The notes under the pieces: generated by a model | Database searches by the model: none | What the model was told of the DNA's origin: nothing | The model's input: the letters and a program-made list of their open reading frames with translations, nothing else | Translations under genes and position numbers: made by a program | Origin: an uncultured Alistipes sp. | GTDB lineage: Bacteria > Bacteroidota > Bacteroidia > Bacteroidales > Rikenellaceae | Length of the DNA stretch: 64,000 nt | Assembly (NCBI GenBank): GCA_947623305.1 | Contig: CANQGQ010000001.1 | Location: 310,001-374,000 of the forward strand | Direction of reading: 5' to 3' | Shown here: positions 1 through 64,000 of the stretch, piece by piece | How the letters are laid out: the number at the start of each line of letters is the position of its first letter | Position numbering within the stretch: the stretch's first letter is position 1

Positions 1-106
1 CCCGTTCTACACGGGTAAGATGAAGTTGGTGGACACCGCCGGCCGCGTCGATAAGTTTATGAGCCGCTACGCAAAACGCTACGATAAGAAAAACGCCGCC
101 AAATAA
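1..106 (+). CDS. rpmE: 50S ribosomal protein L31 type B, C-terminal end (truncated by window start)
   Basis: Frame 2 reads [34 protein letters not shown], the L31 type B C-terminal signature. Confidence 0.88.
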
Positions 107-130
107 TCCGGTCGGCCGTTTTATCAAAGG

Positions 131-166
131 GAGGCAGTTTGTCATTGCAAACTGTCTCTTTTTTTA
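131..166 (+). terminator. Intrinsic terminator after rpmE
   Basis: gaggcagtttg-tcattg-caaactgtctc stem-loop followed by a T-run. Confidence 0.8.
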
Positions 167-429
167 TTAGCGCGATAGATTCTTGCGATGGTTCGGAAAG
201 GCGTCGTCCCTGCCTGCCGTTTTGCCTAAAAATGATGCGGCTCTTTGAGCCGCGCGGGCCGAAGCCTCCGCCCGCGGAGGCCCGCCCTTGGCGTCCTCCG
301 CAGTCTTCGGCCCGCTTTATTATTAACTGGCACAGCTCGCACCGTTTTTGGGTAAAAAACGGTCGGCAGCTAAGAAGTCGATCGAAAGCACTGCAACATC
401 CCACCGCATGGAACCCCGTTCAAACGGGG
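159..429. repeat. Composite dispersed intergenic repeat (family 1), copy in the rpmE-trmB intergenic region
   Basis: TTTTTTTATTAGCGCGATAGA boundary, GCGGCTC-TTT-GAGCCGC hairpin, GGGCCGAAGCCTCCGCCCGCGGAGGCCCGCC module, TTATTAACTGGCAC module, core CGGTCGGCAGCTAAGAAGTCGATCGAAAGC, terminal hairpin CCCCGTTCAAACGGGG. Confidence 0.75.
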
Positions 430-1169
430 CGGCGGGCGGGCTCGTTATCTTTTTCCGGAAGGAGGTCTGCCTCCCACTCGAAAGCGGGAAAATCCCGTCG
501 CTCGCCCAGCGAAAAGCGAGTGTAGGTAATCGGCAGGCCCATCTTCAGAAAACGGCTTTCGTACGCCGTCTTCACCGAGAGCACTTCATCGGCATAGCCC
601 GTGCCGTAAATATCCGGATTCGCCACGCTGCACGGCAGCCCGAAACGGCCGATCACCGCCTGCGTATAGGCAAACAAGTGTTTCGAATCGGTTTTCAGAT
701 GGATTTTGCCCTCCGGCGCCAGCAGTCGCGCATAACGGGCCAGAAAATCGGGCGACGTGAGCCGTTTGGCGGCCCGACGTGTCTTGAGCTGTGGATCGGG
801 AAAGGTAATCCAGATCTCCGAGACCTCGCCTTCGCCGAACAGGCTGTCGATAAATTCGATGCGGGTACGCAAAAATCCGACATTCGCAAGATGCCGTTCG
901 GTCGCGGTCTTCGCGCCGCGCCACATGCGCGCACCCTTAATATCAATGCCGATGTAGTTGCGTTCGGGGTCGCGCTCGGCCAATGCGACGGTATATTCGC
1001 CCTTGCCGCATCCCAGTTCGATGACGATGGGGCGATCGTTATGAAAAAAATCCCGCGCCCAATGCCCTTTGATGGGATGATCCCTACGGAACACCTCCTC
1101 GAATGCGGGTTGCAGGAAGCAGGCGAACGTTTCGTTCTCTCGGAATCGGCGAAGTTTGTCTTTGCCCAT
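420..1169 (-). CDS. trmB: tRNA (guanine-N7-)-methyltransferase TrmB
   Basis: MGKDKLRRFRENETFACF..., VIELGCGKGEYTVALAERDPERNYIGIDIKGARMWRGAK, ITFPDPQLKTRRAAKRLTSP. Confidence 0.93.
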   Translation of the reverse strand: MGKDKLRRFRENETFACFLQPAFEEVFRRDHPIKGHWARDFFHNDRPIVIELGCGKGEYTVALAERDPERNYIGIDIKGARMWRGAKTATERHLANVGFLRTRIEFIDSLFGEGEVSEIWITFPDPQLKTRRAAKRLTSPDFLARYARLLAPEGKIHLKTDSKHLFAYTQAVIGRFGLPCSVANPDIYGTGYADEVLSVKTAYESRFLKMGLPITYTRFSLGERRDFPAFEWEADLLPEKDNEPARRPV

Positions 1170-1178
1170 AGCGCGTAA

Positions 1179-1619
1179 TCAATGGCTTTTCACAGTCTGG
1201 ATACCGACGGCCTCGATTCCGCGCAACGGATACAGCGGACGGATCGTCAGCCGATAATTGCCCGATCGGGACAACCGCACCCGTCGACGATAGTCGATGT
1301 CCGCTTCGGAACGTACGGCCGCCGGCACGGGTCGGGCGGGCAACCGGACAAGAAACGATTCTTCGAAACGGAGCGAATCGGGCGTTACGACCGCAATGCG
1401 CAGCGTGAACGTATCGGCAGCGATCCGGTCATCGCTCCGCACGAAAAGTTGCCAATCGTAGCAATCCAGCGTATCGGTATTGGGCAGGATCAACTCCACG
1501 GGATCGACCCACGTCGTTGCATCGACATCGGCCTCGATCGACCGATAGGGCGACGAACACCCCATGACGAGCGACCAGCCTCCCACGACTGCAAAAAACA
1601 TCCAACGTGTCCGTGCCAT
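1179..1619 (-). CDS. gldH: GldH-family gliding-motility lipoprotein
   Basis: MARTRWMFFAVVGGWSLVMGCSSPYRSIEA lipobox protein directly downstream of a PSP1-domain gene. The ORF-track start at 2183 runs through another frame of the PSP1 gene, so the start is trimmed to 1619. Confidence 0.7.
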   Translation of the reverse strand: MARTRWMFFAVVGGWSLVMGCSSPYRSIEADVDATTWVDPVELILPNTDTLDCYDWQLFVRSDDRIAADTFTLRIAVVTPDSLRFEESFLVRLPARPVPAAVRSEADIDYRRRVRLSRSGNYRLTIRPLYPLRGIEAVGIQTVKSH

Positions 1620-1623
1620 CCGT

Positions 1624-3150
1624 CTATTTATCGGCCGATTGCGGCGTCGAACCGCCCGAACCGCCTTGGTTCGTTCCATTCTGGTTCGTTGTGCCCGAAC
1701 GATTGGAGTTGCCCCCGTTGTCCGAGCTGTTCCCGTTCCGATTATTCTGACCGTTCCGGCCATTTCCGTTGTTCGGATTTCCGCCGCGGCGATTGTTGTT
1801 GCGGTTATTGTTGTTATTCCGACGGCCGTCCGCATGGTTGCGGTTATTCGCCATGTTGCGGTGATTGCGACGGCCCTGACCACCTTGTGCCGTCTGTGCC
1901 GCCTCCGCCGGTTCGTCCGATGCAACAGCCGATGCAACCGATACAGCCACTTCGTCTTGCGGCGGGCGATTCGGATTGGCCGATTGCGGCTGCGGACGAC
2001 GGTTCGACGATCGGTTGTTGCGATTCTTCCTGCGACGACGCGCCGAATCGAAACGGGTGATGCTGTCCTCCTCCGATCCCGACGTATATTCGGGTTCATG
2101 GTCGACCGCCGGCTCGACACCCTCACCTTGCAACCGTTCGACCTTGGTTCCGGCCCGATTGAGGGCCAAAATCTCCTGCACACGCGCCACGGGCAGCGTT
2201 ACGACATTGGCCAACGCCTCTTTCGACGACGAGAAGGTCATCGTGCCGCTCAGCAAGTCGGTCTTCACCAAGAAGTATTCGCCATCGACGGTCTGCAACG
2301 GTTCGCGCAAACGCGGGAAGTTCTTGCGTGCCTCGACATAGGTGTCGTACTCGTACATCATGCAGCACTTCAACTTCGAGCACTGGCCGGCCAGTTTCTG
2401 GGGATTGAGCGAAATATCCTGCGCACGCGCCGCGCCCGTCGTAACGCTCGAGAAGCTCGACATCCACGAAGCACAGCACAGCTCGCGGCCGCACGCCCCC
2501 AGTCCGCCGATGCGGCCCGCCTCCTGACGGGCCCCGATCTGCTTCATCTCGATGCGGATATGGAACCGCTCGGCGAAGACTTTGATTAATTCACGGAAAT
2601 CTACGCGCTCGTCGGCAATATAATAAAAGATCGCCTTGATTTTGTCGCCTTGATACTCGACGTCGCCGATCTTCATATTCAGCCCCATGTCGGCGGCGAT
2701 CTGACGGGCGGCAATCATCGTTTCGTGTTCCAGCGCGATGGCCTCCTGCCAGCGTTCGATGTCATAGGGTTTGGCCTTGCGGTAGACCTTCTTGAACTCG
2801 CCGTTGTAGGGATTGAATCCCGTGCGGCGCATCTGACGCGCCACCAAATCGCCCGTCAGCGTAACGATGCCGATGTCGTGGCCGGGCGAAGCCTCGACCG
2901 CCACGATGTCGCCGCATCGCAGCGGCTGGTTCGTCGCATTCTGATAGAACGACCGGCGCGTATTCTTGAAGCGCACCTCGACGATGTCGTCGGGCAGCTG
3001 GGCCGGATAGTCCGCCAGCCACGGAGTTTCGTGCAGTTTGAAGCAACCGTCGGCCATCTGCGCCTGGCATTCGGCTTCGCTGTTGCAGAAGCCGCAGCCG
3101 CGTCCGACCTCGGGGATGAAACGGGCAGTATGTCGTTGTTCGTTATCCAT
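1624..3150 (-). CDS. PSP1/RicT-like regulatory protein with Asn/Arg/Gly-rich C-terminal tail
   Basis: Cys-rich N-terminus (GCGFCNSEAECQAQMADGC), GDIVAVEASPGHDIGIVTLTGDLV, RIGGLGACGRELCCASW and SKLKCCMMYE motifs of the PSP1/YaaT family; low-complexity NNNRNNNRRGGNPNNGNG tail. Confidence 0.9.
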   Translation of the reverse strand: MDNEQRHTARFIPEVGRGCGFCNSEAECQAQMADGCFKLHETPWLADYPAQLPDDIVEVRFKNTRRSFYQNATNQPLRCGDIVAVEASPGHDIGIVTLTGDLVARQMRRTGFNPYNGEFKKVYRKAKPYDIERWQEAIALEHETMIAARQIAADMGLNMKIGDVEYQGDKIKAIFYYIADERVDFRELIKVFAERFHIRIEMKQIGARQEAGRIGGLGACGRELCCASWMSSFSSVTTGAARAQDISLNPQKLAGQCSKLKCCMMYEYDTYVEARKNFPRLREPLQTVDGEYFLVKTDLLSGTMTFSSSKEALANVVTLPVARVQEILALNRAGTKVERLQGEGVEPAVDHEPEYTSGSEEDSITRFDSARRRRKNRNNRSSNRRPQPQSANPNRPPQDEVAVSVASAVASDEPAEAAQTAQGGQGRRNHRNMANNRNHADGRRNNNNNRNNNRRGGNPNNGNGRNGQNNRNGNSSDNGGNSNRSGTTNQNGTNQGGSGGSTPQSADK

Positions 3151-3242
3151 GATGAGGAAGAGTAATCTGCGTAAAGATACGAAAATTTTTATTAACGCGA
3201 TAGACAGCCACCGTGCTTTCGGCCGTCATCGACGCTCCCGTC

Positions 3243-4820
3243 TTACTCCTCGGAGCGGGGCAGCAGCACCATGTTCTGCACACGAGCCGGCCGCAGCGTA
3301 CGGAGCTGCATGCTGCCGAATGCGCGGGTCGCGGCCGTTTTCTCGGGAGCGGGAACGGGTTTCGCCCCCGTTTCGATCCATTGCATGGCATAGAAGAGCA
3401 GCTCGTCATGCTCTGCATCGCCCCATTCGAGCGGATGGTATTCGTAGTTATCCCCGTCTACAACCTCATAAAACGGCCTATCGACAGCCTCCACATCGGG
3501 TTCGAAGCCGTTGCCGTAATCGCGCTCGCCCTTGGCATTCTCGATGTAGAAAGTGATGGGACTGAAATCATATTCGTAATCGCCGAACTCTTTCTCCAAA
3601 GGCTCCATGCCGACGTTCTTGCCGTTGGTCGTCGTGCCGACCAGCCGCACCTCGAAATCCAGTCCGCGCAGTCCGTTGACCACCAATTCGCTGGCCGAAG
3701 CCGTATCGCCCGTACAAAGTACATAGACCTGTTTAAGTCCGAGGGCCGAAGCGAGGGCCGTCTGGATCTTGTCGTGCCGGTATTTCGAATTGGTCGTATT
3801 GTACTGCGCCACACCCAGTTTGTAGATGTCGGGCGTTTCGCGCGACCGATCGTCGTTGTATTTCGTGGAAGCATAGACCTGGCCCTTGTAGGCATCGCCT
3901 GCGATGAGGGTCGCCAACACCGCACTCGACACGACGTGTCCGCCGCCGTTGTAACGCAGGTCGAGCACCAATTCGTCGACCTTCTCCTTGCGGAACTCCT
4001 CGAAAGCTGCAATCAGTTCATCGTCATAATAATAATTGAAACTGCCGTAGCAAAGGTAGCCCACTTTCTTGCCGCTGTCGGTCGTGAGGACTTCGGACAA
4101 CCAGACGGGGTTGTCCGCATACGAGGCAGCCGTAATCGAAAGATCGGATCCCGTTTTGCCGGTATTCATGTCGTATAGGGCCACCTTGACCGTTCCCGAT
4201 TCGGTCGTCATCAATTTTTTCCAGTTATTATCCAGATTCGAATCTTTGATTTCAGCTCCGTCGACCTTCGCAATCAGGTCGCCGCGCTTCAATCCCTTCT
4301 TGGCGGCCGGCGAATCGGGCGTTACGGCTGCAACCACAAACGCATAAGGGGCACTTTTACCGTCTTCATTAAGACTGGCATAGAACATCATCTCGAACCC
4401 CAACCCTTGGGCCTGCTCGCGTGTACCGCGGGTCTGGATGCCGGCCGTCGCAGCCGACGCCTTGTAACGCGAAATATTCGAATAGAAATATGAACGTTCC
4501 AACTTGCCGGTTTTTTCGTTTATCGCCCAATGGCCGTCGTCGCGGTTGACATTGTTCTGCGCGGCAACTTTCATCAATACGTCATCGAGAAACTTCTCGT
4601 ATTCGAGCGAATAATCGGGTTTCACCTGCTGCACGGCCTTGTTCCACAAATAGTGCGTCTTCATATAGTCGAACATCCACCGGTCGATATCGGCATCGGA
4701 AGTTTCCGATGGTTCGGGCTCAGGACGCGAGAGTTCATCCTTGGAACACCCCGTACCGACGAAAGCGAAGAGAAACGCAAAAGCGATTCCCGAACGGAAG
4801 GTTGCAATGATTCGTTTCAT
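3243..4820 (-). CDS. S41 family C-terminal processing peptidase (PDZ-containing lipoprotein)
   Basis: Lipobox VGTGCSKD; PDZ segment SPAAKKGLKRGDLIAKVDG; catalytic region LVLDLRYNGGG and TGDTASASELVVNGL. Confidence 0.9.
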   Translation of the reverse strand: MKRIIATFRSGIAFAFLFAFVGTGCSKDELSRPEPEPSETSDADIDRWMFDYMKTHYLWNKAVQQVKPDYSLEYEKFLDDVLMKVAAQNNVNRDDGHWAINEKTGKLERSYFYSNISRYKASAATAGIQTRGTREQAQGLGFEMMFYASLNEDGKSAPYAFVVAAVTPDSPAAKKGLKRGDLIAKVDGAEIKDSNLDNNWKKLMTTESGTVKVALYDMNTGKTGSDLSITAASYADNPVWLSEVLTTDSGKKVGYLCYGSFNYYYDDELIAAFEEFRKEKVDELVLDLRYNGGGHVVSSAVLATLIAGDAYKGQVYASTKYNDDRSRETPDIYKLGVAQYNTTNSKYRHDKIQTALASALGLKQVYVLCTGDTASASELVVNGLRGLDFEVRLVGTTTNGKNVGMEPLEKEFGDYEYDFSPITFYIENAKGERDYGNGFEPDVEAVDRPFYEVVDGDNYEYHPLEWGDAEHDELLFYAMQWIETGAKPVPAPEKTAATRAFGSMQLRTLRPARVQNMVLLPRSEE

Positions 4821-4822
4821 AA

Positions 4823-5503
4823 CTATTTCGATTTAACGGTAATTTTTGTTTTCGACGCACCTTTTCTGCAGTCTGCAGCGTACTTCCGACACCAGGGGGT
4901 CAATCCGCAGGCCTCGCACTTGGGAGCGCGAGCCATGCAGGTGTAACGCCCGTGCAGAATCAACCAATGATGCGCCACGGGCAGCAAGTGCGACGGAATG
5001 CCCTTTTCGAGCGCCAATTCGGTTTGGAGCGGCGTTTTCGAACCGGTGGTGAGCCCCATGCGTTCCGACACGCGGAAAACGTGCGTATCGACGGGCATCA
5101 CCTCCTTGTTCCACAACACGGCGCCCAGGACGTTGGCCGTTTTGCGGCCCACACCGGGCAGGCGTTGCAGTTGTTCGAGATCGGAGGGCACCTCGCCGCC
5201 GAACTCAGCGCAGAGCATCCGCGCCATCGCCGCAAGGTTTTTCGCCTTATTGTTCGGATAGGAGATGCTGCGGATATACGAATAAATCGCCTCGGGCGTC
5301 GCTTCGGCCATCGCCTGCGGGGTCGGGAACGCCTCGAACAGCGCCGGTGTGGTCAGGTTGACCCGTTTGTCGGTGCACTGTGCCGACAGGATGACCGCCA
5401 CCAGCAGCTGATAGGGGTCTTTGTAATGCAACTCGCTTTCGGCCACCGGCATGTGTTCCGAGAACCAGGCGATGATGCCTGCATATCGTTGTTTCGTCGT
5501 CAT
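4823..5503 (-). CDS. nth: Endonuclease III
   Basis: LVAVILSAQCTDKRVN, LPGVGRKTANV and the C-terminal CxxxxxxCxxCxxxxxC FeS cluster. Confidence 0.95.
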   Translation of the reverse strand: MTTKQRYAGIIAWFSEHMPVAESELHYKDPYQLLVAVILSAQCTDKRVNLTTPALFEAFPTPQAMAEATPEAIYSYIRSISYPNNKAKNLAAMARMLCAEFGGEVPSDLEQLQRLPGVGRKTANVLGAVLWNKEVMPVDTHVFRVSERMGLTTGSKTPLQTELALEKGIPSHLLPVAHHWLILHGRYTCMARAPKCEACGLTPWCRKYAADCRKGASKTKITVKSK

Positions 5504-5555
5504 ACGTTCTTTCTCTCTACGGCGTTTCGCCGTGCGGGCACAGTTTGCGCCCCAC

Positions 5556-8039
5556 TTACAGTTTGGTCAGCTTCGCGAAACGGGCCAGCAGCGTCTTTTC
5601 GCCCTCGCGTCCGAAGTCGATCACCAATTTGCAATCGCCTACCAGCGTCTCGATGCGCCGCACGACCCCTTCGCCGAATTTCGGATGCGCGACCCGTTCG
5701 CCCTCCCGATAGGCGCAACCGCCACCGGTTATGCCAACCGCGCCGGACACACCGGCCCCGCCGACCGCCAGTGCGACATCGGGCTCTTTCTGACGCACGC
5801 CCAACCGGCGCATCCCCTCGGTCGAGGTGCGCGGCGTCTGCACGAGGGCCGGATCGGGCGCCGTATGCGGATGTTGCGAAAAACCGCCTTGCACCGGACG
5901 CCGCTGCGGAAACCCGTTGCGGGGACTCCCCTCGCCCCGCTGCTGGAAGCGATAATCGAACCGCCGGCGCAACTGGTCGAGCGCCGACGCGCCGTCCTCC
6001 TGGCCGAAACCGTCGGGCCGCTGCTCCTCACGATCGGCATCGGCCTGCACGTATCGGGGGTCGATCTCGCGCAGGAACCGGCTCGGCTTCGAGAACTCCA
6101 TGTTGCCCCATTTGAACCGCATGTCGGCATAAGAGATGGTCGCCGCCACCTTGGCCCGCGTAAGCGCCACATAGAACAGACGCCGTTCCTCCTCCATGCC
6201 GTCGGGCGTCTCCATGGCCCGCTGCGACGGAAAAAGATTCTCCTCGACGCCGACGATGTAGACGTATTTGTACTCCAGTCCTTTCGCTGAATGAACGGTC
6301 ATCAGGGTTACTTTATTGTCATCGGTCGAAGCATCCTTGTCCATGTCGGTCAGCAGCATGATGTTCTGCAACCACTCCTCGACGGTCGCCTCCTCGTCGG
6401 GCCGGCGTTCGTCGTTGCGGATCGCCGCATCGACCTGCTCCTTGAAGAGCTGCATCGAGTTGAGCAGCTCCTCGATATTGTCCAATGCCGAGGCCGCCTC
6501 AGGCCCCGTCTCGGCCCGGTAGAGGGCCAAAATCCCCGAGCGGCTGGCGACCTCCAATCCGAAGTCGTAGAGTCCCTTCTCAGCCCGCATCAACGACAGC
6601 GAACGAATCAGCTGCACGAACTCCGCCACCTTGCGGGCGATGGCTTTCTGTACGGCATCGGCCACGGGTTCGGAGACCAGCGCATCGACCGCCTTCCACA
6701 TCGAAACGCCGCGTTCCTGCGCCAGTTGCGCGATGCGCTCGACGGTCGTTTCGCCGATGCCGCGGGCGGGATAGTTGACGACGCGTCGGAAGGCCTCGTC
6801 GTCGCGCGGATTGACGATCAACCGCAGATAACCCAACATATCCCGAATCTCCTTGTGGTCGTAGAACGACATGCCCTTGTAGATCCGGTACGGGATTCCG
6901 TGATGCCGCAGACTGTCCTCGATGGCGCTCGACTGCTTGTTCGTCCGATAGAGGATCACCGCCTCCGACCATTCGTCGCCGGCCCCGCGCACCTTGTCGC
7001 GCAGGTCGCTGACGACCCTTTCGGCCTCCTCTCGGTCGGTATAGGCCCGCAGAATGCGGATGGGTTCGCCCTCGTCGCCCTCCGAAAAGCAATGTTTCTC
7101 CATGCGGCGGGAGTTGCGGGCGATGACGGAATTGGCCGCCTCGACGATCGTACGGGTCGAACGATAGTTCCGCTCCAATTTAAAGACCCGCGCATCGGGG
7201 AAATCCTGCTGGAACGAGAGGATGTTTTCGATTTTCGCCCCGCGGAACGAATAGATCGACTGGGCGTCATCGCCTACGACGCAGACCCGCGCATGCCGCT
7301 CCGACAACCGCCGGATGATCCGATACTGCGCATAATTCGTGTCCTGGTACTCATCGACCAGAATATACTGGAACTGTTCCTGATAACGGGCCAGCACGTC
7401 GGGACAGTCGCGCAGCAGGATGTTGGTCTGCAACAGCAGATCATCGAAATCCATCGCATTGTTGTTCTTGCAGCGCTGGCAATAGATGTTGTAGATGTTG
7501 CCGAACTCGGGTCTCCGCGCCTGCCGGTCTTCGGCCAGATAGGCCGCCTTGGCCAGATAGGCGCCGGGCGTTACCAGACAGTTCTTCGCAAAGGAGATGC
7601 GCGAAGCCAACACATTGGGCTTGTAGTGTTCTTCGTCGAGATGCAGCTCGCGGACGATGGTTTTCAGCAGATGCTGGACGTCGTTCGGTTCGTAGATGGT
7701 GAACGTCGGCTGAAAGCCGATCCGTTCGGCATTTTCGCGCAGGATGCGCGAAAAGACGGAGTGGAACGTGCCCATCCGGATGTAGCGGCTCCGATCGCCG
7801 GGCACCATGCCCGCGATGCGGCTGCGCATCTGATCGGCAGCCTTGTTGGTGAAGGTGAGCGCCAGAATGCGGAACGGCGGGACGCCCTGTTCGATCATGT
7901 AGGCGATGCGCGAAGTGAGCACGCGCGTTTTGCCCGATCCCGCGCCCGCGATGATGAGCGACGGAACGTCGTAATTCACCACGGCCTCGCGCTGGGCGGG
8001 ATTGAGCCCCCGAAGAATATCCGATTCGGCTGTTTCCAT
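5556..8039 (-). CDS. UvrD/PcrA-like ATP-dependent DNA helicase
   Basis: METAESDILRGLNPAQREAVVNYDVPSLIIAGAGSGKTRVLTSRIAYMI; VDEYQDTNYAQY; VGDDAQSIYSFRGA; superfamily 1 helicase motifs. Confidence 0.95.
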   Translation of the reverse strand: METAESDILRGLNPAQREAVVNYDVPSLIIAGAGSGKTRVLTSRIAYMIEQGVPPFRILALTFTNKAADQMRSRIAGMVPGDRSRYIRMGTFHSVFSRILRENAERIGFQPTFTIYEPNDVQHLLKTIVRELHLDEEHYKPNVLASRISFAKNCLVTPGAYLAKAAYLAEDRQARRPEFGNIYNIYCQRCKNNNAMDFDDLLLQTNILLRDCPDVLARYQEQFQYILVDEYQDTNYAQYRIIRRLSERHARVCVVGDDAQSIYSFRGAKIENILSFQQDFPDARVFKLERNYRSTRTIVEAANSVIARNSRRMEKHCFSEGDEGEPIRILRAYTDREEAERVVSDLRDKVRGAGDEWSEAVILYRTNKQSSAIEDSLRHHGIPYRIYKGMSFYDHKEIRDMLGYLRLIVNPRDDEAFRRVVNYPARGIGETTVERIAQLAQERGVSMWKAVDALVSEPVADAVQKAIARKVAEFVQLIRSLSLMRAEKGLYDFGLEVASRSGILALYRAETGPEAASALDNIEELLNSMQLFKEQVDAAIRNDERRPDEEATVEEWLQNIMLLTDMDKDASTDDNKVTLMTVHSAKGLEYKYVYIVGVEENLFPSQRAMETPDGMEEERRLFYVALTRAKVAATISYADMRFKWGNMEFSKPSRFLREIDPRYVQADADREEQRPDGFGQEDGASALDQLRRRFDYRFQQRGEGSPRNGFPQRRPVQGGFSQHPHTAPDPALVQTPRTSTEGMRRLGVRQKEPDVALAVGGAGVSGAVGITGGGCAYREGERVAHPKFGEGVVRRIETLVGDCKLVIDFGREGEKTLLARFAKLTKL

Positions 8040-8044
8040 GCCGA

Positions 8045-8052
8045 CAAAGGTA
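8045..8052 (-). promoter_or_regulatory. Bacteroidota -7 promoter element (TACCTTTG) for the UvrD/PcrA-like gene
   Basis: TACCTTTG on the minus strand ends 5 nt upstream of the ATG at 8039. Confidence 0.55.
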
Positions 8053-8222
8053 CGTCTAATTTTCCGTTTCGGCGCCCGTTTTTTTCGAAAAAAATTCATA
8101 TATTCGCAGAGACGATGCCGCTTCTCCGCTCCGTTCGGGTTCCGTTCCGATGAACCGGACGACGCCGATACGGGAAAGCGGCCCCGCAACCGCATCCGAA
8201 AACACTAAAAAATAACGAACCG

Positions 8223-9533
8223 ATGAAACACCTTGCAACCCTCTGCGGAGCACTTTTGTTACTCTGCCCCGCGACGCAGGCCGCGTCGCATTTCCCCGAC
8301 GGAACGCCGATCGACCCGTGGTTCGAACAGGCCCGCCCCGTCGATGTCGCCTCGCTGGGACAACAATTCGTCGTAACCGACTACGGCGTCGTGCGCGACA
8401 GCACCCTCGTCCAGACCGACGCACTCCAGGCCGTCATCGACCGAGCTGCCGAACAGGGCGGCGTGGTGGTCATTCCCGAAGGCGTGTACCTCACGGGGTC
8501 GCTCTTTTTCAAACCGGGCACCCACCTGCACATCCGTAAAGGCGGCGTGCTGAAAGGGAGCGACGACATTTCGAACTTCGCGATCGTCGACACCCGCATC
8601 GAAGGGCAATCGCTGCCCTATTTCGCTGCATTGGTCAATGCCGACCACGCCGACGGATTCACCATCACGGGCGAAGGGGCTATCGACGGCAACGGCGAAC
8701 GCTATTGGCGTTCGTTCTGGCTGCGCCGCAAGGTGATTCCCAAGTGCACCAACATGGACGAACTGCGTCCCCGATTAGTCTACATCTCCAATTCGAAGAA
8801 CGTACAGTTGGAGGGCGTAACCCTGCGCAACTCGCCTTTCTGGACGACCCATATCTACAACTCGGAACGGGTGCGGCTGCTCGGTCTGCACATCTTCGCA
8901 CCCGCGGCACCCGTCAAAGCTCCGAGTTCGGATGCGCTCGACATCGACGCCTGCCGCGACCTGCACGTCAGCCGCTGCTACATGTCGGTGAACGACGACG
9001 CCATCGCCCTCAAGGGCGGCAAAGGCCCCTGGGCCGACCAAGACCCGAAGAACGGCGGCAACTACAACATCCTTATCGAAGATTGCGAGTTCGGATTCTG
9101 CCACAGCGCCCTGACCTGCGGCAGCGAGTCGATCCACGACCGCAACATCGTGCTGCGCCGCTGCAAAATCGGCGATGCCTCGCGCCTGCTGTGGCTCAAG
9201 ATGCGACCCGACACGCCCCAGAACTACGAATACGTTACGGTGGAAGAGATCGAAGGCAATGCGCGGGCCTTTCTTTACGTGCGACCCTGGAAACAATTCT
9301 TCGATCTGAAAGGGCGCAAGGACATCCCGATGTCCTACTCGTCGCACATCACGATGCGCAACATCCGGCTCGACTGCGACCGGTTCTTCGATGTCGAACA
9401 GGCCGAAGATCAATATCATCTGTCGGATTTCACCTTCGAGAATCTGCGCATTCGCGCGAAAGACACCACCTGCAACCGCAAGGCCGTCGAACGGTTCACG
9501 TGGGAAAAGGTCAAGGTCGAGAAGGCCGACTAA
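8223..9533 (+). CDS. Glycoside hydrolase family 28 (polygalacturonase-like)
   Basis: Signal peptide, FVVTDYGVVRDSTLVQTDALQAVIDRAAEQGGVVVIPEGVYLTGSLFFK; parallel beta-helix with IDIDACRDLHVSRCYMSVNDDAIALKGG. Confidence 0.9.
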   Translation: MKHLATLCGALLLLCPATQAASHFPDGTPIDPWFEQARPVDVASLGQQFVVTDYGVVRDSTLVQTDALQAVIDRAAEQGGVVVIPEGVYLTGSLFFKPGTHLHIRKGGVLKGSDDISNFAIVDTRIEGQSLPYFAALVNADHADGFTITGEGAIDGNGERYWRSFWLRRKVIPKCTNMDELRPRLVYISNSKNVQLEGVTLRNSPFWTTHIYNSERVRLLGLHIFAPAAPVKAPSSDALDIDACRDLHVSRCYMSVNDDAIALKGGKGPWADQDPKNGGNYNILIEDCEFGFCHSALTCGSESIHDRNIVLRRCKIGDASRLLWLKMRPDTPQNYEYVTVEEIEGNARAFLYVRPWKQFFDLKGRKDIPMSYSSHITMRNIRLDCDRFFDVEQAEDQYHLSDFTFENLRIRAKDTTCNRKAVERFTWEKVKVEKAD

Positions 9534-9619
9534 TTAAGTCTGTAACAAATACGGAAGTGCGGGGATACGACGTTATCGTATCCCCACACTTTTATAAGCA
9601 AATCAATTGTCTATTACGA

Positions 9620-9866
9620 TAATAAAAGGCCCTTTCATAAGGGCCGCGGGCCGAAGCCTCCGCCCGCGGAGGCCCGCCCTTGGCGTCCTCCGCAGTCTTC
9701 GTCCCGCGCCTTTTGAAAGGCGTTCCCGATGCGATAGACCATCATATTGCTTTCGGCGGTCGCAGTCGCTACCGACTACTGTATTCGAAAAAAACGGTCG
9801 GAAGCGAAGAAAGCCTTGAAAAGCAAGGCAACGATCTAACGCATCGGGAAGCCTTTTCAAAAAGGA
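9620..9866. repeat. Composite dispersed intergenic repeat (family 1), copy after GH28
   Basis: Hairpins GGCCCTTTCATAAGGGCC (9629-9646), CGCCTTTTGAAAGGCG (9707-9722) and CCTTTTCAAAAAGG (9852-9865); GGGCCGAAGCCTCCGCCCGCGG module; inverted TTCCCGATGCGATAGACC ... GATCTAACGCATCGGGAA ends. Confidence 0.8.
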
Positions 9867-12247
9867 TAGCCGACACCGAAGTTGAGTGCCGTATTTTTCC
9901 AACGGAAATCGTGGATCCAGCGCTCGCCCGCCGGATTGTTCGGGTTATGCAGTTGGATGCCCCAGTCCAGCCGCAGAACGGCGAACTTGATGTCGAAACG
10001 CAAACCCAGCCCCGTATTGAAACCCAGCTGCTTATAGAAATCCTTCACATAGAATACCGCTTCGTCGGAGTATTGCGTCGGGTCGCTTTTCAGGAACCAG
10101 ATGTTGCCTACATCGAAGAAGGTCGCACCGTGGATGATTCCCCAAATCGGGAAGCGGAATTCGAGATTGGCCTCCAATTTCATGTCGCCCAGCTGCGACG
10201 GATAATCCGTCGTCGGGCGGGGCACCGAACCCGGGCCGAGCGTGCGGGGCGTCCAGCCGCGCATGCCGTTGCTGCCGCCTGCATAGAACAGACGGTCGAA
10301 CGGCACCGAAGTCGAATTGCCGTAGGCCATCGCCAGACCGCCGTAGAGCCGACCGGCCAGCGCCGTCTTCGCGCCCAGCATGATCTTGCGGCTCAAACTC
10401 AGGTCGAAACGGAAATACTGCGAATAACGGATGCCCAAGATGCGGTAATAGCTTTCGTCCTCCGTCCGCACGGGCGACGAAAAGAGATGCGACAGCCCGC
10501 CGACCAGATTGCCCGCCGTCTCGGCATTGAAGCGGATCACCGTCGCATTGCGGCCGAGATTTTTCAACTGGTTATTGTATCCGTAGCCGAATGACAGTCC
10601 TGCGATCAACTGCGTTTTGTAACTGTTGATAAGGTAGAGGTTCTCCGTGTCGCTCAGGAAATCGGGATCGAGGTAGCTCACGTCGACCACGTTGATGTCG
10701 ATCGGCCGCAGCGAGAACGACGAATAACGCGAATTGGTCCATTGATAGGTCATGCCGGCACTCGTCAGCGTACGCCGGTAGTAGGGCCGGTCCTGGTAGT
10801 TGAGCGAAAGTTCCAGTTTGGTCTTGGGTTGGTTGACCGAACCGAAGCGCGTGATGCGCCACGGCACTAAGAAGCGCGGGAAAGTCAGTCCTGTGGAGAT
10901 ACCGAACTCCTTGGCGCGTCGTTTGCGGGCGTCGGGCGCCTTCATGAATTCGTAGCCCATCGAAAAGGAGACGTCGAACGATTCGGCCCCGCGGAAGATG
11001 TTGCGGTTCTGGTAGCCGACGGTCGCTTTCAGTCCGTAGAAACTCGACGTCGTGCTTCCTTCGAGGTCGACCTTGAAACTCTGGCGGAGCGTCGGCGTGC
11101 ACAGGATGTTGCAGGTCAGATAGCCCTCGCGGACGGATTCGGTGCGAGTCGAATCGGACGACGAGCCGACATAGGTGATGTAATCGGTTTCATCGACCGT
11201 GCGCGGCGCCTCGACGAATGCCAGACGGGTCGACCGGAAATAACCGAGCGCCATCAGATCGGTGTAGGTTCGCTCGACCTGCGCCGAATTGTAGATGTAA
11301 TTGGGATACAGCGGAATGGATTGCCGCAGAATTTTGGGCCGCAGATTGGGTTTCCCTTCGTAAACGATGTTCAGACCGCGGTAATAGATCGTATCCAGGC
11401 GTGCGAATACGGTCGAATCGACCCCGTTCGAAGCATCGGGCCGGTAATTCGGAAAGACATTGATCCGGTCGATGCGGTAGACGACGTTATCTTCGACAAC
11501 GGGCTGCCCCTGTGCGTCGTAACCCGAAAGATAAGGTTTTATTAAGACGCGAAGGCCCACTTCGCGAGGTTTTTGGAGGGTATCGGCCACATACTCGATG
11601 TTGTTGACCGTGAAGTTGAAATAGCCCCGCTCGCGCAGATGAGCCGTGATGCGTTCGCGTTCGCTGTCAAGCACCGAGATGTCGAAAACATCGCCCCGAT
11701 GGAGCAGCGTATGCACCGTATCGGGCAGGACAAGGGGTTCGAGCGAACGATCGCGGAACTCGTAGCTCACCGAACGGATCCGATAAGGCAGATGTTGCCG
11801 CACCCGATAGGTAACCTTGGCTCGGCGTCGCCGGACGAGGGTATCCACTTCGCAGGAGGCCTGCGAAGCGTAATATCCGCGCGAATTCATGTAGATTTTC
11901 AGATTCTCGACGCTCTTGCGTATCAACGACCGGTCGATGAGTACGGGAGCCTGGCCGACGCGGCGTTTCCAGTTGTTCCAGCCGTTGTGCTTCGAGGAGT
12001 CGGCCTGCTCGTAGAGCCAAACGTAGAAATTGGTTCCCAGGAGGCGTTTGTTGGGAGTCTGACGGATGTAGCGTTCCAGTTCGTCGGCGGTGATGCGCTC
12101 CCGACGCGGGGTCTCCTTATCCTCCTCGATAGTTACCTTTTGGAGCAGGTAGGAGCCCTCGGGGATATGGCGCGTAATGCTGCACGCCGAGCACAGAAAG
12201 CCCAACGTGCCGCAGAAAAGCCACCGAACGATTCCCTTCGCTTTCAC
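9857..12247 (-). CDS. BamA/TamA-family outer membrane assembly protein
   Basis: Lipoprotein N-terminus, POTRA-like regions, C-terminal barrel with LFYAGGSNGMRGWTPRTLGPGS and terminal FGVGYPF. Confidence 0.85.
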   Translation of the reverse strand: MKAKGIVRWLFCGTLGFLCSACSITRHIPEGSYLLQKVTIEEDKETPRRERITADELERYIRQTPNKRLLGTNFYVWLYEQADSSKHNGWNNWKRRVGQAPVLIDRSLIRKSVENLKIYMNSRGYYASQASCEVDTLVRRRRAKVTYRVRQHLPYRIRSVSYEFRDRSLEPLVLPDTVHTLLHRGDVFDISVLDSERERITAHLRERGYFNFTVNNIEYVADTLQKPREVGLRVLIKPYLSGYDAQGQPVVEDNVVYRIDRINVFPNYRPDASNGVDSTVFARLDTIYYRGLNIVYEGKPNLRPKILRQSIPLYPNYIYNSAQVERTYTDLMALGYFRSTRLAFVEAPRTVDETDYITYVGSSSDSTRTESVREGYLTCNILCTPTLRQSFKVDLEGSTTSSFYGLKATVGYQNRNIFRGAESFDVSFSMGYEFMKAPDARKRRAKEFGISTGLTFPRFLVPWRITRFGSVNQPKTKLELSLNYQDRPYYRRTLTSAGMTYQWTNSRYSSFSLRPIDINVVDVSYLDPDFLSDTENLYLINSYKTQLIAGLSFGYGYNNQLKNLGRNATVIRFNAETAGNLVGGLSHLFSSPVRTEDESYYRILGIRYSQYFRFDLSLSRKIMLGAKTALAGRLYGGLAMAYGNSTSVPFDRLFYAGGSNGMRGWTPRTLGPGSVPRPTTDYPSQLGDMKLEANLEFRFPIWGIIHGATFFDVGNIWFLKSDPTQYSDEAVFYVKDFYKQLGFNTGLGLRFDIKFAVLRLDWGIQLHNPNNPAGERWIHDFRWKNTALNFGVGYPF

Positions 12248-12267
12248 CGCATCGCCCCTTCCGCCGT

Positions 12268-13014
12268 TTACTGGTTGAAAAATCCGGCCTCCTTCAACAA
12301 AGCCAGATACGAACGCGAAATGGCCAGATTGTCATCGCGAACATAGCGGCGCTGCGTGAAAATCTGCGCCAGATTGGGCAGGCCGTTCTCTTCGAGGAGG
12401 CGTTTCGTGAGGTCGGAGGCCTCGCGCTCGGCCCACAGTTCGTCGATTTCGGCCGAAGTGTAATTGCGGTACTGTTCGTAATGCACCACAGCATCCAACG
12501 GCAGGCGGTCGGTCAATTCGGGCTTTTCGTCGGGATAGCCCACGACGATGGTCGTAACCGGAACGACGCCTTTGGGAAGATTCAGCACGCGGGCGATTTC
12601 GCCCGCCGTGTAGAGGGTCGTGCCGAGGTAACAGATACCCAAATCGTTGGCTTCGGCCGCGATGCAAAGATTCTGCGCGGCCAACAGGGCGTCGGTCGCC
12701 GCATTGAGGAACCACGCGAAGTTGTCGTAAGCGGGATCGGCGCCGCGCTGCCGGCACCACATGCTGAACCGGTGGATGTCGGCGCAGACGGTGATGACGC
12801 ACGGCGCCTGGGTAACCATCGGTTGGTTGAAGTGGCACGGCGCGAGCAGCTGTTTCAACTCGGCGTCGCGCGTAACGACGAACGAATAGAGCTGCATGTT
12901 GCCGCAGGTCGAAGCGCGGACGGCCGCTTCCAACAGTTCGCGCAACACCTCGTCGGGGATGGGATTCGGGCGGAATTTCCGAATCGACCGATGTTTTATT
13001 AAGAGGTTTTTCAT
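12268..13014 (-). CDS. Nitroreductase family protein
   Basis: MKNLLIKHRSIRKFRPNPIPDEVLRELLEAAVRASTCGNMQLYSFVV; start trimmed from the ORF-track start because the upstream extension is repeat-derived. Confidence 0.88.
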   Translation of the reverse strand: MKNLLIKHRSIRKFRPNPIPDEVLRELLEAAVRASTCGNMQLYSFVVTRDAELKQLLAPCHFNQPMVTQAPCVITVCADIHRFSMWCRQRGADPAYDNFAWFLNAATDALLAAQNLCIAAEANDLGICYLGTTLYTAGEIARVLNLPKGVVPVTTIVVGYPDEKPELTDRLPLDAVVHYEQYRNYTSAEIDELWAEREASDLTKRLLEENGLPNLAQIFTQRRYVRDDNLAISRSYLALLKEAGFFNQ

Positions 13015-13112
13015 TTTTTTATTAACTGGCACGGGCCGCAAGCCTCTCTTGTTTTTATCAATGGCCGAGGGCGCGTACTGTATTTTATTAAGAGAATGAC
13101 ACGAAATCCATG

Positions 13113-13120
13113 CAAAAATA
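13113..13120 (-). promoter_or_regulatory. Candidate -7 promoter element (TATTTTTG) for nitroreductase
   Basis: TAnnTTTG motif on the minus strand about 95 nt upstream of the ATG. Confidence 0.4.
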
Positions 13121-13267
13121 CACATTTTTTTATTAACCGGCACGGATACAGCCTTTGTGAAAGAAAAACCGACCGCAAAAGCGTATCGGTGAAACCATCC
13201 CGCCAAAAACGGCAGCGTCCGACCCCGTTTCCGGAATCGGACGCCACCCCCACGCTTATGGTATGAT

Positions 13268-15160
13268 TCATTTAATCGTTGCCTCTTTTTTCGCTACACC
13301 CTTTTTCGTGGTGATGACGATCGCATTCTCGCCATTGGCCTTGTAGATCGACATGGCCGCAATGTCATTCGGATCGAGTTCATTGAGGCAATCGAGGCTG
13401 CCCTCGTACTCCTTGTCGTCGACGATCAGCATCGGTTTTTCGGGATTCGGCTGCGTGCCATGCCCCGACACCGCCACCGAACCGTCTGTGGAATGCACCG
13501 TTCGGGTCGACGAGGTAAGCGAAATGCTGATCTCCTGCGGATCGGCCGTGCCGGCCGTATAGTAATAAGCCGCACAATCCGGATAGAGGACTTTCAACGT
13601 GCGACCTGCTATCACCTTGATTGCGGCACGTCCGTCGGCACCGGTTACCGTGCCGTTCGTCGAGCCCATCTCCTGCACGATGGCACCGGCCAACGGTTTG
13701 CCGTTCAGCTGCACCGTCGCATGCACCGTTACGGGGTTCTCCGCCGGAGCCTCCGCTGCCGGATAAGCCGCCACGACCAACTCGTCGATCGTCGTGGCCG
13801 ATGCGGCGGGAGCGGCACCTTGGTCATCAGGGGCAACACCGGCCAGACGGAAATCGACCGGCAGCGTGTATCGCACCCGCACGGCCTCGCCCTTCTGGGT
13901 GCCGGGCGTCCATTTGTCGGAGAGCTTCAGCACCCGTTCGACCTCCTCGGAAAATACGCGGTCGGGCGTTTGAAGAATCTGTATGTCGTCCAGCGTACCG
14001 TCCTTCTCGATGATAAAGGTCGCCACGACACGCCCTTGTATCATCTGCTCTTTCGCCTTTTCGGGCATTCGCACCTGCGTCTGCACCCACTGGCGGAACG
14101 TATTCAGATCGCCGTCGTGAAACTTCGGCATCACTTCGGCCATCAAGAAGGGCTGATCCGCACCGGCCTTCTCCTCGGCCATCGACGCTTTCCAAAACGC
14201 CTCCTCCTCGGCCGCAGCCTCGGCCCGCACGACCGTATCTTCCGGTTGTCCGGGCGTCCCGACAATCGAAGTTTCGGTGTCCGGATAGATGATTTCAGCC
14301 GCCCGGGTCGTGAACGAGAAAGCGCACAGCAACCCGATCAATGCGGGCGCAGCGCCCGCCAAACGCAACAGGACGTGCCTGTGCGAATTGTTCGTTGTCA
14401 TCATGATAAATCGTTTTTTGGTTCGTGAATTTCGCAGCCCGTTGGTTATGTCCGGACTATAACCTAAGAGCTGTTTGAGAATGAGTTGCATATAGAAACG
14501 CACGCTGCATCCGCTACGCAGCACGTCGCCGTCGGCCTCGAACTCCTCGACTTCGTTCAGCCGGCCCGCAGCCAGCCAGACGAACGGATTCCACCACAGG
14601 ATCGCTTTCATCGTCTCCATGACGATGCGCTCGACCGAATGGCGATGACGAACGTGGCTCGCCTCGTGCAACAGGATGACCGGCAACTCCTCATCGGGAG
14701 TTCCCTGCCAGATATAGATCGTGCGGAAAAACGAACAGGCGTCGATCCGTTCGGGCGTACGCACCAGCGTATATTCGTCCGTGCGGAATAGCTGCGCCCC
14801 GCGACGGATGCGGCGAATCGTCCACAGCTGCCGCAACGTCGGAATCGCCACGACGAGCATCCCGACGCCGTAAATCATCCGGAAAGCCACGGCCCACCAA
14901 TCGGTAGGAGCTTCCTCCTCGACGAGCGCGACGGGCATATCGGCGAAGTCGACCGGCACGTACGGGGTCATCGTCAGGGTCGGCCCGGGCCAGACGGGAA
15001 TCCGCAGCAGCGGGATGACCAACGACAGCCCGACGGTGGCCAACAAATAGAAGCGGCACCAACGGAATGGCGTACGCCGTTCGAACAACGCAACGTAAAC
15101 AGCGAAAAAGACGCTGCTGCAAACGGTCAACTCGAACAGATAGGTCAACGTCTCTTTCAT
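13268..15160 (-). CDS. M56 (BlaR1-like) membrane metallopeptidase fused to TonB C-terminal and carboxypeptidase-regulatory/plug-like domains
   Basis: HEASHVRHRHSVERIVMET zinc motif; TonB-like MIQGRVVATFIIEKDGTLDDIQILQTPDRVFSEEVERVLKLSDKWTPG; VQLNGKPLAGAIVQEMGSTNGTVTGADGRA; plug-like PMLIVDDKEYEG ... AIVITTKKG. Confidence 0.9.
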   Translation of the reverse strand: MKETLTYLFELTVCSSVFFAVYVALFERRTPFRWCRFYLLATVGLSLVIPLLRIPVWPGPTLTMTPYVPVDFADMPVALVEEEAPTDWWAVAFRMIYGVGMLVVAIPTLRQLWTIRRIRRGAQLFRTDEYTLVRTPERIDACSFFRTIYIWQGTPDEELPVILLHEASHVRHRHSVERIVMETMKAILWWNPFVWLAAGRLNEVEEFEADGDVLRSGCSVRFYMQLILKQLLGYSPDITNGLRNSRTKKRFIMMTTNNSHRHVLLRLAGAAPALIGLLCAFSFTTRAAEIIYPDTETSIVGTPGQPEDTVVRAEAAAEEEAFWKASMAEEKAGADQPFLMAEVMPKFHDGDLNTFRQWVQTQVRMPEKAKEQMIQGRVVATFIIEKDGTLDDIQILQTPDRVFSEEVERVLKLSDKWTPGTQKGEAVRVRYTLPVDFRLAGVAPDDQGAAPAASATTIDELVVAAYPAAEAPAENPVTVHATVQLNGKPLAGAIVQEMGSTNGTVTGADGRAAIKVIAGRTLKVLYPDCAAYYYTAGTADPQEISISLTSSTRTVHSTDGSVAVSGHGTQPNPEKPMLIVDDKEYEGSLDCLNELDPNDIAAMSIYKANGENAIVITTKKGVAKKEATIK

Positions 15161-15528
15161 TTTCGGCTTTTCTGAAACAATTCCATGATTCCGTCCATCT
15201 CCTCGACCGAGATGTTTTCACGCTCGGAGAAGAACGATACCATCTGCGACAGCGAGCCGTCGAAATAGTTGGACAGCATCGACGACATGACCGTCTGCGC
15301 ATAATCCTCTTTGGCCAGGATCGGATAATAGCGATGGCTCTTTCCCTCGGACGTATGGCCGACGAATCCTTTGTTTTCCAGAATTTTGAGGAAAGTCGCC
15401 ACGGTCGTATACTTGGGATGCGGCTCGGAGGTGTGCTCGATGATTTCACTGACCACAGCCTGCCCCAATCGCCACAAAATCTGCATGATTTCCTCTTCGC
15501 CTCGCGTAAGAATCGGTTTTTTGTTCAT
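15157..15528 (-). CDS. BlaI/MecI/CopY family transcriptional repressor
   Basis: LTRGEEEIMQILWRLGQAVVSEIIEHTSEPHPKYTTVATFLKILENKGFVGH; overlaps the M56 gene start by 4 nt. Confidence 0.93.
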   Translation of the reverse strand: MNKKPILTRGEEEIMQILWRLGQAVVSEIIEHTSEPHPKYTTVATFLKILENKGFVGHTSEGKSHRYYPILAKEDYAQTVMSSMLSNYFDGSLSQMVSFFSERENISVEEMDGIMELFQKSRK

Positions 15529-15573
15529 CTTGTTTGTTATTTAATAATGGTAACTATATAACTATTTTACATC

Positions 15574-15676
15574 GAATCAAGTTAGCGAATGGTTTTACAA
15601 TGCCGTCGGTCGTGCCGCTCGCGGCTTCGCCGCGTTTACAAATTTGGCCCACCTCCACTTCCCCGCATCAGCGGGA
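15574..15676. repeat. Dispersed repeat family 2, copy A
   Basis: GAATCAAGTTAGCGAATG...GTCGGTCGTGCCGCTCGCGGCTTCGCCGCGTTTACAAATTTGGCCCACC, near-identical to 56404-56511. Confidence 0.75.
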
Positions 15677-15891
15677 TTTCGTACTGCAAATATACTACTA
15701 AATTTTTAGAAAACCAAACAATCTGCTAAAAAATTAGTAATTCGGCCGATTTTTTTTCGATACCTATCTTTATAGGAGTGTTTTTACGGGAGTGCGCTTA
15801 TTCGGACAACTCGCCCACACGGAAATCCGAAAAAAACGGGATGAAAATTTGCACGATTCGCAAAATGGGATTATATTTGCAATCGCAATTC

Positions 15892-15965
15892 GGCGCCGTA
15901 GCTTAATTGAATAGAGCATCTGACTACGGATCAGAAGGTTACAGGTTTGAGTCCTGTCGGCGTCA
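15892..15965 (+). tRNA. tRNA-Arg (ACG)
   Basis: Acceptor ggcgccg/cggcgtc, anticodon arm tctga-ctACGga-tcaga, T arm acagg-tttgagt-cctgt. Confidence 0.93.
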
Positions 15966-15973
15966 CTAAAAAG

Positions 15974-16013
15974 CACAAAAAAACCGCTTGCAAATCCATG
16001 CAGGCGGTTTTTT
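15974..16013 (+). terminator. Terminator after tRNA-Arg
   Basis: aaaaccgcttgca-aatcca-tgcaggcggtttttt. Confidence 0.75.
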
Positions 16014-16060
16014 CATATCCACTCCCATAACAAGATAACATCTTGCGGAACAGACAAAAA

Positions 16061-16095
16061 CAAGCGGCCGCTTGCCGAATGCAAGCGGCCGCTTG
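16061..16095 (-). terminator. rpsA terminator made of two perfect NotI-containing palindromes
   Basis: CAAGCGGCCGCTTG-ccgaatg-CAAGCGGCCGCTTG; on the minus strand it is followed by TTTTTG. Confidence 0.75.
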
Positions 16096-16165
16096 AATAA
16101 ACAAATTCAGACGAAATGCGCTTATGACCTTCCGCAACCCGATGTCGGGTCATTGCGCCAATGAA

Positions 16166-18061
16166 TTACTCCTCGTCTTTCGTCGTCTCCTTTTTCTCGA
16201 CTTTCTCAGCGACTTTCTCCGTTTTTTCAGTCTTTTCGGCTTTCGGAGCGGCTGCTTTCTTGGCGCTCTTCGCTTCGGCAGCCTCCATTGCGCTCTTCAG
16301 CGCGGCCAGACCCGTTACATCGCCCAGCGTCGTCTTCTCGACCGATGCGTTGATCTTCTTCACGGTCGATTTCGTTGCATCGGCGGCAGCCCGTTTTTCG
16401 GCTTTTTCAGCCTTTTCGGCCTCCTTGCGAGCATCGTCGTAGGTGCGCAGATGCGACAATGTGATCCGTTTCGTGGCTTTCGAGAATTCGATCACCTTGA
16501 AAGCCAGTTTGTCGCCGGCCTTCGGCATCGAACCGTCCTCCTTGACGAGCTGGCGCGTCGGGCAGAATCCCTCGACCGAATCGCTCAATGCTACGACGGC
16601 ACCTTTGTCGGTAACCTCCGTAATGGCGGCTTCATGCACGCTGTCGAGCGGATACTGTGCCTCGAACTCGTTCCACGGGTTCTCTTCCAACTGCTTGTGG
16701 CCCAGCGACAGGCGACGATTCTCCTTGTCGATTTCCAGCACGATGACCTCAATGTCGGCCCCTACCTGCGTGAACTCGCCCGGGTGTTTCACCTTCTTCG
16801 TCCAGCTCAGATCGGAGATGTGGATCAGACCGTCGATGCCCTCCTCGATCTCGACGAACACGCCGAAGTTCGTGAAGTTGCGCACTTTGGCCGTGCACTT
16901 CGTACCTACGGGATATTTGGTTTCGATGTTCTCCCACGGATCGGGCGTCAGCTGCTTGATACCCAACGACATCTTGCGTTCCTCACGGTCGAGCGTCAGA
17001 ATGACGGCCTCCACCTCGTCGCCGACCTTCATGAAGTCCTGCGCCGAACGCAGATGCTGGCTCCACGACATTTCGGATACGTGGATCAAGCCTTCGACCC
17101 CGGGAGCGATTTCGACGAATGCACCGTAATCGGCCATAACGACCACTTTGCCCTTGACCTTGTCGCCGACCTTGAGGTTGGCATCGAGCGCCTCCCACGG
17201 ATGCGGGGTGAGCTGCTTCAGACCCAGCGCGATGCGTTTCTTCTGCTCGTCGAAGTCGAGGATAACGACCTGAATTTTTTGGTCGAGCGCAACGACCTCT
17301 TCGGGATGGTTGACACGGCCCCACGACAGGTCGGTGATGTGGATCAGACCGTCCACGCCGCCCAGGTCGACGAATACGCCGTAGGAGGTGATGTTCTTGA
17401 CGGTACCTTCCAGAATCTGGCCCTTCTCCAGTTTCGACATGATGACCTGTTTCTGGGCTTCGAGTTCGGCCTCGATGAGGGCCTTGTGCGATACGACGAC
17501 GTTGCGGAACTCCTGGTTGATCTTCACCACCTTGAACTCCATCGTCTTGTCGACATAAATATCGTAGTCGCGGATGGGTTTGACGTCGATCTGCGAGCCG
17601 GGCAGGAAGGCTTCGATGCCGAACACGTCGACGATCATACCGCCCTTCGTGCGGCACTTAATGTAACCCTTGATGATTTCATCGTTTTCGAGGGCCTCGT
17701 TGACGCGATCCCACGATTTGAGTTGACGGGCCTTCTTGTGCGAAAGCGCCAGCTGGCCGTTTTTGTCTTCGGCGGATTCGACATAGACTTCCACCTTGTC
17801 GCCGACCTTGAGATCGGGGTTGTAGCGGAATTCGGAGTTGGAGATGACGCCTTCGCTCTTGTAGCCGACGTTCACCAGCACCTCGCGTTTGGTGATGCCC
17901 GTAACGGTACCCTCGACCACTTCGCCTACATTGACGTTCGAGAGCGTTTTGTCGTAAGCGGCGGCAATCTGCTCTTTGGGCTGGTCATAGACGCCCAGAT
18001 CCTGTTCGAACGCATTCCAGTCGAACTGCTCGTTCGTAACCGTGTTTTTTACCTCTTCCAT
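16166..18061 (-). CDS. rpsA: 30S ribosomal protein S1
   Basis: Multiple S1 repeats (e.g. GTVKNITSYGVFVDLGGVDGLIHITDLSWGRVNHPEEVV) and an acidic/lysine-rich C-terminal tail. Confidence 0.96.
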   Translation of the reverse strand: MEEVKNTVTNEQFDWNAFEQDLGVYDQPKEQIAAAYDKTLSNVNVGEVVEGTVTGITKREVLVNVGYKSEGVISNSEFRYNPDLKVGDKVEVYVESAEDKNGQLALSHKKARQLKSWDRVNEALENDEIIKGYIKCRTKGGMIVDVFGIEAFLPGSQIDVKPIRDYDIYVDKTMEFKVVKINQEFRNVVVSHKALIEAELEAQKQVIMSKLEKGQILEGTVKNITSYGVFVDLGGVDGLIHITDLSWGRVNHPEEVVALDQKIQVVILDFDEQKKRIALGLKQLTPHPWEALDANLKVGDKVKGKVVVMADYGAFVEIAPGVEGLIHVSEMSWSQHLRSAQDFMKVGDEVEAVILTLDREERKMSLGIKQLTPDPWENIETKYPVGTKCTAKVRNFTNFGVFVEIEEGIDGLIHISDLSWTKKVKHPGEFTQVGADIEVIVLEIDKENRRLSLGHKQLEENPWNEFEAQYPLDSVHEAAITEVTDKGAVVALSDSVEGFCPTRQLVKEDGSMPKAGDKLAFKVIEFSKATKRITLSHLRTYDDARKEAEKAEKAEKRAAADATKSTVKKINASVEKTTLGDVTGLAALKSAMEAAEAKSAKKAAAPKAEKTEKTEKVAEKVEKKETTKDEE

Positions 18062-18175
18062 AATTGGAAATAAATTTGCGATTCAATCGCTCGTTAAAAA
18101 GTTAAACATTTATTCGAAGCAATCAGCTACTTGCATGTACCCACGTTCTCGACCCAAATACTCGAATCCGATCCT

Positions 18176-18262
18176 TGTCGCTCGCCGCCTTCAGCGTCGT
18201 ATGCAGATTAGACCCACACTCCCAACCCCCACCTTGGCGGGGACTTCGGTCGGGAAATCCGA
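18176..18262. repeat. Diverged copy C of repeat family 2, in the rpsA leader
   Basis: CGCTCGCCGCCTTCAGCG...GACCCACACTCCCAACCCCCACCTTGGCGGGGACTTC, resembling 56451-56511. Confidence 0.5.
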
Positions 18263-18350
18263 AGCAATCGGGTTTTACGACCGTCGGTACAAGAATTGCC
18301 TTATGCTATTTCCCTGCGTGTGCAAGGATTGCAAAGATACGAACTTTTTT

Positions 18351-18701
18351 TTATTCTGCAAAAAAGGCGGTGATGCGGGAGCGGGGCGTAAGCCGAAGCG
18401 TGTCGTAGTCGAGGCCGCTCAACACGACCGGACAGCCCGGAGAGGCCGGCACATAGTCCGGCAGCCGCTCGGACAGAGAGGCCCGTTCGACACGCAACTT
18501 CGAAAAGACCGTTTCGTAATCCGTCGGAAAATCGAGCACGAGCAGGCCGGCATAAAATTCCGTTGCCGGCTGCCGGTCGGGTTCCGTGCACTGTTCGATG
18601 CGGAGCAGACGGCCATCCGGCCCGAACACGGCGAGCGGATGACGGAGAACTCCCTGCGGTGTCCACAACAGATTCGATGCGATACGGCGTTCGCGTGTCA
18701 T
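18351..18701 (-). CDS. Hypothetical protein resembling only the N-terminal composite domain of an amidohydrolase-like protein
   Basis: 116-aa ORF MTRERRIASNLLWTPQGVLRHPLAVFGPDGRLLRIE..., overlaps the upstream DUF4296 gene by 4 nt in an operon. Confidence 0.6.
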   Translation of the reverse strand: MTRERRIASNLLWTPQGVLRHPLAVFGPDGRLLRIEQCTEPDRQPATEFYAGLLVLDFPTDYETVFSKLRVERASLSERLPDYVPASPGCPVVLSGLDYDTLRLTPRSRITAFFAE

Positions 18702-19600
18702 TTTTCGGACGATGGCATTGCGGAACCGGCGGGTTTTGGAGTCGTTCCCATGCCGGAGCCTTCATCCTCACTTTTTTCCTTACCACCTTTCGGATCCTTC
18801 CCATTTAATAAAAATTCGTCGGCGAAGATACGGATGTTCAGTTGTTCGTCGTAGAGGGCATCGACCGCTGCAGAGGTCTCGGGCGTGTAGTCGATCCGCA
18901 GGTCGGTGATCGTAATCGACGGCTGACGGGGCGTGCCGTCGAAACAGCCGAGATCGACATGCAAACGGCGGTGGGAGCTGTCGGCCTTGAAATTGCGTTT
19001 GAAATGTTCGTCGTTGTTGCGCCACATCGTCGCCGAGACGATCGACGAGCGGGAGCTGTCCTGTTTTTCCAACCACAGTTTGTTCTGCAAACGGTTGTTG
19101 CGGTCGAGCGAATCGACCTTGTAGTTCATTTCGACGACATAGGAGCCCGGCACGACATCCACCGCGATGCGCAGCCGCGCCGTATCCTTCAACGACCGCA
19201 CCCGAATCAACGAATCGGAATAGACGCGGCGCGTCTGCGTCCGTTCGGCCACGCGGTCGATGGTATCGAGGATGGCGACCTCGCGATCGTAGTATTTGCC
19301 CTCCGCCTCCAACAGGACGATGGCCTGCTCGACGACATCGCCCAGCCGCGCGCTCTTGCGTTTCGAGAAGTTGCCGATGGTGTATTGCACGTCGGCCGTC
19401 GTGTAGCCGTAGCGTTCGAAGATAGGTTCGTAAACGTTCAGCGAATCGCGTTTGGCTTCGTGGTCGACGTAGGCGTTGACCAAAAAGGCATCGTGGAAAA
19501 TACGGGCCAACTCGTCGTCGGGGATGATCGTATGGCGTTTGCAGCCCGCAGCCGCAAGCATCAGCAGCGCAATGACGGTTATTTTCGAGCGAAGATTCAT
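18698..19600 (-). CDS. DUF4296-type lipoprotein
   Basis: Lipobox AAAGCKR; IIPDDELARIFHDAFLVNAYVD ... YGYTTADVQYTIGNFSKRKS. Confidence 0.78.
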   Translation of the reverse strand: MNLRSKITVIALLMLAAAGCKRHTIIPDDELARIFHDAFLVNAYVDHEAKRDSLNVYEPIFERYGYTTADVQYTIGNFSKRKSARLGDVVEQAIVLLEAEGKYYDREVAILDTIDRVAERTQTRRVYSDSLIRVRSLKDTARLRIAVDVVPGSYVVEMNYKVDSLDRNNRLQNKLWLEKQDSSRSSIVSATMWRNNDEHFKRNFKADSSHRRLHVDLGCFDGTPRQPSITITDLRIDYTPETSAAVDALYDEQLNIRIFADEFLLNGKDPKGGKEKSEDEGSGMGTTPKPAGSAMPSSEK

Positions 19601-19615
19601 GGGACGATCGGATTT

Positions 19616-20857
19616 TTATTCATGGGTGGGGATCGCGTTCGCAGGGCGCCGCGATCCCGACTTTTTAATCAGATTGCGGGTGGTCGCGTCCGAAAGCAGG
19701 AACGCGACGGCCGCGAATGCAGCGATTACGGCGAACAAATCGCCGAGCCGGAACTCGACGGGATAGCTTTTGGTCAGAAAACTGTCGGCCGGAATCTCGA
19801 TCAGGCCGAAATGTTGTTGCACGAGGGTCGCCGCCACACCTATCAAAACACCGATTCCGGCCCCCAGCGCGCAAATCGACAGCCCTTCGGCACGGAAAAT
19901 GGCTCGCACGAGCCGATTGTCGGCGCCCAGCGCCCGCAGCGTTTCGATGTCGCCGCGTTTTTCGATAATGAGCATCGTCAGCGCGCCGACGACCGAGAAC
20001 GAGGCGATGACCAACACGAGCAGCGAGATGAAAAAGATGCCCCACTTTTCGTAAGTCATGATGCGGTAGAACGATGCGCGCAGCTCGTGGCGGGTGCGGA
20101 GTTCGAATCCGTCGCCGACCACCTCGGCAACGGCCTTTTTCATCCGGTCGGGGTCGACGCCCTCGGCCGTCCGCAGCAACATGGCCGACGCCTGGTCGGG
20201 ATAATTGAAGAGCCGGCGGGCCAATCGGAGCGAGACGAGCACATACCGCTGTTCGGATTCCAGGTCGAGCACGAAAACGCCGCCCACAGGCACCGTGCGC
20301 CGCGTGTAGTTGGCCGACGGAAGCAGCGACGGCACCGCGCCCCGCCGTACGGCATAGGCCTCGACTTCGGCTTCAGCCAACGAACGGATGCCCAACTGGG
20401 CGGCCATCGACTGACCGATGACCATCCGTTCGAAGTCGCCGATGCGCACGGCTCCGTCGCCGACCTCCACGGCCTCGCGCCAGTCGAGCACGGCATCGTA
20501 ACCGTCGTCGACCCCGCGGACGGTGGCGATAGTCTGCCGTCCGTCGTGCTGGAGCAGCGCGCTCTGTTCGAGGATGAACGAAAGGCCTGCGATTTCGGGC
20601 ATCCGAGCAAGGGCGACAGTATCTATTTCGGCGACGGCGAACGTCCGGCCCTCGCGCGGCGAGACGGTCAATTCAGCGTCGAAGGCCGAGCAGGTCGAAT
20701 GGATCAGCCGCTCGAATCCGTTGAACACCGACAACAGAATGATCATCGCCGCAACGGGCATCGCCACAGCCACGACGCTCAATCCCGCGATCAGATTGAC
20801 GACCGAACGCGATTGGGCAGAGAAGAGGTAACGGCGAGCGAAGAGTTGCGACAACAT
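19616..20857 (-). CDS. FtsX-like ABC transporter permease (LolC/E-like)
   Basis: LFARRYLFSAQSRSVVNLIAGLSVVAVAMPVAAMIILLSVFNGFERLI; SFSVVGALTMLIIEKRGDIETLRALGAD. Confidence 0.92.
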   Translation of the reverse strand: MLSQLFARRYLFSAQSRSVVNLIAGLSVVAVAMPVAAMIILLSVFNGFERLIHSTCSAFDAELTVSPREGRTFAVAEIDTVALARMPEIAGLSFILEQSALLQHDGRQTIATVRGVDDGYDAVLDWREAVEVGDGAVRIGDFERMVIGQSMAAQLGIRSLAEAEVEAYAVRRGAVPSLLPSANYTRRTVPVGGVFVLDLESEQRYVLVSLRLARRLFNYPDQASAMLLRTAEGVDPDRMKKAVAEVVGDGFELRTRHELRASFYRIMTYEKWGIFFISLLVLVIASFSVVGALTMLIIEKRGDIETLRALGADNRLVRAIFRAEGLSICALGAGIGVLIGVAATLVQQHFGLIEIPADSFLTKSYPVEFRLGDLFAVIAAFAAVAFLLSDATTRNLIKKSGSRRPANAIPTHE

Positions 20858-20864
20858 GGCGGCG

Positions 20865-21209
20865 TCAGTTTTTCATCGCCCGTTCGATGTGCTCGATGTA
20901 TTCGAGCGAGTCGTCCAAGAAGAACTGGATTTCGGGGATGCTCTTCAACTGGTTGCGGAGCCGGTTGCCGAGCAATCCGCGCAACGGGCGGACATGCTGT
21001 TCGAGCGACTGCATCACCTGTTCGTGGCGGGCGAACGGGAAGATGCTGACGTAAATTTTCGCATAGGCGAAGTCGGGCGAAATGCGCACGGCCGTAACCG
21101 TAACGAGCGAACCGAGCGCGACCTCAGGCATCTGCTGCTGGAGGATTTCGGCCATATCCTTCTGGATCTGCTTCGCGATTTTCTGTTGTCTGTTCGAATT
21201 ATTTTCCAT
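20865..21209 (-). CDS. rbfA: Ribosome-binding factor A
   Basis: RQQKIAKQIQKDMAEILQQQMPEVALGSLVTVTAVRISPDFAYAKIYVSIFP; C-terminal PEIQFFLDDSLEYIEHIE. Confidence 0.94.
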   Translation of the reverse strand: MENNSNRQQKIAKQIQKDMAEILQQQMPEVALGSLVTVTAVRISPDFAYAKIYVSIFPFARHEQVMQSLEQHVRPLRGLLGNRLRNQLKSIPEIQFFLDDSLEYIEHIERAMKN

Positions 21210-21345
21210 TTTTTATTCACTGGTACGGGTCGCACGGTCGGTACAACCACTTACTCTATTATTAACGGTTACGGGTCGCATCCTTCATACGAGGCCGCCC
21301 CCCCCTTATTGCCTATCTTCCCCTCGACACCTCCCGATCGGCCCA

Positions 21346-22152
21346 TCAAAAGGCATATTTAAATACTTCTTTGTTCTTTTCGCGTTTGGGGCGGGGTTTC
21401 CACGTTTCGAATCCCTCCTTGTTGAAACGGTACGAAACGCCGATCGAGATGTTCAAATTGTCGAGCGGCGAGCGCAGCGGAGTGGCATAGAACGGATTTT
21501 CGGGGCCATCGGTCGCATTGTCGGCGTATTTGTTGCGGTTGCGCACGATGTCCGAATAGCCGAAATAGTAGCGTACCCGAAAATTGAGTTCGAACCGCTT
21601 AATGAGAAAGGCGATGCCGCCGCCGCCGGCCAACCCGTAACCGAACCGGTTGTCGCGCACGGTCGTGAAGGTATAGGTGCCTTTCCAGTCGGGCTCGCCG
21701 GCGGCACGGGCCTGCTCGTTCTCGTAAGTCGACGAAAGGTTGTACGAAAAGGTCGCCGCCGCCTCCAAATAGACCCGCATGCGATGGTTGAACAGATAGA
21801 CATGGGGCTGCCACACGATCGGCAAAATGAGCGAATTGACCTTGCGCGTATAATAAAGGTAATCGGCCCGATCGTCCACCCGCGAAGCGTTCGTAGCATA
21901 GGAGAATCCCTGTTGCAGGAATTCGAGGTCGATGCCGAATCCGCCCACGACCCGTTGCGAGCCGTAGTAGCGCCACGAAAGTCCGGCGCTGTACTGGCCC
22001 CAGATGGCTTTCATCTCCTGCTGCGGTTGGAAACGACCGTTCGACATGCCGTAACCGACCGTAACGCCCAGCGTATGTTGACCCGATGCGGTGCCGCCGG
22101 CCAGCAGCAGCAGCGCGATGAGCACATGACGGATTATTTTCTTTCGTCGCAT
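21346..22152 (-). CDS. PorT-like outer membrane beta-barrel protein
   Basis: Signal peptide, GVTVGYGMSNGRFQPQQE, alternating barrel strands, terminal ISIGVSYRFNKEG. Confidence 0.75.
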   Translation of the reverse strand: MRRKKIIRHVLIALLLLAGGTASGQHTLGVTVGYGMSNGRFQPQQEMKAIWGQYSAGLSWRYYGSQRVVGGFGIDLEFLQQGFSYATNASRVDDRADYLYYTRKVNSLILPIVWQPHVYLFNHRMRVYLEAAATFSYNLSSTYENEQARAAGEPDWKGTYTFTTVRDNRFGYGLAGGGGIAFLIKRFELNFRVRYYFGYSDIVRNRNKYADNATDGPENPFYATPLRSPLDNLNISIGVSYRFNKEGFETWKPRPKREKNKEVFKYAF

Positions 22153-22185
22153 TTTTCTCTGTCGTTTCTTTCGTTGTCTGCGGGG

Positions 22186-24243
22186 CTATCTGAACCGATC
22201 GAACATGCCGCCCGTGGCATTGAAACTCGAATTCATCGAATTGGCGCCGGTACCCATATTCCGGTCGCGGTCGTTCGGCTTTTTCGGCCCCTCCTTGGCC
22301 GCCTTTTCCGCTTCGCGGCGCAGGCGTTGCAGTTCCTGTTCGTCGAGCCGGCGCTGGAGCGTTTCCATGTTCATCGGGACGAAAATCGCATCCATATCCA
22401 TCGTGAATTCGACCTCCCAGTTGACCTTCGTCGCAAAGGTGTCTTCGCCGCGCTCGTTGAGGTAAAATTCGGCCCGCTCGGGCTGACGACGTTCGACGAC
22501 GTTGCCCGTATCCCATTTGCCGTTGCCGTTGGCATCCTCGATGATGCGGAACTTGATCTCGCCCGCCGGAACATAGTTGAACTGGACGTCGCCCGCCGTA
22601 ACGCCGCGTTTCTCCTGCTTCAGCGAATTGCCATCGAGCAGTTGGATGATGTAGCGTTTGTGCGGGTTTTCGGCCTTCACATGGATTTTCACCGTGGCGA
22701 ACTTTTCAGGGTCGAATGTCGCGTACTTGCCGACAAGCGAATCGTTCGAGAAGCCCGCAATGTCGGCGATGGCCCCTTCGGGAATGGTCAGCTTGTAGTC
22801 GGTCTTCGGTGTCCAAGCCGCACGGATGTACCAACGGCGCAACTGGGCCGTATCGCGCACGAAGTGCACCGGAATTCGGGTTTCCCGCTGTTCCGCATCG
22901 ACCGCCGCCAACTGCACAGCGGCCGAATCCAGTCGGGCGAGCGGATAATCGAAATCGACGGTCAACCCCTCTTCGGGATTGAGGTCGCCCGACAACGAGA
23001 GTTTGTACCCGAACGGATTCTCCTTTTCGGGTTCCTTCCACTCTTCGCCGGCCTCCTCAGCCTTGCGGCGTTCGCGTTCGAGGCGCTCGCGTTCGCGCTC
23101 CTGCTCCTTCGTTTCGACCAACCGCCAAGCCAATTTGAGCGGTTCGGTTACCTCCTGCAGGACGCTGAGCGTATCGTGTTTCATGTAGGTGATCGACCCT
23201 TTGATCGTGTCGGGCAGGTCGGCGGCCGGCACGTGGAACCACAGCGCCACGGTATCGCGGCCTACGGTTTGCGGATCGACGATGACCCGATCGTCGGGGA
23301 TGCTGTCGAAGCGGATGTTTTTGATCTGCGGGTTGGCCGTCGTGAAATAGAGCATCGCCTGGTGTTGCAGCGGACGGGCGGTCTCGGAGAGCATCTGCCG
23401 ACGGAACGCCCGATCGGTGAACATGCGCAGATAGAGTTGCGGCGACGCCGTAACGTAACGGCGCAACGAATCGTACCAGATCGTGAAATCGGGCATACGG
23501 GCCGGATTGTGCCGTCCCTCGACGAATCCGATCTGGTCGCTGCCGGGTTCGTAAATCTGGTTATCGTTTTTGTCTTCGAAGGCGTAGACCCGATAGTCGA
23601 TCGGTTTGAGGTTCTGCGCGATGAAGATGCCGTTGGTTTCGGCCCGTGCGATGACCGACGGTTTGTATTTGAAAACAGTCGAATCGTACTCGGGCACCTC
23701 CTCGACCGAATCGGCCGGAAAGAACCAGATGAAGGTTTTCGACACGGAATCGGCCCGATAACCGTCGGCCGTGTAACCCGACATGACCATCGAATCGACC
23801 TCGGGGCCGGTCGAAAAGACATAACGCATCGAATAGCGCGGATTATCCTCGTTGTTGTCGCGGATCATGCTGCCGAAGTTGAGGGCATAGGTGGTATTGG
23901 GTTCGAGCGTATCGCGCAGTTGGACGACGACCCCTTTGCCGCGCAGCGAGACGAGCGGTTTCTTCTTCATGGCCGGCGAGGTGAAGAACTCTTTCTGCTG
24001 GTCTTTGAGTTGGACGTACTCGTCGAACTCGATGTAGATCTTTTCGTGGCCCGTCGTCGGGCGGTTGACCGCAAAGTTGTCGGGCGTCATGCGCACGACG
24101 ACCGGCGGCAGCGAGTCGCGCGGCCCGCCGGTCGGGGTCATGATGCTGGCGCACCGGCTCAAAAACGCCGACAGAAAAAGCAGGACGGCGCCTGCACGCA
24201 GCCATCGGAGCGGATAACGGGTCGTATCGTGGGGTCGTTTCAT
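22186..24243 (-). CDS. Ig-like (Big_5/SbsA-type) domain lipoprotein
   Basis: RCASIMTPTGGPRDSLPPVVVRMTPDNFAVNRPTTGHEKIYIEFDEYVQLKD ... GNGKWDTGN. Confidence 0.82.
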   Translation of the reverse strand: MKRPHDTTRYPLRWLRAGAVLLFLSAFLSRCASIMTPTGGPRDSLPPVVVRMTPDNFAVNRPTTGHEKIYIEFDEYVQLKDQQKEFFTSPAMKKKPLVSLRGKGVVVQLRDTLEPNTTYALNFGSMIRDNNEDNPRYSMRYVFSTGPEVDSMVMSGYTADGYRADSVSKTFIWFFPADSVEEVPEYDSTVFKYKPSVIARAETNGIFIAQNLKPIDYRVYAFEDKNDNQIYEPGSDQIGFVEGRHNPARMPDFTIWYDSLRRYVTASPQLYLRMFTDRAFRRQMLSETARPLQHQAMLYFTTANPQIKNIRFDSIPDDRVIVDPQTVGRDTVALWFHVPAADLPDTIKGSITYMKHDTLSVLQEVTEPLKLAWRLVETKEQERERERLERERRKAEEAGEEWKEPEKENPFGYKLSLSGDLNPEEGLTVDFDYPLARLDSAAVQLAAVDAEQRETRIPVHFVRDTAQLRRWYIRAAWTPKTDYKLTIPEGAIADIAGFSNDSLVGKYATFDPEKFATVKIHVKAENPHKRYIIQLLDGNSLKQEKRGVTAGDVQFNYVPAGEIKFRIIEDANGNGKWDTGNVVERRQPERAEFYLNERGEDTFATKVNWEVEFTMDMDAIFVPMNMETLQRRLDEQELQRLRREAEKAAKEGPKKPNDRDRNMGTGANSMNSSFNATGGMFDRFR

Positions 24244-25241
24244 CGGTTTTCGGTTTTCGGTTCCGGAGCATGGCGATCATCGACCATGCACCAATCGTTC
24301 TCTTTGTATCGTCCTTCCGTCCGCCACGGCCGGAACACGACGGGCCAAGTCGGCGACGGGCCTTCGAGGTCGGGCACGAACTTCGTGTAGGCGTAGATGC
24401 GATTGAGCCGATCGACCACGACGGCCATCAGCGGCGTGGCGGTTACCTCCATGCCATAGGTGCCCGAGTCGCCTTCGTAGTAGGCCTGGAAATTGGGGGT
24501 CGTGCGTTCTTCCGAACCATCCTTGCGCGTGATCCTGCCGGCCACGGCATCGTCGTACGAGGCGATATACCAGTCGGTCGTATCGGCGACGTAGGCGTAG
24601 GCCTTGATCTGCGACGACGTGAAGGCGCTCTCCTCGCCGTCCGCTTCGGCCTGCCACGTCGGTTTGTAGTAGGCTTTCAGGACGGTGGGCGGCGCATAGA
24701 ACTCGTTGTAAAAGCTCCAGACGCCGTTTTTGTAGGCATGGCCCTCTTTCCACGGCAGAAAGACCACCGAAACGTAGAGCTTCGGCAGATTGAGCAGCGG
24801 CTGCTGCATCGTGTAGCCGTAGAGACGGGTCGCCGGATCGACGACGACGATCATCCGCGACACACGGCTGAGCGGCATCTGCAACCAAGTAGACCGATCG
24901 ACGCTCCCCTCGCCGCCCGCTTCGGCCCCTTCGTCTCCTTCCGTACCGACGGTTCCGTCATAAGGGACGGCGATGTCCGCAGGCTCGGTCAGACGTTGAG
25001 ACGGATCGTCCTTGCGTGTGATGATGCCCGCCGCAGCATCGGCATACGAGGCGATGCCCCAGTCGAGCGTATCGACTTCGTAGGCATAGGCGACGACCCC
25101 CGCCAACGGTTCGGCGGAATCGACCGACTGATACTGCACACTCGGCTTGAGGATGTAGGTCGTCTCGAATTTGCCCTCCTTCAGGCAGGAGACGAACAAC
25201 AGCGCAAGCAGCGGCCACCCGTATGGAAAACGTCGTTTCAT
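24240..25241 (-). CDS. Hypothetical lipoprotein with tandem duplicated domain
   Basis: MKRRFPYGWPLLALLFVSCLKEG; duplicated AYAYEVDTLDWGIASYADAAAGIITRKD / AYAYVADTTDWYIASYDDAVAGRITRKD. Start trimmed from the ORF-track call. Confidence 0.78.
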   Translation of the reverse strand: MKRRFPYGWPLLALLFVSCLKEGKFETTYILKPSVQYQSVDSAEPLAGVVAYAYEVDTLDWGIASYADAAAGIITRKDDPSQRLTEPADIAVPYDGTVGTEGDEGAEAGGEGSVDRSTWLQMPLSRVSRMIVVVDPATRLYGYTMQQPLLNLPKLYVSVVFLPWKEGHAYKNGVWSFYNEFYAPPTVLKAYYKPTWQAEADGEESAFTSSQIKAYAYVADTTDWYIASYDDAVAGRITRKDGSEERTTPNFQAYYEGDSGTYGMEVTATPLMAVVVDRLNRIYAYTKFVPDLEGPSPTWPVVFRPWRTEGRYKENDWCMVDDRHAPEPKTENR

Positions 25242-25732
25242 GCTTCGTCCTTCAGATTTTCGAGCAGCTCGCCGATCGTCCGGCCCGTTACGGGATGACG
25301 CTTCGAGCGGGCGATTTCGCACAGCGGCACCAAGGCGAACCGCCGTTCCGTCAGCATCGGATGCGGCAGGGTCAGCCGTTCGGTCTCGATGACGGCATCG
25401 TCGTAGAGCAGCAGGTCGATGTCGATGGGCCGCGAGGTGTAGCGGGCTCCCGTAGTCGCCTTTTCGATCGCTTCGGCCGCCCGATTGCGGCCCAACTCCC
25501 GTTCGATCGCCTGCACGGCGTCGAGCACCTCCTCGGGCGCGAGGTCGGTCGAGACCTCCAATGCCTGGTTGGCGAAGCGTTCCGGCGCTTCGAATCCCCA
25601 CGGATCGCTCTCGTAGCGGTGCGAACAGTGCAGCACCGGCCCGATGTGTCGGTTGATCAACTGCTGGGCCCGCTGAAGCGTCCGCTTCACGTCGCCCGTA
25701 TTGCCGCCCGTCAAAAGAAATACACGTGCCAT
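25238..25732 (-). CDS. folK: 2-amino-4-hydroxy-6-hydroxymethyldihydropteridine diphosphokinase
   Basis: FLLTGGNTGDVKRTLQRAQQLIN ... RYTSRPIDIDLLLYDDAVIETERLTLPHPMLTERRFALVPL. Confidence 0.94.
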   Translation of the reverse strand: MARVFLLTGGNTGDVKRTLQRAQQLINRHIGPVLHCSHRYESDPWGFEAPERFANQALEVSTDLAPEEVLDAVQAIERELGRNRAAEAIEKATTGARYTSRPIDIDLLLYDDAVIETERLTLPHPMLTERRFALVPLCEIARSKRHPVTGRTIGELLENLKDEA

Positions 25733-25735
25733 CTG

Positions 25736-26884
25736 TTATCCCAATCTTTTTATCATTTTGCTCACCGTCAGCGCGAAATGCGTGAAGACGATGGTCGGAT
25801 TGCCGTTCCGCGAAATCTGCATCATGGCGCGTTCGATCTCCTCCACGAGCGGTTCGATGTTGTCGGTTCCCACGAACGGTGCGAATTTCGTGCAGAAGGC
25901 CAGCTCCTCGCCCCAAAGATAACAAACCGAAGAAATCCCCGCGTGTAGAATAAAACTTTCGCGCAGCAGGCGGGCCATGTCGCGCAGAAAGGCCCGTTGT
26001 TGTTCGCGCGCGAGTTGGGCCACCTCCTCGGCCCAACCGATGAGTTCGAGGTGTTTATCGTTATAGCTCAAGCGCATCAGCGTGCAGAACAGGGAGAAAT
26101 TCTCGCGTTGCACGGCATCGTTCTCGCCGGCCAGCAGACGCCGCAGCGTCAGCAGATCGCCGTCGGCCAATCGGGCCATGTTGCGGGCTTTCAGCGGATC
26201 GTCGATGCCTTGCGCGCGGGCCTCCGCCTCCAACACCTCCGGCGCGATGCGCGGCACGTGCACCTCCTGCGTCCGCGAAAGAATGGTCGGCAGCAACAAC
26301 GTCGGCTGTTCGGAGACGAGCAGAAAGAGCGTCTTCTCCCACGGCTCCTCCAAAATCTTCAACAGTTTGTTCGCCGCCTCCTCGTTCATCGTCTCGGGGA
26401 GCCAGATCAGCATGATCTTGTACTCCGATTCGAAACTTTTGAACGACAGTTTGCGGATGATCTCCTCCGCTTCGCGGGCAGCGATGGCCCCTTTGAGCGT
26501 CTTACCCAGATCGAGCCGGTCGTACCACTCCTGCGGCGAAAAATAGCCGTTGCGCTCGGCGAAAAGTTCGCGGAAAAGCGGCAGAAACTGGTCGCTCAAC
26601 ACGATTTCGCCCGACTTCTTGCCCTGCTTGTTGACCGGAAAGGCCCAATGCAGGTCGGGATGGGCCAATGCGGCGATTTGCTGACAATCGGGACACTCGC
26701 CGCACGAATCGCCGTCGTGCCGATGCCGGCAGCAAAGGTATTGCGCATAGGCCACGGCCAACGGCAAGGCACCCGTACCGGCCTGTCCGCTGAACAGCTG
26801 GGCATGACCGACCCGTCCGGTATCGACCGACTGGATCAGATGCCGTTTCAGCTCGTCTTGTCCTATGATGTCCGCAAACCGCAT
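25736..26884 (-). CDS. holB: DNA polymerase III delta-prime subunit
   Basis: MRFADIIGQDELKRHLIQSVDTGRVGHAQLFSGQAGTGALPLAVAYAQYLCC; zinc-binding CRHRHDGDSCGECPDC; WLPETMNEEAANKLLKILEEP. Confidence 0.92.
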   Translation of the reverse strand: MRFADIIGQDELKRHLIQSVDTGRVGHAQLFSGQAGTGALPLAVAYAQYLCCRHRHDGDSCGECPDCQQIAALAHPDLHWAFPVNKQGKKSGEIVLSDQFLPLFRELFAERNGYFSPQEWYDRLDLGKTLKGAIAAREAEEIIRKLSFKSFESEYKIMLIWLPETMNEEAANKLLKILEEPWEKTLFLLVSEQPTLLLPTILSRTQEVHVPRIAPEVLEAEARAQGIDDPLKARNMARLADGDLLTLRRLLAGENDAVQRENFSLFCTLMRLSYNDKHLELIGWAEEVAQLAREQQRAFLRDMARLLRESFILHAGISSVCYLWGEELAFCTKFAPFVGTDNIEPLVEEIERAMMQISRNGNPTIVFTHFALTVSKMIKRLG

Positions 26885-26963
26885 TTTTTTATTAGCGCGA
26901 AGGAATGTTATCTTATTTCGTTAAGTTATCGCCGCTGCCATCCCTATATTGTACAGTAGTCGG

Positions 26964-28448
26964 TTATCGGCGTTTTTTCAAAATCTGAATCATCAATCCC
27001 CGCACGTCGATGTGTTCCCGCCGCACAAGGTACCAAGTGTAACCAGCAAAGGCAACGGCGTTGCAAGCATAACCGGCCCACGCCTGTTCCGTTCCGACCG
27101 CGCGCGTTACCTCCTCGCAGAGGAAGAAGACCGCCAAGGCCGTAACGACATACTCCCCGATGCGGCCCCAAGCGTAGGGCGTCGGGAAATAACGTCGATT
27201 GAGCCACCAGCTCACGGCGACCATCATGGCCTCGCTTCCCAAACGAGCCCATGCAGCGCCGAAGTAGCCCGCCCGAGGAATCAACCACCAACCGAGACAG
27301 CCCATAGCGACCAGCCCCGTACCCGTAACCAAGATAGCCAACGGCGTGCGTTCTTCGCGTTTGTACCAGAACGACAGATTCAACCAAACGCCCGTCAGAA
27401 CGTTCGCCCCGAGCACGACCGGCAAAATGAAAATGCCGTCGCGGAAGTCGCGACCGATAATCAACGCGAAAAAGTCGCGGAAAAGCGCGATGCCAAGAAA
27501 AATCAACATCGAGACCATGACGTAGTATTTCAGCGCTGCGGCGTTCATCTGTACGAAATCCTCCTTGCGGAAGTTCGAGAGAAAGAAGGGTTCGGCGGCC
27601 AGACGATACATCTGGTAAAAGAGCATCATCACGACGGCGATTTTCGTTACAGCGCCGTAAACGCCTAATTGCGCCATCGGGTCGCTGCCAGCCGGGACGA
27701 GGTATTTCAATAACTGGCGGTCGAGGAACTCGTTCGCCGTGCCGGCCAATCCGCTGACGAGCAGCGGCAGCGAATAAGCGAAGATGCGTCGCAACAATTT
27801 CGGGTCGATGCGCGGAACGGTACGGTCGACGGTAGTCAGAATGGCAAGCCACGTAATGACGCTGGCGGCCAGATTCGCGACGAAAACCCACCCTACGCCG
27901 AACTCCGAAGCGAACAGCCCCGCAGCGCCGAACGCAAAAGCGAGACCGACATTCAGTACGACGTTCAACGTCTTGAACCCGACGAAGGTCAACGCTTTTC
28001 CCTGTTCGCGCAGCCGCGAGAACGGGATGCACCCCCAGACGTCGAAAAGGATGATCGCGCCGACCCAAACGACATAATCGGGATGCGCGACGTAAGCCGG
28101 CCCCATCCAATCCGAGAAATCGCTGCGGAACAGAACGACGACCGCAAAGAAAAGCAAGGCGGCAGCCGAAGTAATGCCCCAGGTAGTGGCGAAAAGGCGT
28201 CGTTTAGCGGCCTTAACGTCGCCGCCGGCCGCTTCGGCTTTGGCAGAGAAACGGAAGTAGCTCGATTCCATGCCCATCGTCAAAAACGTGAGCGCGAAGG
28301 GGATAAGCGCATAGACATCGGTAACGATACCATAGGCGCCCGGTGCGAATACACGGGTGTAGTACGGGGTGAGCAGATAGCTCAGGAACCGCACCGCAAT
28401 CGTGCTGAGGCCATAAACGGCCGTCTGTTTCGCCAATTTTTCAAGCAT
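26964..28448 (-). CDS. Polysaccharide/oligosaccharide flippase (MATE/Wzx-like)
   Basis: MLEKLAKQTAVYGLSTIAVRFLSYLLTPYYTRVFAPGAYGIVTDVYALIPF, multi-TM. Confidence 0.88.
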   Translation of the reverse strand: MLEKLAKQTAVYGLSTIAVRFLSYLLTPYYTRVFAPGAYGIVTDVYALIPFALTFLTMGMESSYFRFSAKAEAAGGDVKAAKRRLFATTWGITSAAALLFFAVVVLFRSDFSDWMGPAYVAHPDYVVWVGAIILFDVWGCIPFSRLREQGKALTFVGFKTLNVVLNVGLAFAFGAAGLFASEFGVGWVFVANLAASVITWLAILTTVDRTVPRIDPKLLRRIFAYSLPLLVSGLAGTANEFLDRQLLKYLVPAGSDPMAQLGVYGAVTKIAVVMMLFYQMYRLAAEPFFLSNFRKEDFVQMNAAALKYYVMVSMLIFLGIALFRDFFALIIGRDFRDGIFILPVVLGANVLTGVWLNLSFWYKREERTPLAILVTGTGLVAMGCLGWWLIPRAGYFGAAWARLGSEAMMVAVSWWLNRRYFPTPYAWGRIGEYVVTALAVFFLCEEVTRAVGTEQAWAGYACNAVAFAGYTWYLVRREHIDVRGLMIQILKKRR

Positions 28449-28501
28449 GGGCACTTGCAATCTCTCCGATACCTATATATAGATTTTGCAAAGATACAAA
28501 A

Positions 28502-28653
28502 TTTTTTATTAGCGCGGGAGAGCCTCATTTTGCTTCCAGTGGTCATCTTCGCTTCCGACCGTTTTGTTAATGGAATCGCAAGGTCGGAAAGGAACCGCTT
28601 TCAAAAGCGGCGCATCGGGAAGCCCTTTCAAAAGGGCCCGCGCCAATAAAAAA
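28502..28653. repeat. Family 1 repeat with 17-bp terminal inverted repeats
   Basis: TTTTTTATTAGCGCGGG (28502-28518) and CCCGCGCCAATAAAAAA (28637-28653) match 16/17 as inverted repeats; internal hairpins CCGCTTTCAAAAGCGG and GCCCTTTCAAAAGGGC. Confidence 0.85.
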
Positions 28654-28701
28654 GGAGCCGCCTTTCTCGAAAGACGACTCCCTCCCATCAAAAATTAACC
28701 C

Positions 28702-28848
28702 TTAAATTTCCCCTTTTCGGAAAACCTCCGTCAGATAGTGATGCAGATAGTACAAATCCGTGTCGTTCTGAATCACCTCGCTCATCAGCAGCTCTTCCTC
28801 GTCGGGGAGGACGTTGTTCACAAAATCGCGTTTGTCCAATTCCTCCAT
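28702..28848 (-). CDS. Small acidic protein (48 aa) downstream of the sigma factor; absent from the ORF track
   Basis: MEELDKRDFVNNVLPDEEELLMSEVIQNDTDLYYLHHYLTEVFRKGEI*, preceded by GTTAATAAAAAATTGCCT. Confidence 0.6.
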   Translation of the reverse strand: MEELDKRDFVNNVLPDEEELLMSEVIQNDTDLYYLHHYLTEVFRKGEI

Positions 28849-29003
28849 AGGCAATTTTTTATTAACTCAGTTAGGAACAAGAAAAACGGTTTTCGGAGAA
28901 CCATCCGCCGGAGAATCATCCGTCCGAGGCGCACGCTCCGCCCTCCGTTTTTCCGTTTCCTCACAGAACAAACGCACCGGCCTTCGGATTTATTGTGCGG
29001 CGG

Positions 29004-29588
29004 TCAACACAAAACCAGATTTTTTTCTTTGATCATTTTGCGCAGGTTGATCAGCGCATAGCGCATCCGGCCCAGCGCCGTGTTGATGCTCACGCCCGTC
29101 TGCTCGGCGATCTCCTTGAAACTCAACCCTGCGAAATAGCGCATCCGCACCACTTCGCGCTGTTCCTCGGGCAGCAACTCGATCAACGACCGGATGTCGC
29201 GTTCGATCTGTTCGCTCACGATGGCATCCTCGATCGTCCGGTCGGCGAACTGCAAGGTACCCAACACGTTGTAACCCGCATCCGATTCGGTCAGCGATTT
29301 GTTCTGACGCTGGTTGCGGAAGTAGTCGATCACCTGATTGTGCGCGATGCGCAACACCCACGAAAGGAATTTTCCGTTATCGCAATAACGGCCTTCGTCG
29401 ATAACCCGCACGGCTTTAATAAATGTTTCCTGGAAAATATCTTCGGCCAGATCCTGATCTTTGACCATCATTCGGATGTAGTTCCGCACGCGGCGGCTGT
29501 GGCGCTCGATGAGCTGGGATATGGCGTTCCGATCGCCCGATCGGTACTGATGGAGCAGCGCCGAGTCATTCAATACTTGCACGTTCAT
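29004..29588 (-). CDS. RNA polymerase sigma-70 family (ECF-type) sigma factor
   Basis: VRNYIRMMVKDQDLAEDIFQETFIKAV (region 2) and LPEEQREVVRMRYFAGLSFKEIAEQTGVSINTALGRMRYALINLRK (region 4). Confidence 0.93.
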   Translation of the reverse strand: MNVQVLNDSALLHQYRSGDRNAISQLIERHSRRVRNYIRMMVKDQDLAEDIFQETFIKAVRVIDEGRYCDNGKFLSWVLRIAHNQVIDYFRNQRQNKSLTESDAGYNVLGTLQFADRTIEDAIVSEQIERDIRSLIELLPEEQREVVRMRYFAGLSFKEIAEQTGVSINTALGRMRYALINLRKMIKEKNLVLC

Positions 29589-29780
29589 ACTCTTTCCTCC
29601 TTGAGTGGTTGTTCAGAGTAGAATTTTTCCCGATAGGCAATCCGTTTTAATGGTGTTCGATCATTGGTTTACGGGAACAAGATACGAACTTTTTCCCGAA
29701 GTTCCAAATTCCCCTCTGCATGGCCGGTTCCGTCCGACCGTCGAATAACCATGCCTGATTTTTGCAAGAACCGTACCGAT

Positions 29781-29972
29781 TTTTTATTCGCGCGGGAGAG
29801 CCTTATCTTTCTTTCGACGGTCGGCAGCGAAAAAAGTCTTAATAAGCATATGCAGGTTCCACCGCATAAGGAACGCCTTTCAAAAGGCGCGGGTTGCACC
29901 TTTTTCAAAAAAACGGCAGGAAGCGAAGAAAGCCTTGCCAAGCAAAACAAGGCTCTCCCGCACGAATAAAAA
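29781..29972. repeat. Family 1 repeat, 192-bp MITE-like copy with 24-bp terminal inverted repeats
   Basis: TTTTTATTCGCGCGGGAGAGCCTT (29781-29804) versus AAGGCTCTCCCGCACGAATAAAAA (29949-29972), 23/24 inverted match. Confidence 0.87.
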
Positions 29973-29989
29973 TTCGTATCTTTGACTTC

Positions 29990-30060
29990 GTCGAAGATAC
30001 TTTCGCTCGGCATAATCAAGCTATCGCTTGCTTCTGCACTCGACTTTTCGTATCTTTGCA
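29990..30060 (+). promoter_or_regulatory. Promoter-associated repeat plus -7 element (TATCTTTGC) upstream of GH2
   Basis: cgtcgaagatactttcgctcggcataatcaagctatcgcttgcttctgcactcgacttttcgTATCTTTGC; inverted relative of 37557-37615. Confidence 0.6.
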
Positions 30061-30081
30061 CAATAGAAAATTAGGAAAACG

Positions 30082-32106
30082 ATGAAACGATACCTTGTTC
30101 TTTTGTTGTCGCTGATCGGTTGCCTGACGGCGCAAAGCCGCGAGGTAATCCCGCTCAACGAGGGATGGCGCTTCTATTACCAGTCCGAAAAGAGTTCCGA
30201 TAACGCCCGCACGGTTACGCTGCCCCACAGCTGGAACACCGACCCCACGGCCGGACAGTTTTTCGTCGAAACGACGGGGTGTTACCTCAACGAACTGCAC
30301 GTTCCCGACACCTGGGCCGGACAACGGCTGTTCGTGAAGTTCTACGGAGCGCAAAGCGTCGCCGATTTCTTCGTCAACGGTCATTTCGTCGGTTCGCACA
30401 GCGGCGGCGCAACAGCATTCGTATTCGAAATTACCGACAAGGTACGCTTCGGGGACAACAATTATCTGCTGGTGGCGGTCAACAACAGCGTCCGCAACGA
30501 CGTATTGCCCACTTCGACCGACATCAACCGTTACGGCGGTCTATATCGCGAAGCGGAGTTGATTCTTACTGCACCGACGGCCGTATCGCCGCTTTACCTC
30601 GGCACCGAAGGCGTGCTGGTTCATCCGCAGGAGGTTTCGCCCGAAAAAGCGTCCGGTGAGGTGGAGATTCATTTGACCGCCCTCAAGGAGGAGAATTGCC
30701 AACTGACCCTCGACATCACCGATGCGGCCGGCAAACCGGTTTACACCCATCGGCAGCGGGTTCGCATCGACGACAAACCCGTCGTCGTTCCCTTTGCGGT
30801 GGAGCGTCCCCGCCTGTGGAGCCCCGCGAATCCGGCGCTTTACACCGTCGCGGTAACGTTGGCCCAAGCGGACGGCAACATCTGCGACCGCACCGAAGTC
30901 CGCACGGGCTTTCGGGCCATCGACGTTACACCGGCGGGCGGCCTCGCCATCAACGGCGAGAGAATCGCCGTGCACGGGGTTACGCTCTACCACGACAGCG
31001 CCTTGTCGGGCGGTACCCCGACCGCCCAGGACATGGATGCCGATTTGCGTCAGTTGGAGGATTTGGGGGCCAATGCACTCCGCTCGGCCGTGATGCCGCA
31101 TGCGCAATATCTGTACGACCGCTGCGACGAAAAAGGGTTGTTGGTCTGGATTGATGTTCCGTTGCACCGCGCTTTTCTGAGCGACGTGGCCTATTATCCC
31201 ACGGTGCAATTCGAACGCAACGGGCTGCAACAGCTGCGCGAAATCGTCGCCCAGCATATCAATCATCCCTCGGTGGCGATGTGGGGAATCTTCTCGCGGC
31301 TGTGGATGCGCGGCGACAATCCGGTGCGTTATCTGCGCGAGCTACATGCGACGGCCCGCCGGCTCGATCCGTCGCGTCCGACGGTGGCGTGCAGCGACCA
31401 GGACGGCGAGGTCAATTTCATTACCGATCTGATCGTCTGGCGGCAGGATGTCGGTTGGAGCAAGGGGACGCCCGATGATCTGACTGTCTGGCGCGACCAA
31501 ATGCAGCGCGACTGGTCGCATCTGCGGTCGGCGATCGCCTACGGCGGTTCGGGCATCCCGGGCCACCGCGAACAGCCCAACCGGCTCGTACCCGATCCCA
31601 ATTGCATGCCCGAGGAACGGCAAACCCGCTTCCACGAGGAGTACAGCCGCAACCTGCAAAACGATTCGCTCTTCTGGGGCGTATGGATCGACAATCTGTT
31701 CGATTACGGATCGACACGCTACCCCTACGGGGTCGACGGCAAAGGGTTGGTTACGTTCGACCGGCGCACCTGCAAGGACGCCTACTATCTCTATCGGGCG
31801 ATGTGGAACCCGCGCACGCCGACGCTGCATCTGACGGGTCGGCATACCTCGCTGCGCTCCGACGACCGGCAGGCGTTCCGCATCTATTCGTCTGCGGGGA
31901 CACCCACGCTGCGGATCGGAGCCGATACGGTGGCGGTTCGGGAATATGCACGGTGCCAATACCAGTCTGATTCAGTTACGCTGCCTCAGGGACGGGTGGT
32001 CGTACGGGCTTCGGCAGGCGATCTGCGCGACAGCGTCATTCTGCGGATCGACAACGCGACAGCACCGAAACAGCGTCCGGGCCTTCTGCGAACAGGAGGT
32101 CGATGA
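30082..32106 (+). CDS. Glycoside hydrolase family 2 (beta-galactosidase-like)
   Basis: VIPLNEGWRFYYQSEKSSDNARTVTLPHSWNTDP; GCYLNELHVPDTWAGQRLFVKFYGAQSVADFFVNGHFVGSHSGG; TIM barrel with NALRSAVMPHAQYLYDRCDEKGLLVWIDVPL. Confidence 0.92.
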   Translation: MKRYLVLLLSLIGCLTAQSREVIPLNEGWRFYYQSEKSSDNARTVTLPHSWNTDPTAGQFFVETTGCYLNELHVPDTWAGQRLFVKFYGAQSVADFFVNGHFVGSHSGGATAFVFEITDKVRFGDNNYLLVAVNNSVRNDVLPTSTDINRYGGLYREAELILTAPTAVSPLYLGTEGVLVHPQEVSPEKASGEVEIHLTALKEENCQLTLDITDAAGKPVYTHRQRVRIDDKPVVVPFAVERPRLWSPANPALYTVAVTLAQADGNICDRTEVRTGFRAIDVTPAGGLAINGERIAVHGVTLYHDSALSGGTPTAQDMDADLRQLEDLGANALRSAVMPHAQYLYDRCDEKGLLVWIDVPLHRAFLSDVAYYPTVQFERNGLQQLREIVAQHINHPSVAMWGIFSRLWMRGDNPVRYLRELHATARRLDPSRPTVACSDQDGEVNFITDLIVWRQDVGWSKGTPDDLTVWRDQMQRDWSHLRSAIAYGGSGIPGHREQPNRLVPDPNCMPEERQTRFHEEYSRNLQNDSLFWGVWIDNLFDYGSTRYPYGVDGKGLVTFDRRTCKDAYYLYRAMWNPRTPTLHLTGRHTSLRSDDRQAFRIYSSAGTPTLRIGADTVAVREYARCQYQSDSVTLPQGRVVVRASAGDLRDSVILRIDNATAPKQRPGLLRTGGR

Positions 32107-32665
32107 ACGACAGATCGGGAACGAACGGCATACGGTCTGCGAAGACCTGCACATAAGGCTCGGCCACGAAGGCCGGGTCTTTTTGTCGTTTGGGGCGCAG
32201 GTCGAGGTCATCGGGCGTCGCTTCGACGTAGCGTTCGCTCACGGGCGGCACCGGAAGTCCGGTCAGTTCGCAGAGCTGTTGCAGCAACGCGAGATTGTAA
32301 TCGACGAGAAACCGCCATTCGCGACGGTAGAACGGTTCGAGTCTGTCGGCGTAGTAGTCGAAGTAGGGCGAACCCTTGTAGGAGGCGACGAGCGCGCCCC
32401 AATGTTGGTGCTGCCATCGTTTGGAGTAGTCGATGCGAACGTCGCGCATCGGGGTGCGGGGGCGGTCGGCATGACCGACCTGCACGGTCAGGGCCATCGG
32501 GCCGTCGGGGGCTAAAATGTACGTTCGATTCCTTTCCGACCGCTTAATAAAATGTTCGCCGGTGTCGACGATGCAATCGCCGCACCGTATCGCGGCGAAC
32601 CACGATACGGAGGGCAGATAGGCAAGGGGCAGAATAATACGTTTTTCCACGCCCCAAAAATACAA
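32036..32665 (-). CDS. WbqC-like family protein
   Basis: ILPLAYLPSVSWFAAI ... DTGEHFIKRSERNRTYILAPDGPMALTVQV ... IDYSKRWQHQHWGALVASYKGSPYFDYY; convergent 71-nt overlap with GH2. Confidence 0.88.
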   Translation of the reverse strand: MYFWGVEKRIILPLAYLPSVSWFAAIRCGDCIVDTGEHFIKRSERNRTYILAPDGPMALTVQVGHADRPRTPMRDVRIDYSKRWQHQHWGALVASYKGSPYFDYYADRLEPFYRREWRFLVDYNLALLQQLCELTGLPVPPVSERYVEATPDDLDLRPKRQKDPAFVAEPYVQVFADRMPFVPDLSFIDLLFAEGPDAVSVLSRCRSAE

Positions 32666-32680
32666 TTTTTTGCGAACAAA

Positions 32681-33349
32681 CTACATGCGCGGTTTCACGG
32701 CGATGCGGAGCAGGAGCGAAATCATGTAGACGATCGTGCCGTAGAGCGGTGCGATCAGGGCGACCCGCAGCCCGCCGCTCAGCAACGTAAACGAAACGGG
32801 GTAGCCGGTCGATTGAATGAAATCAAAAACGCCGAACAGCCCGACCATCATCGACAGGAAACCCGTGAAAATGGCCAGCAGGCCGATCTCCTTGATCCAG
32901 CGAGGGGCTTTCCACGCCGCGAAAAGCATCCCGATCAAGCAGAGGGTGATGACATTCATCCAGGAGCTGCCGCCCTCCAAATAGAGCATCGGCAGGGTGT
33001 GTTTCATCCGGCCTTCGTCCTCGTCGTCGGTTCGATATACCCGCCATTCGGTCCGTTCGGGGTTGAGGATGACATCTTCGTTTTCGCCGACTTCGGGCAT
33101 CTCGCCGCCTTTCACATACGGAATGCGGCGAATGACTTCGTGTTCAGTAGCGGCGGCAGGGGCGGCGGAACCGGCAGGCGAGGTGCCACCGGCGGATTCG
33201 ACCGCTGCGGCGGTCGTCGGGGCGGTCGTCGGGGCGGATTGGATTTCGATGCGCTCTTGTGCGGTCGTTGTTGTCGGAGAGAGCGCCGGTGCGGCGAGGA
33301 GCAGCAAAGCGATTGCGAACAATCGCGTCGGTCGATGCGTGTGTTTCAT
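32681..33349 (-). CDS. Hypothetical membrane protein with signal peptide
   Basis: MKHTHRPTRLFAIALLLLAAPALS; TM segments near the C-terminus. Start trimmed from the GTG start in the ORF track. Confidence 0.7.
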   Translation of the reverse strand: MKHTHRPTRLFAIALLLLAAPALSPTTTTAQERIEIQSAPTTAPTTAAAVESAGGTSPAGSAAPAAATEHEVIRRIPYVKGGEMPEVGENEDVILNPERTEWRVYRTDDEDEGRMKHTLPMLYLEGGSSWMNVITLCLIGMLFAAWKAPRWIKEIGLLAIFTGFLSMMVGLFGVFDFIQSTGYPVSFTLLSGGLRVALIAPLYGTIVYMISLLLRIAVKPRM

Positions 33350-33539
33350 GATGCAAATGTTTTTTAGGGGTTTGACAATCCGGTTGCGGGCTTCGCGAAA
33401 GCTCACTGCAAAGATACGCCGGAATCGTGCCCCGATGTAACGTCGAATCCCGCTGTCGGGGCGGCAAAACCCGTTTTGCGGGGAGATGCATTTTGCTGAA
33501 ACCCGCTTTTTCCCTAATTTTACGAAAAATTCGGAAGCG

Positions 33540-34322
33540 ATGCGTTATCTTGCAACGATCGGTTATTGGATGCTGGCGGTGCTGATGCTGGCTACCGTAA
33601 TCGCCGGCTTCGGTTATTCGTTCGACCGGGCCCTCTTCCTCGCTACGGCCATGCTGCCCGGGATGTTCTGCGCCAAGGTCTTCCTGCCGCAGGCGCTTCG
33701 GGCGCCCCGACGCCGGGCCGTCGCGGTCATCTCCGTATCGCTCGCCACGCTGGTCATCGAATGGATCGCCATGCTGCTGGCCCACCGCTATACGCAGGTC
33801 GTTCCCTGGTACGACGACATCCCGTTTCCGACGCTCTTTCTCAATCCGTTTTTTCTGTTGCTGATGCTGACGGCCATCGTCGTCCCCGAGACGCTGCTCG
33901 CACGTTACCTCGATCGCCGGCTGCCGCACACGGAACGAATCTCGTTCATCTCCGAACGTCGTCGGGTAACGCTCGAAACGGCGCAGATCGTTTACGTCGA
34001 ATCGAACGACAGCGAGGTGCTGCTGCATACGTCCGACGGAGCGGTCTACCGCACGAAAACCCGCATCTCGCAATGGGAACGGCTGTTGGATGATCGGTTC
34101 GTCCGCATCCATCGGGCCTATATCGTCAATTCGGCGTTCGTAGAAGAACTTGCCGGCAACCAGGTCATGGTTGCCGGCAAGCGGTTCGAGCTCTCGCGCA
34201 AATATCGCGAAGAGGCATTTCATTTACTGGCACGGAGCGCACCGTTTTCGAAAAAAACGGATGGCAGCGACGATGACGTTCATAAGCAAATCAACGATCT
34301 ACCGCATCGGAAACTGCTTTAA
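33540..34322 (+). CDS. LytTR-domain transcriptional regulator with N-terminal transmembrane segments
   Basis: MRYLATIGYWMLAVLMLATVIAGFGYSF; LytTR: VTLETAQIVYVESNDSEVLLHTSDGAVYRTKTRISQWERLLDDRFVRIHRAYIVN; repeat-derived C-terminal tail. Confidence 0.87.
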   Translation: MRYLATIGYWMLAVLMLATVIAGFGYSFDRALFLATAMLPGMFCAKVFLPQALRAPRRRAVAVISVSLATLVIEWIAMLLAHRYTQVVPWYDDIPFPTLFLNPFFLLLMLTAIVVPETLLARYLDRRLPHTERISFISERRRVTLETAQIVYVESNDSEVLLHTSDGAVYRTKTRISQWERLLDDRFVRIHRAYIVNSAFVEELAGNQVMVAGKRFELSRKYREEAFHLLARSAPFSKKTDGSDDDVHKQINDLPHRKLL

Positions 34323-34329
34323 AAAGCAG
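34219..34329. repeat. Family 1 half-element spanning the 3' end of the LytTR gene
   Basis: TTACTGGCACGGAGCGCACCGTTTTCGAAAAAAACGGATGGCAGCGACGATGACGTTCATAAGC...GATCTACCGCATCGGAAACTGCTTTAAAAAGCAG. Confidence 0.75.
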
Positions 34330-36448
34330 CTAATGACAGCTCGTCGAGAAGCCAGCCTGCACCGGCGAATTTGTCGATCACGAAAAGAACGTAACGGATG
34401 TCCACCGCAATGCAGCGTTGCAGTTGCGGTTCGAACGCCACATCGCCCGACATCGCCTCCCAGTTGCCGTCGAAAGCCAGACCGACCAGCTCGCCCCGCG
34501 CATTCAGCACCGGCGAACCCGAGTTGCCGCCCGTGATATCCAGATCGGCCAGAAAGCCCACCGGCAACTCACCCGCCGCATTGGCATAGGGCCCGAAATC
34601 GCGGGCCGCATAGAGCGCTTTCAGCTTCTCGGGAACGGTGAACTCCTCCGGATTCTGCGGATTTTCCTTCTCCATGACCCCTTTCAGCGTCGTGTAGTGA
34701 TTGTAGCGGATGCCATCGGCCGGATTGTAGGGCAACACGCGCCCATAGGTCAGGCGGATGGTGAAATTGGCATCGGGCGACCACGCTTTGGCCGGTTCAC
34801 GACGCATACGGCCCGCCAGGTATTTGCGCATCCCCTCGTTGTAGCCGTCGACGTAGGGGCGACGGAGCGCGGCCAGTTCGGCGTATTGCTCCATCACCGA
34901 TTTCACGAACGGATAGGCGGGATCGGCTTCGACCTTCGCGGGCGAATAGTCGGCCAGCAAGGCCGCGAATCCCTCGGGCGTCGTGAATTGCGAATGATCG
35001 TAGATAAAATCGACGTAGGCATCGAGGTCGCCGCCGAACTCCTTGTCGACGATCTCCGCATAGAACGACGGCAGGGTCTTCATGTGCTCGCGTGCGATGG
35101 CCATCATCCGTTTGGCCACCTTGCGGTCGGTCGCCGCACTGTAATCTTTGTACCAATCGCCCAGCCACGCTTCGATTTTCGCCGCATCGACCTCTTTTTT
35201 CGGGGTCGAGCGGTCGAGCAGACCGGTAACGGGGCGCATCAATTCGATGCCCCGCAAAAAGGCTTCGGAAATGTATTGCAAATCGGCATCGGGGCCGGCC
35301 ATCCCCGCCAGCGCGGTTCGAATTTTCGGCAGCGCGTCGATGAATCCCTCCTCGGGCAGCGTGTGCTGTTCGGCCCACTGTTGGAAGGCGGCTTCCTGTT
35401 CGGCCTTGCGCTCCTTGACGTGTAATTTTTCCAGCCCGCGCGACATGCCGATGGAGTTCTTCCAGTAGTTCGACGACCCACGGTATTTCGAGGCGTACTG
35501 AATGCGCACGGCAGGGTCGGCCATCATCGCATCCCACAGAATCCGCTGACGTTCACCACGGATAAAGATGCGCTGCGGATTGCTGACGGCCAGGATATTA
35601 CCGATTTCGTCGGAGGTAATGTACCGCTGGGTCGAGCCCGGGAAACCCATGACCATGGCGAAGTCGCCTTCATCGACCCCCTGCAACGAAATTTTCAGGA
35701 ACCGATCGGCATGATAAGGCCGGTTGTCGGGCGAATAGTCGGCCGGCCGGTTGTCGGCACCGGCGTAGACGCGGAAAATCGAGAAGTCGCCCGTATGGCG
35801 CGGCCACATCCAGTTGTCGGTATCGCCGCCGAAATTGCCGATCGACGAGGGAGGCGCCCCGACCAACCGCACATCGGTATAGACCTCGTTGACGAAGGCG
35901 AAATACTGGTTCCGTTCGAAAAAGTCCTTGACGACGATCTCCATGCCCGGGTGTTCCTTTTCCAATTTCTCGGTCAACCCATTGACATTCGTGCGAACCA
36001 ATTCCGAAAATTCTTGTTCGCCGGCGGTCGAAGGAACATTGCCGAGCACGTCGGCGGTAACGTCGGCGATCTTGCGCACGAAACGCACTTTGAGCCCCGG
36101 CACGGGCAGCTCCTCGGCCTGCGACATGGCCCAGAATCCGTTTTTCAGATAGTCGTGCTCGACAGACGACAACTGCTGGATCGACCCGTAACCGCAATGG
36201 TGGTTGGTGAAAAGCAACCCTTCGGGCGAGACGATTTCGCCCGTGCATCCGCCGCCGAAGATGACGACGGCATCTTTGAGCGACGAGCGATCGAGGCTGT
36301 AAATTTCCTCGGCAGAGAGTTTGCAGCCGTGCGCCTTCATCTGTTTGATGTTCATTTTCTGGAGATAGGGCAGCAGCCACATCCCCTCGTCGGCCCGTGC
36401 GGTGCAGAGCGTGCCCGCAACAGCCAGTAACAACAGGATTTTTTTCAT
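34319..36448 (-). CDS. S46 family serine peptidase (dipeptidyl-peptidase 7/11-like)
   Basis: ADEGMWLLPYLQKMNIKQMKAHGCKLSAEEIYS; VIFGGGCTGEIVSPEGLLFTNHHCGYGSIQ; ITGGNSGSPVLNARGELVGLAFDGNWE. Confidence 0.95.
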   Translation of the reverse strand: MKKILLLLAVAGTLCTARADEGMWLLPYLQKMNIKQMKAHGCKLSAEEIYSLDRSSLKDAVVIFGGGCTGEIVSPEGLLFTNHHCGYGSIQQLSSVEHDYLKNGFWAMSQAEELPVPGLKVRFVRKIADVTADVLGNVPSTAGEQEFSELVRTNVNGLTEKLEKEHPGMEIVVKDFFERNQYFAFVNEVYTDVRLVGAPPSSIGNFGGDTDNWMWPRHTGDFSIFRVYAGADNRPADYSPDNRPYHADRFLKISLQGVDEGDFAMVMGFPGSTQRYITSDEIGNILAVSNPQRIFIRGERQRILWDAMMADPAVRIQYASKYRGSSNYWKNSIGMSRGLEKLHVKERKAEQEAAFQQWAEQHTLPEEGFIDALPKIRTALAGMAGPDADLQYISEAFLRGIELMRPVTGLLDRSTPKKEVDAAKIEAWLGDWYKDYSAATDRKVAKRMMAIAREHMKTLPSFYAEIVDKEFGGDLDAYVDFIYDHSQFTTPEGFAALLADYSPAKVEADPAYPFVKSVMEQYAELAALRRPYVDGYNEGMRKYLAGRMRREPAKAWSPDANFTIRLTYGRVLPYNPADGIRYNHYTTLKGVMEKENPQNPEEFTVPEKLKALYAARDFGPYANAAGELPVGFLADLDITGGNSGSPVLNARGELVGLAFDGNWEAMSGDVAFEPQLQRCIAVDIRYVLFVIDKFAGAGWLLDELSLAAF

Positions 36449-36486
36449 TTTATGATTCGATGACTGATTTTCGAAAAAGGTCGGTC

Positions 36487-37401
36487 TCACAGGTCGCTCC
36501 CCTTGTATTGGGTCGGCGACATACCGGTAACCCGCTTGAAATAGCTTCCGAAAAACGACTGGTTCGGAAAATCGAGCGAATAGGCGATCTCCTGAATGCT
36601 CATGTGCGAGTGTTTCAGCAGCGTTTTCGCTTCGAGAATCACATAACGGTCGATCCACTCCGACACCGACGAACCGCTGAACCGCTTGATCAGCGTGGAC
36701 AGATATTTGGGCGTGATACAGAGCTGCTGCGCATAGAACCGTACGCTGCGCTGGCGGCGGTAGTTTTCGCCTAAAAGCTCCATGAACTGCCGGAAATAGG
36801 CCTCGCTGCGGTCGCGGGGAGCTTTCGCCTCGTCGGGACGAGCGGCCAGTGCGTTATGCCGGATGTTGGCGATCTTGTAAATGATCGACGAAAGCAGGTT
36901 GCGCACGATTTCGCGCGAATAGGGCTGTTCGGGTGCACGCACCTCCTGTTCGATCAGTCCGATAATTTCGCGCATACTGCTGCTTTCCGCATCATCGAGC
37001 TGCACGCAGGGATTGCCGACCTGTTGCAGCATGGCGGGCATCAAATCGTGCAGATTGATCGGAATACTGTGCATGAAATCCGATGAGATGACTACGACGT
37101 GCGATTCGAAGCCCTGCATCGACTTGACTTGCAGAATCGTATTCGGCGTGCAGAAAAACATCGTATTCTTACGCAGCCGGAACTCCTGGAGGTTGTAGGA
37201 AATGGTCATTTCGCCCACGGTGCCGATTCCGATGATCAGCGCGTCGATGCGGCACGGAAAATGAAAGGCTTCGAGGTCGGATTGGCTGTCGGCCGTAAGG
37301 CATTCGCTTTGCATCCCCCGACGCGAATCGTCGCCAGACAGGGCAATCAATTCATTCAACGAATATTGGCTGATCGGAGGCTTCGGTGCGGGCTTGTCCA
37401 T
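36487..37401 (-). CDS. AraC family transcriptional regulator
   Basis: C-terminal HTH: RSVRFYAQQLCITPKYLSTLIKRFSGSSVSEWIDRYVILEAKTLLKHSHMSIQEIAYSLDFPNQSFFGSYFKRVTGMSPTQYKGSDL. Confidence 0.95.
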   Translation of the reverse strand: MDKPAPKPPISQYSLNELIALSGDDSRRGMQSECLTADSQSDLEAFHFPCRIDALIIGIGTVGEMTISYNLQEFRLRKNTMFFCTPNTILQVKSMQGFESHVVVISSDFMHSIPINLHDLMPAMLQQVGNPCVQLDDAESSSMREIIGLIEQEVRAPEQPYSREIVRNLLSSIIYKIANIRHNALAARPDEAKAPRDRSEAYFRQFMELLGENYRRQRSVRFYAQQLCITPKYLSTLIKRFSGSSVSEWIDRYVILEAKTLLKHSHMSIQEIAYSLDFPNQSFFGSYFKRVTGMSPTQYKGSDL

Positions 37402-37556
37402 GATGATACGGTTTATGGCGACAAATATAACAAGATTTGTCGAATGCGTTTTGTCGAATGGCGATGATTTCTGTTCTTTATTTCCGTTCTTCGCCGCTTT
37501 TGACTAAATTCGCACCGGACAAACGATCGAGCGACCATGTACGAACAAACGAACGT

Positions 37557-37615
37557 TTTCGATAAGCCGAGGGCAGAGCCGAACTCGGTCGAGCTATGCC
37601 GAGGCGAGAAAAGGT
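37557..37615. repeat. Bacteroidota-type palindromic intergenic repeat upstream of the CDF gene
   Basis: cgataagccgagggcagagccgaactcggtcgagctatgccgaggcgag; inverted relative of 29990-30050. Confidence 0.5.
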
Positions 37616-37617
37616 GC

Positions 37618-38535
37618 ATGAATATGAACCAACGGCTGCGGGCCATCTATCGGGTAACCTTCATCGGGCTCGTCGTCAATCTCGTGTTGGCGGCCGGGAA
37701 ACTGGCGGCCGGCCTCGTCGGCCGGAGCGGCGCCATGATCGCCGATGCCGTGCACTCGCTCTCCGACATGGCGACCGACGTCGTGGTGCTCGTTTTCGCG
37801 AAGCTGTCGGCCAAACCCGAAGATGCGACGCACAATTTCGGCCACGGAAAATACGAAACCTTAGCGACCGTCATCATCAGTCTCTTTTTAGCCGGCGTGG
37901 GGATCGGAATCCTATGGGACAGCATCGGCGCCATCATTCGGGCCGTGCGGGGCGAATGGCTGCCGCGCCCGGGACTGATCGCGCTGATCGCCGCAGTCGT
38001 CTCCATCGTTGTCAAGGAGTTGCTTTATCAATACACCGTGCGCGAAGGCCGGCGATTGGAGAGCCCGAGCGTTGTCGCCAACGCCTGGCACCATCGAAGC
38101 GATGCGCTTTCGTCGATCGGAACGTTCATCGGCATCGCGTGCGCCTATTTCTTGGGCGACAAGTGGCGGGTGGCCGATCCGGTGGTCGCGTCGATCGTCT
38201 CCCTGTTCATCTTCAAAATCGCCTACGACCTGATTCGCGACGGCTTCGGCGAACTGCTCGAACGGTCGCTGCCGGCCGACGTCGAACAGGAAATCCGCAA
38301 CATCGTCGTCCATTCGCCCGAGGTGCACGACCTGCATGCTTTGCGCACGCGCCGGATCGGCTCGGCCATGGCCGTGGATGTGCACATACGGGTCGACGGG
38401 TCGATGGAGGTCGAACGGTCGCACGAATTGGTCGCCGACATCAAACGACGGCTGCGGCAGCGTTTCGGCGACCGGATCATCGTAACCATCCAAGTAGACC
38501 CAATTATTAGTGCAGGACATCCTTCGTCCTGCTAA
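37618..38535 (+). CDS. Cation diffusion facilitator family transporter
   Basis: GLVGRSGAMIADAVHSLSDMATDVVVLVFAKLSAKPEDATHNFGHGKYETLAT; start trimmed past the repeat-derived extension. Confidence 0.92.
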   Translation: MNMNQRLRAIYRVTFIGLVVNLVLAAGKLAAGLVGRSGAMIADAVHSLSDMATDVVVLVFAKLSAKPEDATHNFGHGKYETLATVIISLFLAGVGIGILWDSIGAIIRAVRGEWLPRPGLIALIAAVVSIVVKELLYQYTVREGRRLESPSVVANAWHHRSDALSSIGTFIGIACAYFLGDKWRVADPVVASIVSLFIFKIAYDLIRDGFGELLERSLPADVEQEIRNIVVHSPEVHDLHALRTRRIGSAMAVDVHIRVDGSMEVERSHELVADIKRRLRQRFGDRIIVTIQVDPIISAGHPSSC

Positions 38536-38566
38536 TCAGCGTCATCATTGCGCCGATCGTTGAAAA

Positions 38567-38608
38567 TAAGAACCCTTATTGACGAATGTTCATCAATAAG
38601 GGTTCTTA
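38567..38608. terminator. Bidirectional terminator between CDF and groEL
   Basis: Perfect 16-bp arms TAAGAACCCTTATTGA / TCAATAAGGGTTCTTA with a 10-nt loop. Confidence 0.85.
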
Positions 38609-38620
38609 CTCTTAAAAGTA

Positions 38621-38726
38621 GCGGAAGCGCTGACGACCGTCGAAAGCACGACGGCCGTCTATCGCACCAAGTAAAGGAAGCGCAGAAAGCGGTCGAAAGC
38701 AAAGCGACCGTCCACCGCGCTAATAA
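38621..38726. repeat. Two tandem cores of repeat family 1 abutting the groEL stop
   Basis: GCGGAAGCGCTGACGACCGTCGAAAGCACGACGGCCGTCTATCGCAC and AAGGAAGCGCAGAAAGCGGTCGAAAGCAAAGCGACCGTCCACCGCGCTAATAA. Confidence 0.75.
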
Positions 38727-40358
<1,632 letters not shown>

Positions 40359-40386
40359 AATTTTCTTCGTACGGTTAAATGATTGG

Positions 40387-40656
40387 TTAGATAATCGCGA
40401 AAATGTCCGATTGTTTCATGATGAGGTAGTCCGTTCCGTCGATCGAAATCTCCTGACCGGCATATTTGCCGTAGAGCACCTGGTCGCCGACCTTGACCTC
40501 CATCTTGACATCCGAAGTCCCGGGGCCCACGGCAACGACTTTGCCAGCGAGCGGTTTTTCCTTGGCGGTGTCGGGGATGATCAATCCGCCGACGGTCTTC
40601 TCCTCCGCGGGATTGGGGAGGATCAGCACACGATCCGATAATGGTTTTACGTTCAT
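40387..40656 (-). CDS. groS: Co-chaperonin GroES
   Basis: [46 protein letters not shown]. Confidence 0.97.
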
Positions 40657-41024
40657 TTTTTTATTAATTGGTTTTACTGCTTTTTACCCTCGTTAATTGG
40701 TTTTGCGGCTAACAACCGTCTTTTTAACCGGTTTTACAGTTTGCTGCGCTATTGGCCAGCTCGGTTGCCTATTACCGTTTTGTTTTACGGATCGCCTGGT
40801 TCGGGAGGCTTTTTCCGTTTGCATTTTTGGAACCAACAATCGGTATGCCAACCCCGATTTGACAGGTTCAAGCTGTTGCTTTGTCATATGGCGACTGCCA
40901 TTTTGTCATTTTTCGAGTCTGCACAGCGCCGGAAACCGTACCGCTGTCGCCTCGTCGACCGGTACGCCGCTCCGCCGACCGAAAAAATCGGAGCAATTTT
41001 TTTGGCGGTACCGAAAAAGTATAT

Positions 41025-41036
41025 TATCTTTGCATC
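41025..41036 (+). promoter_or_regulatory. Promoter -7 element for tRNA-His
   Basis: aaaagtatatTATCTTTGC, TAnnTTTG motif upstream of the tRNA. Confidence 0.55.
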
Positions 41037-41062
41037 TCGATACGACGGAGTACGTATCAAAT

Positions 41063-41137
41063 GGTGGATGTAGCTCAGCTGGTTAGAGCACTGGATTGTG
41101 GTTCCAGGTGTCGTGGGTTCGAATCCCATCTTCCACC
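41063..41137 (+). tRNA. tRNA-His (GTG)
   Basis: gtggatg acceptor, anticodon arm ctgga-ttGTGgt-tccag, T arm gtggg-ttcgaat-cccat, 3' cttccacc; preceding G pairs as G-1. Confidence 0.93.
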
Positions 41138-41282
41138 CCCCCCTTGCAAAAGGAGTATAGGGTGAAAAGAGAGGTCTTTCCGATAACGGAAGGCCTCTTT
41201 TTCGTTGCGATTCGGTCGGTTCGGGAGCGTCGAAACGGTCGCGAGGAACATCGGAGCGCGAGTCAGACCGAAAATCAACCGA

Positions 41283-42770
41283 TTATTCGGAGAACAAACC
41301 GGCGGCTTTGCGATATTCCAGCCAGCAGAGATAACGGTTCACTCGTGCTTGCACATGAGTCTCATGGGCCTGCTGCCAGAGGGCCTGCGCTTCGAGAAAA
41401 TCCGTAAGCATCTCCGTGCCGGCCTTGTAGCGCAACTCGCTCAATCGCAGATTCTCGTCCGCCGCAGCCAACGACGATTCAGCCAGCCGCAACTCCAACT
41501 CCGATTCATCGAGGTTGTTCGCCGCGCGCGTCAGTTCGAGTTGCATCCGTTCATTGCCGTCCTCCTGCTCCAAACGGGCCTGTTCATACTTCGCACGGGC
41601 CGACCGCATCTTGTTCGAGCGTCCGCCGAAGTGGAAAATCGGAATCGAAACCTGCACGCCCGCCGCGAAACTCGCCTTGTCCAACAGATAATCGTCGTTC
41701 AGTTCGAAACCGTGCGTATAGCCGTAGCGGCCCACCAACCCGACCTGCGGCAGCCGCTCGCTGCGGGCCAGCAACAGCTGCTGACGGGCCAATTCGCTTT
41801 TGCGATCGAGCATCCGAAATTCGGGGCGGGCTTCCAGATCGGCCGACGGCACCGCTGCCGGATAGGCAGGCAGTTCATCGGTTACCTCGAGCCGGTCGGT
41901 CAGCCGATGGCCCGTCAGATGACACAGGTTCATCGTCGCCAACCGCAGTCCGTTTTCGGCCCGACGCAGGTTGAGTTCGCTTTCGTTCACCTTGACCTGC
42001 ACGCGCAGTACGTCGTTCTGCGGTTTCAGTCCGTTTTTGCGGGCGCTCTCGACGTTGCGCAACAACTCGGCGAGCAGCGCATGATACCGTTCGGCAACCT
42101 CGCGCAGTTCGCGAGCCCGCAGGACATCGGCATAGGCCCGCGACGTTTCGATGACTACCTCCTGTTCGGTCAGGCGCCGGTATTGGGTCGCCAGTTCGCT
42201 GCCGATGCGGGCCATCCGGAAGCCGGCCCGCACCTTGCCACCCGCATAGATCGGTTGTTCGAGCTGTACGCCGCCGCCGTAAATCCAGCCGAGTTTATAA
42301 TCGAGGTCGACGCCCGGGAAGAACGCCGAATGACCCGTAGGAGCCATTTCGGCCGTAAAGACCGGCAGCATGCCGCCCGCGATGTGCAGTCCGCCCGAAG
42401 CGTTGGAGTAGAGGGCCATGCCCGTAGCTGAAACCGAGGGCAGAAAGTTGGCTTTCATGCTGCGCAGCTCGAATCGGGCGGCCGACAGCTGTTTTTCGGC
42501 GGCGGCCAGCGAACGGTTGTTGGCTTTGGCTTGTTCGATGCACTCGTCGAGCGTCAGACGGACGACGGTTTGCGCTTCGGTCGCCGGCTGCGCCCGCAAT
42601 GATGCGTTCGGGCAGACGAAAAGGGCCCAAAAGAGGAAAAGCGCAGGCCACCGCCGCGAAAAGCTCCGGCCGTGAACGGCCTTTCGGGTGTGCTTCGGCA
42701 GCAGAACGGAGGTCGTCGATTCGACAGCCTTCGACAGCCTGCCAACGGTATGCTTCATAATAAGATTCAT
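41283..42770 (-). CDS. TolC family outer membrane efflux protein
   Basis: VVRLTLDECIEQAKANNRSLAAAEKQLSAARFELRSMKANFLPSVSATG ... ETSRAYADVLRARELREVAERYHALLAELLRN. Start trimmed from the ORF-track call, which crosses the RND gene. Confidence 0.92.
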   Translation of the reverse strand: MNLIMKHTVGRLSKAVESTTSVLLPKHTRKAVHGRSFSRRWPALFLFWALFVCPNASLRAQPATEAQTVVRLTLDECIEQAKANNRSLAAAEKQLSAARFELRSMKANFLPSVSATGMALYSNASGGLHIAGGMLPVFTAEMAPTGHSAFFPGVDLDYKLGWIYGGGVQLEQPIYAGGKVRAGFRMARIGSELATQYRRLTEQEVVIETSRAYADVLRARELREVAERYHALLAELLRNVESARKNGLKPQNDVLRVQVKVNESELNLRRAENGLRLATMNLCHLTGHRLTDRLEVTDELPAYPAAVPSADLEARPEFRMLDRKSELARQQLLLARSERLPQVGLVGRYGYTHGFELNDDYLLDKASFAAGVQVSIPIFHFGGRSNKMRSARAKYEQARLEQEDGNERMQLELTRAANNLDESELELRLAESSLAAADENLRLSELRYKAGTEMLTDFLEAQALWQQAHETHVQARVNRYLCWLEYRKAAGLFSE

Positions 42771-45700
42771 CGCAGTTGCTTGATTTTGAAGAATACGGCA
42801 TAGAGAATCGGCACGAAGAAGAGCGTGGCGAAGGTGCTGAACAACAGACCGCCCATGATGGTGGCGGCCATCGAACCGAACATCGCGTCGCTCAACAGCG
42901 GAATCATGCCGAGAATCGTGGTCAGCGAAGCCATCATCACGGGCCGCAGCCGGCTTTCGGAGCTGGCGATGAGGGCTTCGGCGGGTTCTTTTCCGGCAGC
43001 GATCTGGTCGCCGATTTCGTCCATCAGCACGATGCAGTTCTTCATCATCATGCCGATCAGCCCCAGCACGCCGACGATGGCGCAGAAAGTGAAGGTCTGC
43101 CCCGTGATGAGCATGGCGGCCACGACGCCGATGGCGATCAACGGAATGCCGCACAGGATGATGGCAGGCTTGCGGTAGTCGCCGAAAAGGAAGATGAGGA
43201 TGGCGATCATCAGCACGATGCCCAGCGGCACGTTTTTGAACAAATAGCGCATCGTCTGGTCGCTGGCGCCCTTTTCGCCCTGCCACTTCAGCGCATAGCC
43301 CGCCGGCAGCGGAACGGCCTCGATGCGTTCGGCCAAAGCCCGACGAGCTGCCTCGGTCTCGATGCCCGGCACCGGCGAACACATCATGCGCTGGGCCCGC
43401 TGTCCGTTGAAACGCGGCACGACGGGGTCTTCCCAGGCGATTTCGATGCCGCGGCTGATCTGTTTCAGCGGCACGGTCTGCATCAATCGGGCAACCAACT
43501 CGTCGCGATCGACGGCCCCCGAACGCAACTGCACGAGCGTCTCTTCGTCGAGCAGGGTCGAAAGCGCGGGCAGCGTCGAGAAGATCGGCACGTTCTCCAG
43601 ATTATCCAACGGCCGACCGTCCGTATCGGCGCATTTCAAATAAATCGTATTTTTGTGGATACCTTCGTAGAACGTTCCCACGGGGATGCCGCCGGCTGCC
43701 GAGAGCATCGACATCGCGACGTTCTGCCGTCCGAGCCCCATGCGGCGGGCCGACGACTGTTCGTAGTCGATGCGCAACACCGGAATGCGCGGCTCCCAGT
43801 CGGTCGTGATCAATTCGACCTCGGGCGTCGTCTCCATGATGCGGCGGGCGCTGTCGGCCAGCCGGTGCAGGACGGCAGGATCGGGGCCGGTAAACAGCAC
43901 TTCGATGGGATATTTCTTAAACATCAGGTTGTAACGCTTCAGCTTGACGTAGGCATCCGGATAACGGGCCGTGAGTTCGCGCTGAATGGCGTCGATGTTC
44001 TTTTCGAGCGCTTTGGGCGATTCGAAGTCGATAATCAGTTCACCGTAGGAGAGCGAGGGGGTGGCGATGCTGCGCACCAAATTGTAACGCGCCGGCGTGC
44101 CGCCCGTCGAGGCGGTAACGTGGGTGATTTCGGGGCGGGTTTTAAGATAGGCTTCGATGTCGGCAAGGTCGGAACGCACCCGTGCGGAGTGGGTGCCTTC
44201 GGGGAGTTTGTACTCCATGTAGAGCTGGTCGTAAACCATGTCGGGGAAGAATCCGTGGCGCATGAACCGGTAGCCCCACGCGCTCAATCCGACCAACGCA
44301 ACCGCCACCGCGAGGCAACTCACCCGATGGCGCAATCCGAATCCGAGCGCGGCTCGCAACCACCGATAAAATACATTATTATTAATTAGCTGGGGAGTGC
44401 TAATGGAAGTTGGGGAAGTGCTTTCGGCAGACAGCGCATTATTTTCGGCAATCGGAGCGGCGGCTGCGGGAGCGGGCCATTTCAACCAGTGGTCGCACAT
44501 CAACGGCACGTGCACGAGGGCGAGAATCCAGCTCAACAACAACGAGACGGCCAACACGATGAAAAGGTCGCGCACATAAACACCGGCGGTATCGGGCGAC
44601 AGATAGACCGGAAAGAAGGCCAGAATGGCGATCAACGTCGCGCCCAACAACGGCATCGCCGTCTTGCGGCCAATGGCCGTGAGAGCTTCGCGGCGCGGTT
44701 TGCCGGCCTGCATATCCACCAGAATGCCGTCGACGATGACGATGGCGTTATCGACCAGCATGCCCATCGCCAGAATGAAAGCGCCTAACGACACGCGCTG
44801 CATCGTACCGTCGGTGATCCCCAGCACGAGGAACGACCCGACGACGATCATCACCAAACTGATGCCGATGACCAATCCGCTGCGGAAGCCCATCGTGAGC
44901 ATCAATATCCCTACGACAATCACTACGGACTCCAACAAATTAATAAAAAAGGTCAGCAGCGCATCGGTTACGCGCTCCGGTTGATAGAACACCTTATGAT
45001 ATTCGACGCCGGTCGGGAAACGGGTCTCCTGCAACGTTTGCAGCTTGCGTTCCACCTCGACGCCCACCTTCACGATGTCGCTGCCCGAAGCGGCGGCCAC
45101 GGCGATGCCCAGCGCATGTTTGCCGTCGTAGAACAGCTCGTTGCGGACCGGCTCCTCGAAGCCCGATTCCACGGTGGCGATGTCGCCCAGCCGCAACTGG
45201 TCGTCCTCATGGCCCTGGATGACCATCCCTTTGATCTGTTCCACGGTGCGGAACTTGTCCGTTACGGTTACGCGGATGCGATCGGGGCCGTTGTCGTAGT
45301 AACCGGCATAGTAGGTGTCGTTCTGCCCTTTGAGGGTCGACAGCACTTCGGCCGGCGAAATGCCCAGCGTCGCCATCTTCTCGGGCTGGATCGAAATGTC
45401 AATGCAATCGGGCTGTTCGCCGTAAATCTCCACGCGGGCCACGCCGTCGAGGTCGCCCAGTTCGCGTCTCACCAATTCGGCGTAGTCCTGCAACTGACGT
45501 TCGGTCAGTCCGTCGCCCGTGAGCGCATAGAGCATGCCATAGACCAGTCCAAAATCGTCGCGCACCGAAACCGATGCCCCCGAAGGGAGCTGCGGACGGG
45601 TATCGTTCACCTTGCGGCGCAACAAGTCCCAGCATTGTTCGATTTGACTGTCTGGCACGGTGGTGTTCATTTCCACCTGGAGGATGGCCAGATCGTTGTA

Positions 45701-45955
45701 CGACCAGCTGGACACTTCGTGCACCTCGCCGATGGTGCGGATACTCTTTTCGAGCGGGTCGGTAACCTCCATTTCGATCTCGTGCGCCGAAGCACCCGGA
45801 TAGACGGCCACGACCATCGCCTGTTTGACCTTGATTTCGGGGTCTTCGAGCTTGCTCATGTCGTAGATCGACAGCAGGCCGCCGCCCACCAACACGGCGA
45901 GCAGAAAATAGATGAGCTTTTTATTAGCAAAGGCCCATGCACCGAAGTCCATCAT
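42767..45955 (-). CDS. RND efflux transporter permease (AcrB/CusA-like)
   Basis: FGAWAFANKKLIYFLLAVLVGGGLLSIYDMSKLEDPEIKVKQAMVVAVYPGASAHEIEMEVTDPLEKSIRTI; AMGMLVDNAIVIVDGI. Confidence 0.96.
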   Translation of the reverse strand: MMDFGAWAFANKKLIYFLLAVLVGGGLLSIYDMSKLEDPEIKVKQAMVVAVYPGASAHEIEMEVTDPLEKSIRTIGEVHEVSSWSYNDLAILQVEMNTTVPDSQIEQCWDLLRRKVNDTRPQLPSGASVSVRDDFGLVYGMLYALTGDGLTERQLQDYAELVRRELGDLDGVARVEIYGEQPDCIDISIQPEKMATLGISPAEVLSTLKGQNDTYYAGYYDNGPDRIRVTVTDKFRTVEQIKGMVIQGHEDDQLRLGDIATVESGFEEPVRNELFYDGKHALGIAVAAASGSDIVKVGVEVERKLQTLQETRFPTGVEYHKVFYQPERVTDALLTFFINLLESVVIVVGILMLTMGFRSGLVIGISLVMIVVGSFLVLGITDGTMQRVSLGAFILAMGMLVDNAIVIVDGILVDMQAGKPRREALTAIGRKTAMPLLGATLIAILAFFPVYLSPDTAGVYVRDLFIVLAVSLLLSWILALVHVPLMCDHWLKWPAPAAAAPIAENNALSAESTSPTSISTPQLINNNVFYRWLRAALGFGLRHRVSCLAVAVALVGLSAWGYRFMRHGFFPDMVYDQLYMEYKLPEGTHSARVRSDLADIEAYLKTRPEITHVTASTGGTPARYNLVRSIATPSLSYGELIIDFESPKALEKNIDAIQRELTARYPDAYVKLKRYNLMFKKYPIEVLFTGPDPAVLHRLADSARRIMETTPEVELITTDWEPRIPVLRIDYEQSSARRMGLGRQNVAMSMLSAAGGIPVGTFYEGIHKNTIYLKCADTDGRPLDNLENVPIFSTLPALSTLLDEETLVQLRSGAVDRDELVARLMQTVPLKQISRGIEIAWEDPVVPRFNGQRAQRMMCSPVPGIETEAARRALAERIEAVPLPAGYALKWQGEKGASDQTMRYLFKNVPLGIVLMIAILIFLFGDYRKPAIILCGIPLIAIGVVAAMLITGQTFTFCAIVGVLGLIGMMMKNCIVLMDEIGDQIAAGKEPAEALIASSESRLRPVMMASLTTILGMIPLLSDAMFGSMAATIMGGLLFSTFATLFFVPILYAVFFKIKQLR

Positions 45956-47007
45956 AGCAATCCTCCCACATTGGTTGTCGATGCGTCGGCCATCGGCGCC
46001 ACCTTTTGTCCTTCGTACAGGCTGTGTACGCCGGCCGTAACGATCCGTTCACCGGCAGTGAGCTGCGGCCCCACGACCGCCGTGCCATCGGAATGCAGAT
46101 GCAAGACCTGCACAGCCCGTTTGCTGACCGTACTGTCGGCGTTGAGCATCCAGACGCAGCTTTGCGCTCCGTCGGCGAAAAGCGCCGTCGCGGGGATGCC
46201 GTTGCGGCTCTCCTCCGACGGGCGGAACGTGATGCCGACCATCGTGTTCATGCCCGGGGCAGGCATCGGGTCGGTGTGCGGGGCGATGCCGAGCCGCACC
46301 GTATAAAGCTGGTTCGCATTGGCTTTGGGGCTGATGCTCAACAGCGTGAGCGGAATCCTGCGGTCGGGCCAGAAATCGAACGTTCCTTCGAAACCGGCGA
46401 ACTCGTCGCGCCGGATGTATTCCGAGCCCGGGATGTTGATTTCGACCTCCGGAGCGCCGCCCGAGATGAGGCTCACGACGGGCATGCCGGCCCCGACGAC
46501 CGTGCCGCGGTCGAGCAGATGACGCTGCACGAATCCGTCGAACGGAGCCCGCAACTCGGTATCGGCCAACTGGTTCTTGCAGTTCCGGTATTTCGCTTCG
46601 ATTTGCTGCAAACCGTAACGGGCCTTGTCGTAATCGTCATCGGTCGCCGCACCGTCGGCATGGAGCGCCATGATTCGTTCGGCCTGCGCCTTAATCCGGC
46701 GGTATTCGGCCTCGACCGCCTCCAGCTGCAACCGATAGTCGCGCGGATCCAGCTCGACGAGCACCTGCCCCTGCCGGACAGCCTCCCCCTCTGCAACCAG
46801 AAAGCGTTGCAGCGTTCCGGCGACCTTGAAGCCCAAATTGACCTCCTGGGCCGCCTTGACCCGCCCGGGAAATTCGAGCATCCGAGATTCTCCGTAGGCT
46901 TCGACCGTGCCGGTCTGCACGCTCGGCAGTCGTTCGCCCTGCTTCTGCGGGCCGGAGCATCCGACCGCCGCCAACAACACCCAAACGAAAGTTCGTGTTC
47001 GCATCAT
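45952..47007 (-). CDS. RND efflux periplasmic adaptor subunit
   Basis: Lipobox VGCSGPQ; VKAAQEVNLGFKVAGTLQRFLVAEGEAVRQGQVLVELDPRDY; LRAPFDGFVQRHLLDRGTVVGAGMPVVSLI. Confidence 0.94.
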   Translation of the reverse strand: MMRTRTFVWVLLAAVGCSGPQKQGERLPSVQTGTVEAYGESRMLEFPGRVKAAQEVNLGFKVAGTLQRFLVAEGEAVRQGQVLVELDPRDYRLQLEAVEAEYRRIKAQAERIMALHADGAATDDDYDKARYGLQQIEAKYRNCKNQLADTELRAPFDGFVQRHLLDRGTVVGAGMPVVSLISGGAPEVEINIPGSEYIRRDEFAGFEGTFDFWPDRRIPLTLLSISPKANANQLYTVRLGIAPHTDPMPAPGMNTMVGITFRPSEESRNGIPATALFADGAQSCVWMLNADSTVSKRAVQVLHLHSDGTAVVGPQLTAGERIVTAGVHSLYEGQKVAPMADASTTNVGGLL

Positions 47008-47195
47008 CGTCTTTTTTCCTTTTTCTTATTTTGTCCCGATCGTTTTGCGGCGTCCGCACGACCGCCGCCCGCGGGCAAAGTTAAGCAATTTACCGGTTCC
47101 CGATGCTGCCGGAATGGCGTTTTCATTGTCCTATTTGTACGATTTTTCCGGCCGCACGCATTTAGTGGAAAATTTTTGTTTTTCCGAAAAAAGCC

Positions 47196-47204
47196 GTATC
47201 TTTG
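47196..47204 (+). promoter_or_regulatory. Candidate metK promoter -7 element (TATCTTTG)
   Basis: gccgTATCTTTGtcgtcc about 30 nt upstream of the riboswitch candidate. Confidence 0.6.
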
Positions 47205-47227
47205 TCGTCCCGTCTGTCAAGCGGGAA

Positions 47228-47280
47228 ATGTGGAAAGATTTGACTGATTGCAAACCACAATAAAAAATCGCTAAAACAGC
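47228..47280 (+). ncRNA. SAM-II (metA motif) riboswitch candidate upstream of metK
   Basis: TGTGG-aaAGATTTGA-CTGATT-GCAAA-CCACA-ataaaAAT-CGCTAAAA-CAG: P1 TGTGG/CCACA, conserved-like GATTTGA, TTGCAA and GCTAAAA, and pseudoknot pairing CTG/CAG with ATT/AAT. Confidence 0.72.
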
Positions 47281-47406
47281 CCTTTTTATTCATCGTCAGC
47301 CGATTTTTCCCCATTTTTATTAACTAACCGAGCGATTCCGCACATTTCGTGGACTTTTCAAATCATGCCCGAAAGCGTGCGTATCGCATGAAAAAATTAA
47401 TAAAAA

Positions 47407-48711
47407 ATGGGCTTTTTATTTACATCCGAGTCGGTGTCCGAGGGACATCCCGACAAGGTAGCGGATCAGATTTCCGATGCCATTCTCGACGAATATCTTC
47501 GTCGCGATCCCGATTCCAAAGTCGCTTGCGAGACGCTCTGCACCACCGGGTTGGTCGTCGTCTCCGGCGAGGTGCACTCTCAGGCTTCCGTCGACGTGCA
47601 GGAGGTCGCCCGCCGCGTGATCGGCCGGATCGGTTACACCAAAAGCGAGTACCAGTTCGACTGCAATTCGTGCGGCATTCTGTCGGCCATTCACGGCCAG
47701 TCGTCCGACATCAACCAGGGCGTCGTGCGCGAGACCGAGGAGCAGCAGGGCGCCGGCGACCAGGGCATCATGTTCGGTTACGCCTGCAACGAGACGCGTG
47801 AATTGATGCCCGCGACGTTGATTCTCTCGCATGTGATTCTCAAAGAGTTAGCCGCCATCCGCCGCGAAGGGAAGGTGATGACCTACCTGCGTCCGGATTC
47901 CAAGTCGCAGGTTACGATCGAGTACGACGAACAGACCAACCATCCGAAACGGGTGCATACGATCGTCGTGTCGACGCAGCACGACGAATTCATCCGGCCG
48001 GGAAACGGTCTGTCCGAGAAGGAGGCCGAACAACGGATGCAGCAGCAGATTCGCGAAGACGTGCGGACGATTCTGATTCCGCGGGTCAAGGCCCGCCTCG
48101 AACGGGCGAACGACCAGCTCGCCGAGTTGATCGGCGACGATTACATCCTGCACGTCAATCCGACGGGCAAGTTCGTCATCGGCGGCCCGCACGGCGATAC
48201 GGGGCTCACGGGCCGTAAAATCATCGTCGACACCTACGGCGGCCGCGGGGCGCACGGCGGCGGCGCTTTCTCGGGCAAAGATGCCTCGAAAGTCGACCGG
48301 TCGGCCGCCTACGCAGCACGGCATATCGCTAAGAATTTGGTTGCGGCAGGCATTGCCGAGGAGGTATTGGTCGAATTGTCCTATGCCATCGGCATCGCCG
48401 AACCGTTGTCGATCTACGTCGATACCGGCCGTTCGCCGCGTCCGAAAGCCTTGGCGGGCATGACCGACGGCGAGATCGCCCGTCGCATCGACAAACTTTT
48501 CGACCTGCGGCCGGCGGCCATCGTGCGGCGGTTCGGATTGAAAAATCCGATTTTCGAAGCGACGGCCTCCTACGGACACTTCGGCAACCGCCCCTTCACC
48601 CGCACGGAAAAGGTGTGGGAGAACGGTCGCGAGGTGGAACGCGAAATCGAATTTTTCGGTTGGGAGAAACTCGACGCCGTAGACCTTATCCGGAAAGAGT
48701 TCGGATTGTAA
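47407..48711 (+). CDS. metK: S-adenosylmethionine synthetase
   Basis: [88 protein letters not shown]. Confidence 0.98.
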
Positions 48712-49008
48712 TTATTTCCTTTATTTAATTCGGGGCGGCAGCATACAAATGTTGCCGCCTCTTTTTTTCATTCAAACGCGCTCCAAGCGACCGGCAGGAA
48801 GCCATTCGGTACACTTTTTCGGAATTTTCGACCAAAATATTTGGCCGATGGATTTTGTTTTCCTACCTTTGCGACGTTTTCTTTTCCTTGGGTGCGTGGT
48901 ATTCCGATCGATCCGGACATCGTCCGACCAGGTTCGCGACCGGCACGACCTCGACGAAAGGTTGCCGGATCCGCAAGGATGCGTTTTATTGACCCAAATC
49001 GTTCCGTT

Positions 49009-50493
49009 ATGAAAAAATCGTTATTATTCATTTGGTTGATAGGCTATTGCACCGGTGCATGGGCCGAAGGTTATCAGGTGAACAACATGTCGGCCCGACA
49101 GGCCGGTATGGGACACGTCGGCACCGCCATGCAGCTCGGTTCCGAATCCATCTTTTTCAATCCGGCGGCGACCGCCTTCCAGCAATCGCACTTCGATTTC
49201 TCGGCCGGCCTGACCGGCATCGCCTCGAACTGCCACTTCCAGCGCCTGCCGACGGTCGAAAACGGCTATCAGCCCGGCCCCGTCGAGAAATCCCACAACT
49301 TCGCTACGCCGCTGCACATCTATTTCAATTACAAACCGTCGGATCGTTGGGCCGTCGGTCTGGGCTTCTATACGCCCGACGGTTCGGTGGTCGAGTGGGA
49401 CGACAATTGGTCGGGGGCCCACCTCGTGCAGAAAATCAGCCTGGCGGCCTATACGTTCCAGCCGACCGTATCGTTCAAAATCTGCGACCGGCTGTCCATC
49501 GGGGCGGGCATGACCCTCACGTGGGGGAATTTCGACCTGTCGCGGTCGATGTTGCCCATCGGCAGCGGCAACCAGAGCCTCACGGCCGGATTCACACAAT
49601 TGGGCGGCCTGCTCGGAGCGGCCGGCGGACAGCTCGGTCTCAGCCCCGAACAGATCGCCGCCTACCAGGCCCAGGCACAAGCCGGCGCGGACTATTTCGC
49701 GAACAATCTGAACGATGCGCCGATCGTTTCGACCAAGTTGAAGGGTTCGGCCGACGTGGCAATCGGCGTCAACGCCGGTCTGTTGTTCCACATCAACGAC
49801 GAATGGTCGGTCGGCATGACCTGGCGGTCGCGGGTGGACATGAAAGTAGGCGCAGGACACGCCACGATGAACTACGGCTCGCCCGAAGCACAGCAATACC
49901 TCGCTTTTCTGAATCAGGCGATGGCATTGGCCGGACGGGATACCGTGATTCCGGGGCTCGACCGCGGTTCGTTCCACGCCGAACTGCCGTTGCCGACGTC
50001 GGTAACGTGGGGCGTGTCGTTCCGCCCGACGCCCAAATGGGAGTTCGGCGTCGATCTGCAATGGGTCGGCTGGTCGGCCTACAAGTCGCTGACGGTCGCG
50101 TTCAACGACCCCGAATTGGGGCTCGAACCGATCTACTCGGTGAAAAATTATTCCAACACGTTAGCATTCCGGTTCGGCGGCCAATATCGGGCCTGCCGGT
50201 TCGTAACGGCACGCGTGGGCATGTATGTCGACGAGAGCCCCGTAAGCAGCGATTACCTCAATCCGGAAACCCCGTCGATGACGAAAGTAACCTATACGTT
50301 GGGACTTACGTTGCGTCCGGCGAAACGGATGACACTCGATCTGGCCTACTGCTTCATCTCGGCGGCCGACCCCGAACGGACGGGGTCCTATCCGATTTAC
50401 AGTTATCCCGACGGCCAACTGACCGAAGTTTTTTCGGGCAATTACAAGTTGCACGCCAATGCCTTTTCGATCGGCATCGGGCTGCATTTCTGA
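49009..50493 (+). CDS. OmpP1/FadL/TodX-like outer membrane transport protein
   Basis: AEGYQVNNMSARQAGMGHVGTAMQLGSESIFFNPAATAF ... SIGIGLHF. Start trimmed from the ORF-track call. Confidence 0.92.
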   Translation: MKKSLLFIWLIGYCTGAWAEGYQVNNMSARQAGMGHVGTAMQLGSESIFFNPAATAFQQSHFDFSAGLTGIASNCHFQRLPTVENGYQPGPVEKSHNFATPLHIYFNYKPSDRWAVGLGFYTPDGSVVEWDDNWSGAHLVQKISLAAYTFQPTVSFKICDRLSIGAGMTLTWGNFDLSRSMLPIGSGNQSLTAGFTQLGGLLGAAGGQLGLSPEQIAAYQAQAQAGADYFANNLNDAPIVSTKLKGSADVAIGVNAGLLFHINDEWSVGMTWRSRVDMKVGAGHATMNYGSPEAQQYLAFLNQAMALAGRDTVIPGLDRGSFHAELPLPTSVTWGVSFRPTPKWEFGVDLQWVGWSAYKSLTVAFNDPELGLEPIYSVKNYSNTLAFRFGGQYRACRFVTARVGMYVDESPVSSDYLNPETPSMTKVTYTLGLTLRPAKRMTLDLAYCFISAADPERTGSYPIYSYPDGQLTEVFSGNYKLHANAFSIGIGLHF

Positions 50494-50603
50494 CGATCCG
50501 ATTCGTGCAAAGCTCCGGAACATTCGATGGGTTGCCGCATTTCGTCGCGGCAACCCGATTATTTAGGAAATTATCTATTTCAGGCTTGCAAAATTGCAGC
50601 GCG

Positions 50604-50709
50604 TTTTTTATTAAATGATACGCCTCTTTTAAAAGCGGCCCGTTTAACGGGCTTCCCTATGCGGTGGAAGGTCCAGTGTTTGGCAAGGCTTTCTTCGCTG
50701 CCGACCCTT
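50604..50709. repeat. Family 1 repeat downstream of the FadL-like gene
   Basis: TTTTTTATTAAATG boundary, hairpin GCCCGTTTAACGGGC, TTCCCTATGCGGTGGA, core GGCTTTCTTCGCTGCCGACCC. Confidence 0.75.
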
Positions 50710-50766
50710 ATATTGGGAGCAAAAAAAGCCTTAGCATTGAGCACCGCCATCAAACGAGAGGATAAA

Positions 50767-50812
50767 CGAAACGGGGGCCGTCCGACAATAAGTCGGACGG
50801 CCCCCCGTTTCG
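50767..50812. terminator. Strong hairpin terminator (FKBP gene and/or FadL-like gene)
   Basis: cgaaacgggggccgtccgac-aataa-gtcggacggccccccgtttcg. Confidence 0.85.
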
Positions 50813-50824
50813 TTACCTGCAACC

Positions 50825-51940
50825 TTATTTCTGCTCGGGTTCAGCGAAAGCGTTGATAGCCGTCGAATCGGCCCCTTCGGGTTCGGGGGCCTCGAACGGC
50901 GTTACGTCGATCAACTCGACCTCGAATTCCAACGCTTCGTTGGGGCCGATGTCGCGACCGGCGCCGCGCGAACCGTAAGCCAGTTCGGACGGAATCCACA
51001 ACGTAATTTTACCCCCTTTGCCGACCAACTTCATGCCCTCGGTCCAGCCCGGGATGACGCGATTCAGCGGGAATTCGATCGGTTCGTCTTTGTCGTAGCC
51101 CTCCGGATTCTGCTGCTTGAGCATCTCCTGCTGCTCCTTCGGACGGTTTTTGAACAACGAACTGTCGAAAACCTTGCCATCGCGCGTACGGCCCGTGTAG
51201 TGTACCTTCACCACGTCGCGCGAATCGACTGCCATAACCCTTTCGTCGCCCATCTTCGAGACCTTGTAGAGCAGGCCCGATTCGGTCTTTTTCACGCCCG
51301 ATTTCTTCTCGATCTTCTCCAACCACGCCTTCGAAGCCTCTGCGTTTTCGGCCGGACGTTTCACCGTGAAATAGTATTGCAGATAGGCGTACACCTCGTC
51401 TTGCGACATCTTCGCGTTGTTGTCGCGCACGTTCTGCATGGCTTCCGTAACCCATGCGACCTGCAACGGCAAACCGCTCTGCGCAAGGTTGAATCCGATG
51501 TCGTTACCGAAAGCATAGGAGAGCTCCGTGCGCTCCTCCTCGGTCTCGAACATGGCGGGATCAGCGGCCGGATATTCTACTTTGGTGCTGTCGCCGCCGG
51601 CCAGCCGGATGCTGTCGGCCTCGGCACGCGAAGCTGCAATAGCCTGCGCACGTTCGCCGCGCTTGGTCATGAAATAGGTACGCAATTTTTCGATTGATTC
51701 GTCGTGCGATTCGGAAGCCTTGTCGAGGGCTCCTTCGCCGATCGCCTTGTCCATCGCCTTGTAGTCGAACGGAATATCGTTCAGTTCGTGGCTCATGCTG
51801 TAAGCGATATTGGCGCCCAGCGCATAGGACAACGAGTCGAATTCCGAAAGGGAGCCCATCCGCAGGCCGCCCTTATTTCCGCAACAAGCGGCCATCATCG
51901 CAGCACCGGCCAGTGCCGCTACAAAAAAGATTTTTTTCAT
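50825..51940 (-). CDS. FKBP-type peptidyl-prolyl cis-trans isomerase
   Basis: Lipoprotein-like N-terminus; VKVHYTGRTRDGKVFDSSL; VIPGWTEGMKLVGKGGKITLWIPSELAYGSRGAG. Confidence 0.94.
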   Translation of the reverse strand: MKKIFFVAALAGAAMMAACCGNKGGLRMGSLSEFDSLSYALGANIAYSMSHELNDIPFDYKAMDKAIGEGALDKASESHDESIEKLRTYFMTKRGERAQAIAASRAEADSIRLAGGDSTKVEYPAADPAMFETEEERTELSYAFGNDIGFNLAQSGLPLQVAWVTEAMQNVRDNNAKMSQDEVYAYLQYYFTVKRPAENAEASKAWLEKIEKKSGVKKTESGLLYKVSKMGDERVMAVDSRDVVKVHYTGRTRDGKVFDSSLFKNRPKEQQEMLKQQNPEGYDKDEPIEFPLNRVIPGWTEGMKLVGKGGKITLWIPSELAYGSRGAGRDIGPNEALEFEVELIDVTPFEAPEPEGADSTAINAFAEPEQK

Positions 51941-52029
51941 CTGGTTTATCAATTGTGTTTGTTTTCTCATCCAACCATTCGGTCATTCATGCTTCGCAGG
52001 CTTTTTCGATTCGGTTCCGCCACGCTCCG

Positions 52030-52105
52030 ACCCGTTAATAAACGACCGTCAGCAGCATTCCGACCCATTAATAAAAACATTCCGACCGAGTTAATAAAAA
52101 TACAG
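52030..52105 (-). repeat. Three-copy TTTTTATTAA-GGGTCGGAATG array in the FKBP 5' leader
   Basis: Minus strand: TTTTTATTAACTCGGTCGGAATG / TTTTTATTAATGGGTCGGAATG / TTTATTAACGGGTCGGAGCG, downstream of a TACCTTTG element. Confidence 0.7.
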
Positions 52106-52155
52106 GGGCAAAGGTAGTAAAAAAATCGGATAGCTAATCTTTAATTCAGAATCGT

Positions 52156-52854
52156 TTATCGACGGACACCCCATTTGTCGACATCAACGAGTTCGATTTC
52201 GTAGTAAAGCGTCGCATTGGGGCCGATACCGAGTTTCTCGTCGCCCGACGCACCATAGGCCTCCTTCGCCGGCAGCCAGGCGTCGATGCGTCCGCCCTTG
52301 CCGATCAGTTTCACGCTCTCCCGCACCCCCGGGCGCAGCTCCGAAAGCGCCGCACGAATCGTATCGCCGCGCTCGTAGGAGGAGTAGCGATCCACGCCGT
52401 CCGCCGTGCGGATGACCCACCGCAACGACACGCTGTCGCGATCGGACGACGGAATCGACTGCGGATCCTGGTCGCCGAGTTCATCGACCGTATAGGTTAC
52501 GCCCGACGACGTGCGGGCATAGGCTCGGTTCGACTTGGCGATGTCGGCCAGGAATTGTTCCTCGTAGGCCAGCGCCTTTTCGGGCAGCAGATAGTTGACG
52601 TAACGCAGATAGAAGGCCTGCGCTTCGTCCATCGTGAGCTGCGGATTGCCCGCCGCCGCGTCGCGGATTCCGCGGCACACCGCCTCGATATTGAGAGTCG
52701 AATCCATCCGCAACAGATTCACGCCCACGTTCATGCCGAGCACGTAGGCCACCGAATCGACATCGGTGCGCAGCTTGACGCCGCCTCCGCTCTTTCGGGA
52801 GCAGGCGCAGGCCAGCAACGCGACAATCAACAATCCCGAAGCAATCTGTTTCAT
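52156..52854 (-). CDS. FKBP-type peptidyl-prolyl cis-trans isomerase (second, lipoprotein)
   Basis: MKQIASGLLIVALLACACSRK; LRPGVRESVKLIGKGGRIDAWLPAKEAYGASGDEKLGIGPNATLYYEIELVDV. Confidence 0.88.
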   Translation of the reverse strand: MKQIASGLLIVALLACACSRKSGGGVKLRTDVDSVAYVLGMNVGVNLLRMDSTLNIEAVCRGIRDAAAGNPQLTMDEAQAFYLRYVNYLLPEKALAYEEQFLADIAKSNRAYARTSSGVTYTVDELGDQDPQSIPSSDRDSVSLRWVIRTADGVDRYSSYERGDTIRAALSELRPGVRESVKLIGKGGRIDAWLPAKEAYGASGDEKLGIGPNATLYYEIELVDVDKWGVRR

Positions 52855-54236
52855 CCGCGGTGTTTTTTACGAGTCAGCAGGAAGATGAAGACAGCCCCCA
52901 CGATGGCGGCAGCCGTCGACCCCATGAGGATGGCGATTTTGCCGCGGTCGATCAGCCCGTCATCGGTGAAAGCGAGCGAATCGACGAACAACGACATCGT
53001 GAACCCGATACCGCCCAAGCAGGCTACGGCCAACAACATCAACCACGAAGCGCCCTGCGGCATCTCGGCGACACGAGCCTTCACGGCGCAGTAGCTCGCC
53101 GTGAAAATGCCCAGCGGCTTGCCGATCAACAGGCCGAAGAAGACGCCCATGCCGACGGAACCGATCTCCGACGAATAGTGGAAGATATTGAGGTACTCCG
53201 CCGACGAAATATGCACGCCGGCGTTCGCCAACGCGAAAATGGGCATGATCAGAAAAGTTACATACGGCGACAAGGCATGCTCCAGCCGGTAGCTCATGCC
53301 CACCGAGCGGGACGAGAGCCGGCTCATGTAGCGCAGACATTCGCGATGCTCCTCGTTGGGGAACTCCCCCTCCGAACAGTCGATTTCGTCGATCACCTGG
53401 TTCATGTTCTGCATCTTGTGCAAGAAGTATTCCTTATTGTAGCGGGGCGTCATCGGAATCAGCATCGCCATGGCCACGCCGGACAGGGTCGAATGGATGC
53501 CCGAATAGTAGAACAGCGTCCAAACGACGACGGCCGGCACGAAATAATAGAACATGCGTTTTTCGCCCATGCGATTCATGAACAGGACGCCCGCCATGAC
53601 GAGAAACGCCCCGAGCAGGCAGAAAATCTGCACCTTGCCGCCATAGAAAAGAGCAATGACCAGTATGGCGCCCAGATCATCGGCAATGGCCAGCGCCGTG
53701 AGGAAAATTTTCAGCGAGACGGGCACCCGGTCGCCCAGCATCGACAGAATGCCGATCGCAAAGGCGATGTCGGTCGCTGTCGGGATTCCCCAGCCGTTGG
53801 CCGACAAAGTGCCGGAATTGAAGCAGAGGTAGATCAACGCCGGCATCAACATACCGCCGCCCGCCGCCACGACGGGCAGAATCGCCCGTTTGACCGACGA
53901 CAGCTGGCCGCAAACCACCTCGCGCTTGATCTCCAACCCGACGGTGAAGAAAAAGACCACCATCAGTCCGTCGTTGACGAACTTTTCGACGGTCATTCCT
54001 TCGGGGAAGAGCCAGTCGATGGAGCCGTCGGGGCTCTTGATCGACAACGAAAGCTCGGTTTCGAGGAAATGGTGATAGAAATCCGAGGTCAGGGGCAGAT
54101 TGGCCAGCAACATGGCGATGACGACGCACACGAGCAGCACGACGCCGCCGGCCCACGGAGCCTCGATGAAACTGCGGCCGCGCGTTCCCAGCCGATGGAA
54201 CGAACGCGTCCAACGATAAGCGGAAAAAAGTCTCAT
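52851..54236 (-). CDS. nhaA: Na+/H+ antiporter NhaA
   Basis: FFFTVGLEIKREVVCGQLSSVKRAILPVVAAGGGMLMPALIYLCFN; WGIPTATDIAFAIGILSMLGDRVPVSLKIFLTALAIADDLGAILVIALFY. Confidence 0.97.
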   Translation of the reverse strand: MRLFSAYRWTRSFHRLGTRGRSFIEAPWAGGVVLLVCVVIAMLLANLPLTSDFYHHFLETELSLSIKSPDGSIDWLFPEGMTVEKFVNDGLMVVFFFTVGLEIKREVVCGQLSSVKRAILPVVAAGGGMLMPALIYLCFNSGTLSANGWGIPTATDIAFAIGILSMLGDRVPVSLKIFLTALAIADDLGAILVIALFYGGKVQIFCLLGAFLVMAGVLFMNRMGEKRMFYYFVPAVVVWTLFYYSGIHSTLSGVAMAMLIPMTPRYNKEYFLHKMQNMNQVIDEIDCSEGEFPNEEHRECLRYMSRLSSRSVGMSYRLEHALSPYVTFLIMPIFALANAGVHISSAEYLNIFHYSSEIGSVGMGVFFGLLIGKPLGIFTASYCAVKARVAEMPQGASWLMLLAVACLGGIGFTMSLFVDSLAFTDDGLIDRGKIAILMGSTAAAIVGAVFIFLLTRKKHRG

Positions 54237-54265
54237 TACTTATTGATTTTGTTTTGCGTATTCTT

Positions 54266-55303
54266 TCATTTCGCGGCGGAGAGTGTCGCTCCGCACAATT
54301 TCCACAGCATGCGGGCGCCGGTGATGGCATCCAGCCGGTCGCCTGCCGCCGGACAAACCTCCACCAAATCGAACCCGATGATGCGGCGGCCCGATCGCGC
54401 CAACGTCCGGAGCAACCACACTGCCTGATTGAAACTCAAGCCGCCCGACACGGGCGTGCCCGTATGCGGACAGTTTTCGAAGCTCAATCCGTCGATGTCG
54501 AAACTGACATAAACCGCTTCGGGCAGCGCATCCACGATCCGCCGGCACTGTTCGTCCCACGTCGCACCGCCGAACGCCGCTTCGGCCAGCGCGAAATCTT
54601 CGAACGAGACGACCCGTTCCGAAGCTTCGGCCAGCGCCGCCTCCTGCTCCGAATAGTCGCGCACACCGACCTGCACGAGCTTCTTCACCTGCGGCACGTC
54701 GCGCAGAACATTGAACATAATGGAAGCATGCGAATAATGAAAACCTTCGTAGGCTTCGCGCAGGTCGCGATGGGCATCGACATGCAGGATGCCGAACGCC
54801 GCATGACGCGCCCCGAGCGCACGGATCGCTCCGTAAGGGGTCGAATGATCGCCGCCGACCAGTCCGACCTTCTTGCCGGCATCCAGCCAACGGACCACCT
54901 GCGCTTCGACCTTGGCGTTCATCGTCGCGCACCCTTCGTTCACACGCCGGAGCTTGCGAGCGACGGATTCGTCATCGGGCGCTCCGCCGTTTTCGAGATG
55001 TTCGATGACCCGCGCGGCATCGGCCCGCAGCCGCTGCGAAAGTTCTTGCAGCGAGTAGTCGATGTCGGCCGTGGCGATTCCCAGGCGCCAGGCGCCGGGT
55101 GCCATCGGGTCATAAAAATCGAGCTGGGTCGAAGCCTCGATGATCGCATCGGGCGCATAGACCGTTCCGGCCCCGTAGGAGACCGTAACGTCCCACGGGA
55201 CCGACACGAGCACTAATTCGGCGTCATCGGGCGCGAACGGCAGACCGAAATAAGCGCCATTGGCGACACCTACGCCATCGGGATCGAAAAGTTGCTGTTC
55301 CAT
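54266..55303 (-). CDS. Arginase/agmatinase/formimidoylglutamase family hydrolase
   Basis: VGLVGGDHSTPYGAI; GILHVDAHRDLREAYEGFHYSHASIMFNVL; VYVSFDIDGLSFENCPHTGTPVSGGLSFNQA. Confidence 0.94.
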   Translation of the reverse strand: MEQQLFDPDGVGVANGAYFGLPFAPDDAELVLVSVPWDVTVSYGAGTVYAPDAIIEASTQLDFYDPMAPGAWRLGIATADIDYSLQELSQRLRADAARVIEHLENGGAPDDESVARKLRRVNEGCATMNAKVEAQVVRWLDAGKKVGLVGGDHSTPYGAIRALGARHAAFGILHVDAHRDLREAYEGFHYSHASIMFNVLRDVPQVKKLVQVGVRDYSEQEAALAEASERVVSFEDFALAEAAFGGATWDEQCRRIVDALPEAVYVSFDIDGLSFENCPHTGTPVSGGLSFNQAVWLLRTLARSGRRIIGFDLVEVCPAAGDRLDAITGARMLWKLCGATLSAAK

Positions 55304-55320
55304 CGTTCTGTTTCAGCCTT

Positions 55321-55357
55321 CAAAGGTACGAAAATTTTGTTTTTCTCGCTATCTTTG
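55321..55357. promoter_or_regulatory. Compact divergent promoter pair (arginase-family gene / pdxB)
   Basis: CAAAGGTA (minus-strand TACCTTTG, 55321-55328) and TATCTTTG (55350-55357), with shared A/T tract between them. Confidence 0.6.
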
Positions 55358-55385
55358 CCCCGATTACTTTTTGTCGATCCGCACC

Positions 55386-56381
55386 ATGAAAATCCTCATT
55401 GATCGGGCCATTCCGTTTCTGCGCGGTGTGTTGGAGCCCTGGGCTACGACGGTTTACCTGTCGGGCGACGCCATCGGCCCCGAAGAGGTACGCGATGCCG
55501 ACGCCCTGATTATCCGCACCCGCACCCGTTGCGACGAACGGCTGCTCGACGGTTCGCGCGTCCGGTTCATCGCCACCGCGACCATCGGGTTCGACCACAT
55601 CGACACTGCGTGGTGCGCAGCCCACGGCATCGAGGTAAACACAGCCGTCGGATGCAATGCCCGCGGCGTGCTGCAATGGATCGCCGCCGTCCTGGTGCGG
55701 CTTTCACGCCGACAAGGCTGGCGTCCCGCCGACAAGACTTTAGGGGTCATCGGCGTCGGTCATGTCGGGTCGCTCGTCGCGGCCTACGCCGCCGCATGGG
55801 GATTCCGCGTGCTCTGCTGCGATCCGCCGCGCGAAGCCCGCGAACACCTCGGATTCCTGTCGCTGGAGGAGGTCGCCCGACAAGCCGATCTGCTCACGTT
55901 CCACACGCCGCTCGACCGGTCGACGCGGCACCTGGTCGATACCCGATTCCTGAGTTCCCTGCCTCCGACGACCCAATTAATAAACTCCTCGCGGGGCGAA
56001 GTGGTCGACACCGCAGCTCTGCTCGCCAGCGGTCATCCCTGCGTTTTGGACGTTTGGGAGCACGAACCGCAGATCGACCGCCGGCTGCTCGATCGGGCCC
56101 TGCTCGCCACGCCCCACATCGCCGGCTATTCGGAACAGGGTAAAGCCAATGCGACCGCGCTGTCGGTCGCTGCCGTCGCGCGTCATTTCGGATGGCCGCT
56201 TGCGGGTTGGTATCCGCCGGAGGTGCGGCCGTCGATGCCCCGCCCCATTTCGTGGCAGGAGCTGTGCGACACGATCGGCGATTATTTCGACATCGAAGCG
56301 CAAAGCCGTCAGCTCAAAGTCCATCCCGAGACTTTCGAAGCGATGCGCAACGACTATCCCTATCGCCCCGAATATTTTTAG
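55386..56381 (+). CDS. pdxB: 4-phosphoerythronate dehydrogenase
   Basis: MKILIDRAIPFLRGVLEPWATTVYLSGDAIGPEEVRDADALIIRTRTRCDERLLDGSRVRFIATATIGFDHIDTAWCAAHGIEVNTAVGCNARGV. Confidence 0.95.
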   Translation: MKILIDRAIPFLRGVLEPWATTVYLSGDAIGPEEVRDADALIIRTRTRCDERLLDGSRVRFIATATIGFDHIDTAWCAAHGIEVNTAVGCNARGVLQWIAAVLVRLSRRQGWRPADKTLGVIGVGHVGSLVAAYAAAWGFRVLCCDPPREAREHLGFLSLEEVARQADLLTFHTPLDRSTRHLVDTRFLSSLPPTTQLINSSRGEVVDTAALLASGHPCVLDVWEHEPQIDRRLLDRALLATPHIAGYSEQGKANATALSVAAVARHFGWPLAGWYPPEVRPSMPRPISWQELCDTIGDYFDIEAQSRQLKVHPETFEAMRNDYPYRPEYF

Positions 56382-56403
56382 GTAACTATTCCTATTTTCC
56401 ACA

Positions 56404-56511
56404 GAATCAAGTCGGCAAATGTATTTACATGGCCGACGGTCGTGCCGCTCGCGGCTTTGCCGCGTTTACAAATTTGACCCACCCCTAAACCCCCGCCTTG
56501 GCGGGGGCTTC
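56404..56511. repeat. Dispersed repeat family 2, copy B
   Basis: GAATCAAGTCGGCAAATG...GACGGTCGTGCCGCTCGCGGCTTTGCCGCGTTTACAAATTTGACCCACCCCTAAACCCCCGCCTTGGCGGGGGCTTC. Confidence 0.75.
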
Positions 56512-56538
56512 AAAAAGCCCTACACCGTGTTTAAGTAA

Positions 56539-56580
56539 ACCTTCTTCGCTGCCCACCCGTTTGAACGGGCAACCCTATGC
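56539..56580. repeat. Fragment of repeat family 1
   Basis: CTTCTTCGCTGCCCACCCGTTTGAACGGGCAACCCTATGC. Confidence 0.6.
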
Positions 56581-56598
56581 CCATGCTCGGGACCGGTT

Positions 56599-57096
56599 TC
56601 ACCGCTTCAATCGCTCCCAAATCCGATCCGTTTCGGTCTCCCCATCGAAATACGGATGCTGCTCGCTCCGCCGGAACGTCTCTCCGCCCGGGATAAGAAT
56701 GATTTTATCGGAATCGGGGTATTCGCACACATCCTGCCCGATGGATGAACGCATATCCAAGTAAGTGCAAGGCGTTTCCGAAGGGTTGTAAAGTTGATGG
56801 GCGCCGGACTCGCCCGCTTCGAAAAACAGAAGATCGCCTTCGTACACGGTTTCAAGCCCCGCAGACGTGCGCAAGGTTGCAGAGCCGGACAAAATGAGGA
56901 ACAGTTCTTCCGCATAACGATGAAAATGGTAAGGCGCATTGTATTGATACGGATCGAGCCGCCGCAGGTCGAAATTCAGATACTGCGGACGGATGCCTTT
57001 CGTCGCTCGGGAAATGTCCGTGAATAAGCGGAACCGGTCGATTTTGCCGGAATTCGGTTGAAAATCGCGTTCTTCTTTTCTGATGATCGTCGCCAT
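56599..57096 (-). CDS. Cupin-domain protein
   Basis: NAPYHFHRYAEELFLILSGSATLRTSAGLETVYEGDLLFFEAGESGAHQLYNPSETPCTYLDM. Confidence 0.9.
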   Translation of the reverse strand: MATIIRKEERDFQPNSGKIDRFRLFTDISRATKGIRPQYLNFDLRRLDPYQYNAPYHFHRYAEELFLILSGSATLRTSAGLETVYEGDLLFFEAGESGAHQLYNPSETPCTYLDMRSSIGQDVCEYPDSDKIILIPGGETFRRSEQHPYFDGETETDRIWERLKR

Positions 57097-57190
57097 AGAC
57101 TAATTATTATAATAAGGGGGCGTCGAACGACGCACTTCGCTCGCAAATATAGCCTTTATTTCCGAAAGTGGCGGTTATTGCATAGGGAAG

Positions 57191-57466
57191 GGCTGGCAGC
57201 GAAGAAAGCGATAAAAAGCGTCGAAACGCGCTACCGCATCGGGAACTGCTTTTAAAAGCAGCGGGGCGAAGACTGCGGAGTGAACGCCGATAGGCGGGCC
57301 TCCGCGGGCGGAGGCTTCGGCCCGCGGCCCTTATAAAAGGGCCTTATTAGCGCGGTAGACTGTTTTCGTTCTTTCAGCAGTTATCTTCGCTACCAACCCT
57401 TTCCAAAAACGGTCGGAAGCGAAGAAAGCGATCGAAAGCGAAATAAGAGTCTCACGCGCTAATAAA
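57191..57466. repeat. Largest composite of repeat family 1 (two units plus the GGGCCGAAGCCTCCGCC module)
   Basis: GGCAGCGAAGAAAGCG core, CTGCTTTTAAAAGCAG, inverted GGCGGGCCTCCGCGGGCGGAGGCTTCGGCCCGC, GGCCCTTATAAAAGGGCC, then a 118-bp long hairpin TTATTAGCGCGGTAGACT ... AGTCTCACGCGCTAATAA. Confidence 0.82.
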
Positions 57467-57556
57467 TTTGGGAGGTTGACGAATTTTTATTAATTTAGCT
57501 GGTTGAAGCGATCTGCGATCGTTTTTCCGTTCAAAAAAAGGGCAATCAATAAAACA

Positions 57557-59554
57557 ATGACCTCCTCGAATCCGAAAAATAACGAAAACTGTACGGCCGA
57601 AGAGTTGAAATACCTCGAGCTGCTCGCGCGACAGTTCCCCACCATCGCCGACGCCGCCACGGAAATCATCAACCTCGAAGCCATCCTCAACCTGCCGAAA
57701 GGGACGGAACACTTTCTGACCGACCTCCACGGAGAGGCCGAGGCCTTCCGCCACGTATTGAAAAACGCTTCGGGGGTCATCCGTCAGAAAATCGACGAAC
57801 TTTTCGGCCACACGTTGCGCGAGGCCGAAAAACGCGACCTTTGCACGCTGATCTATTACCCTGAGGAGAAACTCGAACGGGTGAAACGCTACGAAACCGA
57901 ACTCGACGACTGGTACCGCATCACGCTCAACCAGTTGGTCGAAGTGTGCCGTTACGTCTCGACCAAATACACCCGTTCGAAGGTCTACAAGGCGCTGCCC
58001 GCCGACTTCTCCTACATCATCCAGGAGTTGTTGCACGAATCGGGCTCGCGCGACATGCCCAACAAACAGGACTACTTCAACGCTATCCTCAATTCGATCA
58101 TCGAGGTCGATCGGGCCGACGAGTTCATCGCGGCCATCAGCCACGTCATCCAGCAGTTGACCATCGACCGGCTGCACATCATCGGCGACATCTTCGACCG
58201 CGGCCCGGGCCCGCACATCATCCTCGACACCTTATCGGATTACCACAAGGTCGACATCCAGTGGGGCAACCACGATATTTTATGGATGGGAGCCGCTGCC
58301 GGAAACGAAGCCTCATTGGCCAACGTCGTGCGCATCTCGGCGCGTTACGCCAACCTCGACGTGCTCGAAAACGGTTACGGCATCAATCTGTTGCCGCTGG
58401 CCCGTTTGGCGATGGACGTCTACGGCGACGACCCTTGCACCCGTTTCGCTCCGCGCATGTTGCAGGATTGCCGCCTCAACGAACGCGACGCCCGTCTGAC
58501 GGCCCAGATGCACAAGGCCATCACCGTGCTCCAGTTCAAATTGGAGGGGCAACTGATTCTCCGTCATCCGGAGTACCGCATGGAAGACCGGCTGCTGTTG
58601 GACAAGATGGATCTGGCGGCCGGCACCGTGCGCATCGGCGACGAAGTTTATCCGTTGAACGACACCTTCTTCCCGACCATCGACCCGACCGACCCCTATC
58701 GGCTGACCGAGGACGAGAACGAAGTGGTGCAACAACTGCGCATGGCCTTCCGCAACAGCGAGAAATTGCAGAAACACATCCGATTGCTTTACAGCAAAGG
58801 CAGCCTCTATTTGGTGCTCAACTCCAACCTGCTCTACCATGCGTCGATTCCGATGACCGACGCGGGCGCATTCAAACAGGTGGAGATTTGCGGCAAGACG
58901 CTCGGCGGACGCGACCTGCTCGACCGCGTCGACCGGCTGGCCCGCGAAGCCTATTTCGGCCGCAAGGGTTCCGAGACCCGCCGTCAGGCGTTGGACTACA
59001 TGTGGTACCTCTGGTGCGGCCCCGATTCGCCGCTGTTCGACAAAGACAAGATGGCCGTATTCGAATCCTACTTCATCGACGACAAAAAGCCCCGTGCCGA
59101 ACACAAGGGAGCCTACTACAACCGTATGGAAGACCCGGCGGTCTGTGCGATGATTCTCCGGTCGTTCGGGCTCGATCCGGCGACGTCGCACATCATTTCG
59201 GGCCACATTCCGGTGAAGAGCGGCAAGGGCGAAAGTCCCATCAAGGCGGGCGGACGGCTGCTGATGATCGACGGCGGATTCTCGAAAGCCTATCAGGCCG
59301 AGACGGGCATCGCAGGTTACACGCTGATCTACAACTCCCACGGCCTGCAATTGGTGCAGCATCAACCGTTCGAATCGCGACGGCGAGCCATCGAGGAGGG
59401 GTTGGATATTCTGTCGACGAAGTTCGTCGTCGAAGCGACCGCCACGCGGCTGACCGTACGCGACACGACGGTGGGCAAAGAGCTATTGGTGCAAATCGAC
59501 GATCTGAAACGGCTGTTGACGGCCTATCGCAGCGGCATTTTATTAGCGCGCTAA
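57557..59554 (+). CDS. fbp: Fructose-1,6-bisphosphatase class III
   Basis: FLTDLHGEAEAFRHVLKNASGVIRQKIDELFG; LHIIGDIFDRGPGPHIILDTLSDYHKVDIQWGNHDILWMGAAAGNEASLANVVRISARYAN; ISGHIPVKSGKGESPIKAGGRLLMIDGGFSKAYQ. Confidence 0.97.
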   Translation: MTSSNPKNNENCTAEELKYLELLARQFPTIADAATEIINLEAILNLPKGTEHFLTDLHGEAEAFRHVLKNASGVIRQKIDELFGHTLREAEKRDLCTLIYYPEEKLERVKRYETELDDWYRITLNQLVEVCRYVSTKYTRSKVYKALPADFSYIIQELLHESGSRDMPNKQDYFNAILNSIIEVDRADEFIAAISHVIQQLTIDRLHIIGDIFDRGPGPHIILDTLSDYHKVDIQWGNHDILWMGAAAGNEASLANVVRISARYANLDVLENGYGINLLPLARLAMDVYGDDPCTRFAPRMLQDCRLNERDARLTAQMHKAITVLQFKLEGQLILRHPEYRMEDRLLLDKMDLAAGTVRIGDEVYPLNDTFFPTIDPTDPYRLTEDENEVVQQLRMAFRNSEKLQKHIRLLYSKGSLYLVLNSNLLYHASIPMTDAGAFKQVEICGKTLGGRDLLDRVDRLAREAYFGRKGSETRRQALDYMWYLWCGPDSPLFDKDKMAVFESYFIDDKKPRAEHKGAYYNRMEDPAVCAMILRSFGLDPATSHIISGHIPVKSGKGESPIKAGGRLLMIDGGFSKAYQAETGIAGYTLIYNSHGLQLVQHQPFESRRRAIEEGLDILSTKFVVEATATRLTVRDTTVGKELLVQIDDLKRLLTAYRSGILLAR

Positions 59555-59640
59555 CTGCCCCGTTTGAACGGGGTTCCTTATGCGCCGCTTTTGAAAGCGG
59601 TTCCCTATGCGTCAGATCGTTGATTCGCTTATGAACGTCA
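59536..59640. repeat. Family 1 repeat overlapping the fbp 3' end, two tandem hairpins
   Basis: TTTTATTAGCGCGC, CCCCGTTTGAACGGGG-TTCCTTATGCG, CCGCTTTTGAAAGCGG-TTCCCTATGCGTCAGATCG...CATCTTTGCTACC. Confidence 0.78.
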
Positions 59641-59720
59641 TCTTTGCTACCTCCCCCTAATTAAAAGGGTTGCGGAGCTGGAAAGGAAAGGAGCGGAATG
59701 AAGACAACCATCAAAAAAGG

Positions 59721-60851
59721 ATGAAACAGAACGATATACGTGTGGAGGCCATCGCGCTTCAAATGGTTCCGGGAATCGGAATCAAAGGCGCCGTGCATCT
59801 GTTGGAGACGTTCGGCGACGCCCGCAGCGTGTTCGAGGCTTCGACCGACGAATTGATCGAACGAGCCGAGCTGCGACCCGACCTCGCCCGTGCCATCGTG
59901 CAGCGCAAAGGATTCTCCCAAGCCGAAAAAGAGCTCCGCTACTGCGAACGCAACGGATTGACCGTCATCGTCTCGACCGATCCGGCCTATCCGCCGCTCC
60001 TGCGCGAGATACCCGATTATCCGCCCGTGCTCTACGTGCTTGGCGACCCCGCCGCACTCACCCGCCGCTGCTTGTCGATGGTCGGCACCCGCAAAGCGAC
60101 CGACTACGGACAAATCGTTTGCAGCCGGTTAGTCGAGGGACTTGCCGAACGGGTTCCCGACCTCTGCATCGTCAGCGGATTGGCCTTCGGCATCGACGCC
60201 GCAGCCCATCGGGCGGCACTCGCGGCGGGGATTCCGACCGTCGGCGTCCTGGCCAATGCGCTTCCCGACGTTACACCCGCACAGCATACGACCTTGGCCC
60301 GCGATCTACTGGCCCACGGCGGCGCCCTCATCAGCGAGACCCATTCCCAGATGCCGCAGAAAGGAACCGGTTATTTGGCCCGCAACCGCATCATCGCCGG
60401 ATTGAGTGCGGGATGCGTCGTGGTCGAATCGCCCGAAAACGGCGGATCGCTCCATACGGCCGCTTGCGCCGACGATTATCATCGGGTGGTAATGGCCGTC
60501 CCGGGCCGCATCACCGATACCGCATCGCGTGGAACCAATCATTTGATATACAGTCATAAGGCGCAGCTCGTCCAGTCGGCGGGCGACATCATCCGCGAAT
60601 TGTTGTGGGACATCGGGCCCGACGCGGCGGCTCTCCGCCCGCAAACCTTCGCCGAACCGCTCACCCCCGAAGAAGAACGGTTGTTGAGCGCCTTCCCCGA
60701 CGCCGATCCGGTGGCCATCGAGGAGTTGGCCCGCACCGCCGGCATCGACACCGGTGCGCTGACCGCCCTGTTGATCGGGCTCGAACTATCGGGCGCCGTG
60801 CGCCAGTTGCCCGGCAACCGTTACCTCAAACTCCGTCCGCCATGCGATTGA
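59721..60851 (+). CDS. dprA: DNA processing protein DprA
   Basis: YPPLLREIPDYPPVLYVLGDPAALTRRCLSMVGTRKATDYG; IVSGLAFGIDAAAHRAALAAGIPTVGVLANALPDVTPAQHTTLARDLLAHGGALISE. Confidence 0.96.
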   Translation: MKQNDIRVEAIALQMVPGIGIKGAVHLLETFGDARSVFEASTDELIERAELRPDLARAIVQRKGFSQAEKELRYCERNGLTVIVSTDPAYPPLLREIPDYPPVLYVLGDPAALTRRCLSMVGTRKATDYGQIVCSRLVEGLAERVPDLCIVSGLAFGIDAAAHRAALAAGIPTVGVLANALPDVTPAQHTTLARDLLAHGGALISETHSQMPQKGTGYLARNRIIAGLSAGCVVVESPENGGSLHTAACADDYHRVVMAVPGRITDTASRGTNHLIYSHKAQLVQSAGDIIRELLWDIGPDAAALRPQTFAEPLTPEEERLLSAFPDADPVAIEELARTAGIDTGALTALLIGLELSGAVRQLPGNRYLKLRPPCD

Positions 60852-61651
60852 TCGACACCCATTCGCACCTCTACGACGAGGCATTCGACGCCGACCGCGA
60901 AGCCACCTTCGCACGGGCCGTCGACGCCAGCGTCGAACGTTTGCTGATCCCCGCTATTGATTCGGAGAGCCACGCGCGGATGTTCGACTTTTGCCGACAG
61001 CATCCCGACCGGTGCATCCCGATGATGGGTCTGCACCCCACCTCTATTAATGACAATCCCCGCTGGCGCGAGGAGTTGGCGCTCGTCGAACAGTATTTGG
61101 CCGCGCCGCCCGAAGGCATCGCCCGCTGGTGCGCCGTCGGCGAAATCGGCCTCGACCTTTACTGGAGCCGCGACGCGCAGGAGGAACAGACGGAAGCCTT
61201 CCGCCGCCAGATCGAACTTTCGCTGCATTACGGACTGCCCATCGCCGTGCACGTGCGCGATGCGTGGGCCGAGACGTTGGAGGTGATGCGCTCTTATCGC
61301 GGTCGCGGCGTGCGGGGCGTGTTCCACGCCTTTTCCGACACGATGGAGACCTATCGCGAACTGCGCGAACTGGGCGACTTCCGGTTCGGGGTCGGCGGAA
61401 CGGTTACCTACAAAAAGAGCCGCGTGGCCGAGGTCGTTCGCGAAATGCCGCTCGCGGAGATCGTTTTAGAGACCGACTGCCCCTATCTGACGCCCGTGCC
61501 CCATCGCGGCGAACGCAACGAATCGGCCTACGTGCGGTTCGTCTGCGAGAAGATCGCCGAATTGAAAGGGCTCGACCCCGACGAGGTAGCGGCCACAACG
61601 ACGGCTACGGCGCAACGGATGTTCCTGCGACCCTCCGACGAAGCAAAATAA
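60842..61651 (+). CDS. TatD family deoxyribonuclease/hydrolase
   Basis: MRLIDTHSHLYDEAFDADREATFARAVDASVERLLIPAID; MMGLHPTSINDN; AVGEIGLDLYW; LETDCPYLTPVPHRGERNE. Confidence 0.95.
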   Translation: MRLIDTHSHLYDEAFDADREATFARAVDASVERLLIPAIDSESHARMFDFCRQHPDRCIPMMGLHPTSINDNPRWREELALVEQYLAAPPEGIARWCAVGEIGLDLYWSRDAQEEQTEAFRRQIELSLHYGLPIAVHVRDAWAETLEVMRSYRGRGVRGVFHAFSDTMETYRELRELGDFRFGVGGTVTYKKSRVAEVVREMPLAEIVLETDCPYLTPVPHRGERNESAYVRFVCEKIAELKGLDPDEVAATTTATAQRMFLRPSDEAK

Positions 61652-61662
61652 ACGAATACGAT

Positions 61663-62769
61663 ATGCGTTCATCCATTCTGATCATCTACACGGGCGGCAC
61701 GATCGGCATGAAGACCGACGCCGAAACCGGTGCGCTCGTGCCGTTCGATTTCAGCGGCATCTACGACGAATTCCCTTCGTTGAAACGGCTCAACGTCGAC
61801 ATCGAAGTGCTCTCGCTGTCGCCCGTCATCGACTCGTCGAACGTCAGCCCCGACAACTGGCTCGAACTCGCGCGGCTCATCCGCGACAATTATGCCCGTT
61901 ACGACGGGTTCGTCGTCCTGCACGGCACCGATACGATGTCCTACACCGCTTCGGCCTTGAGTTTCTTACTGGAAAACTTACGAAAACCGGTCGTCTTCAC
62001 CGGCAGCCAGATTCCGATCGGCGTGTTGCGCACCGACGGGCGCGAGAATCTGATTACGGCCATCGAAATCGCCGGCGCCCAGCGCGACGGACGGCCCGTC
62101 GTGCCCGAAGTGTCGCTCTACTTCCAGAATCGGTTGTTCCGCGCCAACCGCACCACCAAACGGAGTGCCGAAGCGTTGAACGCCTTCCGGTCGTACAATT
62201 ATCCGCCCTTGGCCGAAGTCGGCGTCAACATCTCTTACAATTTGACGGCCATCCGCCAGTCCGACGGGTTTGCGGACGGGTTAGGTATCGCCACCAAGCT
62301 CGGCAACCCGCCCGATGCACTTCGAAACGCAACGAAGCTCGGAGGCCAGTCCGATTCACTTCGAATCGCTACGAAGCTCGGTAACGGCCTTGCCTTAATA
62401 AAATTGTTTCCGGGGATCGAAGAAGCCGTTCTGCGGGCCATGCTCGCGGCTCCCGGATTGCGGGCCGTCGTGTTGGAGACCTTCGGCGCAGGCAACGCTC
62501 CGACCTCGGAGTGGTTCATCCGGTTGTTGGAGGAGGCCATCGCTCGCGGCATCCACATCGTGAACATCACCCAATGCGACGGCGGCAGCGTCTCGATGGA
62601 GCTCTACGAAACCGGACTGCGACTTCAGAAGATCGGCGTGCTCTGCGGCTACGACCTGACGACCGAGGCCGCCGTAACGAAATTGATGTATCTGTTGGGC
62701 AAAGAACTGCCGGCCGAATCGCTGCGCGAAGCCATGCGAAAATCGTTGCGCGGAGAAATTACCGTCTGA
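61663..62769 (+). CDS. ansA: Type I (AnsA-like) L-asparaginase with repeat insertion
   Basis: ILIIYTGGTIGMKTDAETGALVPFDF; YDGFVVLHGTDTMSYTASALSFLLENLRKPVVFTGSQIPIGVLRTDGRENLITAIEIA; VVLETFGAGNAP. Confidence 0.95.
   Translation: MRSSILIIYTGGTIGMKTDAETGALVPFDFSGIYDEFPSLKRLNVDIEVLSLSPVIDSSNVSPDNWLELARLIRDNYARYDGFVVLHGTDTMSYTASALSFLLENLRKPVVFTGSQIPIGVLRTDGRENLITAIEIAGAQRDGRPVVPEVSLYFQNRLFRANRTTKRSAEALNAFRSYNYPPLAEVGVNISYNLTAIRQSDGFADGLGIATKLGNPPDALRNATKLGGQSDSLRIATKLGNGLALIKLFPGIEEAVLRAMLAAPGLRAVVLETFGAGNAPTSEWFIRLLEEAIARGIHIVNITQCDGGSVSMELYETGLRLQKIGVLCGYDLTTEAAVTKLMYLLGKELPAESLREAMRKSLRGEITV
62262..62384 (+). repeat. In-frame 39-bp minisatellite within ansA
   Basis: GCTCGG marker at 62298, 62337 and 62376 (exact 39-nt period), encoding (N/G)(P/Q)(P/S)D(A/S)LR(N/I)ATKLG. 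Confidence 0.88.
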
Positions 62770-63234
62770 AACGTTGCACGGATCGAATTTTTTTTCTATA
62801 TTTCGCACTGCTAACATGCCCGTAGTGGCCGCCGGACGGTAGGGACGGCGGGGCCTATTGATAGACAATGAGCTGAATTATAGCTTATTAGCGAGTTTTG
62901 GACGAGCGAATGGCAAATGATGCGGGCCGATGATTGAGAAGTCAAAAAAAGGCCGATCGGAACGATAAAAAGACTCCTGCGCCGAAAAAATTTCGTTTTT
63001 TTCAGCGTCCGGAATGATCCGGAAAGGGACGGTTTCCGAAGCGCGCGGGACGAAGCCGAAAAAGCTCGGCGGAGAAAGAACGAAAAGCCGCAGGATGCGA
63101 AGGAATGCAGCCGACGAAACGACCGAAAGCGACAACGACGAACGGGAGAGACGCAAAAATAGGAAAACAGCGAATACACCGAAGCGGTCAAACGCAAAAC
63201 GGTAAGAAGAATAAAAATTATAAGTAAAACGATG

Positions 63235-63330
63235 AGCAGAACCGAGACTCATCTTAATAAAACGGTCGACAGAACCCAAACTTACTTAATAAAACGGTGG
63301 ACAGAACCAAAAACTTACTTAATAAAAACT
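63235..63330 (+). repeat. Three-copy tandem repeat in the exbB/tolQ leader
   Basis: GCAGAACCGAGACTCATCTTAATAAAACGGTCGA / CAGAACCCAAACTTACTTAATAAAACGGTGGA / CAGAACCAAAAACTTACTTAATAAAAACT. Confidence 0.85.
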
Positions 63331-63358
63331 ATCAAAAACTAATTTATCTAAAACAACT

Positions 63359-64000
63359 ATGAAAAAATTCTTTTTGATTCTGACGGTTGCCCTGTTCGGT
63401 ACGGTAGCCGTGTTCGCGCAGGATGCAGCTGTCGCAGCTGAGGAATCCGCCTTGGAAACGGCCGTCGCAGGCGACAGCATGCACCACGTCTTGATGCAGA
63501 AGTTCCTCGAAGGCGGTTGGGGCTGGATGCTTCCCGTATTGCTCTGCTTGGTGATCGGTCTGGCCGTAGCCATCGAGCGCATCCTCTACCTGACGCTTTC
63601 GACGATCAACACCAAGAAGTTCGTCGCTAAAGTCGAAGAGGCGCTGAACAACGGCGGCATCGAGGCTGCCAAGGAGGTTTGCCGCAACACCAAAGGCCCG
63701 ATCGCTTCGATCTACTACCAGGGTCTCGACCGTTATGCACAGGGTCTCGACGCAGTTGAAAAAGCGGTCGTTTCCTACGGTTCGGTTCAGACGGGCCAGA
63801 TGGAATCGGGTCTGTCGTGGATCGGTCTGTTCATCGCGCTGTCGCCTATGTTGGGCTTCATGGGTACCGTTGTCGGTATGATCGGTGCATTCGATGCCAT
63901 CCAGGCTGCCGGCGATATCAGCCCGACGTTGGTTGCCGGCGGTATCAAAGTCGCCCTGTTGACCACCTTGATGGGTCTGATCGCTGCGGTTATTCTTCAG
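63359..64000 (+). CDS. exbB: MotA/TolQ/ExbB proton channel family protein (3' end beyond window)
   Basis: MKKFFLILTVALFGTVAVFAQD ... GGWGWMLPVLLCLVIGLAVAIERILYLTLSTINTKKFV ... GLFIALSPMLGFMGTVVGMIGAFDAIQAAGDISPTLVAGGIKVALLTTLMGLIAAVILQ. Confidence 0.94.
   Translation, partial: MKKFFLILTVALFGTVAVFAQDAAVAAEESALETAVAGDSMHHVLMQKFLEGGWGWMLPVLLCLVIGLAVAIERILYLTLSTINTKKFVAKVEEALNNGGIEAAKEVCRNTKGPIASIYYQGLDRYAQGLDAVEKAVVSYGSVQTGQMESGLSWIGLFIALSPMLGFMGTVVGMIGAFDAIQAAGDISPTLVAGGIKVALLTTLMGLIAAVILQ

Follow-up and report, generated by a model that had tools for sequence, protein, structure and literature searches.

The window considered here is a 64,000-nt stretch of DNA from an uncultured Alistipes sp. 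The region between an ECF sigma-factor gene and a GH2 glycoside hydrolase gene carries two 24-bp inverted repeats (29781-29804 and 29949-29972), which match at 23 of 24 positions. The arms stretch imperfectly to 29777-29813 and 29940-29976, giving 37 nt with 86% complementarity in a repeat search. No other pair of 24-mers with at most one mismatch and a span of at most 300 bp is present in the window, and five Markov-1 random sequences contained no inverted-repeat pair of that quality. A preliminary description of this DNA had reported the repeats, and its positions and mismatch count are exact; its placement of the region between the two genes is likewise borne out, both neighbours being supported by Pfam. 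The features of the region are as follows.

29004-29588, minus strand: ECF sigma factor (Pfam)
29777-29822, minus strand: unit 1, truncated T-type, made of the 3' half of the core and GCGCGAATAAAAA; the left 'terminal inverted repeat' (core profile match)
29817-29889, plus strand: unit 2, H-type, with the core at 29817-29866 followed by GCATAAGGAA and a hairpin (core profile, E = 4.9e-10)
29874-29889, plus strand: hairpin of unit 2, CGCCTTTCAAAAGGCG, CGCCT-TTCAAA-AGGCG (sequence, orthologue and covariation over 32 distinct hairpins)
29913-29972, plus strand: unit 3, T-type, with the core at 29913-29961 followed by CGAATAAAAA; the right 'terminal inverted repeat' (core profile, E = 2.2e-10)
29977-29984, plus strand: TATCTTTG, which fits the Bacteroidetes -7 motif TAnnTTTG and lies immediately 3' of unit 3 (sequence)
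30082-32106, plus strand: GH2 glycoside hydrolase (Pfam)

A second TAnnTTTG match upstream of GH2 is located at 30051-30058. The interval 29985-30050 is occupied by a further repeated stretch, CTTCGTCGAAGATACTTTCGCTCGGCATAATCAAGCT..., which lies beside TATCTTTG boxes at several promoters, also at C4:88976 and C6:35221. The earlier statement that the region has no ORF holds loosely: open frames do cross it, but nothing hints at coding. Since the units of orthologous sites change residues freely, a coding role is not suggested, and a candidate coding frame (GSEESxxKxxNxLPxR), with codon-phase information of 1.17/1.13/0.93, was rejected on the same variation. Between 29700 and 30100, no Rfam covariance model matched at E<=1. 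Elsewhere in the window, a SAM-II riboswitch was recognized at 47224-47284 (67.7 bits).

The 192 bp are best read, with a probability of about 0.72, as a composite, assembled by chance, in which a dispersed, non-coding, REP-like repeat unit is present three times, and not as a transposon with terminal inverted repeats. Their order is a T-type unit (reverse, truncated), an H-type unit (forward) and a T-type unit (forward), so that each 'terminal inverted repeat' is the end of a different unit, the two units lying in opposite orientation. Each unit consists of an ungapped core of about 50 bp, starting around GGCAGCGAAGA and reading ACGGTC-GGMAGCGAAGA..., and one of two tails. The H tail comprises GCATnrGGAA and a 16-bp hairpin of the form N5-TTYAAA-N5' with a 5-bp stem; the T tail is GCTAATAAAA, which in many cases continues into a TAnnTTTG promoter box. 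Unit 1 matches the core profile at 29821-29792 over columns 21-50 (E = 0.014), and its counterpart in the sister genome G041 has a full-length core. Unit 2 has copies of 90-91% identity at C3:9347 and C6:78274 in this genome (blastn), and unit 3 is 94% identical to its G041 orthologue. The 16-mer GGAAGCGAAGAAAGCC at 29919-29934, previously proposed as a core shared with other copies, indeed recurs: allowing up to three mismatches, the window contains 10 occurrences where 1.0 would be expected.

A blastn search of the region against the whole genome returned 56 places, in which only the locus itself was matched at full length and the rest were pieces. The suggested whole-genome check thus upheld dispersal of the pieces and failed to yield a repeated full-length element. 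A sequence-only core model, with 150 candidates scored per genome, arrived at a minimum of 100 units for this genome and of 145 for G041 (a rabbit-gut sister species), and at 24 for G042, the first two counts being lower bounds because of the number of candidates scored. Core profile hits numbered 32 in 212 kb of this genome, 50 in 240 kb of G041 and 7 in 119 kb of G042, with none in reversed-sequence controls. With these copy numbers, and with occupancy that differs in relatives, the description of a dispersed, non-autonomous REP-like repeat stands. Matches were found in six of 151 genomes of the genus, namely this genome, G066, G146, G117 (10 copies) and two with a single copy each; G066, a rabbit MAG, is counted here as G041 because the match coordinates are identical, and G146 as G042. 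In a pattern scan of GTDB, matches were almost confined to CANQDE01, an uncultured Alistipes MAG from rabbit.

The units are nearly all intergenic, 28 of 32 lying outside conservation-supported genes; gene positions were taken from conservation-based calls, as long-ORF calls gave spurious ORFs containing units. Units may stand alone, head to tail or inverted, and are mingled with GC-rich palindromes and terminator-like hairpins. Mutual information within the core revealed neither a run of complementary pairs nor base-pair covariation, and an RNA structure of the core was rejected. Further copies in the window include the following.

9793-9866, plus strand: H-type unit whose loop contains the TGA that ends an outer-membrane-barrel-like gene (C-terminus GVGYPF)
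28489-28568, minus strand: T-type unit across the sigma factor from the region, ending at TGTATCTTTG (blastn and core profile)
50661-50709, minus strand: H-type unit at a position of gene-order breaks in G042 and in G041
57189-57457, mixed strands: three clustered units (+, -, +) with an intervening GC-rich palindromic module

A TAnnTTTG box lies within 35 nt of 10 of the 18 T-type units that face a gene start and of none of the 65 H-type units. H ends face gene 3' ends at a ratio of 44:21, T ends at 16:18 and the background at 199:183 (H versus T, Fisher P = 0.054). This placement relative to promoters and gene ends is suggestive, short of proof of function.

The stem of the H tail varies while its pairing is kept. 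Among 97 hairpins chosen by their position after the core, pairing not being a criterion, 83 have all five pairs intact, with eight different stems, and the conserved neighbour of the hairpin is GGAA. Over 32 distinct hairpin sequences all five pairs have changed on both sides and 96.9% of cells pair, giving a covariation score of 0.655 compared with 0.175 for shuffled and at most 0.094 for slid alignments. The G041 orthologue of the unit 2 hairpin is CCCCG-TTCAAA-CGGGG, and when species are compared at orthologous gene ends whose gene-side flanks align as far as the hairpin, most show different stems. Such covariation is predicted alike by selection on the folding of RNA or DNA and by mutational homogenization of palindromes, and the data do not separate them.

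The loops can also close open frames: 15 of 81 hairpin loops hold the exact stop of an open frame of at least 130 codons on the opposite strand. A 36:1 strand count of stops near hairpins does not constitute an orientation test and was set aside. The family shows that REP-like repeats can give stop codons and alter protein C-termini, as on one mlaF-like gene, which ends in RRPV* in this genome, RAF* in G041 and G042 and RRF* in G115, with a hairpin at its end in all four; in G117 the gene ends in AAGLNSRS*, and relatives in which the unit is missing have varied native ends. At a GH43-like gene (G041 segment 110290-110640 versus this genome's segment 85620-85690), the G041 hairpin arm CCACG (CCACG/CGTGG) reads as the inverse of the final codons of the gene, and this genome has these codons without a unit. 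From the sequences at this site, an origin of the arm as a fold-back copy of host DNA is possible, with ambiguous polarity.

The sister genome is about 93% identical in nucleotide sequence and the family is limited to one clade, which makes it possible to follow unit gain, loss, inversion and stem change at individual sites. For GH2, the orthologue in G041 is 97% identical and that in G042 92%. In G041 the same intergenic region contains a reverse full-length T unit, a GC-rich palindromic module, a reverse H unit and a forward T unit; the H unit (unit 2) is thus forward in the window and reverse in G041, and the GC-rich module is missing from the window. In G042 the region has no units and contains 1.3 kb of other DNA instead. 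Between the sigma factor and GH2, G042 alone has a 200-codon open frame (L061 556-1158), whose product presumably resembles YdeI-type proteins.

The two arms differ from each other at one of 24 positions within the window and from their own orthologues at four positions each. On these 24 columns, the identity of the arms here is probably the result of homogenization within the lineage. Template switching between inverted repeats homogenizes arms and inverts spacers, as described in yeast for short spacers (PMC8604942). For 24 units there is a unit at the syntenic G041 site; seven are at least 85% identical to it and 11 are closer to a unit elsewhere. A 69-bp tract (GCGGCAGC...ACGGGG) that ends exactly at the hairpin occurs twice in one segment of this genome, at 2.0 kb and in inverted orientation at 5.7 kb; the flanks of the two sites differ and the G041 segment has the tract at the first site only. 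This is one clear copying event with exact ends over a distance of 3.7 kb. Units can be copied with exact ends, and deletions and inversions between units reshape the sites. Some apparent unit swaps turn out to be deletions between adjacent units, as at the mlaF-like gene, beside which the G041 array includes one more unit. The apparent empty sites at 126897 (versus G041) and 85649 of this genome's segments can be read as deletions, and the polarity of insertion and loss is uncertain at most sites.

Gene order in G042 breaks at three unit-holding sites (window 28500-28649 and 50564-50808, and G000:C1:396930-397462), and an inversion of about 10 kb in G041 has one end at window 50560-50719. Units are present in this genome at all three G042 breaks and at one G041 break; since no hybrid units are seen at the junctions, a causal role of the repeats in these breaks is only suggestive.

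The preliminary description had called the region MITE-like and inferred a non-autonomous mobile or REP-like element, possibly mobilized in trans. Taken strictly, a MITE would be a discrete, non-autonomous transposon of 192 bp with 24-bp terminal inverted repeats, moved in trans by an IS transposase encoded in this genome. Like MITEs, the region is short and non-coding, with no long ORF and with apparent inverted repeats at its ends that are near-perfect and unique in the window, and a few DDE_Tnp_1 genes (four matches) are present in the genome. The MITE reading is nevertheless largely refuted by the single full-length copy among the 56 places, and we consider it very improbable. Each presumed terminal repeat is the end of a separate unit that occurs alone elsewhere, and the middle unit is inverted, with extra DNA in the interior, in the sister species. 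No target-site duplication was detected for the unit family at the indel sites compared among the three genomes (this genome, G041 and G042), nor a clean empty site with defined ends for the whole composite against G041 or G042. A second dispersed element of about 160-190 bp, with TIR-like ends TGTACCAACG/CGTTGGTACA and a strong GC-rich hairpin CCCCCGCCnnGGCGGGGG, looks quite different. It was seen in the G041 segment opposite positions 99747, 115166, 147170 and 152129 of this genome's segment, with a remnant near window 56400-56520, and at one site it shows an 8-bp duplication, ACAAATTT, compared with an empty site in this genome. Judged from these sequence features, the second element is likely to be a true MITE, and the detection of its duplication indicates that the method is able to recognize one.

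An invertible promoter, in which a site-specific recombinase acts on the 24-bp repeats, was also considered. Inverted-repeat promoter switches are established in Bacteroidales, and the unit between the arms is oppositely oriented in the sister species. Both TAnnTTTG boxes (29977-29984 and 30051-30058), however, lie outside the arms, no recombinase gene was identified adjoining the region, and the difference between species is not a simple flip because the interior varies in length and content; we regard this explanation as extremely improbable. The locus serves as a warning that near-perfect intergenic inverted repeats derived from two separate units can pass for a MITE or a phase-variable promoter. 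Retention as a selected regulatory element, with the H hairpins as mRNA 3'-end structures at stop codons and the T ends promoter-proximal, kept for their RNA function, is distinctly unlikely. It would account for the compensatory changes in the stem, the orientation of H ends towards gene 3' ends, the -7 box of the T ends and the terminator-like hairpins in the GC-rich modules; but homogenization of palindromes would likewise keep the arms paired, the bias between H and T is weak, the H hairpin has no U tract, and the unit is absent from most of the genus, also at the same gene.

What spreads the units has been approached through candidate enzymes. Mobilization in trans by a RAYT, as earlier proposed, does not agree with the searches: Y1_Tnp was found in none of five genomes (this genome and four repeat-carrying relatives) at E<=0.1, with positive control genomes, and TnpB in none of three genomes, so both were rejected as the mobilizer in the genomes tested. 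The family thereby poses the question of how a REP-like repeat spreads in genomes without a RAYT. Host processes could suffice, with template switching, microhomology-mediated and unequal recombination and ectopic gene conversion acting without any dedicated enzyme. The lack of an HUH transposase and of target-site duplications among the searches made, the head-to-tail abutting units, and the deletions and fusions whose junctions fall at repeats or microhomology (for example L007 of this genome versus L047 of G041, and the site at 126897) are in keeping with this, as is the known action of template switching on arms and spacers. We hold this explanation possible but on balance doubtful: at least 100 dispersed copies and an inverted, exact-ended copy 3.7 kb away are difficult to account for unless a specific process is at work, and most related species are without such repeats, yet presumably have the same host machinery.

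Under the composite reading, new copies would arise when the folded hairpin end is recognized as single-stranded DNA, in the manner of REPs, by a dedicated enzyme, a step for which we would accept somewhat less than even odds. Between insertions, template switching and recombination of inverted or direct units would homogenize arms, flip spacers and delete intervening DNA, and the 23/24 identity of the arms would reflect such homogenization and not the requirement of a transposase. More speculatively, the units may represent a new class of mobile stem-loop of about 66 bp, consisting of a non-palindromic core and a GGAA-tagged hairpin whose stem is free to vary if paired. Exact-ended copies would be made by an enzyme that has no relationship to the known REP transposases and that prefers gene ends and promoter edges. 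We consider this proposal rather unlikely; if true, such a class would rewrite C-termini and terminators genome-wide.

The units are best filed as a new, clade-limited REP/BIME-like family without a known transposase. In the broad sense of REP the family belongs, being a high-copy intergenic unit (at least 100 copies) with a covarying hairpin. It resembles the GTAG REPs and REPINs associated with RAYT in having roughly 100 or more mostly intergenic copies, a terminal hairpin with an adjoining unpaired tag, units that cluster and occur inverted, and stop codons given to flanking ORFs, as reported for GTAG REPs (PMC3733652). It differs from them in its tag (GGAA, not GTAG), in a unit of about 66 bp with a non-palindromic core of about 50 bp, and in the lack of a RAYT in the genomes tested here. 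CGTC-tagged REPs, which have been reported from Bacteroidetes among other phyla (PMC3733652), share with our units this phylum and the want of a known dedicated transposase; the H hairpin, however, carries GGAA in place of a CGTC tag, has a 5-bp stem and a 6-nt loop compared with loops of 4-5 nt, and is attached to a large conserved core. Enterobacterial BIMEs are intergenic mosaics of several short motifs in alternating orientation (PMC2817692). Alternating-orientation clusters with other motifs are likewise seen at the window site and at several others, whereas the motifs are unrelated, with no REP core, and the T-type units run into promoter boxes.
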